NCBI GenBank assembly: GCA_943354475.1
Contig: CALRBT010000009.1
Location: 1 to 46,010 of the forward strand
DNA length: 46,010 nt
Source: Parcubacteria group bacterium
GTDB taxonomy: Bacteria; Patescibacteriota; Minisyncoccia; Phycocordibacterales; CALRBT01
Direction: 5' to 3'
Shown: positions 1-46,010 of the stretch, in pieces
Layout of the letters: each line of letters opens with the position of its first letter
How positions within the stretch are numbered: position 1 is the first letter of the stretch
The notes under the pieces: generated by a model
Told to the model about the DNA's origin: nothing
What the model saw: the letters and a program-made list of their open reading frames with translations, nothing else
Database searches by the model: none
Made by a program: the position numbers and the translations under genes

Positions 1-103
1 GCGATTTTGCAGAAGCCAAAATCACGCTTTGATTTTCGCCAAAACCCTTTCCGCCTACGGCGGAAGCCGTGAAATCCCATAATTCCCCCCAGCGTATGGA
101 AAC
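1..103. repeat. Left arm of a >=103-bp inverted repeat flanking the serine recombinase
   Basis: 1..103 is the reverse complement of 1509..1611 with one mismatch (position 24 vs 1588). The arm may extend beyond the window. Confidence 0.93.
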
Positions 104-1516
104 CGTTTTGTCCTTGATTTCAGGGTTAGAGCCGATTTTCTGAAAAAACTTCTTCCATTCTAAATGATTGGAAGTTTTTTCTAAATCGGCCGCTTGTTTC
201 AAGGACAAAACGAAACTCCGCAAGGGTTCGACCCAATTCTTTCTTTGTTGCCCAAAATTTGTTTTTGATTCGAGCAAACCAACTTTTTCACGCATAAGCA
301 GGTCTTTTCGTTGTAGATACATTTCTCGTTCAATATCTCCGTCAAGAAAAACTGAAACGAGTTTATTCAGTTTTTCTTCGTTTGCTCGAATCTTATCTTT
401 CAAATTTTGGGCAACACTTCCTTTTTCAGAAATTGATTCGTTTTCCCATAGAGTTACCTGCTTGTCCATTCCTTCAATTTCAGAAAAAGGAAGCGACACT
501 GATTGAAGCAGTGTTTGCAATTGTGTGGCGAGTACCTTTCCTTGCGTATACGGCTGTGCGCACTTTCCATTTTTCTTGGTACAGCGATAGTAGGTGTAGC
601 GTGTGCCAAAACGATTGGTCGCATACTGCGCCGTAATCGCACAGCCGCACTCGCCACACTTTGCAAACCCAGTAAACGCGAACGGAAGCGCAATCTTGGA
701 TTTTCTTGGCTTCTTGCGCGAAGTGAGCACCTTTTGGACTGCTTCAAACAGTGTCGGAGAAAGAATTGGCTCAAAGTTTCCGTTGTGCCATTCACCACGA
801 TGTTTAATAAAGCCGAGGTAGGCGCGGTTGGTCAGCATTTTCACAACGGAAACTTTGGCAAGTGGCGTTCCTTTTTTCTGGACAACGCCGTGATCCGCCA
901 AAAAAACCGCTAGAGATTTGAGCGTATATGTTCCCGTGGCGTATTCCTCAAACGCTCGCTTGATAATACGAGATTTCACTTTGTCAGGTTCAATATTTTT
1001 CGTTTTCAAGTTGTTCACATAACCGAAAGGAGCGAGCGTTAGCCACTCGCCACGGCGGATTTTTTGGCGGATTCCACGCTTCACATTTTCCACCAAGTTG
1101 TCAGAAAAATATTTGCTTTGTCCGAACGCCACTTGCAACATAAATTTCCCTTGCGGAGTTGGCTCAAACCAAAACTGCGGAAAGCGTAAAGAAGCAATCC
1201 TGTTGATGTCTATGAGATAGATAATTTTCCCACCGTCAACAGAATTACGGGCGAGACGGTCTGGGTGCCACGCCAAAATGCCAAGTGGTTCGCTTGAACT
1301 TTCAATATACTCAATCATTTTGGCAAAACCGTCTCGCCCGGGGTTCTTTGCGCTTTTCGCTTCCGTAAATACTTTTACGATTTCAATGCGTTCTCTGCTC
1401 GCATATTCGCGCAACTCAAAAAGCTGTGCCTCAATAGACATGATTTGCTGGTCGTCTTCCTCCGTACTCTTGCGAGCATAGAGAACGCATTTAGTTTTGG
1501 TTTGAGTTGTTTCCAT
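1..1516 (-). CDS. Large serine recombinase (resolvase N-terminal + recombinase + zinc beta-ribbon), 3' end runs off the window
   Basis: Read by hand on the minus strand from ATG at 1516: METTQTKTKCVLYARKSTEEDDQQIMSIEAQLFELREYASRERIEIVKVFTEAKSAKNPGRDGFAKMIEYIES...LAWHPDRLARNSVDGGKIIYLID...FAKCGECGCAITAQYATNRFGTRYTYYRCTKKNGKC. Open to position 1, so absent from the ORF track. Confidence 0.93.
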   Translation of the reverse strand, partial: METTQTKTKCVLYARKSTEEDDQQIMSIEAQLFELREYASRERIEIVKVFTEAKSAKNPGRDGFAKMIEYIESSSEPLGILAWHPDRLARNSVDGGKIIYLIDINRIASLRFPQFWFEPTPQGKFMLQVAFGQSKYFSDNLVENVKRGIRQKIRRGEWLTLAPFGYVNNLKTKNIEPDKVKSRIIKRAFEEYATGTYTLKSLAVFLADHGVVQKKGTPLAKVSVVKMLTNRAYLGFIKHRGEWHNGNFEPILSPTLFEAVQKVLTSRKKPRKSKIALPFAFTGFAKCGECGCAITAQYATNRFGTRYTYYRCTKKNGKCAQPYTQGKVLATQLQTLLQSVSLPFSEIEGMDKQVTLWENESISEKGSVAQNLKDKIRANEEKLNKLVSVFLDGDIEREMYLQRKDLLMREKVGLLESKTNFGQQRKNWVEPLRSFVLSLKQAADLEKTSNHLEWKKFFQKIGSNPEIKDKTVSIRWGELWDFTASAVGGKGFGENQSVILASAKS

Positions 1517-1611
1517 ACGCTGGGGGGAATTATGGGATTTCACGGCTTCCGCCGTAGGCGGAAAGGGTTTTGGCGAAAATCAAAGCGCGATTTTGGCTTC
1601 TGCAAAATCGC
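1509..1611. repeat. Right arm of the inverted repeat flanking the serine recombinase
   Basis: gtttccatacgctggggggaattatgggatttcacggcttccgccgtaggcgg... is the reverse complement of 1..103. Confidence 0.93.
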
Positions 1612-1642
1612 TCCATATTCTTAATTCCGAACAAGTTACTAC

Positions 1643-1726
1643 TGGTGCCCAGGAGAGGACTTGAACCTCCATGAGTTGCCTCGCTTGCTCCTAAGGCAAG
1701 TGCGTCTACCATTTCGCCACCTGGGC
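1643..1726 (-). tRNA. tRNA-Leu(TAG), CCA encoded
   Basis: GCCCAGGTGGCGAAATGGTAGACGCACTTGCCTTAGGAGCAAGC...GGAGGTTCAAGTCCTCTCCTGGGCACCA; anticodon loop CTTAGGA. Confidence 0.93.
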
Positions 1727-1881
1727 AAGGTGTGAGGTCTTAAAGGGGCTCTTTCCCTACGGGAACGGTACAGTTTTCGCATCGTGCTCGCTTCGCTGTG
1801 CGCGATATGCTCAAACTCTTCTCGCCCTGGACGCAAGATGCATTAGCATCTTGCTTGGGCGGACACTCCGTTGCACTCGTG
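1727..1881 (-). repeat. tRNA-trailer element, Lys copy (downstream of tRNA-Lys)
   Basis: Acceptor hairpin GGGCGGACAC...GTGTCCGCCC, hairpin GCAAGATGCTAATGCATCTTGC, T-arm inverted copy CCAGGGCGAGAA (2 mismatches), tail CTGTACCGTTCCCGTAGGGAAAGAGCCCC. Confidence 0.7.
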
Positions 1882-1954
1882 TCCGCCCACCAGGGCTCGA
1901 ACCTGGGACCCACTGCTTAAGAGGCAGTTGCTCTACCAACTGAGCTATGGGCGG
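1882..1954 (-). tRNA. tRNA-Lys(CTT)
   Basis: CCGCCCATAGCTCAGTTGGTAGAGCAACTGCCTCTTAAGCAGTGGGTCCCAGGTTCGAGCCCTGGTGGGCGGA; anticodon loop CTCTTAA. Confidence 0.93.
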
Positions 1955-2049
1955 AAATCAATCAGAACACTATAAAACTACTACAAAATTAAGATTTACT
2001 CAATGGTGGACTACTGCTCCCAAGATAAACTTTGAGAATCCTATTTTTG

Positions 2050-2378
2050 TTTTTGGACGGGGGTCTTTCCCTACAGGAACGGTACACTTAATAAGTGGCA
2101 AGGGTCTCGGCTACCGCCGCGGGTACTTTTCTCGTTTTGCTTTGCAAAACATAGAAAAGTCTTTCGACCCCCGCACGCAAGCAAAGCAGTTTGCTTGCTC
2201 CCGGGCACACTCGCTCTGCTCTTGTGCCCGGGGCGGGAAAGTCTTCCACTACATGGACGGTACAGCTTTCACTCGAGAGTATAAGTGTTCCCTTACGTAT
2301 GGTACTCGCTTCGCTCCGTTCCATATACTCAAGCTTTTCGACCCCCGCCACATAAGCTGATAAATCAGCTTATTCGTG
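2050..2378 (-). repeat. Two tandem tRNA-trailer elements (Leu-TAA type) with a 15-nt remnant of the tRNA 3' end between them
   Basis: T-arm inverted copies TTCGACCCCCGCC at 2337..2349 and TTCGACCCCCGC at 2163..2174 (plus strand). tgtgcccggggcggg at 2223..2237 duplicates 2377..2391. Tails at about 2060 and 2240. Confidence 0.75.
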
Positions 2379-2460
2379 TGCCCGGGGCGGGGGTCGAACC
2401 CACATCTCTTTCGAGACACGATTTTAAGTCGTGCGCGTATACCAATTCCGCCACCCGGGC
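2379..2460 (-). tRNA. tRNA-Leu(TAA)
   Basis: GCCCGGGTGGCGGAATTGGTATACGCGCACGACTTAAAATCGTG...GTGGGTTCGACCCCCGCCCCGGGCA; anticodon loop CTTAAAA. Confidence 0.93.
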
Positions 2461-2509
2461 AATTTTTGATCAATGATACTATAGTAATTGTTGAAACCAA
2501 GATTTGCAA

Positions 2510-2763
2510 AGTTATGGGGGAGAATCTTTCCCTACGGGAACGGTACAGGCTTTACTCGAGAGTATAAGTGTTCCCTTACACATCGTACTCGCTCCGCTTC
2601 CAGCAGAAATCCGCACGGAAGTCTTTTATTCATAGGTTTTTAGTGGAATAAAAGATCCGTGCGATATGTTCAGCCTTTTCGATTCTCCCCTCCTCTGCAC
2701 AGAAGTGTGCAGACTCACGCCTCAAGTAAAATTACACCGCAATATTGCGGTGTAATTTTACTT
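2510..2763 (-). repeat. tRNA-trailer element, Cys copy, with a nested hairpin repeat
   Basis: T-arm inverted copy ttcgattctcccc 2678..2690 vs tRNA ggggagaatcgaa 2772..2784. Direct copy gggggagaatc 2516..2526. Tail cctacgggaacggtacag. Confidence 0.78.
2600..2656. repeat. Dispersed hairpin repeat, copy A
   Basis: ccagcagaaatccgcacggaagtcttttattcataggtttttagtggaataaaag resembles 27062..27117. Confidence 0.7.
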
Positions 2764-2771
2764 GAGGCGTG
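2716..2771. terminator. 56-nt perfect palindrome overlapping the 3' end of tRNA-Cys
   Basis: cacgcctcaagtaaaattacaccgcaatattgcggtgtaattttacttgaggcgtg. Confidence 0.85.
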
Positions 2772-2837
2772 GGGGAGAATCGAACTCCCGTGTAGAAGTT
2801 TTGCAAACTGCTGCCTTACCACTTGGCTACCACGCCT
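2764..2837 (-). tRNA. tRNA-Cys(GCA)
   Basis: AGGCGTGGTAGCCAAGTGGTAAGGCAGCAGTTTGCAAAACTTC...GGGAGTTCGATTCTCCCCCACGCCT; one mismatch in the anticodon stem. Confidence 0.88.
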
Positions 2838-2948
2838 GATTTTTGTTCCTGCAAAAATCATGTCGAAAGATTTTTTAAAACGTGAGTTTTAATAAAATTT
2901 TCGACCGATTTATTGCTAACCCCTACAACCTATCTCCTAAAACCTAAT

Positions 2949-3293
2949 CTATAACTTATCACCTAATCCTTCTGGACTCAACAAGAGCTCATCAATCTTT
3001 TGACGATTCTTTTCTCCGCGATCAATTGCTACTTCAAGGAAAGGGAGTCTCCCGATGCGGCTATGGGCTTTTACATACTCTCTTAATTCACTTCGCTTAC
3101 GCTTCATAAAGTCGAGCGCAGCGTCTTCTTTTTCTGCTGGCAAGACACTTACATAGAATGTCATATATTTACCATCAGGAGAGAGTTTTGTTGAGGTGAC
3201 AGTAATGAGTGATGCCCCGTTTGATTCAAGGTTGAAGAATTCAGCGGCAACGCGTGAGAGAGCTCCTGCTATTTTTTCGTGTTTGATGTCCAT
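2949..3293 (-). CDS. rbfA: 30S ribosome-binding factor A
   Basis: 114 aa, RbfA-like composition (VTSTKLSPDGKYMTFYVSVLP), directly downstream of infB. Confidence 0.85.
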   Translation of the reverse strand: MDIKHEKIAGALSRVAAEFFNLESNGASLITVTSTKLSPDGKYMTFYVSVLPAEKEDAALDFMKRKRSELREYVKAHSRIGRLPFLEVAIDRGEKNRQKIDELLLSPEGLGDKL

Positions 3294-3299
3294 ACTGTT

Positions 3300-4814
3300 C
3301 TATTTGGTTACCATGACATAGATTTCCAAAGAATCTCCGGCTAATATCTCTGTCTTTGACTGAACTTCAACCCCACATTCATTACCTTCGAGGACTTCGG
3401 TCACTTTGGATTTTAGTTGTTGTAGTCCGGTTATCTTACCCTCACCAATTTCAAAATCACGACGAAGTATCTTAGCGATACCTCCGAGGGTTATTTTGCC
3501 CACACCAACCTTTCCACCAATGACCTGTTTCTCTTTCGTTTGACCGAAAACCTTGAGTACTTTCATTTTTCCTACCACCTCTTCACTCTCAACCTTGGGA
3601 GTCCTTTCTTTCACGATTTCCTCTAACCACTCAGAAAGTTTGTAGATAATATCAAAAGAAACAATAGTCATTCCAAAACGTTCTGCGGCATCCTTTGCGC
3701 TCTGCTCAATTTTGGTAGTAAAGGCAATAATAATAGTGTCTTTGTTTCCACCAAGCTTTACGTCATTCTCTGATACCGAACCGACACCTGAAGAGATAAC
3801 TTTAATCCCAAGCTTATCATTCTCTAGTTTTTTTATTTCATGAGTGATTGCTTCAATAGATCCGAAAGCGTCTGCTTTGATAATAATTGGAACAATAATC
3901 CTCTCATCTATTTTAGTAGGGGATGCTGTGGAGCTGGTTTGTGTGGCAAGCTGTTTGGTGGTGATTTCTTCAACCATTTTTTTATCACTGGTTGATACCA
4001 TTTTTGCACCAATCTCAGGTAGTGAGCTCCATCCAGTAATCACAATAGGCATTCCGGCATGTGCTACTTTGATTGGAACCCCTTTGAAGTTTTCCATAAT
4101 TCGAACTGGAGCAACGGCCTTACCACAAATTACGAAATCACCAGATGCTAAAATTCCAGAAGTTACAATGATTGCCGCAGAAATTCCTCGTTTTGGATCA
4201 CGACTAGTTTCGACAATAACACCCTCTGCGTTACCTGATGAACTCTGTTTTCCTTCGAGCTCAGAAACAAGGAGAATAGTGTCGAGGAGTTCTTTAACAC
4301 CTGTTCCTACTTTGGCTGAGATTGGAACGAATGGAATCGTTCCACCATAACCCTCTATATAGATTTCGTTTTCAGCAAGACTTAGTTTGGTGCGTTCTAT
4401 ATCTGCTCCTGGTTTATCGATTTTATTAATCGCGACAATATAGGAAGTGCCAGCATCTTTGATGGCGCGAAGTGCTTCAAGCGTCTGTGGTTTTACACCG
4501 TCCTCTGCGGAGACGACGAGAATGGCAATATCAGCTACTTCAGCCCCACGATTACGCATTCCTTGGAACGCAGCATGTCCTGGTGTATCAAGGAAGGTGA
4601 TTTGCATATCTTTACCTTCTTCGTTTTTATGGACTACTTCGTAGGCAGAGATACCTTGGGTAATCCCACCAACTTCAAGGTCGACGACGTTACTCTTGCG
4701 AATGTAATCAAGGAGTGTCGATTTGCCGTGGTCGATGTGACCCATGACAACAACCACTGGCTGTTTCATTCCAGTATTTTCTGCCGCTTGTTTTGTGGTG
4801 GAATTTTTTGTCAT
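3300..4814 (-). CDS. infB: Translation initiation factor IF-2 (short form)
   Basis: [19 protein letters not shown]...[12 protein letters not shown]...[28 protein letters not shown]...[10 protein letters not shown]. Confidence 0.97.
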
Positions 4815-4865
4815 CGTAATTTATCTTCGTGGGTTGTGATGTAAGCTTCGGTAGGATAGTTAGTT

Positions 4866-5369
4866 TTATTTGTTAAAGAAAGTTTTAGCTTTTGCTTTCG
4901 CGATAGCATCGATTTCTTCTTCAGATAATTCATGACTTGAAATGTATCGTCCAATTGGTTTTGAAAATATACTCGTTCTATCTCGTGCGTAGATACTTGA
5001 GATGACGACACCATTTCCTTCTTCGTCGAGGAGTGCTGTAGCAAAGCTTTGGTTTCCTCCATCACCCGTTCCTTTGAAGGGATTAAATCTGACCGTCTCG
5101 ACACCACGAATACTTTTCTTGAGCCGCTCCTCAACGGTACGCAAGTACTTTTCCATATCGATACGAAATCCCTGGAGCATCTCAAGTTCTCCACGAAGGT
5201 GTTTGACGGTATCTCCCAGATGCGTTGATCCAGGACCAGCCAGTAAATTCTTGATCCGTCGTTCGAGGAGGATAATCCAAACAGTGAGCGCGATAATCAA
5301 AAAACAGAGCAAGTAGATTGCAATGTTTGGAGTAAAGTTTGTCGCAAAGAAGAGTTGTACCTGTTGCAT
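4866..5369 (-). CDS. DUF4446-like membrane-anchored protein
   Basis: N-terminal TM helix, then HLGDTVKHLRGELEMLQGFRIDMEKYLRTVEERLKKSIRGVETVRFNPFKGTGDGGNQSFATALLDEEGNGVVISSIYARDRTSIFSKPI. Confidence 0.8.
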   Translation of the reverse strand: MQQVQLFFATNFTPNIAIYLLCFLIIALTVWIILLERRIKNLLAGPGSTHLGDTVKHLRGELEMLQGFRIDMEKYLRTVEERLKKSIRGVETVRFNPFKGTGDGGNQSFATALLDEEGNGVVISSIYARDRTSIFSKPIGRYISSHELSEEEIDAIAKAKAKTFFNK

Positions 5370-5587
5370 ATACCAAGGTTAGAGCTAGTTCTAACAGGTC
5401 AAAAGTATACAGTAAAATAGGGGATTTAGCAAAAAATAAGAATTAAGAATTCAAGAAGTGAGAAGTGGGGATGAAAAACCAAAATGAAAATTATAGTGAT
5501 AACAGTTAAATAATAGAAAACTAGGAAATAAAGAAAGCCCCGCGTGATAGAAGGCGCGCGAGGCGATCTCCTACCAGACGGGGCTGG

Positions 5588-5944
5588 TCAGTTATTTGTT
5601 CGGACGAGACCGAATATCTCGACGACGTCCTGTGCTGTCGTCACGTAGCGGGTGTCCTCGAATTCTTGGTTGGAAAATGGCACGTAGCCAGTCCAACCCC
5701 CTCCGGAACGGTGGTCAACCTCATGTCCCTCGAGGAGCACCTGAGCGAACTCGTACGTGCCGGTGAAATAGATTCGCTCCTCGGGCTGGCGTGCCAACCT
5801 TTCCTTGTGGCAGAAGGTGAACACTTTAACCCCTGCCTCAAAAGGGTCTCCGCCAGATTTTTTCACCGTGGCGAATGTTGCCGCGTGATCCTCGCGGATC
5901 ACTGCGATAACGCCATTATTTTGAGATGAGAAGAACTTCGCCAT
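5588..5944 (-). CDS. Hypothetical protein
   Basis: 118-aa ORF with ATG start; hairpin agcccc...ggggct just downstream (about 5538-5585). Confidence 0.55.
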   Translation of the reverse strand: MAKFFSSQNNGVIAVIREDHAATFATVKKSGGDPFEAGVKVFTFCHKERLARQPEERIYFTGTYEFAQVLLEGHEVDHRSGGGWTGYVPFSNQEFEDTRYVTTAQDVVEIFGLVRTNN

Positions 5945-6082
5945 AGCGGACCCCTTTCATGGGTACAGGTTGGGTAGGGCGATATTGCCCTGTCACCATA
6001 TACAGTAAAACATAAATGACTTTATTTGTCAAGTAATTTGATAAAAATTTATGGGAAGTGTCTTGTGTGTTACTATTAAATT

Positions 6083-7264
6083 ATGGAAGAAAAGCAGAAG
6101 AGAATTTATCTAGACTACGGTGCATCAACCCCGGTGGCGCCGGAGGTGTTTGAGGCTATGTCCCCATTTTTGAAAAACGAGTGGGGAAATCCAGTCTCGC
6201 TCCATAAAGAGGGGGTTACGGCCAAGAATGCGATTACCTCGGCGCGTGGAATTATTGCCAGTGAAATCGGAGCGCATAGTGATGAGATTATTTTTACCTC
6301 AAATGGTACGGAAGGAAACAATATGGCAATCATGGGCGTGTTCAACCGTCTACTTGAAGAAGGGATGGCTCCTGCTGACATGCACTTTATAACGAGCGCA
6401 ATTGAGCACCCATCAGTCCTTGATGTCTTTGGCTACTTGGAAAAATCACGAGGTGTAAATGTGGACTATATTGGTGTAACGAGTGAAGGAATCTTTGATA
6501 TCGATGAGTTTAGGAGAAAAATTACGGCTAAAACAAATTTAGTATCAGTCATGATGGTAAATAATGAGATTGGGACGATACAGCCGATTCTTGAAATTGG
6601 AAAAATTATTTTGGAAAAGAAAAAAGAGAATGGTGGGACTGATAGTGCGCCGTACTTTCATACGGATGCGAGCCAAGCCATGTTTTTCAATAAGATTGAT
6701 GTGGAAAAGCTTCATGTTGATTTTTTGACGATGGATGCGCAGAAAATTTATGGTCCCAAAGGAGTTGGTGCACTCTTTATAAAACGAGGAGTGGTAATCT
6801 CAGCACTTATTCGTGGCGGACGACAAGAGCGAGGATTGCGGGCAGGGACTGAGAACGTTCCTGGAATTGTGGGGATGGGAAAGGCCTTTGAATTAATGGC
6901 ACTGCAGCGTGAACCTGAGAGTCTAAGACTTCTTGAGCTGCGAAATTACTTTATCCAAGAAGTAGGGCAAGAAATTCCAAAGGCGCGTATCAATGGAGGT
7001 CTGGATAATCGCTTGCCGAATAATATTAACCTTTCAATCCCAGGATTTGAGAGCGAATTTCTTGCACTTCAACTTGATGCAATAGGTATTGCGGTAGCGA
7101 CGAGAAGTGCCTGTATTCAGGTCGGTAGTGGCTCGTATGTTGTACGCGCCCTAGGAAAAGACGAAACTGAAACAACCAGTACGCTCCGGTTCACTATGGG
7201 TAAATATACAACCAAAGACGACGTCGATTGTGCGATTTCTGCTCTGAAAAAAATCACAAAATAG
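6083..7264 (+). CDS. Cysteine desulfurase (NifS/IscS family)
   Basis: IYLDYGASTPVAPEVFEAMSPF...TSNGTEGNNMAI...HTDASQ...DFLTMDAQKIYGPKGVGALFIKRG...RAGTENVPGIVG. Confidence 0.95.
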   Translation: MEEKQKRIYLDYGASTPVAPEVFEAMSPFLKNEWGNPVSLHKEGVTAKNAITSARGIIASEIGAHSDEIIFTSNGTEGNNMAIMGVFNRLLEEGMAPADMHFITSAIEHPSVLDVFGYLEKSRGVNVDYIGVTSEGIFDIDEFRRKITAKTNLVSVMMVNNEIGTIQPILEIGKIILEKKKENGGTDSAPYFHTDASQAMFFNKIDVEKLHVDFLTMDAQKIYGPKGVGALFIKRGVVISALIRGGRQERGLRAGTENVPGIVGMGKAFELMALQREPESLRLLELRNYFIQEVGQEIPKARINGGLDNRLPNNINLSIPGFESEFLALQLDAIGIAVATRSACIQVGSGSYVVRALGKDETETTSTLRFTMGKYTTKDDVDCAISALKKITK

Positions 7265-7384
7265 GTTTTGCGTTTGGTTATAAGGTTGTCTTAGTCTGCT
7301 GGTTTTCTATAACCTAAAAGCTATCACCTATAGCCTGTCTCCAAAATTTGCATAGTTAATTGAGCTCATATACTATTTCCCTAT

Positions 7385-8254
7385 ATGCGAATGGAAGAGC
7401 TCAACAAAACACAAATTGTGCTCCTGACTATTTTTGTGACATTCGTTACTTCAATTGCCACAGGTATCGTGACCGTGACACTCCTTAGTCAGGCACCTCC
7501 TGGTATCACTAATGTTATTGACCATGTGGTTGAAAAGACAATAGAAAAAGTGGTGCCCGCTGCGGTTACTGGTCAAACCGCGACAGTGGTGAGAGAAAGT
7601 GTGAAGGTCATCAACTCTGAAGATCTAACGATAGCGGCCATCGATCGCAATCAAAAAAGTATCTGGAGAATCCATGGAATTCCCACAGGAGGGTCTGACA
7701 GCAGCGAAGTAACTTTTTATGGATTTGGCTTTGTTCTCAGTAAAGAAGGGGTACTCGTTGCAGACAGTTCAGCGGTTGGTGAAGGAATTTCATACCGAGC
7801 AAATGATGTTAGTGGAAAGGTTTTCAAGCTTGAATTTTTGAAAACTGATTTGAAACGCAGGCTGGCATTCTTTAAAATAATTTCAACTGAAAAGGATAAA
7901 CCTGATTTGGTCCCTGTGAGTATTACCGATGCAAATACGCTCAAGATTGGCCAAACCGTTATTGCCATGGGCGGGCGGGATAAAAGCAATTCTGTCTCGG
8001 TCGGTATTATTTCAAGTTTAGATCAAGACAAAAGTGACGCTACTGGCGCAAATGCTGTCACTACAATTTACACAACCACTGACTTGAAACCTCTCTATGT
8101 AGGTAGCCTCCTCATAAATACAAGTGGTGAGGTTACTGGGTTTTATCGTTATGTTGGAGAATACGGCAACTATTTTCCACTTCCAAGCGTAAGAGATATG
8201 ACTGCTATTGTATTGCCTCAAGGGGCAGGGTCCACTACCCCAATAGTGAGATAA
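7385..8254 (+). CDS. Membrane-anchored trypsin/HtrA-like protein, apparently without catalytic residues
   Basis: N-terminal TM; GFGFVLSKEGVLVADSSAVGEG...VIAMGGRDKSNSVSVGIISS...LKPLYVGSLLINTSGEVTGFY. Confidence 0.6.
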   Translation: MRMEELNKTQIVLLTIFVTFVTSIATGIVTVTLLSQAPPGITNVIDHVVEKTIEKVVPAAVTGQTATVVRESVKVINSEDLTIAAIDRNQKSIWRIHGIPTGGSDSSEVTFYGFGFVLSKEGVLVADSSAVGEGISYRANDVSGKVFKLEFLKTDLKRRLAFFKIISTEKDKPDLVPVSITDANTLKIGQTVIAMGGRDKSNSVSVGIISSLDQDKSDATGANAVTTIYTTTDLKPLYVGSLLINTSGEVTGFYRYVGEYGNYFPLPSVRDMTAIVLPQGAGSTTPIVR

Positions 8255-8347
8255 AAATCATGAAAGAAGTTATTGACTTTATTAAAAAACATTATACAAT
8301 TAAAACATCATTATAATCGAGTTACTATCACCTAAACTTTTAAATCA

Positions 8348-11029
8348 ATGCCCCCATTTCATAACTTTACAACCAAAGCCAGGGACGCTCTTCGAAAAGC
8401 TCATGAGCTCGCTATTGAACGTGGACAGAACCATGTTAATCCGTTGCATCTACTCACTGCACTTCTCTTACAAGAAGAGAGTATGGTCGCATCTATTCTT
8501 GACCGTCTTGAGATTGATACGATGTTGATGACGGATTCTTTGATTGAGGCGATGGAGGGAGTAGAAGGTTCTTCAACGCTCGCTCCGTCATATCAGATTT
8601 ACCTTACCCCAGAGCTCGCCCAAGTACTTGAATCATCCAGCAAGATTGCTTCACGAATGAATGATGAATTTGTATCAACGGAGCATCTCTTTATTGCAGT
8701 CATTGAGACTCCGGGAGCGGCGCGTGAGATGCTTGCCCGTTTCCGCATTGAAAAGACGCGCGTACTTGAAATATTAGAAGAATTGAAATCAAGCAAGATT
8801 ACTGATGTGAGCCAGGGTAAGAAATTTAAATCACTCTCAAAGTACACCCGCAACCTTACACAACTCGCTAAAGAGAATAAGCTCGACCCTGTCATTGGTC
8901 GTGATGAAGAGATTCGTCGCATCATCCAGATTCTCTCCAGGCGCACCAAGAACAATCCAATCCTAATTGGTGAAGCAGGAACCGGTAAGACCGCAATTGC
9001 CGAAGGTTTGGCGCTTCGCATTGCAACCAATGATGTACCAGAGTCCCTCAAGGACAAGGAGCTCGTCTCGCTTGATTTAGGATTACTCATTGCTGGAACC
9101 AAGTATCGTGGTGAATTTGAAGAACGCTTGAAGAGTATTATGAAAGAAATCGAACGCTCTGATGGCAAGGTTATCGTCTTTATCGATGAAATTCATACGA
9201 TTGTCGGTGCAGGAGCGGCAGAAGGCGCAATGGATGCTTCCAATATGCTAAAGCCCGCGCTTGCTCGTGGTGAGCTCCGTGCTATCGGCGCTACGACACT
9301 CAAAGAGTATCAGAAGCATATCGAACGAGATCCAGCACTCACGCGTCGCTTCCAACCTGTCTATGTCAACGAGCCATCAGCAGAGGATGCTATTGCGATC
9401 CTGCGAGGGCTGAAGGAGAAGTATGAACTCTTTCACGGAGTTAAAATCACTGACGATGCAATTATTGCAGCGGTTAATCTCAGTAGCCGCTATATCACCG
9501 ACAGATTCTTGCCTGATAAAGCAGTTGACCTGATTGATGAGGCCGCATCATCACTCCGAATTTCACTTGAGAACAAACCAGCGCTCCTCGAGGACACTGA
9601 TCGCAAGATTATGCGACTGCAGATTGAACGAGAAGCACTTCGTAATGAGGCAGAGCTAACCACGGATAAGAAATCAAAAGCAAGACTTAAGGATATTGAA
9701 AAAGAAATCAGTGACCTTAAAGAGAAAACATCAGAGCTTGAACTCAAGTGGAAGAATGAGCGCGAAGTGGTTGTTGAAATCAGGAGAATCAAGAAAGAAC
9801 TTGAATCGTATCGCATTGAAGCGGAGGGTGCGGAAGCCAGAGCCGATCTCTCAAAGGCAGCAGAAATTCGTTACGGTAAAATTCCAAATCTCGAAAAAGA
9901 TCTTGATGGTAAGAACAAGAAACTAAAGAAATTACAAAGCTCAAGAAGGATTCTTCGAGAAGAAGTGACCGAAGCGGAGATTGCTGACGTTGTTTCTCGC
10001 TGGACTCGTATTCCAGTTACAAGGATGCTTGCCGAAGAAGAGGATAAATTAAGTCAAATGGAGGAGCACCTCAAGGCGCGAATCATTGGTCAGGATGATG
10101 CGGTTAATAAAATTTCAAATGCAGTAAAGATGTCGCGGGCGGGAATCTCAGACCCAAATCGTCCAATCGGTTCATTTATTTTCTTAGGGCCAACGGGAGT
10201 CGGTAAGACTGAGCTCACCAAGGCGTTGGCTGAATTTATGTTTGATGATGATAAGGCGCTGATCCGAGTGGATATGTCTGAGTACATGGAGCGACACGCA
10301 ATCTCCAAGATTATCGGCTCACCTCCAGGCTATGTTGGACACGAAGAAGGGGGAAGTATCACCGAGATGGTTCGCCATCGGCCATATTCAGTACTACTCT
10401 TCGATGAAATCGAGAAGGCGCACCCAGAAGTGTTCAATATTCTACTCCAGGTCCTCGATAATGGACGCCTCACTGATGCCAAAGGGCGACTGGTTAACTT
10501 CAAGAATACGATTATTATCCTCACGTCAAACATTGGCGCACAGTACATCGACCGAATGGAAAAAATTGGGTTTGAAGGAAACAAGACTGCAACCGCTGAT
10601 TACAACGAGGCAAAGAATAAAGTACTTGCAACACTCAAAGACCATTTCCGTCCAGAGTTCCTAAACCGCCTTGATGACATCATTGTCTTCGATATCTTAA
10701 GTCACGACGCAATCAAGCGAATCGTTGAACTCCAGGTTGCTATTGTGAAAGAGCGATTGGCGACCAAGGAGATTAATCTCGAACTAACCCCTGAAGTCTT
10801 TGAGTATTTGGCAAAGGAAGGGTACAGTCCGCAATATGGTGCTAGACCGCTCAAGCGTTTGATTCAGAACAAAATCCTTTCACCTGTTGCAACCATGATG
10901 ATTTCTCGCAAGGCAGAGAAGGGGAGTACGGTAGTTGTATCAATTAAAGACGGAGAATTCGCCTTTGAGGCGAAGCGTCCGAGAGTGAAGAGTGATTATG
11001 TTAAGAGCTCTCAAGAGGTAGTTTCGTAG
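8348..11029 (+). CDS. AAA+ chaperone ClpB/ClpC family
   Basis: Clp N-domain repeats, two Walker A motifs ([18 protein letters not shown]), coiled-coil middle domain, [13 protein letters not shown]. Confidence 0.95.
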
Positions 11030-11160
11030 AATTTCCATATTCGGCACATTTCTTTGTTGCTTCGTCATCAATTTCTTCCGCCGTACGTTCAGTACGTCTA
11101 CAGAAATTGATTTCCTTACGCCTTGAACTGTGCTCAAATCTGTAAATTCTGTTTATACTA

Positions 11161-11205
11161 AAAACCAACAAAAATCAAAGTCGAGAGACTTTGATTTTTG
11201 TTGGT
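11161..11205. terminator. Strong hairpin downstream of tRNA-Tyr
   Basis: ccaacaaaaatcaaagtc-gaga-gactttgatttttgttgg. Confidence 0.75.
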
Positions 11206-11218
11206 TTTGTTTCGTTTG

Positions 11219-11301
11219 TGCGCCGGGAAGGATTCGAACCTTCGGAGCCGTGAGGCGACAGATTTACAGTCTGTTGTAATTGACCACTCTACCACCGACG
11301 C
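11219..11301 (-). tRNA. tRNA-Tyr(GTA)
   Basis: GCGTCGGTGGTAGAGTGGTCAATTACAACAGACTGTAAATCTGT...GAAGGTTCGAATCCTTCCCGGCGCA; loop CTGTAAA. Confidence 0.92.
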
Positions 11302-11409
11302 TTTCTTGTCCCAATACCTTACACCAAAATCAGCTAAAACTCAAAGATTCTATATATGGTTGACCAAATTGCCCAAATAAACTATAGTGTCAGGACTTAA
11401 ATTATAGAT

Positions 11410-11565
11410 ATGTCACAGGACCAACTCATCATTTTAAAAAACAAAGAGACCGGCGAGGTCTATTGGACGCGCAAGCACAAGAAGAAAGTGACTCGAAAAA
11501 TCGCTCTAAAAAAGTATAGCCCAAAACTCCGTAAGCATGTGATGTTTAACGAAGTGAAAAAATAA
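11410..11565 (+). CDS. rpmG: 50S ribosomal protein L33-like (51 aa, below the track cutoff)
   Basis: Translated by hand: MSQDQLIILKNKETGEVYWTRKHKKKVTRKIALKKYSPKLRKHVMFNEVKK*. Confidence 0.85.
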   Translation: MSQDQLIILKNKETGEVYWTRKHKKKVTRKIALKKYSPKLRKHVMFNEVKK

Positions 11566-11791
11566 GGACTCATTCGTACGATTGTTCGAAAGTGCACGCA
11601 TAAACCCGCCCAGCTGCGGGTTTTGCTCTGCTCATACTCGTTTCAGCTTCGCTGACCATGCAAACGAGCACTGCGCAAGGCATTTTCGAACAATGTACTC
11701 ACTCGTTTACGTTTAGACCAGCAACTTATATTTTCTAGATGGTAATTTCGTATTTTTACCGGAGTATCGTATAGTAGAGGGGTTAAATAAC

Positions 11792-11865
11792 GGGCCTATA
11801 GTTCAGTGGTAGAATAACGCACTCCAAACGCGTTGACCGAGGTTCGAATCCTCGTGGGCCCGCCA
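11792..11865 (+). tRNA. tRNA-Trp(CCA), CCA end encoded
   Basis: GGGCCTATAGTTCAGTGGTAGAATAACGCACTCCAAACGCGTTGACCGAGGTTCGAATCCTCGTGGGCCCGCCA; loop CTCCAAA. One A-C mismatch at the base of the anticodon loop. Confidence 0.88.
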
Positions 11866-12020
11866 ACAAAAACCGCTTCTGCGGATTTTTGTGCGGGTCC
11901 AAGCAAGGTGTCTGCGCACCTTGCGTCGAGGATTCGAAAAGGTTCCCCCATATTTCTCGACTGTGTTATTGTCGAGAAATGGGAAACCTGTACTGGTCCT
12001 GTAAGGACCGAATCCTCGTG
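11866..12020 (+). repeat. tRNA-trailer element, Trp copy
   Basis: CGAGGATTCGAA 11927..11938 is the reverse complement of tRNA TTCGAATCCTCG 11843..11854. Tail CTGTACTGGTCCTGTAAGGAC then CGAATCCTCGTG (direct copy, 12009..12020). Confidence 0.8.
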
Positions 12021-12036
12021 TAAATTTTTCAATTAT

Positions 12037-13095
12037 ATGAAATCCCCTGATTATGTAACCCACGGCACGAGTTCCGAGAAGGATGCCGAAAAAATCAAAA
12101 AAGAAGGATTCGAGGCGCAGGAAGGCCGCGCGACTGTTTCGGGCGATTTAATTTATGCCTTTGAGTGGGCAACAAAACAAGAACGAAGAAAAGGAAGTAA
12201 AAGTGAGAGTGAAATCGGCGAAGAAGAAAAAGGGCGAATGGTAATAATGAAAGTGCCAGAAGACAAGTCGGTTGATTACGCAACGCACACAGGCGCGGAA
12301 GTCGATGATGAATCAAAAGAGGTTACTGGTTACTCTTCAAAACATGAGTCTGGTAGGAAACAACTCGCCATTTACCAGGAAGGAGATGTTGTTGAGAAGA
12401 GGAAAGAAATTGAACGAGCCAAACAAGAATTGAAAGATTTGAACGTTCAATTTTCAGTTTTTCTTGGGGAGAATAATGTTGACCCTGACCAAATCAAATC
12501 AAGAGATGATTTGGTGGAAGCTATAAAGACTTTTGATATCAAAAAGAAAATTGAAATTTTGAAAAAAGCCGAAGAACTTGAAAAACAACGAACGGAAAAG
12601 AGAAAAGAGGCCGAGCCAAATGTTGCTATTTCACAAGAAAATATTTTAATGAGTGTTGTTCCAACCGCAGAACTTGGAGAAAAGCTAGGCGAGCTTTCTC
12701 AAAAAATAAGAAACCTAGAAGCAGTTGATCTAGAAAATTTTACTGATGAAATCTCTAAAATTATTGAGGACAATAAAGAAAATTTTCTAGCTTCAGGTTT
12801 AGACGTTCGGGAAGTTATAGGAAATCTTTTGACTTCAACAATGGAAACAGAAATCGTAAATATGGTCAGGTCGCTCTCTATGGATGTAAAAAGAACGCAA
12901 GGTTATGAAATATATAACCGTGGCAAAGACGAAGTAAAAGAAAAAGTGGTTAATAAAGAGCAGTTGAGGCAAAAGCTTGAAAAAGTTCTTGTCATGATTG
13001 AAGCTGACGACTTTGATATTGGAATGGAAACACTTAATAGGTACATTAGAGTGAATGTGAAAAAGTTATTGGAAGAATTGAATAATAAAATTTAA
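12037..13095 (+). CDS. Hypothetical protein, possible ADP-ribosyltransferase-like N-terminus plus long helical region
   Basis: Start ATG 12037: MKSPDYVTHGTSSEKDAEKIKKEGFEAQEG... The longer ORF in the track (from 11833) reads through the tRNA-Trp and is not credible upstream of 12037. Confidence 0.65.
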   Translation: MKSPDYVTHGTSSEKDAEKIKKEGFEAQEGRATVSGDLIYAFEWATKQERRKGSKSESEIGEEEKGRMVIMKVPEDKSVDYATHTGAEVDDESKEVTGYSSKHESGRKQLAIYQEGDVVEKRKEIERAKQELKDLNVQFSVFLGENNVDPDQIKSRDDLVEAIKTFDIKKKIEILKKAEELEKQRTEKRKEAEPNVAISQENILMSVVPTAELGEKLGELSQKIRNLEAVDLENFTDEISKIIEDNKENFLASGLDVREVIGNLLTSTMETEIVNMVRSLSMDVKRTQGYEIYNRGKDEVKEKVVNKEQLRQKLEKVLVMIEADDFDIGMETLNRYIRVNVKKLLEELNNKI

Positions 13096-13148
13096 TTTAC
13101 TTTTCTAAATATCAAGATCTATTCTAATATTCTAAAAATTAATAACCT

Positions 13149-14057
13149 ATGACCCTCACTCAAGACGAATTAAAATTTAATCTTCAGAAAGTTTTTGGTA
13201 AGGAAATTACTCAACTTACTTTAAAAGGAAAAGGGTATTGTAATAACGCGTATTATATTGAAACAGTTGATGGTGAGAGGTATATCGTTAAAGAAGAACT
13301 GGAGGGTAAGAAAATCAACGAGCAAAATAGTTTAGTGGTTGAAGGAAGAGTGCTTCAGCAATTGAGTGGTCTGAGCCTCTCTACACCTTTGCCGAAAGTG
13401 GTTTTTGTTTCCGAAGAATTAAAAATGTATGGGTATGAATATATCGAAGGAGAAATGATGAAAGAGGTATGGGACTCATGTACCGAAGAAGAGAAGATTG
13501 GTATTTGCCGTAAATTAGGATCATTTCATGCAGAAATTGGTAAAAAATTCACCAAAGAAATGGCAGAAGCTGTTGGTGTTGAAATAAACAACTCTGTTGG
13601 ATTACATCCTGAAGTAATAAAGGAATATGACAGATTGAGCACTGATCCTAAGGTGCCCGAAGATTTCAGAAATCTTGTAAAAGAAGCGAAAGTTATATTT
13701 GACAGATCTCTTGATAAGGCTGTCTTTCAATTCATTCATAATGATTCGCATCACGAAAATATCCTTGTTAAGGACAAGATAATCTCTGGAATTATTGATT
13801 TCGGCGATGCGGAATATGGAGAGGTTGCCAAGGAGTTTTCTCGCTACATTAGGGACTTTCCTGATTACTTTGAATATATTGTTTCGTCGTATGAAGAAGA
13901 ATCTGGGAACAAACTCTCCAGAGCAAGGCTTATTAGTAATGCGCTCATTTCTGGTTTTGTTGATATTATTGAGAATTATCAGAAGGGTGGAGATGACCGT
14001 GTTCAGGCAGAAAGTGCTATAGAGAAATATCGATTCCTTTTTGCTAATATTAAATAA
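13149..14057 (+). CDS. Aminoglycoside phosphotransferase (APH)/choline kinase-like family protein
   Basis: FIHNDSHHENILVKDKIISGIIDFGDAEYGEVAKEF motif. Confidence 0.88.
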   Translation: MTLTQDELKFNLQKVFGKEITQLTLKGKGYCNNAYYIETVDGERYIVKEELEGKKINEQNSLVVEGRVLQQLSGLSLSTPLPKVVFVSEELKMYGYEYIEGEMMKEVWDSCTEEEKIGICRKLGSFHAEIGKKFTKEMAEAVGVEINNSVGLHPEVIKEYDRLSTDPKVPEDFRNLVKEAKVIFDRSLDKAVFQFIHNDSHHENILVKDKIISGIIDFGDAEYGEVAKEFSRYIRDFPDYFEYIVSSYEEESGNKLSRARLISNALISGFVDIIENYQKGGDDRVQAESAIEKYRFLFANIK

Positions 14058-14061
14058 AATT

Positions 14062-14607
14062 ATGGAAGATTCCCCTCAACAAAAAACGCCAGAAATTCAG
14101 TATCCAGAAATTGCAGTAGAAATAACTGCAATGAGAGACGCTGATCAAGAAATGAGGCAAAGAGCATTAGATAATGATTACGTTATTGAATCTGAAGAAG
14201 ATGATAATCTTGATAAGAAAAACACAGAAAAAATGAGAGAAATAATTGATGAGATTGGCTGGCCCTCTGCTTCAAAGGTTGGAAAAGATGCTTCAATCGC
14301 CGCATGGTTATTGGTCCAACACGCAGATCATGACGTAGATTTTCAGTCTCGTTGTTTGTCACTTATTCAAGAGTTACCTGTGGGTGAAGTTCGTCCTCAA
14401 GATATTGCCCTTCTCACGGATAGAATTAGGGTAAATAGTGGACAGCCACAAGTCTACGGCACACAGTTTAGAGAAGTAGGTGGTAAACATGTTCCAAAAG
14501 ATATTGAAGACATAGAAACTGTGGATGAAAGACGAAAAGTAATGGGGTTAGATACTCTAGAAGAAAACATTAGGAGAATGTACGAAAAATATCCAATGAA
14601 ATCGTGA
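14062..14607 (+). CDS. DUF6624-like hypothetical protein
   Basis: IGWPSASKVGKDASIAAWLLVQHADHDVDFQSRCLSLIQ...EVRPQDIALLTDRIRVNSGQPQVYGTQF. Confidence 0.75.
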   Translation: MEDSPQQKTPEIQYPEIAVEITAMRDADQEMRQRALDNDYVIESEEDDNLDKKNTEKMREIIDEIGWPSASKVGKDASIAAWLLVQHADHDVDFQSRCLSLIQELPVGEVRPQDIALLTDRIRVNSGQPQVYGTQFREVGGKHVPKDIEDIETVDERRKVMGLDTLEENIRRMYEKYPMKS

Positions 14608-14685
14608 GGTTTAGCCTCACGGTTTTAGTTTACTTTTGGAATATCAGGTGAAAAATGATTAAAAACATAACGTTAATATAAAAAT

Positions 14686-15093
14686 ATGTACCTAATCCCA
14701 ATAGAAGCCAGAGTTTCAGAGATAAACGGCAGAGGTGTGTTTACTTTGGAGAAAATACCAAAAGGGAAAATGGTTTGGAAATATGTTCCTGAGCATGATA
14801 GTAGTATGTCAGTTGAAGAATTCAACAATCTAAACGAAGAATCAAAAATGGAGATAGATAGAATTGCATATTTATCCACTGTATCAAATAAGTACATATA
14901 TCCACCTGAGGGTGATCCAGCTAGATTTACCAATCATAGTAAGGATAACAATCTCACTGTTGTTTTTGACAAAGGGGTATCAGAAGAACCGCTATTTATG
15001 GCTAATCGAGATATTGAGATAGGAGAGGAACTCACTAATAATTATTTAGAGTTTGATCCGAATATAACGGAAAATCAGCCAGAATGGATTTAG
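14686..15093 (+). CDS. SET domain protein
   Basis: GRGVFTLEKIPKGKMVWKY...ARFTNHSKDNNLTVVF...ANRDIEIGEELTNNYLEFD matches the SET-domain pattern (NHS..N, GEELT.NY). Confidence 0.85.
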   Translation: MYLIPIEARVSEINGRGVFTLEKIPKGKMVWKYVPEHDSSMSVEEFNNLNEESKMEIDRIAYLSTVSNKYIYPPEGDPARFTNHSKDNNLTVVFDKGVSEEPLFMANRDIEIGEELTNNYLEFDPNITENQPEWI

Positions 15094-15129
15094 GGGATTA
15101 AATTTGGTTAAGTTTGTTATACTGAGGAT

Positions 15130-15606
15130 GTGAATAATTTCGCCTTTATTGATGCTCAAAACGTTCATCTCGGAATTAAATCTCTCGGATGGGTTTTGGA
15201 TTGGAAAAAGTTTAGAGTGTATCTAAAGGATAAGTATGCGGTGAGCACGGCTTACTTGTTTATAGGTTTTTTGGATTCTAACCAAAAACTTTACTCAACC
15301 CTTCAGAAGGCGGGATATATTTTGATATTTAAGCCGATTATTCTTGATGGTGATGGTAAAGCAAAAGGTAATTGTGATGCAGACTTAATACTTCATGCAA
15401 TTCTTGAAAAAGATAACTACAACAGAGCTGTCATTGTAACGAGTGATGGGGATTTCTATTCTCTGGTGAGACATTTGCACGAACAAGAAAAACTTGAGAT
15501 GGTACTCAGTCCGTATTCAGAAACTTGCTCGAAACTTTTAAAAAAGGAGGCAAAAGAAAGAATAAACTATATGGATAATTTGAATAGAAAAATAGGTGGT
15601 AAATGA
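15130..15606 (+). CDS. NYN domain (PIN-like, LabA-type) protein, GTG start
   Basis: NNFAFIDAQNVHLGIKS...GNCDADLILHAILEKDNYNRAVIVTSDGDFYSLVRHL. Confidence 0.85.
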   Translation: MNNFAFIDAQNVHLGIKSLGWVLDWKKFRVYLKDKYAVSTAYLFIGFLDSNQKLYSTLQKAGYILIFKPIILDGDGKAKGNCDADLILHAILEKDNYNRAVIVTSDGDFYSLVRHLHEQEKLEMVLSPYSETCSKLLKKEAKERINYMDNLNRKIGGK

Positions 15607-15698
15607 AAACGCACCGCCCAGACACAGGAGACTGGGAAGTGCGCTTTCTTATGGATAAAAATAGTATAGCACATCATTATTGACGGTCAATAGTATGT

Positions 15699-16601
15699 TT
15701 AACCCACAAATTTCTTTACCTCCTTTTCAATTTTATCTCTGTCTTCAACCTTAAACCACCTCACTCCTTCACCCCTCTTAAACCACATAATTTGGCGTTT
15801 GGCGTAGTGCCAGATTTCAAATTGTAGTTGCGTAATCATTTCATCTGTTGTTATTTGGTCTTGGAGTAGTCGTGCCAGAGAGCGACATTCAAGGCCGAGG
15901 GATTCCATGCGTTCGTATGTTAGACCTTGCTCGTGCAAAGTGCGGGCTTCTTCGATCATTCCTTGATCAATGCGCGCCGTTAGGCGCGCATTGATTCGGG
16001 CCCTTAGTTTCTGCGGATCTGTTTCAATACCAATAGTTAGGGTTTCGTATTGAGGATTCACGCCACGGGCAGGGACCTTACCGAGCGCCTCTGTAATTTC
16101 GATTGCCCGAATGAGTCTGCGAGGATTCTGTGAATCGATGGTCTCTGCACGCTCTGGATCGAGAAGTTTAAGTTTTTCAAATAATTCCACGGCAGAAAAT
16201 TTTTCAAGCCTACCTCTTAGCTCATGATTTGGTGGAACCTCTGGTAGTACAACGTTATCAACAATTGCTTGGATATAGAATCCAGTACCACCACAGAGGA
16301 TTGATAATTTACCACGACTAAGAATATCGGCGATCGCTCTGTCAGCTAACTCCTTATATTGGACTACATCGAAAGTGTCGCTAGGCGGTGCAACATCAAG
16401 GAGGTGGTGAGGAACTCCTCGCATCTCATCCTTAGTGATCTTGCCGCTGATAATATCAATGCCTCGGTAGACCTGTCTTGAGTCAGCGGAAATCACTTCG
16501 CCGTTAAACTTTAGCGCTAATTCTACAGCTAAATCACTCTTGCCGGAGGCTGTTGGGCCGACGATAGCGATAATCTTAGGTTTTTTGTTTAAATCGGTCA
16601 T
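15699..16601 (-). CDS. miaA: tRNA dimethylallyltransferase
   Basis: IIAIVGPTASGKSDLAVELALKFNGEVISADSRQVYRGIDIISGK; CGGTGFYIQAIVD. Confidence 0.97.
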   Translation of the reverse strand: MTDLNKKPKIIAIVGPTASGKSDLAVELALKFNGEVISADSRQVYRGIDIISGKITKDEMRGVPHHLLDVAPPSDTFDVVQYKELADRAIADILSRGKLSILCGGTGFYIQAIVDNVVLPEVPPNHELRGRLEKFSAVELFEKLKLLDPERAETIDSQNPRRLIRAIEITEALGKVPARGVNPQYETLTIGIETDPQKLRARINARLTARIDQGMIEEARTLHEQGLTYERMESLGLECRSLARLLQDQITTDEMITQLQFEIWHYAKRQIMWFKRGEGVRWFKVEDRDKIEKEVKKFVG

Positions 16602-16643
16602 GGATGTTAGGATGCTAACATAGTAAGCTAATTATTTAAACGT

Positions 16644-17258
16644 ATGACAAGAGAAATGGATAAAGACATGTTTGAGGAGTATGAAGGATTTCCTGTCCGG
16701 ATTGGACAGATGGTTCCTGATATGGAACTTAATGCCTACCACAAAGATAAGGAGATGAAGGTGTCCCTCAGTGATTATAAAAATAAGTGGCTCATTTTGT
16801 TTTTTTATCCTGCAGACTTTACCTTCATTTGTCCAACTGAGCTCGAGGATATGGCAGACTTGTACGCACAGTTTCAAAAAGAAGGAGCGGAAATACTCTC
16901 AGTCAGTACCGATACGGTCTATACACACAAAGCATGGCACGATACTTCGGAGGCGATTAAGAAAATAAAGTTCCCAATGATTTCAGATCGTAACCAAAGC
17001 CTTAGCTATATGATGGGGGCTATCGAAGAGGAGAGTGGTAATGCACTCCGTGGAACATTTGTGATTAATCCTGACGGTAAATTGCAGATGATGGAACTTA
17101 ACGATAATGACAGCGTTGGACGAAACGCAAAAGAATTGCTTCGAAAATTACAAGGAGCGAAATTTGCTCGTGAACACAAAGGACGAGTGTGTCCTGCAAA
17201 GTGGGAACCGGGAGACGATACGTTGAAGCCAGGACTTGATTTGGTGGGGAAGATATAG
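16644..17258 (+). CDS. Peroxiredoxin (AhpC/Prx family)
   Basis: LILFFYPADFTFICPTELEDMADLYAQF...SVSTDTVYTHKAWHD...VCPAKWEPGDDTLKP. Confidence 0.95.
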   Translation: MTREMDKDMFEEYEGFPVRIGQMVPDMELNAYHKDKEMKVSLSDYKNKWLILFFYPADFTFICPTELEDMADLYAQFQKEGAEILSVSTDTVYTHKAWHDTSEAIKKIKFPMISDRNQSLSYMMGAIEEESGNALRGTFVINPDGKLQMMELNDNDSVGRNAKELLRKLQGAKFAREHKGRVCPAKWEPGDDTLKPGLDLVGKI

Positions 17259-17285
17259 AATAGGAAGTAAGAATAGAGCAAAAAA

Positions 17286-17326
17286 TTGATTGTGCCCGTC
17301 GCCCCCTTGGGGGCGACGGGCACGTT
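17286..17326. terminator. GC-rich hairpin between convergent genes
   Basis: gtgcccgtcgccccc-ttg-ggggcgacgggcac. Confidence 0.8.
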
Positions 17327-17339
17327 GGTTTTCTCCTTA

Positions 17340-18233
17340 TCATCTGTACCGATTGATGGCATCATTAAGTGCGATTGTTGCCGCGCGTGGGTCTGGAGCA
17401 AAGATGATGGCACGTGAGGAATTGAAAGTCATTCCCCATTTATGACTATCAACCGTTGCAAGAACCGTCGCTTCAACCTCACCTCCCTGTTCGCCTACGC
17501 CAGGAATGACAAACGGCACATCGCCGACAATCCGCCGAACGTTCCCTGCTTCAGCGGGATAGGTTGCACCTACCACGAGGTGGCAGTTACCACGCACATT
17601 CCATATCCTAGCCACGTTAAACGCGACACGTTCATAGAGTTGCATTGAGTCATCACAGAGGACTTGTAGCCACTCCTCGGCTGACAATCCAGCCGGTTTA
17701 TTTCGTGGATTGTAAGTGAGGGTGTGTAGATCTTGAAATTCACCCGCACCAGGGTTCGACGTACGACACAAAACAATAATGCCCTTGTCTGTTTGTTCGA
17801 GAAATGGCTTCAATGCCTCAGCCCCAAGATATGGATGTACGGTAAGCGCATCCGCTTTTAGATAGTCGAATGCATACTTTACGTAACCTAAATTGGTGTT
17901 TCCGATATCGGTACGCTTGCCATCAAGAACGACGGGGACATCTGGGGCAACTTTGTTGGCGAATTTGATTGTCCGATGGAGCGCATCGAGTCCTTCAACT
18001 CCATGTGCATCATAGAACGCAGGATTTGGCTTGTAGGCACCAGCAACATCACTTGTTGTCTGGATGATTCTTTGGTTGAAGTTGCTGATTGTGTCAGCAA
18101 TTCTGAGTTCGCCAGAAACGTATACACGTTCGGACTTAGGGATTTTGTCGAGATCGCTGTCGAGTCCGACGCAAACGAATTTATTCTCCGACCATTTTCT
18201 TTCCATCAAATCGTGGAAGTTTCTTGTAGACAT
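17340..18233 (-). CDS. pyrF: Orotidine 5'-phosphate decarboxylase
   Basis: FVCVGLDSDLDKIP...VPVVLDGKRTDIGNTN...DALTVHPYLG; start assigned to MSTRNFHDLM rather than the longer ORF start at 18275. Confidence 0.92.
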   Translation of the reverse strand: MSTRNFHDLMERKWSENKFVCVGLDSDLDKIPKSERVYVSGELRIADTISNFNQRIIQTTSDVAGAYKPNPAFYDAHGVEGLDALHRTIKFANKVAPDVPVVLDGKRTDIGNTNLGYVKYAFDYLKADALTVHPYLGAEALKPFLEQTDKGIIVLCRTSNPGAGEFQDLHTLTYNPRNKPAGLSAEEWLQVLCDDSMQLYERVAFNVARIWNVRGNCHLVVGATYPAEAGNVRRIVGDVPFVIPGVGEQGGEVEATVLATVDSHKWGMTFNSSRAIIFAPDPRAATIALNDAINRYR

Positions 18234-18348
18234 ACTTATTCTCCCAAACATGGCTGTGGGCGGGAATCCACCCAAAAATGTACAGCTCTAGGACGATAGT
18301 ACTAAAACCTAAAGATTGAGGCAAATTTGTGCCGGAGGAGAATATATT

Positions 18349-18918
18349 CTATGTCTTGTTAATTCCAACTAAATTAATAAAAGCAGAAGCATTTTTTGAT
18401 ATTCGTAAGGTGTATTTATCTTTTCGAAACTCTTGTTTGAATACTTGAGTGTTGGAAGAAAAACCAAGATCAATGACCATTTTTTGAACTTGTATTGTAA
18501 GTGGTTTAATAATATTTACAAAGTTTACCGTCAAGTATCCTCTATCGGAATAAACTGAACCATCAGTTTCAAACAAACCCTTAAGGCAGTAGATTTCGTA
18601 TTTTTTACTTTCAAATATCCATGTTGGTACCGTGACTTGTTGAAGATATTTTGAACCAAGCTTTGCTTTCCAGCCAAGCAAGTTTTCCCATTTATTTGAG
18701 TAACAGCTCACGTCAAGACATTTATCATTTCTTGTTACTAAGGAAACTTTATTTTTTGGCAGTATTTGCCGTATACCAGAAACAGCGTTTTTGATTAAAT
18801 TTGGATATTTAGTATCACAAGTAATTCTTAGTCTAACCGCTCTACCGTTCGGGTTTGAAAGGTTTCCATCTCCTATGGCTAAACCAATGACATATGCCAA
18901 AGCTTCTTTGTCACTCAT
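18349..18918 (-). CDS. Free-standing LAGLIDADG-type homing endonuclease
   Basis: Two LAGLIDADG-like motifs: ALAYVIGLAIGDGNL and IYCLKGLFETDGSVY. Start assigned to MSDKEALAYV; upstream residues in the track ORF translate tRNA-Leu. Confidence 0.82.
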   Translation of the reverse strand: MSDKEALAYVIGLAIGDGNLSNPNGRAVRLRITCDTKYPNLIKNAVSGIRQILPKNKVSLVTRNDKCLDVSCYSNKWENLLGWKAKLGSKYLQQVTVPTWIFESKKYEIYCLKGLFETDGSVYSDRGYLTVNFVNIIKPLTIQVQKMVIDLGFSSNTQVFKQEFRKDKYTLRISKNASAFINLVGINKT

Positions 18919-18932
18919 TCTTGTTAAGTTAG

Positions 18933-19013
18933 TGCCAGAGGTGGGACTTGAACCCACAAACCTTTCGGCACGCGATTTTGAGTCGCGCATGTTTACCATT
19001 TCATCACTCTGGC
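18933..19013 (-). tRNA. tRNA-Leu(CAA)
   Basis: GCCAGAGTGATGAAATGGTAAACATGCGCGACTCAAAATCGCG...GTGGGTTCAAGTCCCACCTCTGGCA; loop CTCAAAA. Confidence 0.93.
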
Positions 19014-19057
19014 GATACCAGTACTTTACGCAAAAATTGGTTAAAAATCAATTCAGT

Positions 19058-19096
19058 CCTCACCAGCCCCGCCTACGGCAGGGCTGGTGAGGACTT
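19058..19096. terminator. Hairpin between tRNA-Leu(CAA) and parB
   Basis: tcctcaccagccc-cgcctacggca-gggctggtgagga. Confidence 0.7.
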
Positions 19097-19142
19097 CCTT
19101 CTTTTGCACCTGAATGTTAAAATTGCTTCAAATAATAAATAC

Positions 19143-20198
19143 ATGGCAGAATTTTATAACAACTCTATATACTGGATTGAAATTGAAAAGATCAAACCAA
19201 ACCCATTTCAGCCACGTAAGGATTTTGATCCAGTACAACTACAGGCACTGGCAGACTCAATCAGACAGTATGGAATTCTTCAGCCACTCACTGTCTCACG
19301 TCACGAAACATTTATTGAAGACGAAGGTCTGAGGACGGAGTACGAACTCATTGCAGGAGAGCGACGTTTGCGTGCATCCAAAATAGCAGGCTTAGCCTCG
19401 GTGCCGGTTACAATCCGAGCGTCATCTGATGACTCACGAACAAAGCTTGAACTTGCTATCATTGAGAACCTTCAACGTGAAGACCTCAATCCTGTTGACC
19501 GCGCCAGAGCGTTTGATCGCCTGGTAAAAGAGTTCTTCTTTAAGCATACTGAAATTGCAAAGAAAGTAGGTAAGAGTCGTGAGTATGTTTCAAACTCGAT
19601 TCGAATCTTGGCGCTTCCAGAGGAAATGATGAACGCGCTCTCTGCAGGTAAAATTAGCGAAGGACACACCAGGCCACTTCTGATGTTGATTGATCGACCA
19701 GAAGAGCAGATGACCCTCTTTAAGGAAATTCTCCTCAAACGATTAACAGTGAGGGAATCGGAGGCAATCTCACGACGAGTTGCAACGGACAAGGTGCGCA
19801 AGCGTGAATACATGGTTGACCCAGAGATAAACATTCTTGAAAAGAAGTTGGCGGAATCACTTGGTACAAGAGTTCATATTGAACGAAAAGAAACTGGTGG
19901 ACACTTAACCATCGATTTCTTCTCAAATGAAGACTTACAACACATCCTCGACTTGATTAAGAGTAATGAGCCAAACAATAGAACAGCAATGATGGAGCGC
20001 TTTGAGAGTACGCAAGCAGGCACAGTAGCTGGAGCTACTAATCCAGATCTTTCCGCAGAAATAGTAACTGATGGAGTCGGAGCGATTGAAACAATCACTG
20101 ATCCAGAAGTCGCTGCACTCATGATAGATGACCGATCAGTTGAGGACAAGAAAGAGGATGAGGAAGATTTGTATTCGGTTAACACCTTTACGGTTTAA
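19143..20198 (+). CDS. parB: ParB/Spo0J family partition protein
   Basis: IEIEKIKPNPFQPRKDFD...LADSIRQYGILQPLTV...YELIAGERRLRASKIAGLASVPV; start ATG 19143. Confidence 0.93.
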   Translation: MAEFYNNSIYWIEIEKIKPNPFQPRKDFDPVQLQALADSIRQYGILQPLTVSRHETFIEDEGLRTEYELIAGERRLRASKIAGLASVPVTIRASSDDSRTKLELAIIENLQREDLNPVDRARAFDRLVKEFFFKHTEIAKKVGKSREYVSNSIRILALPEEMMNALSAGKISEGHTRPLLMLIDRPEEQMTLFKEILLKRLTVRESEAISRRVATDKVRKREYMVDPEINILEKKLAESLGTRVHIERKETGGHLTIDFFSNEDLQHILDLIKSNEPNNRTAMMERFESTQAGTVAGATNPDLSAEIVTDGVGAIETITDPEVAALMIDDRSVEDKKEDEEDLYSVNTFTV

Positions 20199-20218
20199 GA
20201 GTAATTTGAGATTTCATT

Positions 20219-20282
20219 TTAAAAACCTCCGCAATTATTTTTGTTCGATATATCGAACAAAAATAATTGCGGAGGTTTTTAA
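20219..20282. terminator. 64-nt perfect palindrome, bidirectional terminator candidate
   Basis: ttaaaaacctccgcaattatttttgttcgata/tatcgaacaaaaataattgcggaggtttttaa. Confidence 0.85.
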
Positions 20283-20347
20283 TCTATCTATTGATTCTTC
20301 CATAAAGCACTTGGAGGTCTTGCCTCCAAGTGTTTGTTAATTTTCGC

Positions 20348-21925
20348 TTAATTTTTATTTTGATTCTCCAGCGCGTTTCTAATGTGTCGTTTAGCAACCG
20401 TCGTTTTCGCCATTTCGAGCCACTTGGCCGAAGGGCGACTTGATTTCTTGGTGACCACTTCAACAATATCTCCATTTTTTAACGGAGTATCGAGGGAGAC
20501 CATTTTACCGTTTACTTTGACTCCTGCGATATGATCTCCAATGTCAGAATGGATTGAATACGCAAAGTCTATTGGACTCGAGTTGAGAGGTAAGTCAATA
20601 ACGTCTCCTTGTGGTGTGAAGGTGAACACTCGATGTTCAAAGAAATCCGTTTTTAAGTTATTTAAAAATTCTTTCGGGTCGAAGGTTTCAGCATGGATTT
20701 CTGCAAGTTGTTTAATCCAAGCAGGCATGGTCTCAGGTGATTCGTTGGAATTTTTCTCATCAGAGAGTGAGGTTGGCCGTGCAAAATTAGGAAGGAGTTT
20801 GGCAATCCAGAGAAAGTTTTTTGAGTATTGAGAGATTCGTCCTGTCGCCACAGCTTCTTTGTAGGATAGATGTGAGGCGATACCAAATTCAGCATCGCGG
20901 TGCATGTCATCGGTTCTGATCTGGACTTCAATGATAGCCCCATCCCCAGAGAATATAGTGGTGTGAATACTTTTGTACCCATTTGGTTTGGGGACAGCTG
21001 TATAGTCTTTGATTCGTCCTGGGAGCGGTCGCCAGAGTCCGTGGACAATTCCGAGAACTCTGTAGCAATCGGTAAGGGTGGGGACAACAATTCTGATCGC
21101 TAAAATGTCATAAATTTTTTCAATGTCCCAGTCTTTCCTTTCTAGTTTTAAATAAAGACTGTAGAGGTGTTTGACGCGGGTGTCGACTTTGGCCCCCACT
21201 ATTTTTTCTTTAATAAACTCTTCCTTTAATTGAGTTTCAATTTTCTCAAGTGATTCGCGGGTTTCCAGACTTTTTTCTTCAATGACCTTTTTTACTTTCT
21301 CAAACTCTTTTGGATACACATAAGGGAATGCTAGGTCTTCCAAATCTCCTTTGAGCTTACTCATACCGAGTCGGTAGGCTAGCGGTGCGTAGATCTCGAG
21401 TGTCTCCATGGCAATACGTTTACGTTTTTCTTCTGGAACGAATTCAAGTGTTTGCATATTGTGCATTCTGTCGGTGAGTTTGATGATGAGGACACGCAAG
21501 TCCTGTGACATAGCCACAAAGAGCTTCTGTAGACTCTCTGTGTGACGCTCGAGTCCACGATATTTGAGTTTGCCGAGTTTGGTTACTCCCTCGATGAGAA
21601 AAAGAATTTCTTTACCAAACTCTTTTTCAATCTCTTCGGTACTTACGTGACCGTCTTCAACCACATCGTGGAGGAGTCCTGCAGAGATAGTAGTCACATC
21701 CATTCCAAGCCTGGCGAGATTTTTGGCAGTTTCAAAAGGATGAATGAAGTAAGGTTCTCCAGAGAAACGCTTTTGTCCCTCGTGGTGAAGTTTTGAGAAA
21801 TCAAACGCTTTGGTAACGAGCGCCCTGTCAGATGCGGTTGGAGAGCGCATAAGTTCGATAATGTCATTGACATTTTGCATATAACTTAGCATACTGTTTT
21901 TTAGACGAAACGGCAACTCTAACAC
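20348..21925 (-). CDS. RelA/SpoT family (p)ppGpp synthetase/hydrolase
   Basis: HD domain (HPFETAKNLARLGMDVTTISAGLLHDVVEDG), synthetase YTAVPKPNGYKSIHTTIF, TGS domain. Confidence 0.95.
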   Translation of the reverse strand: MLELPFRLKNSMLSYMQNVNDIIELMRSPTASDRALVTKAFDFSKLHHEGQKRFSGEPYFIHPFETAKNLARLGMDVTTISAGLLHDVVEDGHVSTEEIEKEFGKEILFLIEGVTKLGKLKYRGLERHTESLQKLFVAMSQDLRVLIIKLTDRMHNMQTLEFVPEEKRKRIAMETLEIYAPLAYRLGMSKLKGDLEDLAFPYVYPKEFEKVKKVIEEKSLETRESLEKIETQLKEEFIKEKIVGAKVDTRVKHLYSLYLKLERKDWDIEKIYDILAIRIVVPTLTDCYRVLGIVHGLWRPLPGRIKDYTAVPKPNGYKSIHTTIFSGDGAIIEVQIRTDDMHRDAEFGIASHLSYKEAVATGRISQYSKNFLWIAKLLPNFARPTSLSDEKNSNESPETMPAWIKQLAEIHAETFDPKEFLNNLKTDFFEHRVFTFTPQGDVIDLPLNSSPIDFAYSIHSDIGDHIAGVKVNGKMVSLDTPLKNGDIVEVVTKKSSRPSAKWLEMAKTTVAKRHIRNALENQNKN

Positions 21926-21937
21926 GAGAGGCTAAAA

Positions 21938-22096
21938 ATGGAAGGCAGGATCGGACTACACGACGAAATCACTGCTAATCGAGTGAGACGACAGATGGCA
22001 GACCTTGCCTTAATGGCGGGGCAGTTCTCGCTTGATGAATGGGTTCTTGAGATGGACGAGCCTGACGAGGAGATTCTTCGTCCAAAATCGAATTGA
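21938..22096 (+). CDS. Small hypothetical protein (52 aa)
   Basis: Translated by hand: MEGRIGLHDEITANRVRRQMADLALMAGQFSLDEWVLEMDEPDEEILRPKSN*, followed by hairpin cccgccgcgaagcttcgcggcggg. Confidence 0.55.
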   Translation: MEGRIGLHDEITANRVRRQMADLALMAGQFSLDEWVLEMDEPDEEILRPKSN

Positions 22097-22135
22097 TGTA
22101 CCCCGCCGCGAAGCTTCGCGGCGGGTTAGTTGTTT

Positions 22136-24346
22136 CTACGCAGATTTTTTCTTGGGAGTCGCTCCAGGCAATTTGTGTGGATTGTGATTTGGACAGAGTC
22201 TATTAGAACAACGCTCAGGTATTGTCTTGGTGCCCTCCATCATCAGCGCGCCACATTTCTCTCCATCGTCTTTAACATAGGGGCAAATATTTCCCGTTGG
22301 TTTAGTCTTAATTGCATTTTTACATTTTGGGTAGTTTGAACAACTAAAGAAAATCCCAAATCGTCCACGGCGCTCAGTCATCATACCGACTTTACAGAGA
22401 GGACAGAGAATTCCTGTCGAATTCTGACGTTCCAGCTCAGCGTCTTTTTTAATGTGTTTACACTTCGGGTAGTTACTGCAGGCGATGAAGCGTCCAAACT
22501 TTCCGTCACGCTCCATTAGTTTTCCATCTTTACAATCAGGGCAGGCCTCCCCCGTATCTTTTGGTCCCTCAAGTTCGCTTCCATCAATAGTTCGCGCGCC
22601 GAGACATTCCGGAAAGTCAGAACAACTCATAAACTTTCCGGTACGGCCAAGTTTGATCACCATATCCTTTCCACACTTTGGACATTTGAATTCTGCTGGC
22701 GCGTCCCCAAGGTTGGTAATTTTATCTAATTTATCTTTGGATTTTACCATCTTGAGAAATGGTCCATAAAAATCTTTGAGTATCTTCTCGTATTGTTTCT
22801 TACCATCGGCAATATCATCGAGCGACTCTTCCATTTCAGCAGTAAAGGAATCGCTAATGTAGTCTGCGAAGTTGTTCTCGAGAAACGAGCTGACCGCTTC
22901 TCCGGTATCAGTTGGTTGGAGTGACTTACCATTTTTGGTGGTGTAGCCACGGTCGTTGAGTGTCTTGATAATAGAGGCGTAGGTCGAAGGTCGTCCGATA
23001 CCACGTTTCTCGAGCTCTTTAATGAGACCTGCTTCAGAGTATCGTCCTGGTGGTTCCGTTTGTTTACCGAGTGCATCGATGTTCAAGAGCTTCAACTTAT
23101 CGCCTGCAGAAACTTTGGGAACCTCAACATCTTCTCCGCGTCCCTCAGGGTCAGCGAGGAGCCAGCCAGGGAAAAGAATACGAGATCCAACGATTGAAAA
23201 CGGTGGAGTAACCTCAGCTCCGACTTTTGCCGTAATTTTGGTTTTTAAAATATTTGCATCACTCATCTGTGAAGCAACAGTGCGCTCCCAAATTAGTTTA
23301 TATAAACGCTCTTGTTCAGGAGTGGAGCCTGCGCGAAAAGTCGAAGCGTGTGTTGGACGAATCGCTTCGTGAGCCTCTTGAGCGTTCTTTGATTTGGTAG
23401 CAAAAGATTTTGGAGAAACGAATTCTTTACCAAATTTCTTTTCTACCACAGAGAGGATTTCGTCCTGTGCGATTTTACTGAGGTTAGTACTGTCAGTTCG
23501 CATGTAGGTGATGTGCCCGGCTTCGTAGAGCTTCTGGGCGATACCCATTGTTCTCGATGGTGCAAACCCAAGACGGTTGCTGGCGGTTTGTTGCAAGGTT
23601 GAAGTAATGAAGGGTGCACGCGCCGAGCGTTTGGTTTCAGTTTCTTTCACGCTAGCTACGCTCCACGATTCTTTCTTTGCATGCCAGAGAATCTTGTCTG
23701 CATCATCTTGGGTTTTAGGCTCTTCCTCGCAAGTGAGCGTCATCTTCTCCTTTTTATCGGTTTGAACATCCGCAGTAATGACCCAGTAGTTTTCAGGAAT
23801 GAATGCGCGGATCTCTCGCTCGCGCTCCATGACAATGCGAAGGGCGGGGGACTGTACTCGCCCAGCGGAAAGGCCATAGCGGAGTTTTTTCCAGATGAGC
23901 CCTGAGAGGTCGTAACCAACGAGACGATCAAGCACTCGACGCGCTTCCTGTGCTTTGCGCAGATCTTGGTCAATCTTGCGTGGATGATTCATTGCCTCAG
24001 TTACCGCCTCTTTGGTGATTTCGTGAAAGACAATTCGGTTTGGATTCTTTAGTTTTATCGCTTCAGCAATATGCCAAGCGATTGCTTCTCCTTCACGGTC
24101 GGGGTCAGTAGCGAGAATGACTTCGTCAGCTTTTTTGGCAAGGGATGCGAGCTCGCTCACCACAGATTCTTTGCCTTTGGAAATTTCGTAAGATGGTTTG
24201 AAATTGTCTCCAATATCAATCGCCTTTTTGTTACTCTTTGGTAAATCACGAATATGCCCGACAGACGCTTTGACGGTGTACTTGCCATCCAAATATTTTG
24301 AAATGGTTTTTGCTTTTGCGGGGGATTCGACGATAAGTAATTTCAT
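22136..24346 (-). CDS. topA: DNA topoisomerase I
   Basis: KLLIVESPAKAKTISKYLDGKYTVKASVGHIRDLPK...ATDPDREGEAIAWH...THITYMRTDST; C-terminal 4-Cys zinc fingers. Confidence 0.97.
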   Translation of the reverse strand: MKLLIVESPAKAKTISKYLDGKYTVKASVGHIRDLPKSNKKAIDIGDNFKPSYEISKGKESVVSELASLAKKADEVILATDPDREGEAIAWHIAEAIKLKNPNRIVFHEITKEAVTEAMNHPRKIDQDLRKAQEARRVLDRLVGYDLSGLIWKKLRYGLSAGRVQSPALRIVMEREREIRAFIPENYWVITADVQTDKKEKMTLTCEEEPKTQDDADKILWHAKKESWSVASVKETETKRSARAPFITSTLQQTASNRLGFAPSRTMGIAQKLYEAGHITYMRTDSTNLSKIAQDEILSVVEKKFGKEFVSPKSFATKSKNAQEAHEAIRPTHASTFRAGSTPEQERLYKLIWERTVASQMSDANILKTKITAKVGAEVTPPFSIVGSRILFPGWLLADPEGRGEDVEVPKVSAGDKLKLLNIDALGKQTEPPGRYSEAGLIKELEKRGIGRPSTYASIIKTLNDRGYTTKNGKSLQPTDTGEAVSSFLENNFADYISDSFTAEMEESLDDIADGKKQYEKILKDFYGPFLKMVKSKDKLDKITNLGDAPAEFKCPKCGKDMVIKLGRTGKFMSCSDFPECLGARTIDGSELEGPKDTGEACPDCKDGKLMERDGKFGRFIACSNYPKCKHIKKDAELERQNSTGILCPLCKVGMMTERRGRFGIFFSCSNYPKCKNAIKTKPTGNICPYVKDDGEKCGALMMEGTKTIPERCSNRLCPNHNPHKLPGATPKKKSA

Positions 24347-24497
24347 TTTTGTTCGGTTGAAAATTTTTCGCTCATATTACTGTAGCATAACGATGAGCGC
24401 ACTCACTAATACTACAGATAGGGAAGTAATGCAAATCTGAATTGAATATGTCATACAAAAATCATAAATCCCACGCTTGTCGGCGTGGGGGGGTTCG

Positions 24498-24692
24498 TTA
24501 CTTTTTCTTCTTTAATTTCTTCTCTAAGTTTTTGAGAAGCTTCGAGACTTCTTCGAGAGAAGCTCGTATCTCTGTCAGCTTCTCTCCAGTGAGTCTCTTT
24601 GGGATTTGAGTGACCGGTGTTAGAGGCGGAAGTCGGAGTTTTTCGTCTCGCTCCATCCTCTGTATCACTCGTCGTTCTGAGAATTCGGGCAT
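24498..24692 (-). CDS. Small hypothetical protein
   Basis: MPEFSERRVIQRMERDEKLRLPPLTPVTQIPKRLTGEKLTEIRASLEEVSKLLKNLEKKLKKKK; terminator hairpin downstream (about 24468-24490). Confidence 0.5.
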   Translation of the reverse strand: MPEFSERRVIQRMERDEKLRLPPLTPVTQIPKRLTGEKLTEIRASLEEVSKLLKNLEKKLKKKK

Positions 24693-24750
24693 CAAAGGAC
24701 TCCCTTTTTGAACTGCCGCACCGGATGGAATCCGGCGCGGCAGCACTTGC

Positions 24751-25026
24751 CTATACCACCTGGCGGACTGTGATTGGTTCGGCCTCCATGTACATCGCCG
24801 GAATGAAATGGCTGATGACCGCAAACGTCGCCCCAGCAATCACGGCCCCTGCGGAACTTGCCAGGAAGATGTGCCAGGATTTTGCGTGCCAAATGTCATC
24901 GAGCCCATAGAAGGCCCCCAGTATGGCCCCCATCGCGAGGATGAGTCCCCAAGCCAAGCACCGAACTGCATTGCGAATTTGACGCATCGTACTTCCCTCA
25001 AAGAAGTGTTCGACCAGTGTCATCAC
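24751..25026 (-). CDS. Small membrane protein, hypothetical
   Basis: Two predicted TM stretches (CLAWGLILAMGAILGAFYGL; IFLASSAGAVIAGATFAVISHF). Confidence 0.5.
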   Translation of the reverse strand: MMTLVEHFFEGSTMRQIRNAVRCLAWGLILAMGAILGAFYGLDDIWHAKSWHIFLASSAGAVIAGATFAVISHFIPAMYMEAEPITVRQVV

Positions 25027-25081
25027 TGATCGTTTGTGGTTTAGATTAATAATAACACCTTTGTACTATTTGTCAATATCC

Positions 25082-25942
25082 CTATCCAGTCATAACTTTT
25101 CCCATACTTTCCTTAATCAACCCTTTAATTTCCATGAGCGACAGCAGAATGTTGGCTTGGCTGATATTCATATCCAAGAGGGCTAGGAGTTCATCCCGCG
25201 GGAGCGGCTCTGTGAGGAGTTTCAATACCTTTATTTCCTCTGGCGAACAGTCACTCATATCAATTTCTTGCTTCTTATCTTCAACTTTGAATCCGAGTGC
25301 TTCAAGTAACTCTTTACTTGAAGTAATGGGTGTGGCGCCGAGACGAATCAACATATGTGGTCCTTCAGAGTTGGTTGAGAATATTGAGCCAGGTACCGTC
25401 AAGACATCACGGTTATATTCGGTTGCGAGTTTGGAGGTGATGAGTGTTCCAGATTTGATTCTTGCTTCAATAACGAGGACCGCCTGTGACATGCCGGCCA
25501 TAACGCGGTTACGCTGTGGAAAGCTCCAGATCGTTGCTTTGAAGTCGGGTTCGTACTCGGAGAGTAATCCACCACCGCGCTCTATAATAGTATGCGCAAG
25601 GCCACGGTTGCTCGCTGGGTAGAGCACCGAGTCAGAGAGTCCTGAGCCTGGTACGGCAATTGTCTGTAAACCAGCATTAAGTGCCGCATGGTGAGCGATA
25701 CTATCCATACCGATGGCAAGTCCCGATACGATAGTGACAGGATAGCCACGAAGTCCCGAGATGAGTCGCTCACAGACCTCCTTTCCATAGCTGGTGTATT
25801 TGCGCGAACCAACAACAGTGAGAATGACATTCTCTGATTTTGGAAGAGATCCACGCAGATAGAGGGCTTTTGGTGGATCAGTAATTTCTTTAAGGAGTGG
25901 AGGAAAATCTTTGGGAGCTAATTTGATCACGTCCTCTGACAT
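25082..25942 (-). CDS. dprA: DNA processing protein DprA
   Basis: LTVVGSRKYTSYGKEVCERLISGL...VSGLAIGMDSIAHHAAL...TIAVPGSGLSDSVLYPASNRGL...FPQRNRVMAGMSQAVLVIEA. Confidence 0.95.
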   Translation of the reverse strand: MSEDVIKLAPKDFPPLLKEITDPPKALYLRGSLPKSENVILTVVGSRKYTSYGKEVCERLISGLRGYPVTIVSGLAIGMDSIAHHAALNAGLQTIAVPGSGLSDSVLYPASNRGLAHTIIERGGGLLSEYEPDFKATIWSFPQRNRVMAGMSQAVLVIEARIKSGTLITSKLATEYNRDVLTVPGSIFSTNSEGPHMLIRLGATPITSSKELLEALGFKVEDKKQEIDMSDCSPEEIKVLKLLTEPLPRDELLALLDMNISQANILLSLMEIKGLIKESMGKVMTG

Positions 25943-26054
25943 TGGATAATTTTATCACCATGACAAAGTTTGACATATTCCCTAAATGTGCAAAAGTTCA
26001 GCTTAGAGTAAAACTAGCTGGAATGGTCCAGCGCACGAGATGGGAGATGAGAAA

Positions 26055-26495
26055 ATGATCGATTATATCGCAAGCCTTCGTGGACAGAGCCCCGAATTAT
26101 ACGCGCTCTGGCTTCGAAGTGGGCTTTACGGCTGGTTCTCTGGAGAAGAAGGGAGACATGCCTTCAGGGTCTTTGCTCCATATATCGGGGGTGACATCAG
26201 GGGTGGTCCAACAACTATCGCAGAAGAACTGCAAATGTTGTTCGTCGGAATTCCTGGTTCATTTGATGCTTTGGACGAGGCCGACCAGGAGTCATTCCGA
26301 AAGGGGTGCTGTATGGCACTTGCAATCCTCAACTTTAAAAATGAGCGAGGCATGTTGGTTGCCTATGAGCTCGCGATGCTCGCTTGCATGATACGGGCCA
26401 CGGATGCCCATGCCATCCTGAATGAGAGATTACGAGGTGTACCTGGTGGAAAGTTTTGTAATCAGATTTTGGATTGCATGAGCTCTTTGACTTAA
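26055..26495 (+). CDS. Hypothetical protein
   Basis: Long ORF followed by a second small ORF of similar style with an SD; start codon uncertain (26040 ATGGGAGATG..., ATG in agaaaatgatcgat or nearby). Confidence 0.5.
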   Translation: MIDYIASLRGQSPELYALWLRSGLYGWFSGEEGRHAFRVFAPYIGGDIRGGPTTIAEELQMLFVGIPGSFDALDEADQESFRKGCCMALAILNFKNERGMLVAYELAMLACMIRATDAHAILNERLRGVPGGKFCNQILDCMSSLT

Positions 26496-26533
26496 ACGCA
26501 GACTAAAATCATCAACCCAAAAAGGAGGAAGTG

Positions 26534-26923
26534 ATGGAGAAAGATTTGAAGATAGCACCCTTCCTTTTTGAAAAAGGGAGGGACTTCTACACACTTTGGT
26601 TACTAGACTCTTTGCGCAGGTATTATGTTGAGAGTTTGGGGGCAAAGGCTTTCGTTGGCGCCGAATGTTTGGTTGGAGGCGTTAGTAGTGCTGGAATTTC
26701 TGACGACATCATTTCAATCATAGAGCAAGTGGCAAATCCCAATGAGTTTTTGGCCGCAATAGTCTTGGTTCTTGAGCGACTTGATTTTGACGATGAAAAT
26801 GAAATTAAAATTGCTCAAGAGCTGTTCGGACTTTGCTCATACTTCGGGCTCAGTTTGCCATGGAGTCTCCTGTGTCGTATTGATGTTGCGTCACGTGCAC
26901 AAAGATTTAGACCGCCATCCTAA
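26534..26923 (+). CDS. Hypothetical protein
   Basis: aaaaggaggaagtgATGGAG: strong Shine-Dalgarno; followed by terminator ccatcctctgggcaacagtgccctgaggatgg. Confidence 0.6.
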   Translation: MEKDLKIAPFLFEKGRDFYTLWLLDSLRRYYVESLGAKAFVGAECLVGGVSSAGISDDIISIIEQVANPNEFLAAIVLVLERLDFDDENEIKIAQELFGLCSYFGLSLPWSLLCRIDVASRAQRFRPPS

Positions 26924-27061
26924 GTGTCGGAAGAAGCCATCCTCTGGGCAACAGTGCCCTGAGGATGGTTTTTGATCTCCCTTTTCCTTTCCATAACTTT
27001 TGTTTATACTAAGTAAATATCTGCTTTTGTTTGGTTGTTGGTTCTACTAACACCTAACAGT

Positions 27062-27117
27062 CCAGCATAAATCCACACGGACATGATTTATTCAAAAGTT
27101 TTTTAATGGAATAAATC
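27062..27117. repeat. Dispersed hairpin repeat, copy B
   Basis: ccagcataaatccacacggacatgatttattcaaaagttttttaatggaataaatc, similar to 2600..2656. Confidence 0.7.
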
Positions 27118-27141
27118 ACCTATCACCTAAAACCTAAACTC

Positions 27142-28404
27142 ATGTTAGACATAAAATTCATTCGAGAAAATAAAGACGTTATCAAAGCAGGTGCTGTTAA
27201 AAAGCATGTGGAAATTGACCTTGACGCATTGATTGCGCTCGATGATAAACGTCGCTCATTAATGGCTTCTCTTGAGGGGAAGCGAAGTGAGCAAAATAAT
27301 TTCTCTGACAAAATTGCTAAAGAATCTGACGCAGGTAGTCGTGAGGCAATGATTGCTGAAATGAAGACCTTCAAGGAGGGGATGCAGAGCGAGGAAGAAG
27401 AACTCAAAGCTGTGATGAAGGAATGGCAACTCTTGATGCTCCAGGTCCCAAACATTCCTGATATGTCCGTGCCTGATGGTGATGATGATAAGGATAATCA
27501 AGAGGTAAAGAAATGGGGAGAGCTACCTACCTTTGATTTCACGCCGAAGAGTCATATAGATATCATGATAGCGCTCGATATGGTTGATTTTGAGCGAGGC
27601 GCCAAGGTTTCGGGTTTTCGTGGTTACTTTTTAAAAAATGACGGCGCAATGCTCTCCTTTGCCATCTGGCAATACGCACTCGAGTTCTTTAGTAGTCGGG
27701 GGCTATCGCCGATGATCGTGCCATCACTCGTGAGACGCGAGACATTCCTTGGTACCGGATATCTTCCACAAGGTGAAGATGATCTCTATAAAACACAAGA
27801 TGGCGATTATCTCGCTGGTACGGCAGAGGTAGCGACGATGGGCTACTACAGTGATGAGGTATTGAGTAAGGAGCAGTTGCCAATAAAGCATGTATCATTC
27901 TCTCCGTGTTTTAGACGTGAGGCAGGAAGCCATAGTAAGGATGTTAAAGGGCTGATTCGGGTGCATGAGTTTTATAAAGTGGAACAAGTCATTCTCTGCG
28001 AAGCGAGTCATGAAGAGTCCGTCAAAATGCATGAAGAGCTCAATCGAAACACGGAAGAATTTATTGAATCATTGGGAATTCCGTATCACACCGTGGCGAA
28101 TTGTGGAGGAGACTTGGGATTGGGTCAGGTTAAGAAATACGATATCGAGTTGTGGGTACCACTTGAGAATACCTATCGTGAGATTGCTTCAACATCTTAC
28201 TTTCACGACTTCCAGACGAGACGACTTAACACTCGATACAAAGACGACGATGGTAAATTGCGGTATGTCCACTCTCTCAACTCCACAGCAGCACCAACAC
28301 CCCGTATTCTCGTCTCACTTATTGAAAACTACCAGCAAGCAGATGGAAGCGTTTTGATTCCTGAGGTGCTTCAAAAATACTTCGGAAAAAGTAAAATTGG
28401 TTAG
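27142..28404 (+). CDS. serS: Seryl-tRNA synthetase
   Basis: MLDIKFIRENKDVIKAGAVKKHVEIDLDALIALDDKRRSL...FRREAGSHSKDVKGLIRVHEFYKVEQ. Confidence 0.97.
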   Translation: MLDIKFIRENKDVIKAGAVKKHVEIDLDALIALDDKRRSLMASLEGKRSEQNNFSDKIAKESDAGSREAMIAEMKTFKEGMQSEEEELKAVMKEWQLLMLQVPNIPDMSVPDGDDDKDNQEVKKWGELPTFDFTPKSHIDIMIALDMVDFERGAKVSGFRGYFLKNDGAMLSFAIWQYALEFFSSRGLSPMIVPSLVRRETFLGTGYLPQGEDDLYKTQDGDYLAGTAEVATMGYYSDEVLSKEQLPIKHVSFSPCFRREAGSHSKDVKGLIRVHEFYKVEQVILCEASHEESVKMHEELNRNTEEFIESLGIPYHTVANCGGDLGLGQVKKYDIELWVPLENTYREIASTSYFHDFQTRRLNTRYKDDDGKLRYVHSLNSTAAPTPRILVSLIENYQQADGSVLIPEVLQKYFGKSKIG

Positions 28405-28497
28405 ATTCTCTCACGGTAATGCGTGTTGCTGTGATAATGTGACCTTTGTTTTGAGCAGAGTTGTTTTTAAAGAAGGAAATAAAAAGCGTAATGTACT

Positions 28498-29361
28498 ATG
28501 CAAATTAAAAATAAACGTCAGCAGGTACCACTACGTTTGGCGGAGCGTCGGAAAAAGCAAATCATTTTGCGACTAGAGCTCCTCAGTGCATTGTTTGTTG
28601 TCATTTTGGGCGCACTCTCATACTTTTCTTATAGTCCAACTTTTGCAATTTCAAATATTGAAGTACTTGGTTTAGTTGATTCCGATAAGGTGGCAGTGGA
28701 AGAATATGTAAAAACTAACCTAGAGGGAGGACATCTACTTCTTTTTTCAAAGCGAAACTTTCTTTTGTATCAAAAAAATTCCATTGAGCAGGGAATTTAT
28801 GCCGAGTTTAAAAAGGTGGAAAAGGTAAAACTAGCGACAAAGGATATACATAACCTTATTGTCACCGTAGCTCCTAGGGAACCATATGCTCTTTGGTGTG
28901 CTGGAAGTATTACTCAGTCCTCAGTGGGAACTTCGACCAGTAACCAGACAACAGGTTGTTACCACGTTGATTGGGGAGGTTTGGTATTTGAAAAGGAGTC
29001 AGACGCACCTGCTTCTGGAAAGGTGGCTTTGTACAAAACATTCGGAAAAGAAAACATGATTGGAGAGAGGATTCTTGACCAGGGAAAGTTTGCGAAATTG
29101 CGAGAGTTGCTCCGATCATTAACTGAGCTTAACTTAAAACCGGAAGGTGTGGTGTTTAAGGACAATGGAGATTTTGAGGTGCGCACGGGGACGGATGGAA
29201 AATTTATTTTTGGAGGAAGTGATGATTTGAATGTTTCGGTTAATAATTTGAAACTCTTGCTTGATTCTGAGGAATTTAAAAAGGAAGTAGTGGTTGGTTC
29301 AAAAAAAATTGACTATGTTGATTTGCGATTTGGTAAAAAATTATTTTTTAAGGTGAAGTAA
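28498..29361 (+). CDS. FtsQ/DivIB-like cell division protein
   Basis: Basic N-terminus, single TM, POTRA-like FAISNIEVLGLVDSDKVAVEEYV, C-terminal YVDLRFGKKLFFKVK. Confidence 0.75.
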   Translation: MQIKNKRQQVPLRLAERRKKQIILRLELLSALFVVILGALSYFSYSPTFAISNIEVLGLVDSDKVAVEEYVKTNLEGGHLLLFSKRNFLLYQKNSIEQGIYAEFKKVEKVKLATKDIHNLIVTVAPREPYALWCAGSITQSSVGTSTSNQTTGCYHVDWGGLVFEKESDAPASGKVALYKTFGKENMIGERILDQGKFAKLRELLRSLTELNLKPEGVVFKDNGDFEVRTGTDGKFIFGGSDDLNVSVNNLKLLLDSEEFKKEVVVGSKKIDYVDLRFGKKLFFKVK

Positions 29362-29824
29362 AGGGCACTCACCTCTTGTTTTTAAAAACGCACATAAAAT
29401 CTGAAGATTTTTGTTAAGCTCGGCTACCCGCCTGCGCTACATTTTTAAAAACAAGAGGTTCGCTCTGACGTCAAAAACCAAAAATAGGCTTCCTCGCGCC
29501 TCGAATTGCATCCACTGTATATCCCTACTACAAAAACTTGTTAGGTATTAACGTATCGCCGCCGGCAGTTTGAGACTGCCGGCGGGACGTAATTCAGTCC
29601 GCAAGATCAAGGTCAGGGCCGTAATCCCTGGGGATTGCCCCGAGTTGATCTCGGAGGGTTTCCCCACCGAAAATGACTTCAACAAGGCACTTCAGGCACA
29701 GCCAGAAATTGAACATTATGGCCTCCCTTGTTGCGGAGCGGACAAATTAGGTGCTCCTACGGCCAATCAAAGAGTACGCCTTGAATTAGTACCTGTCAAC
29801 TGTTATGGTGGGAGGGTTCAGCTT

Positions 29825-30841
29825 ATGTCTAATTTCTGGGAGAAACTACCAAAACCAATTTTTGTTTTAGCTCCGCTTGCCAATGTTACGGACAGTGCTT
29901 TTCGTCGTGTGATTGCAAAGTATGGCAAATTTACCCGACCCGATGGTTCAAAAGGCGGCGGGCCGGATGTTATTTGGACCGAGTTCGTCTCTGCTGATGG
30001 ACTGGTAAAAGGAAATAGAGAAGTGCTCTCGCGCGATTTGGTATTCACCGAAAGCGAGCGACCAGTCATTGCACAGTTTTTTACCTCAACGCCAGAGCAT
30101 ATGGAGGAGGCCGCCAGACTTGCACTCGAGCTTGGATTTGATGGAGTAGATATTAATATGGGCTGTCCTGACAAATCGATTGAGAAACAAAAAGCGGGCG
30201 CGATGCTGATGAAGAATCCAAAGCTCGCAATTGAACTAATTGCCGCTGCCAAGCGCGGTGCAGGTCATTTGCCGGTCTCGGTCAAGACACGTATTGGCTA
30301 CAATAAAATAGAAATTGAAGAGTGGTTGCCCGCACTCCTCTCTGCAGAGCCTGTGGCGATCACTGTCCATGGGAGGACGCGCAAAGAGATGTCCAAAGTA
30401 GATGCGCATTGGGATATGATCAAACGCGCGGTTGAAATTAGAAATGAGCAAGGAAGCAAAACGCTCATTCTCGGTAACGGCGATGTTAAAACAATTGAAG
30501 AGGCAAAGGAGCGAGTGGTAGAGAGTGGTGTTGATGGTGTGATGATTGGGCGGGGAATTTTCGGTAATCCTTGGCTCTTTAATACAGAGCGAAAGATTGA
30601 GGACATATCAATTGAAGAAAAACTCTCTGTTATGCTTGAGCACACGAAGCTCTTTATGGAACTATTGGGGGATATAAAAAGTTTTGCATTAATGAAGAAG
30701 CATTATAAAGCTTATGTACATGGCTTTGACGGTGCAAAAGAATTAAGGGTGCAATTGATGGAAGCAGAGAGTGTGGAGGAGATTGAAAGGTTGGTAAAGG
30801 AATGGCTTGATAAGAATAGGGTGTCCATTGCAACCGTGTAA
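29825..30841 (+). CDS. dus: tRNA-dihydrouridine synthase
   Basis: PIFVLAPLANVTDSAFRRVIAKYGK...GFDGVDINMGCPDKSIEKQKAGAMLMKNPKLAIELI; start assigned to ATG 29825 within the longer track ORF. Confidence 0.93.
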   Translation: MSNFWEKLPKPIFVLAPLANVTDSAFRRVIAKYGKFTRPDGSKGGGPDVIWTEFVSADGLVKGNREVLSRDLVFTESERPVIAQFFTSTPEHMEEAARLALELGFDGVDINMGCPDKSIEKQKAGAMLMKNPKLAIELIAAAKRGAGHLPVSVKTRIGYNKIEIEEWLPALLSAEPVAITVHGRTRKEMSKVDAHWDMIKRAVEIRNEQGSKTLILGNGDVKTIEEAKERVVESGVDGVMIGRGIFGNPWLFNTERKIEDISIEEKLSVMLEHTKLFMELLGDIKSFALMKKHYKAYVHGFDGAKELRVQLMEAESVEEIERLVKEWLDKNRVSIATV

Positions 30842-30867
30842 GTTCCTCGTGGTATACTCTCTATCGT

Positions 30868-31926
30868 ATGAAAGAATCCAAAACTCCTTCTAAAGAAACG
30901 ACATTGTATCGCAAGTACCGTCCGCAGACTTTTGCCGATGTCATTGGACAGGATCATATCGTAAAGACGCTTGAGTCGGCAATCAAACTGGGTAATGTTG
31001 CACACGCTTACCTTTTCTCGGGTTCGCGTGGAACAGGGAAGACTTCCGTCGCGCGTATCCTCGCGCGGGAGATCGGCACCTCAACTAATGACCTTTACGA
31101 AATTGATGCTGCGTCCAATCGTGGTATCGATGATATCCGTGAACTTCGTGAGTCAGTCAGCACTCTTCCGTTCCAGTCGAAGTACAAGGTCTACATTATC
31201 GACGAGGTGCACATGCTCACCAAGGATGCGTTCAACGCACTCTTGAAGACACTTGAAGAGCCACCAGCTCATGTTGTCTTTATCCTCGCTACCACCGAGC
31301 TTGAGAAATTGCCTGATACCATCATCTCACGTTGTCAGAGTTTTACCTTCAAGAAGCCAAACATGGCGATGCTCAAGGAAGAGGTTTTGGCGATTTCCAA
31401 AAAAGAAGGATTTACCCTACTGCCTGCTTCAGCCGAATTGATTGCACTCCTTGGGGATGGATCATTTCGTGATACACAGAGTATTTTGCAGAAAGTCCTC
31501 TCAGCATCCAAAGATAAGAAGATTAGTGTCGAGGAAGTGGAGGTGGTCACTGGTGCTCCTAAGAGTGGGCTGGTCAATGCGTTCGTAAGCGCGCTCGCAG
31601 ACCAAGACCTGGCTCGCGCGCTAATATCTATCAAAGAGGCGACTGCAAACAATATTGATATTAAAGTATTTATCAAATTAATCTTGCGTGAGGTTCGCAG
31701 AGTTCTCCTGTTGAAGTTTGCACCAGAGATGGAGAAGGATTTGAGAGATGAAATTTCAGAAGACCAAATGGTGTATCTTAAATCTATCGCCTCGCAAAAA
31801 GAAAATGGTATCACTTCCAAAGTTCTCGAAGAGCTACTCGGTGCGTACACCAAGACCGGACACTCTGCGGTGGCAGAGCTTCCACTTGAGTTAGCACTCA
31901 TTGGTGTACTTAAGAGCAGTGAATAG
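30868..31926 (+). CDS. dnaX: DNA polymerase III gamma/tau subunit (short, no zinc module)
   Basis: YRKYRPQTFADVIGQDHIVKTLESAIKLGNVAHAYLFSGSRGTGKTSVARILAREIGTSTNDLYEIDAASNRGIDDIRELRE...DEVHMLTKDAFNALLKTLEEPP. Confidence 0.93.
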   Translation: MKESKTPSKETTLYRKYRPQTFADVIGQDHIVKTLESAIKLGNVAHAYLFSGSRGTGKTSVARILAREIGTSTNDLYEIDAASNRGIDDIRELRESVSTLPFQSKYKVYIIDEVHMLTKDAFNALLKTLEEPPAHVVFILATTELEKLPDTIISRCQSFTFKKPNMAMLKEEVLAISKKEGFTLLPASAELIALLGDGSFRDTQSILQKVLSASKDKKISVEEVEVVTGAPKSGLVNAFVSALADQDLARALISIKEATANNIDIKVFIKLILREVRRVLLLKFAPEMEKDLRDEISEDQMVYLKSIASQKENGITSKVLEELLGAYTKTGHSAVAELPLELALIGVLKSSE

Positions 31927-31990
31927 CTACTAGGTAGTTTGTATTTAGATTGGTTTTATTGTACTTTGATAGAGTTCTCGTTTTTTATTT

Positions 31991-32064
31991 TGGGGGATCG
32001 TCTAATGGTAGGACATGGGCCTTTGAAGCCCAGTATTTAGGTTCGAATCCTAGTCCCCCAGCCA
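31991..32064 (+). tRNA. tRNA-Gln(TTG), CCA encoded
   Basis: TGGGGGATCGTCTAATGGTAGGACATGGGCCTTTGAAGCCCAGTATTTAGGTTCGAATCCTAGTCCCCCAGCCA; loop CTTTGAA. Confidence 0.93.
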
Positions 32065-32142
32065 CCATATGCTAAGTCAGGTGACTGACACGCATAGGCA
32101 TCTATTCCGAAAAGGCATACCCGCTGAGTGCGGTATTCAAGA

Positions 32143-32174
32143 CAAAAAAGTCGCTCCGAAATGGGCGACTTTTT
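32143..32174. terminator. Hairpin terminator at the 3' end of the second recombinase
   Basis: aaaaaagtcgc-tccgaaatg-ggcgactttttt. Confidence 0.75.
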
Positions 32175-32176
32175 TG

Positions 32177-33463
32177 TTATTCCATCGTTACCTTTTTATC
32201 CTTAAGAAATAGTTTGCTTTGCAGGCATCCAAGCAGTTCTCGTTTCTCAATCAGCGTCCCTTCCTTGAGTAAGTACTTCGTGTAATTTCTCACGTCGACA
32301 TCGATCTCAATTTTGTCTTGCTTGTGTCCTAGCACTCCTGATCTAAATTTGTTGAACCTATTTATCTCATCCTCGATTCTTGCTCGTACCCCAAGCTCAT
32401 CTAGGTTTACCGTATCCATCAGTCCAATCAGTTCTTCGATTAAGCTTGGCTCATTGATAGCTGGATTTTTGCAGTCGATGTTCCGGGCCTTCGTGCAGAA
32501 GTAGTACACATGTCTGTTCACTCCACCGTCTTTCAGTTTCTTGAATTTCTCATCTGCCGATATTCCTGATCCACAGTGTCCGCATCGTATCAGCTTGGTG
32601 AAGGCGAACTCTTTGCTTTCAGTCTTCGGTATGTAGTTCGCATTCAAAGTCAGCTGTACTTTTGTATACAGTTCTTTATCAATTATCGGTGTATGTTTTC
32701 CTGTGTACCATTGACCCCCACCAACTGGGTACTCGAAGTCACCGTAGTAGAACGGGTTCCGCAAGATGATGTAGATGTTTGCGAGTACGAGTGGTTTTCC
32801 GCGATGCGTTTTGAAGTCTATTTCTCTAAGCCATCGGTATACCTTTCTTCCACTCCATTGTTCGTGAGCCACTTTCTCAAACATCTGCTTGATAACTGGT
32901 CCACGCTTGAGGTCTATCCTGCACTGACACTTTTTGTCGACGTGTTTTTCGTTCAGGTATCCCGTCGGAGCAACCCCTGGTCTCCAGCCCATCTCGCATC
33001 GTGTCCGTAGTCCGCGCTTCACATTCACCGCCTTGTTGTCGTTCTCAAGTTTCGCCTGACTTCCAAGAATCATCAGAAGGAATTTCTCGTTCGGATTATT
33101 AGTGAACTTTTGACTATATGTTCGTATCTCGTGCAAAAGTTTTTGATCCATCAGGTCTACCACTGACCCGAGGTCTCCAGCATTTCTACTCAACCTATCT
33201 GGTGCCCATGTGAGAATTGCATTGAATTTCTGCGAACGTAACTCCTCGAGCATTTTGTTGTAAACGGGTCGTTGCCCAACCTCCTTGGAAGAGTGCGACT
33301 CACGCTTTATCTCGACCACATGCAGATGCTCGCGTTCAGCCAGCACCTGCATTTCCTTTACCTGTGACTCTATTGAAAGAGCCTGCTTATCCTCAGCCTC
33401 GGTACTCTTACGTGCATAGAGGCAGTACCGCAAGACCTCTTCTTTTGGTTGTGTCTTTTCCAT
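32177..33463 (-). CDS. Serine recombinase with zinc beta-ribbon
   Basis: YCLYARKSTEAEDKQALSIESQVKEMQVLAEREHL...TWAPDRLSRNAGDLGSVVDLMD...IRCGHCGSGISADEKF. Confidence 0.95.
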   Translation of the reverse strand: MEKTQPKEEVLRYCLYARKSTEAEDKQALSIESQVKEMQVLAEREHLHVVEIKRESHSSKEVGQRPVYNKMLEELRSQKFNAILTWAPDRLSRNAGDLGSVVDLMDQKLLHEIRTYSQKFTNNPNEKFLLMILGSQAKLENDNKAVNVKRGLRTRCEMGWRPGVAPTGYLNEKHVDKKCQCRIDLKRGPVIKQMFEKVAHEQWSGRKVYRWLREIDFKTHRGKPLVLANIYIILRNPFYYGDFEYPVGGGQWYTGKHTPIIDKELYTKVQLTLNANYIPKTESKEFAFTKLIRCGHCGSGISADEKFKKLKDGGVNRHVYYFCTKARNIDCKNPAINEPSLIEELIGLMDTVNLDELGVRARIEDEINRFNKFRSGVLGHKQDKIEIDVDVRNYTKYLLKEGTLIEKRELLGCLQSKLFLKDKKVTME

Positions 33464-33528
33464 ACCCTAAGGAATGACGCAACCGCCCTAGGGAGTCCAG
33501 GACGCATAAGTAGGTAAGAAGTAGACAA

Positions 33529-34191
33529 CTATTTGCCTTCCAAACGCCTCTTGAAATTCTTATACTCAATGCTGTTTATATCCACACCCTTTTTCACTGG
33601 TCGTTTTTGTGGCTCCTCAGCAACTTTCTTTTCGGTAATCGCTTTCTCTGACACGTTGATTCTTTTCTGAGCTTCTTTTAACGTCTCATTCATCCGTTCC
33701 TCCTCTTCGGGGTCTTCAGGCAATGGTGTTCCTCCTGCTTTTTTAATCATGATGTTCCTTCCAAGCGATGTGAGTCGTCCTGCATTGAACAACGCTTTAG
33801 CGATAGATATCTTCTGCTCAGAAGTGAGCTCTTCTTCGATAAACTCATGTTCGTGTCGGACACGGTCGCAGTATTCTTTATGGTGGTTCTTCAACCAAAA
33901 GATAATGGCAGTGTTGTTACCACTTTGAATGTTCTGGATGAGCTTGGACTCTGCCATGTCGTTAATGAAGAACGTACCAGACTTAATCGCTTCGTCGGCT
34001 TCCTTCGCAAAAGATTTGTCTTCCTTTCGCCACGAATAATACGTCGAACGACCGACACCTGATTTCTCGCAGGCGACTTGTACTATCGGATACTTTGGAA
34101 GCTGTCCGAGGAACGCTTCTTTCTGCGACTTCGTTTTAACAGATAGAGTCTCCAATCGCTTCTCCGTTTTGTTCTTTTTGGGAGAAGTCAT
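33529..34191 (-). CDS. HTH protein resembling a phage terminase small subunit/phBC6A51-type protein
   Basis: KEAFLGQLPKYPIVQVACEKSGVGRSTYYSWRKEDKSFAKEADEAIKSGTFFINDMAESKLIQNIQSGNNTAIIFWLKNHHKEYCD. Confidence 0.7.
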   Translation of the reverse strand: MTSPKKNKTEKRLETLSVKTKSQKEAFLGQLPKYPIVQVACEKSGVGRSTYYSWRKEDKSFAKEADEAIKSGTFFINDMAESKLIQNIQSGNNTAIIFWLKNHHKEYCDRVRHEHEFIEEELTSEQKISIAKALFNAGRLTSLGRNIMIKKAGGTPLPEDPEEEERMNETLKEAQKRINVSEKAITEKKVAEEPQKRPVKKGVDINSIEYKNFKRRLEGK

Positions 34192-34196
34192 AGAAG

Positions 34197-35519
34197 TTAG
34201 TTAATCTTCTTAGCCTTCTTGCCAGTATGCTTTTCCCACCTACCTTTTATCACTTCCGTATATGTCGGAGACTTCTCCATGATTCGGCAGTTACGTCCAA
34301 GCTTGAGTGATGCGATGAGTGTTGAACCGCTTCCACCGAACGGCTCAAGTACCAAGTCACCACGCTTGGTTAAAACTTTGATGTACGGAATTAACAACTC
34401 TAACGGCTTAGTACCGAAGATCACTCCCTGACCACTGGATTTTTCATCAGCAGCGATATGGTCGATGAAATCTGTCGGTTGATACTTCTTTCCTTTCTCG
34501 TATCCTTCCCACGTTGGCTTGCCACTCGTTGCATACAAGGCATTCTCATACTCGTTCTGGAACAGCTCGTCTTCTGGCTCTATGTTCAGTTCTTTACCTT
34601 CGCTTGAACCCACAAGAGCGATGTCTTGTTTGTTAAAGAATTTGTACTTTGCAGAGAAACCTTGTACTCGGTTCGGCACGTGCCACGTGATGGTGTTGCG
34701 ATAACGCCAATGTGTCTCGAGCACGTTCCAAATTGTCCGCAAGTTCTTTGGGTGCTCGAAGATGATGATGCTGAAGTCTGGCTTCTGAACCTTTGCGACA
34801 TTCGCCATCCAAAGCTCAGTGAAGTTATCTGGCAGTACGTCTGTCTCTAGGTACTTACGATTCTTCTTGAGTCCGAATCCTTCAGTAACTCCGTCTTTCT
34901 GCTTCGTTTTTCCTTTCAAGTAATCGAGTATGTATGGTGGGTCAGTCATCACCATATCTGCCTGCACACCTTCCATCAGTTTCAACGTGTCTGCTTCGAT
35001 ACAGGAATCGCCACACATGAGTCGTGAGCCATCAATTTCGTATATGTCACCCTTTTGAACTTTGATGTCGTGGATGTTTAGTTTCTCCAGTTCATTCTTC
35101 AGGTTGAATACTTCTGGTGTTGGGTCGATGGCGAAGATGTTGTCCAATTCTTCCGTGGTGAATCCGACACTGCCCAAAAACTCTTCACCGAAACCTTTAA
35201 GAAGTTCAAAGTCGAACTCACCAAGATTTTTATTGAGCCTCACGTTCAGTTCTTTTTCCTTTTCAATATCCGCAATATTCACGTAGAGAACTGGCATCTC
35301 CGTGAAGCCAAGTTCTTTTGCAACTGCCAATCTAAAATGACCACCGATTACAGTATTCATTCTCTCGGGTGCAGAGTTGCAAAGAATGGGGTCAACGAGT
35401 CCGAATTTAGTAATTGATTCTTTGAGTGCATTAGTCTGCGCTTCATTCCACTTCCGTGGGTTGTATGTACTCGGGTTTAGAGAACCAACGGGTACATACG
35501 TAACTTTCATAGTTTCCAT
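34197..35519 (-). CDS. ParB-N domain fused to a DNA methyltransferase (phage-type)
   Basis: ParB-like VPVGSLNPSTYNPRKWNEAQTNALKESITKFGLVDPILC...VIGGHFRLAVAKELGF; methylase DMVMTDPPYILDY and LVLEPFGGSGSTLIASLKLGR. Confidence 0.92.
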   Translation of the reverse strand: METMKVTYVPVGSLNPSTYNPRKWNEAQTNALKESITKFGLVDPILCNSAPERMNTVIGGHFRLAVAKELGFTEMPVLYVNIADIEKEKELNVRLNKNLGEFDFELLKGFGEEFLGSVGFTTEELDNIFAIDPTPEVFNLKNELEKLNIHDIKVQKGDIYEIDGSRLMCGDSCIEADTLKLMEGVQADMVMTDPPYILDYLKGKTKQKDGVTEGFGLKKNRKYLETDVLPDNFTELWMANVAKVQKPDFSIIIFEHPKNLRTIWNVLETHWRYRNTITWHVPNRVQGFSAKYKFFNKQDIALVGSSEGKELNIEPEDELFQNEYENALYATSGKPTWEGYEKGKKYQPTDFIDHIAADEKSSGQGVIFGTKPLELLIPYIKVLTKRGDLVLEPFGGSGSTLIASLKLGRNCRIMEKSPTYTEVIKGRWEKHTGKKAKKIN

Positions 35520-35858
35520 ATGTTTTGTGATTATTAGAGTTCATAAATCCGTTAGTTCTCAATTAAAAAAGGCACCGCAAGTGCAGGATGAAAATCCACA
35601 ATATCGACCTTAGATTTACATCGCACTCACCGCACCATTTAGTTCGCCGTTAGTTTCTTCGGATGAAGTATCTATAGTATGAGTTACGCATTTTTTATCT
35701 GCAAATCCTGTTTTGCAACGATCGTAAATGAAATTTATTAAGTGCTTTTTATGCCGAGCATTTTTCAGAAATAGCCTGTAAATAGCGTCAAAAGAGCCCT
35801 GTTGATAACTATTATGAGACCCCTTCGCAAACCCCCAGAACTAAGCTCAAATGGAGGT

Positions 35859-36135
35859 GTAGCAAATTTTTTGCTACAATTCAGTTACAACTGAATAAGT
35901 CGTCGACCTAACCCCTTTGGAATCCCCAAAGGATATGGTCGCAAATCCGTCCAAAGTAAAGAACTCCTAATCAGAGCTACTTTGGACGGTCATATCTCGA
36001 AAGGGGTATGGGTGTACCTCACGGGGTGCATCGGCCTGGTTAGGAGCTTTTTGCTACCTACTGGGCGAACAAAACCGTCCAAAGGAAGCTTCCTCATATG
36101 AGGATTCGACCTTTGTGTCGAGTCGGCATATGGGG
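35859..36135 (+). ncRNA. Candidate structured non-coding RNA/element, orientation uncertain
   Basis: 12-bp perfect stem ccgtccaaagta (35946-35957)/tactttggacgg (35977-35988). The stem's loop ctcctaa (35963-35969) can pair with ttaggag (36040-36046), a pseudoknot. Also CGACC/GGTCG + CCTTTGG/CCAAAGG and palindrome TCCTCATATGAGGA. No convincing ORF. Confidence 0.45.
35885..35955. repeat. Direct repeat 1 flanking the DGR segment
   Basis: tacaactgaataagtcgtcgacctaacccctttggaatccccaaaggatatggtcgcaaatccgtccaaag; 67/71 identical to 39137..39207, no gaps (constant offset 3252). Confidence 0.92.
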
Positions 36136-36143
36136 ATTTTGTT

Positions 36144-37193
36144 TTATTCATTCAGCCAGAACCAGAACAAATTCCTCACGCTCTTGGTCATCTCGTAAGT
36201 GTCGGCATGTGACAGAACGCCCAAGTATGAGGCGAGAGAGGACTTCATCGCCACCTCGTTTATCTGCCCGTTCTTGTAGCGTGCCACGCTCTGACGAATT
36301 TTCTTGGGAATCTTGCGCTTCGTTTTCGTGCGGAGCTTGATGTGGTGCGGAAGTATCACATACCCGAGAAAATCGACACCTTGAATATGTTTCTTCAAGA
36401 TTATCTTCTTAGGGTGCAGGTCGAGATGAAGTCTTGATTTCAGGAATTCTCGTATTGGTTCAAGTAGTCCTTCAGGGTAAGCCTTGTTGTCCGAAACGAT
36501 CACAAAATCATCGGTGTAACGCGCGTAATTTTTCACTTTCAATTTATGCTTCATAAACTGGTCGAATTCATTCATGTAAATATTTGCAAATACCTGCGAG
36601 GTGAGATTGCCGATTGGCACGCCTCTGCGCTCGAAAAGATTCGGACGGCTTGTTTCAAAACTCTCGATTATCTCGTACAAGAGATTGAAAACTTTTTTGT
36701 CTTTCACTTTCTTGCCAAGAATTTCAAGAAGCGTGTTGTGATCTATGGAATCAAAAAACCTTCTCACGTCGCACTTAAGAGCAAGGCATGGATGCGTGTG
36801 ATTTTTGCTGACAGCACGAATCATGCTGGCAACTTTCTCCATGCCCTTGTGTGTTCCTTTGCCAATTCGGCAGGAATACGAATCGTTGATGAAAGTCGGC
36901 TCGAATATGCGGTTCAAAACATAGAACACGGCATGATGAAGCACTCTATCCCGCACCGTAGCCTTGTGGATTCGACGAAGCTTTGGGTCGTGAATCCAAA
37001 ATCCTCGGTATGGTCCATGCTTGTACGTTTCATTTTTCAAATCTCTATACAAGTCAAAAATATTTTGTTCAAGATTCAACTCAAACTCGGCAACGTCAGG
37101 CTTGTTGCGTTTGTCGGACTTGAATATCTCCCATGCACGAAAGAGCGTTTGGGGAGAAATTATCGACCAATATAAATCTTTATAAATTTTCAT
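36144..37193 (-). CDS. Diversity-generating retroelement reverse transcriptase
   Basis: ALKCDVRRFFDSIDHNTLLEIL...RRGVPIGNLTSQVFANIYMNEFDQFMKH...YARYTDDFVIVS; (I/V/L)GxxxSQ motif characteristic of DGR RTs; adjacent TR/VR pair. Confidence 0.96.
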   Translation of the reverse strand: MKIYKDLYWSIISPQTLFRAWEIFKSDKRNKPDVAEFELNLEQNIFDLYRDLKNETYKHGPYRGFWIHDPKLRRIHKATVRDRVLHHAVFYVLNRIFEPTFINDSYSCRIGKGTHKGMEKVASMIRAVSKNHTHPCLALKCDVRRFFDSIDHNTLLEILGKKVKDKKVFNLLYEIIESFETSRPNLFERRGVPIGNLTSQVFANIYMNEFDQFMKHKLKVKNYARYTDDFVIVSDNKAYPEGLLEPIREFLKSRLHLDLHPKKIILKKHIQGVDFLGYVILPHHIKLRTKTKRKIPKKIRQSVARYKNGQINEVAMKSSLASYLGVLSHADTYEMTKSVRNLFWFWLNE

Positions 37194-37195
37194 AT

Positions 37196-37546
37196 ATGAA
37201 TGACTTAGACATACCCATTTTCAAGAAATCCTACGATCTATACAAGGAGTTTTACGCTCTCCGACTTGCCGTACCAAAGCAAGATCGGTATACCCTTTGG
37301 CAAAAGTGCGAGAGCCTTCTGATCGAGGTGTTGGAAGGTATACTTTTTGCAAGTCAGCAGTCTAAATCGGAGAAGTTACCGACTTTGGAGAAGACAAGTG
37401 TCAAACTTAATTTTCTGCGAGTCTGCATTCGTCTGATGAAGGACATTAAGGCAATCGATGCCAAAAAATATATTATCATCGAAGCAAATCTCGACGAAAT
37501 AGGAAGGATGCTTGGAGGCTGGATAAAATCCACAAGAGAACGTTAA
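37196..37546 (+). CDS. Avd-like accessory protein (four-helix bundle, S23-like)
   Basis: MNDLDIPIFKKSYDLYKEFYALRLAVPKQDRYTLWQKCESLLIEVLEGILFASQQSKSEKLPTLEKTSVKLNFLRVCIRLMKDIKAIDAKKYIIIEANLDEIGRMLGGWIKSTRER; next to the DGR RT. Confidence 0.88.
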   Translation: MNDLDIPIFKKSYDLYKEFYALRLAVPKQDRYTLWQKCESLLIEVLEGILFASQQSKSEKLPTLEKTSVKLNFLRVCIRLMKDIKAIDAKKYIIIEANLDEIGRMLGGWIKSTRER

Positions 37547-37549
37547 CAG

Positions 37550-37577
37550 AAACTCCCACTTTTATCGGTGGGAGTTT
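37550..37577. terminator. Hairpin terminator after the Avd gene
   Basis: aaactcccac-ttttatcg-gtgggagttt. Confidence 0.8.
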
Positions 37578-37598
37578 CCTTGGATAGAGCTATGACTG

Positions 37599-37714
37599 CC
37601 GGGCAGCCGACACGCCGATGTTGTCATTGCGGTTGTCGTCGTTCCAGTTGTTGACGTTGAGACCCTTGGCATCGAAGTTGCCGACGTTGACACGGTTACC
37701 GTCCGAGTCGAGAT
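37599..37714 (-). repeat. DGR template repeat (TR)
   Basis: 116 nt, aligns gap-free (offset 474) with 38073..38188. All 19 substitutions fall at A on the minus strand (19 of 30 adenines, 0 of 86 other bases). Many AAC codons. Confidence 0.97.
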
Positions 37715-37993
37715 ATTGCTCGTTTCCATCCGTGTCACCGAGAATCGAGGTTTACTACCTTTGCAGGTCTATATCCTCCCATCTCTGAATTGTATTTGAG
37801 AGCAGTTTTTTCAAACACCTCCACAAGAAACAAGCAAGAAGTTCTCTCTATCCTTAATCGCACTCTGCCGTAATCCGTGGACTACTAGCAATCTGGCGAT
37901 ATCTCAAGGTGAGATATCTCGCGAGCTTGAACCGTGATCCAAGCTACATTAGCAAGATAAAAATATATTAGCTTCATTTTTATGAAAAAGAAA

Positions 37994-38025
37994 GAGCCTC
38001 CGCAAAAAAAATTTCGCGGAGGCTC
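37994..38025. terminator. Hairpin downstream of the DGR target gene
   Basis: gagcctccgc...gcggaggctc. Confidence 0.75.
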
Positions 38026-38063
38026 AAGTATTCAAGAGGGACAAGCCCTCAAGGGATCAAGAA

Positions 38064-38831
38064 TCACTGCTTCCGGGCAGCCGACACGCCGATGCTGCCA
38101 TCGCGGCCGCCGTCGTCCCAGCCGTAGACGTAGAGACCCCCGGCATCGAAGCGGCCGACGCCGACACGGTCACCGCCCGAGTCGAGATCGACGCACCGAA
38201 CGTAGATTTTCTCGAACAAACACTCCCCAGTGGCGAGGAAGTGACCGATCGTGGCATAAACCACGATCCGAGCAGTCGGCGTTTCCTCGTCTTTCGGGAG
38301 GAGAGCCTGCTGATCGTTCCACGTCTTCGAGGTCGAGTTGGCGATCGGTTCCTTGCGGACCAACCGCCAGCCGACTTCGCCCTTGTCCTTGGCGAACGCC
38401 TGCTTGTCATACCAGTCCTGTGAGTAAAACAGGGTCCGGTCGGACTGCTTCTTGGCGATGCCACGGATGTCGAGGATCGACAGCGGGAAGGCGGCGACGA
38501 GAACGTGCGTGTCCTTGCAGGACTTCAGCACTTCCTCGCTGAACGGAACTTCGGCCAGAGCGGCGAGCTGTTGCTTCGTGGCGTTAACCCCGAAGTGTTT
38601 GATCGCCTCCTCGATGCCGAAGTAGTTCGTGCCCATGATCTCGCGAGCGAGCTTCTGTGACGTTGACGGTTCATAACCGCCATTGACCATCAGTCGTGCG
38701 ATGTTCGCCACGAATGCGGGGTCTGTATTGATGCGGGCTGCGACTTCTTCGGCGTTGTCGCCGATCGCTACCCACAGACGTTGATTGGCGGCATTGATGT
38801 CGCCAGTGGGGACTTGAGTCCATGCTTTCAT
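38064..38831 (-). CDS. DGR target (variable) protein, probably C-type-lectin/FGE-like C-terminal domain
   Basis: 255 aa; C-terminus RCVDLDSGGDRVGVGRFDAGGLYVYGWDDGGRDGSIGVSAARKQ* coincides with the VR. Higher GC than flanks. Confidence 0.93.
   Translation of the reverse strand: MKAWTQVPTGDINAANQRLWVAIGDNAEEVAARINTDPAFVANIARLMVNGGYEPSTSQKLAREIMGTNYFGIEEAIKHFGVNATKQQLAALAEVPFSEEVLKSCKDTHVLVAAFPLSILDIRGIAKKQSDRTLFYSQDWYDKQAFAKDKGEVGWRLVRKEPIANSTSKTWNDQQALLPKDEETPTARIVVYATIGHFLATGECLFEKIYVRCVDLDSGGDRVGVGRFDAGGLYVYGWDDGGRDGSIGVSAARKQ
38073..38188 (-). repeat. DGR variable repeat (VR)
   Basis: See TR. The invariant 3' stretch ATCGGCGTGTCGGCTGCCCGG is the probable IMH region. Confidence 0.97.
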
Positions 38832-39136
38832 GATGTGCTCCTCTTTCTGTTAGCCTTTTTGAAATTATCTCGAAGGCGACTGGATATGAGCGTACGATCT
38901 CAAAATTACGTCTTGCCTCAGTTTGAGACGAGCTTTCTGGTCCCTGATTTAAGGCTCAAAAAGCTCGTCTCAAACAGTGATTCTGTATCAAAGAACTACG
39001 CGCACAGTATAGCAAAGAAATAGTTATTTGTCAATGACTTTGGCGATATGTCAATGTTGGCGACCAAGGCTTCGCAAAGGCCTATATCTAAGCTAAGGTA
39101 CTGACTAATACCATCAATTTTGGTATTATGTTCTAG

Positions 39137-39207
39137 TACAACTGAATAAGTCGTCGACCTAACCCCCTTGGAACGTCCAAAGGATATGGTCGCAAATCCG
39201 TCCAAAG
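39137..39207. repeat. Direct repeat 2 flanking the DGR segment
   Basis: tacaactgaataagtcgtcgacctaacccccttggaacgtccaaaggatatggtcgcaaatccgtccaaag. Confidence 0.92.
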
Positions 39208-39210
39208 AAT

Positions 39211-39857
39211 ATGAAATCCGTCCAACCCGATCAAGCGGGCAACCTTGAGTTTCTACAACTATACAAAGTTGAAGGCGAATTATTTTCGCTTTCTTCTGGT
39301 GTCGACATTTCCATACAGAAATATTTTCTTACGTTCACACCGTGGAAAGGTGCACCAATACCAAACACCTACAACAACAAACCAGTCATCGATTGGAACG
39401 GCGAGTCTGTATTTGCAGAACTCGCCGTTTTACGTTTATTCCAATCACATGACTGGTTGTTGACAAGGGTGTTGTTCAAGACATTGAAGAAATATTTGAA
39501 CAGATGTTCAAACTTAATTTTCCCATCGAAAAAGTTGTCCCTATTGTTGCTTATGGTTGGGATGACGAGACGTCAATGCGAGATAATAACACTTCGGCCT
39601 TCAATTATCGATTCGTGCAAGGGACTGAAATACTTTCAAATCACAGCTATGGTCGCGCGATAGATATTAATCCACTCTTCAATCCTTATGTGAAAGGTAG
39701 TGTTGTTCAGCCTCACGGTGCAACCTATAGTCCCGCACGATCTGGAACAATTGTAGATAAGGACTCTGTCGTATTACTCTTTGAAGGCGTCGGATGGACG
39801 TGGGGAGGACATTGGCAAAATCTCAAAGACTACCAACACTTTGAACGGACACAGTAA
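39211..39857 (+). pseudogene. Broken or chimeric ORF: N-terminal fragment followed in another frame by an M15-family peptidase domain
   Basis: Frame 1: MKSVQPDQAGNLEFLQLYKVEGEL...WNGESVFAELAVLRLFQSHDW. Other frame from about 39458: LVVDKGVVQDIEEIFEQMFKLNFPIEKVVPIVAYGWDDETSMRDNNTSAFNYRFVQGTEILSNHSYGRAIDINPLFNPYV...WTWGGHW. M15 frame closed upstream by TGA. Confidence 0.65.
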
Positions 39858-40078
39858 TCTCCAAATAATAAATATTATGGTCCTGATACTGTACACAACT
39901 TTTTTCATGAAGGAGGTGCGACACACTCACTCTTATCGGGGAACCAGGAATAAGGAACCATTGTTTGTGCTAAATCGAGCGGTTAGTGCGGTCATCAGGT
40001 TTGATGACCACCTTTTCGTTTCCGAAAGTGAAAGATTGGACAAAGGCTTTCAGAGACTAAGTGTGATACTATTTCCAT

Positions 40079-41149
40079 ATGACAAACAATAAAATCTCAC
40101 TACAGAGTTATCTTCCTTGGCATATGTCGTGGCTTACTTTGGTGCTGGCACTCTTTGCTATCGGTACGTTTTTAGCAATTTCAAGTCCTGGACAGTACGG
40201 AATGCCTATAATCATGGAAGGCGGAGGGGTTGGATATGACAGTTCAGGAGTATCCTCCGGAATGACGCCTCCAATGCCGATGGGTGTACCAACCCGAGAC
40301 GCCAGTGTCTCTAATAACACTAGTCCTGAGCAAGGTATGAAAGATTCCACATACTATCCGTATCCGTACCCAAGTCCTGATGTTCCAGTAAATGATAAAC
40401 GAGAATTTTTGAAATTAAATTACAATGCCTCATTACTGACACGTGACGTCACTACTCTAACAGGTCGTGTTGAAACAATTGTACGCGGACATGAAGGTCG
40501 CATCGATCAAGAATCTGTCTCTGTAAAATATGGTTTTGTGAGCTTCGCAGTGCCACAAAGTAAGTACGAGGCCTTCCGTAGTGAGCTTGAAAGCCTTGTT
40601 GGTAAACGGTTCCTTTCGGTTAATATTTCATCTCAAAATCTACTACCACAGAAGCTAAGTATTGAAGAGCAACAAAAACAGGCAGACACACTACTGGCTG
40701 ACTACAAAGCCACTCGAGTGAAATTGGTGAATATACACACAAGCACGGTGCAGACAATCCAAGCTCGAATAGACGCAGGTACTCAAGAGCTTGCGGTGTT
40801 GCGTGCACAACCAGTGACAAATCAAACACAAATGCAGATACAAATTATCTCTGACCGTTTGTCGTCATTAAAGCATCAACTTATTAGCGAGAACAGTTCT
40901 TATTCATCACAATTGAATAGTGCGGATGCAAATATTAAATACGCGCAGGATTGGCAAAAGGGAGTACAGACGCAAGACAAGACATTACTTGATTCTGTCG
41001 CAACGGTAACAGGTACAATCTCTATTAGATGGATAAGTCTGTGGGATATGGCCCAGATTTATCTCCCGGGCTACTGGATCCCAACTATCTTCGCTGTACT
41101 CGCACTTCTCTCATTTGCCAACGATCGTCGTCGATATTTGGCAGCTTAA
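40079..41149 (+). CDS. DUF4349-like membrane protein
   Basis: REFLKLNYNASLLTRDVTTLTGRVETIVRGHEGRIDQESVSVKYGFVSFAVPQSKYEAFRSELESLVGKRFLSVNISSQNL; C-terminal TM. Confidence 0.75.
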   Translation: MTNNKISLQSYLPWHMSWLTLVLALFAIGTFLAISSPGQYGMPIIMEGGGVGYDSSGVSSGMTPPMPMGVPTRDASVSNNTSPEQGMKDSTYYPYPYPSPDVPVNDKREFLKLNYNASLLTRDVTTLTGRVETIVRGHEGRIDQESVSVKYGFVSFAVPQSKYEAFRSELESLVGKRFLSVNISSQNLLPQKLSIEEQQKQADTLLADYKATRVKLVNIHTSTVQTIQARIDAGTQELAVLRAQPVTNQTQMQIQIISDRLSSLKHQLISENSSYSSQLNSADANIKYAQDWQKGVQTQDKTLLDSVATVTGTISIRWISLWDMAQIYLPGYWIPTIFAVLALLSFANDRRRYLAA

Positions 41150-41243
41150 CTTTGTTTAAATTGAATGAGTTTATAACCATAGATAACTGAAAGTGAATAT
41201 CAAAAGCGTTGATGTGGCGGTACTCATCATGTATTAAATTGAT

Positions 41244-41630
41244 ATGAAAAAAATCTACATTGTTGCAGGAGTTGTCATGGTTCTTCTATTGGTACTGTTT
41301 TTGCACAAGAATTCTCCACAGGATATTGCACCTATAGATGGTGTGCCAATGAACGTTACGCTTTCTGGAACCTACGTCTGCTTGCCACTCCTTGATACTA
41401 AAATACCGCCAGTGGAAGAATGTGTATTTGGGCTTCAGACGGACGACGGCTTATATTACATGGTAAATTTTGGTCAATCGGCCTCGGCCAAAGAGCAATT
41501 TGATAAGCGAGCACACATCACTGCCTTAGGCTTTGTGGTCATCAAAGAGGCACTGAGTACAGATCAGTGGGTTAAATACAACATGAAAGGAGTGTTTACG
41601 ATTACAAAGATTATTCAAGATTCAAACTAA
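41244..41630 (+). CDS. Hypothetical membrane-anchored protein
   Basis: Single N-terminal TM; 128 aa ORF. Confidence 0.6.
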   Translation: MKKIYIVAGVVMVLLLVLFLHKNSPQDIAPIDGVPMNVTLSGTYVCLPLLDTKIPPVEECVFGLQTDDGLYYMVNFGQSASAKEQFDKRAHITALGFVVIKEALSTDQWVKYNMKGVFTITKIIQDSN

Positions 41631-41646
41631 TAAAATAATATATACT

Positions 41647-42057
41647 ATGAACCCTGAAACCTATAACTGGTACTCACAACTTATTAAACCGACATGGGCG
41701 CCACCTTCCTGGCTTTTTGGTCCAGTGTGGACTTTTTTGTATGCGGTCATTGCAGTGACTTATGGTACGGTGTTTTACAAAGCATTCACCAAAGAGATTC
41801 CATGGATTGTGGCTTTGCCTTTTGCCCTCAACCTCGTATTCAATTTTGCATTCACACCAATACAATTTTGGCTCAAGAATAATTTTCTTGGTTCGCTCGA
41901 TATATTGCTCGTCGTCGGTACACTCATTTGGGCGTTTGTTGCACTCTGGTATGCATCACCTGAGCTCCGTTGGATTGTGTATGCCAACATCCCGTATCTT
42001 ATCTGGGGGACATTTGCCACTTGTTTACAATTAACCATAACGTATCTAAATAAATAA
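41647..42057 (+). CDS. TspO/MBR family protein
   Basis: NWYSQLIKPTWAPPSWLFGPVWTFLYAVIAVTYGTVF...FNFAFTPIQFWLKNNFLGSLDILLVVGTL. Confidence 0.93.
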   Translation: MNPETYNWYSQLIKPTWAPPSWLFGPVWTFLYAVIAVTYGTVFYKAFTKEIPWIVALPFALNLVFNFAFTPIQFWLKNNFLGSLDILLVVGTLIWAFVALWYASPELRWIVYANIPYLIWGTFATCLQLTITYLNK

Positions 42058-42058
42058 T

Positions 42059-42640
42059 ATGTCATTAAATATAAAAGTTATTTTAGCGAGTGTTAGGGAT
42101 AACCGATTCGGTGACAAGCCAGCAAACTGGATAATGGAACAGGTAAAAAAAGAGGAGGGGGTGGTTGTAGAACTACTCGATCTTCGAGACTACGAACTAC
42201 CAATATTCGCTGAAGGAATATCGCCAGCGTATGTTCAGGGAGAGTACAAAACTCCTGAGGTAAACCGTTGGGCTGGAAAAATCGCCGAAGCAGACGCTTT
42301 TATTATTGTTACCCCTGAATACAATCATGGGTATCCATCGTCGTTAAAAAATAATATCGATTATCTTTATAAAGAGTGGAATAATAAGCCAGTTTGTTTT
42401 GTTGCGTACGGTTCAACGGGTGGCGCTCGAGTAACTCAGCAATTGCGCGAGGTGGCTATCGAGCTACAAATGGCACCTATTAGAAATAGTGTGCACATTA
42501 TGGCGCCGTGGTTTTTGACTGAAACAGATGGTTCCTTAAAGGCCGGGGTTCTTGATGTGTATGTTAAACCTGCAGAAAATATGTTGGCGCAACTAACGTG
42601 GTGGGCAAACGCACTTAAGAAGGCTAGGAGTACAGAATAA
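42059..42640 (+). CDS. NADPH-dependent FMN reductase family protein
   Basis: VILASVRDNRFGDKPANWIMEQVKKEEGVVVELLDLRDYELPIF...TPEYNHGYPSSLKNNIDYLYKEWNNKPVCFVAYGSTGG. Confidence 0.93.
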   Translation: MSLNIKVILASVRDNRFGDKPANWIMEQVKKEEGVVVELLDLRDYELPIFAEGISPAYVQGEYKTPEVNRWAGKIAEADAFIIVTPEYNHGYPSSLKNNIDYLYKEWNNKPVCFVAYGSTGGARVTQQLREVAIELQMAPIRNSVHIMAPWFLTETDGSLKAGVLDVYVKPAENMLAQLTWWANALKKARSTE

Positions 42641-42706
42641 TTTTATGACAAAATATAAAATCGTGAGGTAGAACCCTGTGGTTTAATTAATTTTAAGTCC
42701 AACGAT

Positions 42707-43324
42707 ATGTTAAATGGTCAAAGTCCTAAACCGATTCTTTTTTGTGACTTTGATGGAGTGCTCTGTTTTGATAAATACTGGCGGAGTTTGTTGCCTGATG
42801 AATTTGAGAAAGTTCAAGAACTTCTTTTTCGTGGTGACCAAACTATCGTAAACGAGTGGATGCGAGGTAAGCGAACATCTGAAGAAGTTAGTCAACTGAT
42901 TGCTGAGAAAACAGGAATATCGTTTGATTATCTTTGGAATATCTTTGTCCAAGATTGCAAAACGATGCACGTTTCGATTGATTTGCTGGAAAAGTTGGAT
43001 TCTTTGAGAGAAAAATATATCGTTATCCTGATTACCGGGAATATGGACAGCTTCGGCAGATTTACAAAGCCAGCACTCAATCTAAATAATTATTTTGACC
43101 ACATTAGTAACTCGTTTGATGAAGGACTACTTAAGACTGATAACAAGGGAGAGGTTTTCTTACGTTACTGTGATAAGTATGGTGTGCCAATCGAGCAGTG
43201 CATTTTGTTCGATGATTCCAAAAGTGTCCACAAAGTTTTCTCTGAATTATTTGGAATTGCGCATTTGGTTAGTACGGAGAGGAATCTAGAAAGTCATCTC
43301 GAACATTTCGTGATAAAATCATAG
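42707..43324 (+). CDS. HAD-like hydrolase
   Basis: ILFCDFDGVLCFDKYW...YIVILITGNMDSFGRF...CILFDDSKSVHKVFSE. Confidence 0.82.
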   Translation: MLNGQSPKPILFCDFDGVLCFDKYWRSLLPDEFEKVQELLFRGDQTIVNEWMRGKRTSEEVSQLIAEKTGISFDYLWNIFVQDCKTMHVSIDLLEKLDSLREKYIVILITGNMDSFGRFTKPALNLNNYFDHISNSFDEGLLKTDNKGEVFLRYCDKYGVPIEQCILFDDSKSVHKVFSELFGIAHLVSTERNLESHLEHFVIKS

Positions 43325-43327
43325 AGT

Positions 43328-43969
43328 ATGAAATGCTATATATCTTCAATAGGAATCAAAAATCCAGAGGAATTGTATAACCTGGTTGGAAAATCATCGG
43401 GTATTAGAACTGCACTGATTACAAATGCAATTGATTTAAAATCTCCTGAAGGTAGAAAAGTTCGTTATGATCTACTTACTTCTGAACTTACTGGACTCAA
43501 CTTGGAAGTAACAGATATTGATTTAGGGCTATATATTGGCAATACAGACGGGTTAAAAAAAGAACTAGAAAGGTTTGATCTTATTTGGGTTGCTGGAGGA
43601 AATGTTTTTTATCTCCGTCAGATGATGAGGCGAAGTGGTCTCGATAGGGTACTTAAGGAGATTATTAATAGCGGAGTTGTCTACGGTGGAGAGAGTGCGG
43701 GAGCTGCGGTCGTAGGCCCGTCTCTTCTAGGATTTGAGCTGGCAGATGACCTTGAGAAAATCGATGAGGTAATTTATGAAGGCGTTGGACTTGTTGATTT
43801 CGTTCCACTACCTCATTGGGGAAGTGTGGAGTATCAGAGTGCGCTAGAAGCGATACGAAAAGGATTTTTAGAGAAAGGGGTACCAATGGAAATCATGGAC
43901 GATAATCAAGCGGTGATTGTTGATGACAGCTCAGGGAGATTGTCGAGAAAATTGGTTGGAACTAAATAG
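43328..43969 (+). CDS. Peptidase E-like (S51 family) protein
   Basis: FDLIWVAGGNVFYLRQMMRRSGLDRVLKEIINSGVVYGGESAGAAVVGPS...VPLPHWGS. Confidence 0.88.
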   Translation: MKCYISSIGIKNPEELYNLVGKSSGIRTALITNAIDLKSPEGRKVRYDLLTSELTGLNLEVTDIDLGLYIGNTDGLKKELERFDLIWVAGGNVFYLRQMMRRSGLDRVLKEIINSGVVYGGESAGAAVVGPSLLGFELADDLEKIDEVIYEGVGLVDFVPLPHWGSVEYQSALEAIRKGFLEKGVPMEIMDDNQAVIVDDSSGRLSRKLVGTK

Positions 43970-43987
43970 TATGTTTGAAATGAATAG

Positions 43988-44014
43988 AGGCGCGCGACAT
44001 CTGTCGCGCGCCTC
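43988..44014. terminator. Hairpin between convergent genes
   Basis: gaggcgcgcgacatctgtcgcgcgcctc. Confidence 0.8.
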
Positions 44015-44024
44015 CCTGCTTTGT

Positions 44025-44858
44025 CTATGTCGCATTGTGGAATACTGTAGCACCTAAGTCGTTATACCAAGGAAAGTTCATGACAGGCTGATTACAAATC
44101 ACGAGGTTTTCTGTCACCGCCATGTGGGCTAAGGCATAATGTTGTCCCGCAGAACGAATCGCACGTTTACGTAAATCTTCTGGACTACATACTCCAATTA
44201 AAGCCCATACTTCTTGCTTGGCTAAAATTTGCGTACTTAGTCGACCAGAGAGTTCTCCATTACAAGCGACCTTTAATTCAAATTCAGCTTCCAGATTCAG
44301 AAGAGTTGGAAAACGATCGGTCATTTTACGGGTTTGCCAACCCCTATTTGCGACAGTAGTCCTTACCATTTCAACTGAGGCATTGATGCGATCTGCGAAT
44401 TCCCCTTCACTTATTCCCATCCGTTTACACATCGCCGCATCTAACACTTCTTGATCGGCGATCAGTACCTCACAGGAAGCCTGCGGTAGAAGCGGCATGA
44501 GTTTATCGAGTAGTGAAATATGTTGTTCCACCATCAGCGGTATTCCGCTACCAACATGGTTGAAGGTATATTTACCATCAAGGTGTGCGTAGTCCGGGCA
44601 CGACGGTGCGATTATCCTGAGGACCCCTTGTAAGAGTGCTATCCCGATCCTACCTTGCATTTGGCGACTTTGAGAGTGTTCGCCAAGAAGAGGGAGAATA
44701 GCCTCCAGCACCTCAAAGACTTTTTCTGACTCAAGGTTTACTTGCGAAGGGTTTTGTCTCGCGTAATGTCTGATGGTGTGTTTACTACTTGGATTTACAA
44801 CTACAGTACTCACTGCGGTACTCCTTCCTGATATGTTAAAGAACAAATCCGCTCTCAT
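44025..44858 (-). CDS. Hypothetical protein
   Basis: Long ORF; start tentatively at MRADLFFNISGRS (44858), ORF open to 44939. Confidence 0.55.
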   Translation of the reverse strand: MRADLFFNISGRSTAVSTVVVNPSSKHTIRHYARQNPSQVNLESEKVFEVLEAILPLLGEHSQSRQMQGRIGIALLQGVLRIIAPSCPDYAHLDGKYTFNHVGSGIPLMVEQHISLLDKLMPLLPQASCEVLIADQEVLDAAMCKRMGISEGEFADRINASVEMVRTTVANRGWQTRKMTDRFPTLLNLEAEFELKVACNGELSGRLSTQILAKQEVWALIGVCSPEDLRKRAIRSAGQHYALAHMAVTENLVICNQPVMNFPWYNDLGATVFHNAT

Positions 44859-45042
44859 GGAGCGGGATTTGTTTAGTAGAAAAAAATTACAACGCAAAGC
44901 TCGCTCAGTGAGAAATGAGAGCGGGCCACCAACTTGCATTGTGTTGCACAGAAAATTTCATAAGTATATGGTCTCATATCGCAGAACTTTGTCAAACAAG
45001 GCACCTATTGATTTGGTAAAAGTATATACAGTTAAGCAAAGA

Positions 45043-45918
45043 CTATTCTTGAACCGTGACGGGGGTACCGAGACCTGCCCATCCATAAAGTTCCTTTGCT
45101 TTATCTGGTGGCATGTTAACGCACCCGTGTGACATGGGATGTCCAAACCTATCGTGCCAATACGCACCATGGATAACAGCTCCGTCTGCAGTGAAGTACA
45201 TATCCCACGGAACACCAGGAAGGTCATAAGGATCATCACTGACTCCTGGGAGTGGTCCTTGCATGTACCTCGTTGGTGTTTTTTTGAAAATAGTAAAGGT
45301 ACCGTCTGGAGTGGGGGTAAGATCTGTTCCTGTTGAAATCTTTACTTCCATAAGTAAATCTTCTCCATCATATGCGTAAAGCGTTTGGTCACTACGATCA
45401 ACCAATATTCGCTTTGTGGTCGTTGCGGGTTTTTTCGCTGATGCTATTTGAACACCCTGGTTTAGAAAGGGGGTTACGTAATCTGAGACAACATAGAGGT
45501 CGGTCGATACACGTTCTGGATACCTGAGCCATTCGTTATAGACAACTTTATACCATAGATGATTTTCACCTTGTACAGAACCAGACACTCTCAGCACTGT
45601 TCCTTTACGAAAATATCCTACGATTGGATATTCTTCACCTGGACCTGAACGAACCCTCAGACAGGCACTCTCGAAGTATGGACCACAACTCTCTGTTACT
45701 TCAATATACTCAAATAACTTTGTTGAGCTAGCAATGGTCAGCAAGGGCAGGGTTGTTATTTCAGTAATTGTCGAAACCGTTGAGGTGGCGTGAACTATCT
45801 GTGGGACAGGAGGGGGTATTCGAGATTTCGTAAATACTTGGACATTTAAATATAATAAAAAAATAACCGCAATTACGAGCAGTGTCGTTAGGATAATATT
45901 CACCACTCTCCAAATCAT
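45043..45918 (-). CDS. L,D-transpeptidase (YkuD) with SH3-like domain
   Basis: ILVDRSDQTLYAYDGEDLLMEVKISTGTDLTPTPDGTFTIFKK...AVIHGAYWHDRFGHPMSHGCVNMPPDKAKELYGWAGLGTPVTV. Confidence 0.95.
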   Translation of the reverse strand: MIWRVVNIILTTLLVIAVIFLLYLNVQVFTKSRIPPPVPQIVHATSTVSTITEITTLPLLTIASSTKLFEYIEVTESCGPYFESACLRVRSGPGEEYPIVGYFRKGTVLRVSGSVQGENHLWYKVVYNEWLRYPERVSTDLYVVSDYVTPFLNQGVQIASAKKPATTTKRILVDRSDQTLYAYDGEDLLMEVKISTGTDLTPTPDGTFTIFKKTPTRYMQGPLPGVSDDPYDLPGVPWDMYFTADGAVIHGAYWHDRFGHPMSHGCVNMPPDKAKELYGWAGLGTPVTVQE

Positions 45919-46010
45919 TATGTAATTCTATCTTTTTATTCTTTTTACACAAAGCTTTTGCAAATGTCATGTGTGCATAGCGTGGATGGTATACTGAGCA
46001 ATATGAAAAT

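Follow-up and report, generated by a model that had tools for sequence, protein, structure and literature searches.

A complete and very probably recently active Patescibacterial-type diversity-generating retroelement in a phage-like island

The window analyzed here is a 46,010-nt stretch of DNA from a Parcubacteria group bacterium (contig CALRBT010000009.1, assembly GCA_943354475.1). It encodes a reverse transcriptase (RT), an Avd accessory protein, a TR, and a target protein whose gene carries a VR at its 3' end (Table 1). A preliminary description made from the sequence alone had called this a complete diversity-generating retroelement (DGR), and we found all of these parts present and intact. 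The window genome (786 kb, 98% complete) has one RT gene, one target, and one TR/VR pair. The order of the cassette is target, TR, avd, RT, with avd inverted. All 16 relatives fetched have avd inverted as well, so this arrangement is normal for the Patescibacterial group rather than peculiar to the window. The loci of 13 of the 16 also have an adenine-only TR/VR pair in the same layout as the window.

Table 1. Features of the DGR cassette and its surroundings in the window.
Feature	Position	Strand	Details
tRNA-Gln(TTG)	31991..32064	plus	apparent insertion neighbourhood
Serine recombinase, phage-integrase type	32177..33463	minus	phrog_95 2.7e-60; Resolvase/Recombinase; adjoins tRNA-Gln
Terminase small-subunit-like (TerS) HTH protein	33529..34191	minus	phrog_309 1.1e-10
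ParB-domain DNA methyltransferase	34197..35519	minus	phrog_498 1.9e-75; PF01555, PF02195
LOOT RNA (RF03000)	35905..36032	plus	80.2 bits, gathering 46.4; converges on RT gene 3' end
DGR reverse transcriptase	36144..37193	minus	349 aa; IGNLTSQ and YTDDF; frame intact
Avd accessory protein	37196..37546	plus	116 aa; strand opposite to RT, TR, and target
Hairpin 3' of TR	37550..37580		11 bp stem, fold z = -3.75
TR core	37599..37714	minus	116 nt, 30 A, 10 AAY codons (AAC or AAT)
Hairpin 3' of target gene	37994..38025		14 bp, 4-nt loop, z = -7.8
Target gene	38064..38831	minus	255 aa; VR at C-terminus; relatives L068/L201 81%, L071 40%, L070 35%
VR core	38073..38188	minus	differs from TR at 19 positions, each an A in TR
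Inverted repeat upstream of target	38921..38975		19 bp
Second LOOT leader, truncated	39137..39207	plus	71 nt at 94%; ORF 39211 follows directly
M15 peptidase / endolysin-like	39504..39857	plus	PF13539 1.5e-23; PHROG endolysins

The YTDDF and IGNLTSQ motifs noticed earlier are both encoded in the intact RT ORF, and the latter, RT motif 4, fits the DGR pattern [IVL]GxxxSQ. The RT matches the profiles phrog_1423 (1e-112) and RVT_1 (4.6e-22). In the PDB it is closest to 8ub7, an entry labelled 'Reverse transcriptase' (5.5e-40), with LtrA far behind (4.7e-22). A phylogeny against DGR and group II clades had been proposed as a check. In our tree of 27 RTs with BPP-1, BalMu-1, and ANMV-1 and three group II intron RTs, a 100/99 split separates all DGR RTs, that of the window included, from the intron enzymes; the window RT groups with the Patescibacterial RTs. 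The small protein previously described as Avd-like scores above the cut-off for NCBIfam DivGenRetAVD (83.4 bits; cut-off 80) and matches bAvd PF22296 (4.9e-17); its gene is divergent from that of the RT.

Recomputed from the sequence, TR and VR align over 116 nt without gaps and differ at 19 positions (16 A>G, 2 A>T, and 1 A>C). As in the preliminary description, every one of these is at an A of the TR. A substitution at any other TR base had been named as evidence against a DGR; the re-alignment has none at the 86 non-A positions. With 30 A in 116 nt, the hypergeometric probability of all 19 mismatches falling on A is 1.9e-14. They hit 14 codons, all 14 non-synonymously. Of the 18 variable codons in the TR, just one can mutate to a stop. 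The TR translates as LDSDGNRVNVGNFDAKGLNVNNWNDDNRNDNIGVSAAR and the VR as LDSGGDRVGVGRFDAGGLYVYGWDDGGRDGSIGVSAAR. Past the core, the first mismatch is a C>A at an IMH-like 3' edge, directly after GCCCGG. In related genomes VR variation was likewise confined to TR adenines, with 185 A>G, 71 A>T, and 43 A>C changes in the relatives' TR/VR pairs. We considered an A>G excess peculiar to the window VR and rejected it (p = 0.053 versus the relatives). The hairpin 3' of the TR is a possible terminator, either of a TR RNA or of avd.

The VR begins at residue 215 of 255 in the target, an intact ORF, and thus covers its C-terminus as originally described. Sequence searches of Pfam, NCBIfam, PHROG, and PDB gave no match to the target protein, and no relatives of it were found in phages or IMG/VR. 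A fold prediction had been proposed to look for a CLec/FGE domain; the AlphaFold2 model, built from only 3 sequences, had a low mean pLDDT of 32.5. In a scan of one genome per species, the only close target relative with a full VR was L068 (81% identity). The hairpin 3' of the target gene, with a T-run after it on the minus strand, is kept in L068. The homology of relatives to the window ends at about 37991 in L068 and at 39015 in L069. Both ends adjoin inverted repeats, the latter lying just past the one upstream of the target. The target gene and its promoter may move as one unit.

The cassette lies among phage-like genes between the tRNA-Gln gene and a DUF4349 gene. In 13 of 13 same-order relatives, a holB-like gene and the tRNA-Gln gene are adjacent without the island genes. 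The DUF4349 and tRNA-Gln genes are 3.7 kb apart in one relative (G386) and 8.0 kb apart in the window. We conclude that the region was inserted. Features expected of a prophage or satellite are there: an integrase-type recombinase (phrog_95) by a tRNA gene (tRNA-Gln), a packaging-related gene (phrog_309), and a lysis gene (M15). The ORFs at 39211-39663 and 39504-39857, the second being the M15 peptidase, overlap in different frames and are possibly a single frameshifted gene. No capsid, tail, or large-terminase gene was among the ORFs scanned between the tRNA-Gln and DUF4349 genes, and a search for an att repeat of tRNA-Gln found none. For these reasons we call the region a phage-like island and not a prophage, and we only infer that the island, with its serine integrase, TerS, ParB-methylase, LOOT RNA, DGR, and endolysin, is or formerly was mobile.

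Similar islands occur elsewhere. A 28-kb IMG/VR contig, IMGVR_UViG_3300000970_000154 (L142), encodes an RT with 60% identity, an inverted avd, a ParB-methyltransferase, a LOOT RNA, and a similar serine recombinase. Unlike the window, it has another target and type III restriction-modification genes between the RT and the LOOT RNA. An island with a ParB-methylase, a TerS-like protein, and a LOOT RNA recurs in Patescibacteria (L074, L087, L089, L090, L094, and L098), in most cases with a serine integrase near a tRNA gene. In L090 one neighbouring ORF is a weak large-terminase match. The preliminary description had the host diversifying the target protein now or in the recent past. Recent diversification is borne out by our analysis, but the host as its beneficiary is not, given the inserted island and the similar IMG/VR contig. 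As the cassette sits in a phage-like island beside tRNA-Gln, diversification may serve the element rather than the host.

The LOOT RNA next to the RT gene belongs to an orphan RNA class, which we found in 83 of 380 Patescibacterial genomes sampled. Most LOOT loci are without a DGR, and LOOT as a general DGR component was rejected. A LOOT RNA lies less than 2.5 kb from a DGR RT in three places besides the window versus 0.75 expected (p = 0.04). At 27 LOOT loci, a non-random set with six fetched for a DGR RT on the same contig, a serine recombinase was nearby in 13 and a ParB-methylase in 7, compared with 0 of 13 control loci. We had also considered the 71-nt repeats at 35886-35956 and 39137-39207 as att sites of the DGR; both are instead LOOT leaders, one of them truncated.

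Two features absent from the Rfam model were found in LOOT RNAs, with mismatched partners as the control. In the first, the central stem's loop is paired with a stretch lying immediately 3' of the model and ahead of a T-run (35905-36070 in the window; 68 loci). In 28 loci the mean pairing score was 26.6 versus 16.1 for mismatched partners, a value reached by 0 of 2000 permutations, and in 40 further loci it was 24.2 versus 15.1 (0 of 5000). Secondly, the central stem has a locus-specific 5' arm that is repeated a few dozen nucleotides further downstream, where the following gene starts, either on its start codon or shortly ahead of it. Repeats of at least 9 nt are present in 19 of 68 loci (7 of 28 and 12 of 40) and in about 1% of mismatched pairs (0 of 5000 for each set). 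Loci with the arm repeat include L086, L087, L071, L075, L153, L156, L162, and L190. Given the loop-tail pairing and the arm repeat at the start codon, LOOT appears to be a leader that acts in cis on cargo genes. The leader at 39137-39207 is without its 3' part, as expected from a deletion between the two arm copies. These observations provide a first testable idea for this RNA class.

A sister of the window cassette is encoded in genome G419 on two contigs, L068 and L201, that overlap by 83 nt. The contig on the L201 side has a second target, the TR, an inverted avd, the RT, and then the start of the L068 target. At first L068 appeared to be a target orphaned from its DGR. This was wrong, as the target is cut by the end of its contig and the DGR lies on the overlapping one. 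The G419 DGR has two targets (L201:1-129 together with L068): the first precedes the TR, and the second is 3' of the RT gene. It shares with the window an Avd with 91% identity, a TR identical at 112 of 116 positions, an RT with 77/66% identity by segment, and a target with 81% identity. It is unlike the window in having two targets and an RT gene put out of frame by a (GA)10 tract. We looked for a LOOT RNA near the G419 cassette and found none.

Both G419 VRs are adenine-only copies of one TR, with 15 changes in VR1 and 18 in VR2, all at A and none at other bases. The four differences between the G419 and window TRs (T>C, G>A, G>T, and C>A) are not at any A of the window TR. At these four sites the window VR has the window letters in all four cases and G419 VR1 has the G419 TR letters in all four. 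VR2 has the G419 letters at three; the fourth site is an A in the G419 TR and a G in VR2. TR letters specific to a lineage were thus found in VRs of the same genome only. The VRs of the window and L068 differ at 18 of 30 A sites versus 4 of 86 other sites, or by 29%, 26%, and 2.6% at codon positions 1, 2, and 3. Outside the VR the two target genes diverge by 12.5%, with 21% at codon position 3 and 7-9% at the others. As the VRs carry the letters of their own TR and differ from it only at A, each VR appears to have been copied recently from that TR, with mutagenesis at adenines. Most simply, both lineages have rewritten their VRs from their respective TRs, mutating adenines, since they split, and the pattern points to unidirectional TR-to-VR transfer in both. 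This comparison of TR letters between two genomes is stronger evidence for homing than adenine bias alone.

The tract in the G419 RT gene is one of many. A large number of RT matches broke at query residues 182-189, where the DNA is a GA microsatellite directly before motif 4. In 18 related RT genes a tract of 8-19 units, (GA)n or in one case (CT)n, is found there. Four are in frame (G033, G162, G324, and G053) and 14 are out of frame, with 10 of these 14 beside adenine-only TR/VR pairs. The window RT gene has no tract at 36600-36680 and reads FERRGVPIGN. In 380 genomes scanned for the pattern without selection, 13 had the tract, three in frame (G033, G162, and G324) and ten out of frame, and none had the reversed pattern. 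All the DNA fetched, about 1.35 Mb and enriched for RT loci, has 20 dinucleotide tracts of at least 6 units; 18 are before RT motif 4. Of the tract-free RTs tallied, 28 of 28 are in frame (26 distinct, since the window RT is counted in three overlapping loci). On an RT tree made without the tract columns, the presence of the tract changes about 11 times, at least 4 of them forced by well-supported branches. The window RT without a tract and the out-of-frame G419 RT with (GA)10 are sisters at 100/99.

Loci with a tract or G-run include L201, L247-L262, L264, and L063; in G306 a run of ten G is where the RT gene loses its frame. In L204, L205, L209, L210, and L073:3737 a short hairpin ending in AATC precedes the GA tract and another hairpin follows it, which would fit a tract that belongs to a small inserted element. 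In one genome (G254) the 5' end of avd has a (GA)10 tract (L074:849-868), placed between this gene and the divergent RT gene and possibly a second slippage-controlled site.

From these sequences, Patescibacterial DGRs are probably phase-variable hypermutators, in which replication slippage of (GA)n in a length-tolerant loop would switch the RT and with it targeted mutagenesis on and off at random. The tract would have been gained or lost repeatedly, the window being a tract-free, in-frame member and its sister in G419 being off. Slipped-strand phase variation would account for the mix of in-frame and out-of-frame genes, the largely preserved RT, and the recent writing of VRs. It is unlikely that the out-of-frame RT genes are instead assembly errors, dead genes, or cases of programmed frameshifting. 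The sequences are metagenome assemblies, in which a repeat could be misassembled in single cases, and the tract is in a loop of variable length. Against this, none of the 28 tract-free RTs tallied is out of frame, four tract RTs are in frame, adenine-only TR/VR pairs are kept in most of the out-of-frame cases, and the tract comes and goes on the tree. The sequence on either side of the tract also aligns with RT; two of the off RTs, however, have a stop between motifs 3 and 4. Text searches limited to open-access papers found no description of phase-variable DGR RTs. If DGR RTs are switched by slippage, the long-open question of what stops constant hypermutation in cells would become directly testable, and phase variation and DGRs, two classic sources of bacterial variation, would be joined in a single gene.

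Taken together, the window very probably encodes a complete, recently active DGR of the Patescibacterial type in an integrated phage-like island. Like the BPP-1 system, the RT with Avd would copy a TR RNA, misincorporating at template adenines. The cDNA would then take the place of the VR in the 3'-terminal part of the target gene, so that as many as 18 codons could change and the C-terminal scaffold IGVSAAR would stay fixed. The target is presumably a binding protein. A decayed DGR, with a VR written long ago and a cassette now defunct, is very unlikely. Such decay would be in keeping with clade 2 DGRs, restricted to Patescibacteria, having lower-than-average activity (Roux et al. 2021, PMC8144416). 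However, the RT and Avd ORFs are intact, and VR and TR are identical at 86 of 86 non-A sites, yet the rest of the target is 12.5% off the G419 copy. That another A-directed process such as adenine deamination altered a duplicated segment without reverse transcription is hardly credible; 16 of the 19 changes in the window are A>G, but A>T and A>C are also seen there and in the relatives, and a DGR-type RT and Avd adjoin the TR/VR pair.

Compared with known systems, the recently active DGR proposed here resembles that of Bordetella phage BPP-1 (brt, TR, avd, and mtd; NC_005357) in its RT motif, Avd, TR/VR pair, C-terminal VR, and adenine-only changes. The BPP-1 parts are all on one strand in the order mtd-avd-TR-brt, whereas the window has target-TR-avd-RT with avd inverted. 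By sequence search its target is unrelated to Mtd of BPP-1. With the clade 2 cellular DGRs of Patescibacteria/CPR (PMC8144416) the cassette shares its host group, RT type, and a target without recognisable domains. It is a well-supported novel example of an already known kind of element. Clade 2 has been described as almost entirely cellular (Roux et al. 2021, PMC8144416); the cassette of the window, in contrast, is a Patescibacterial DGR placed in an inserted phage-like island.
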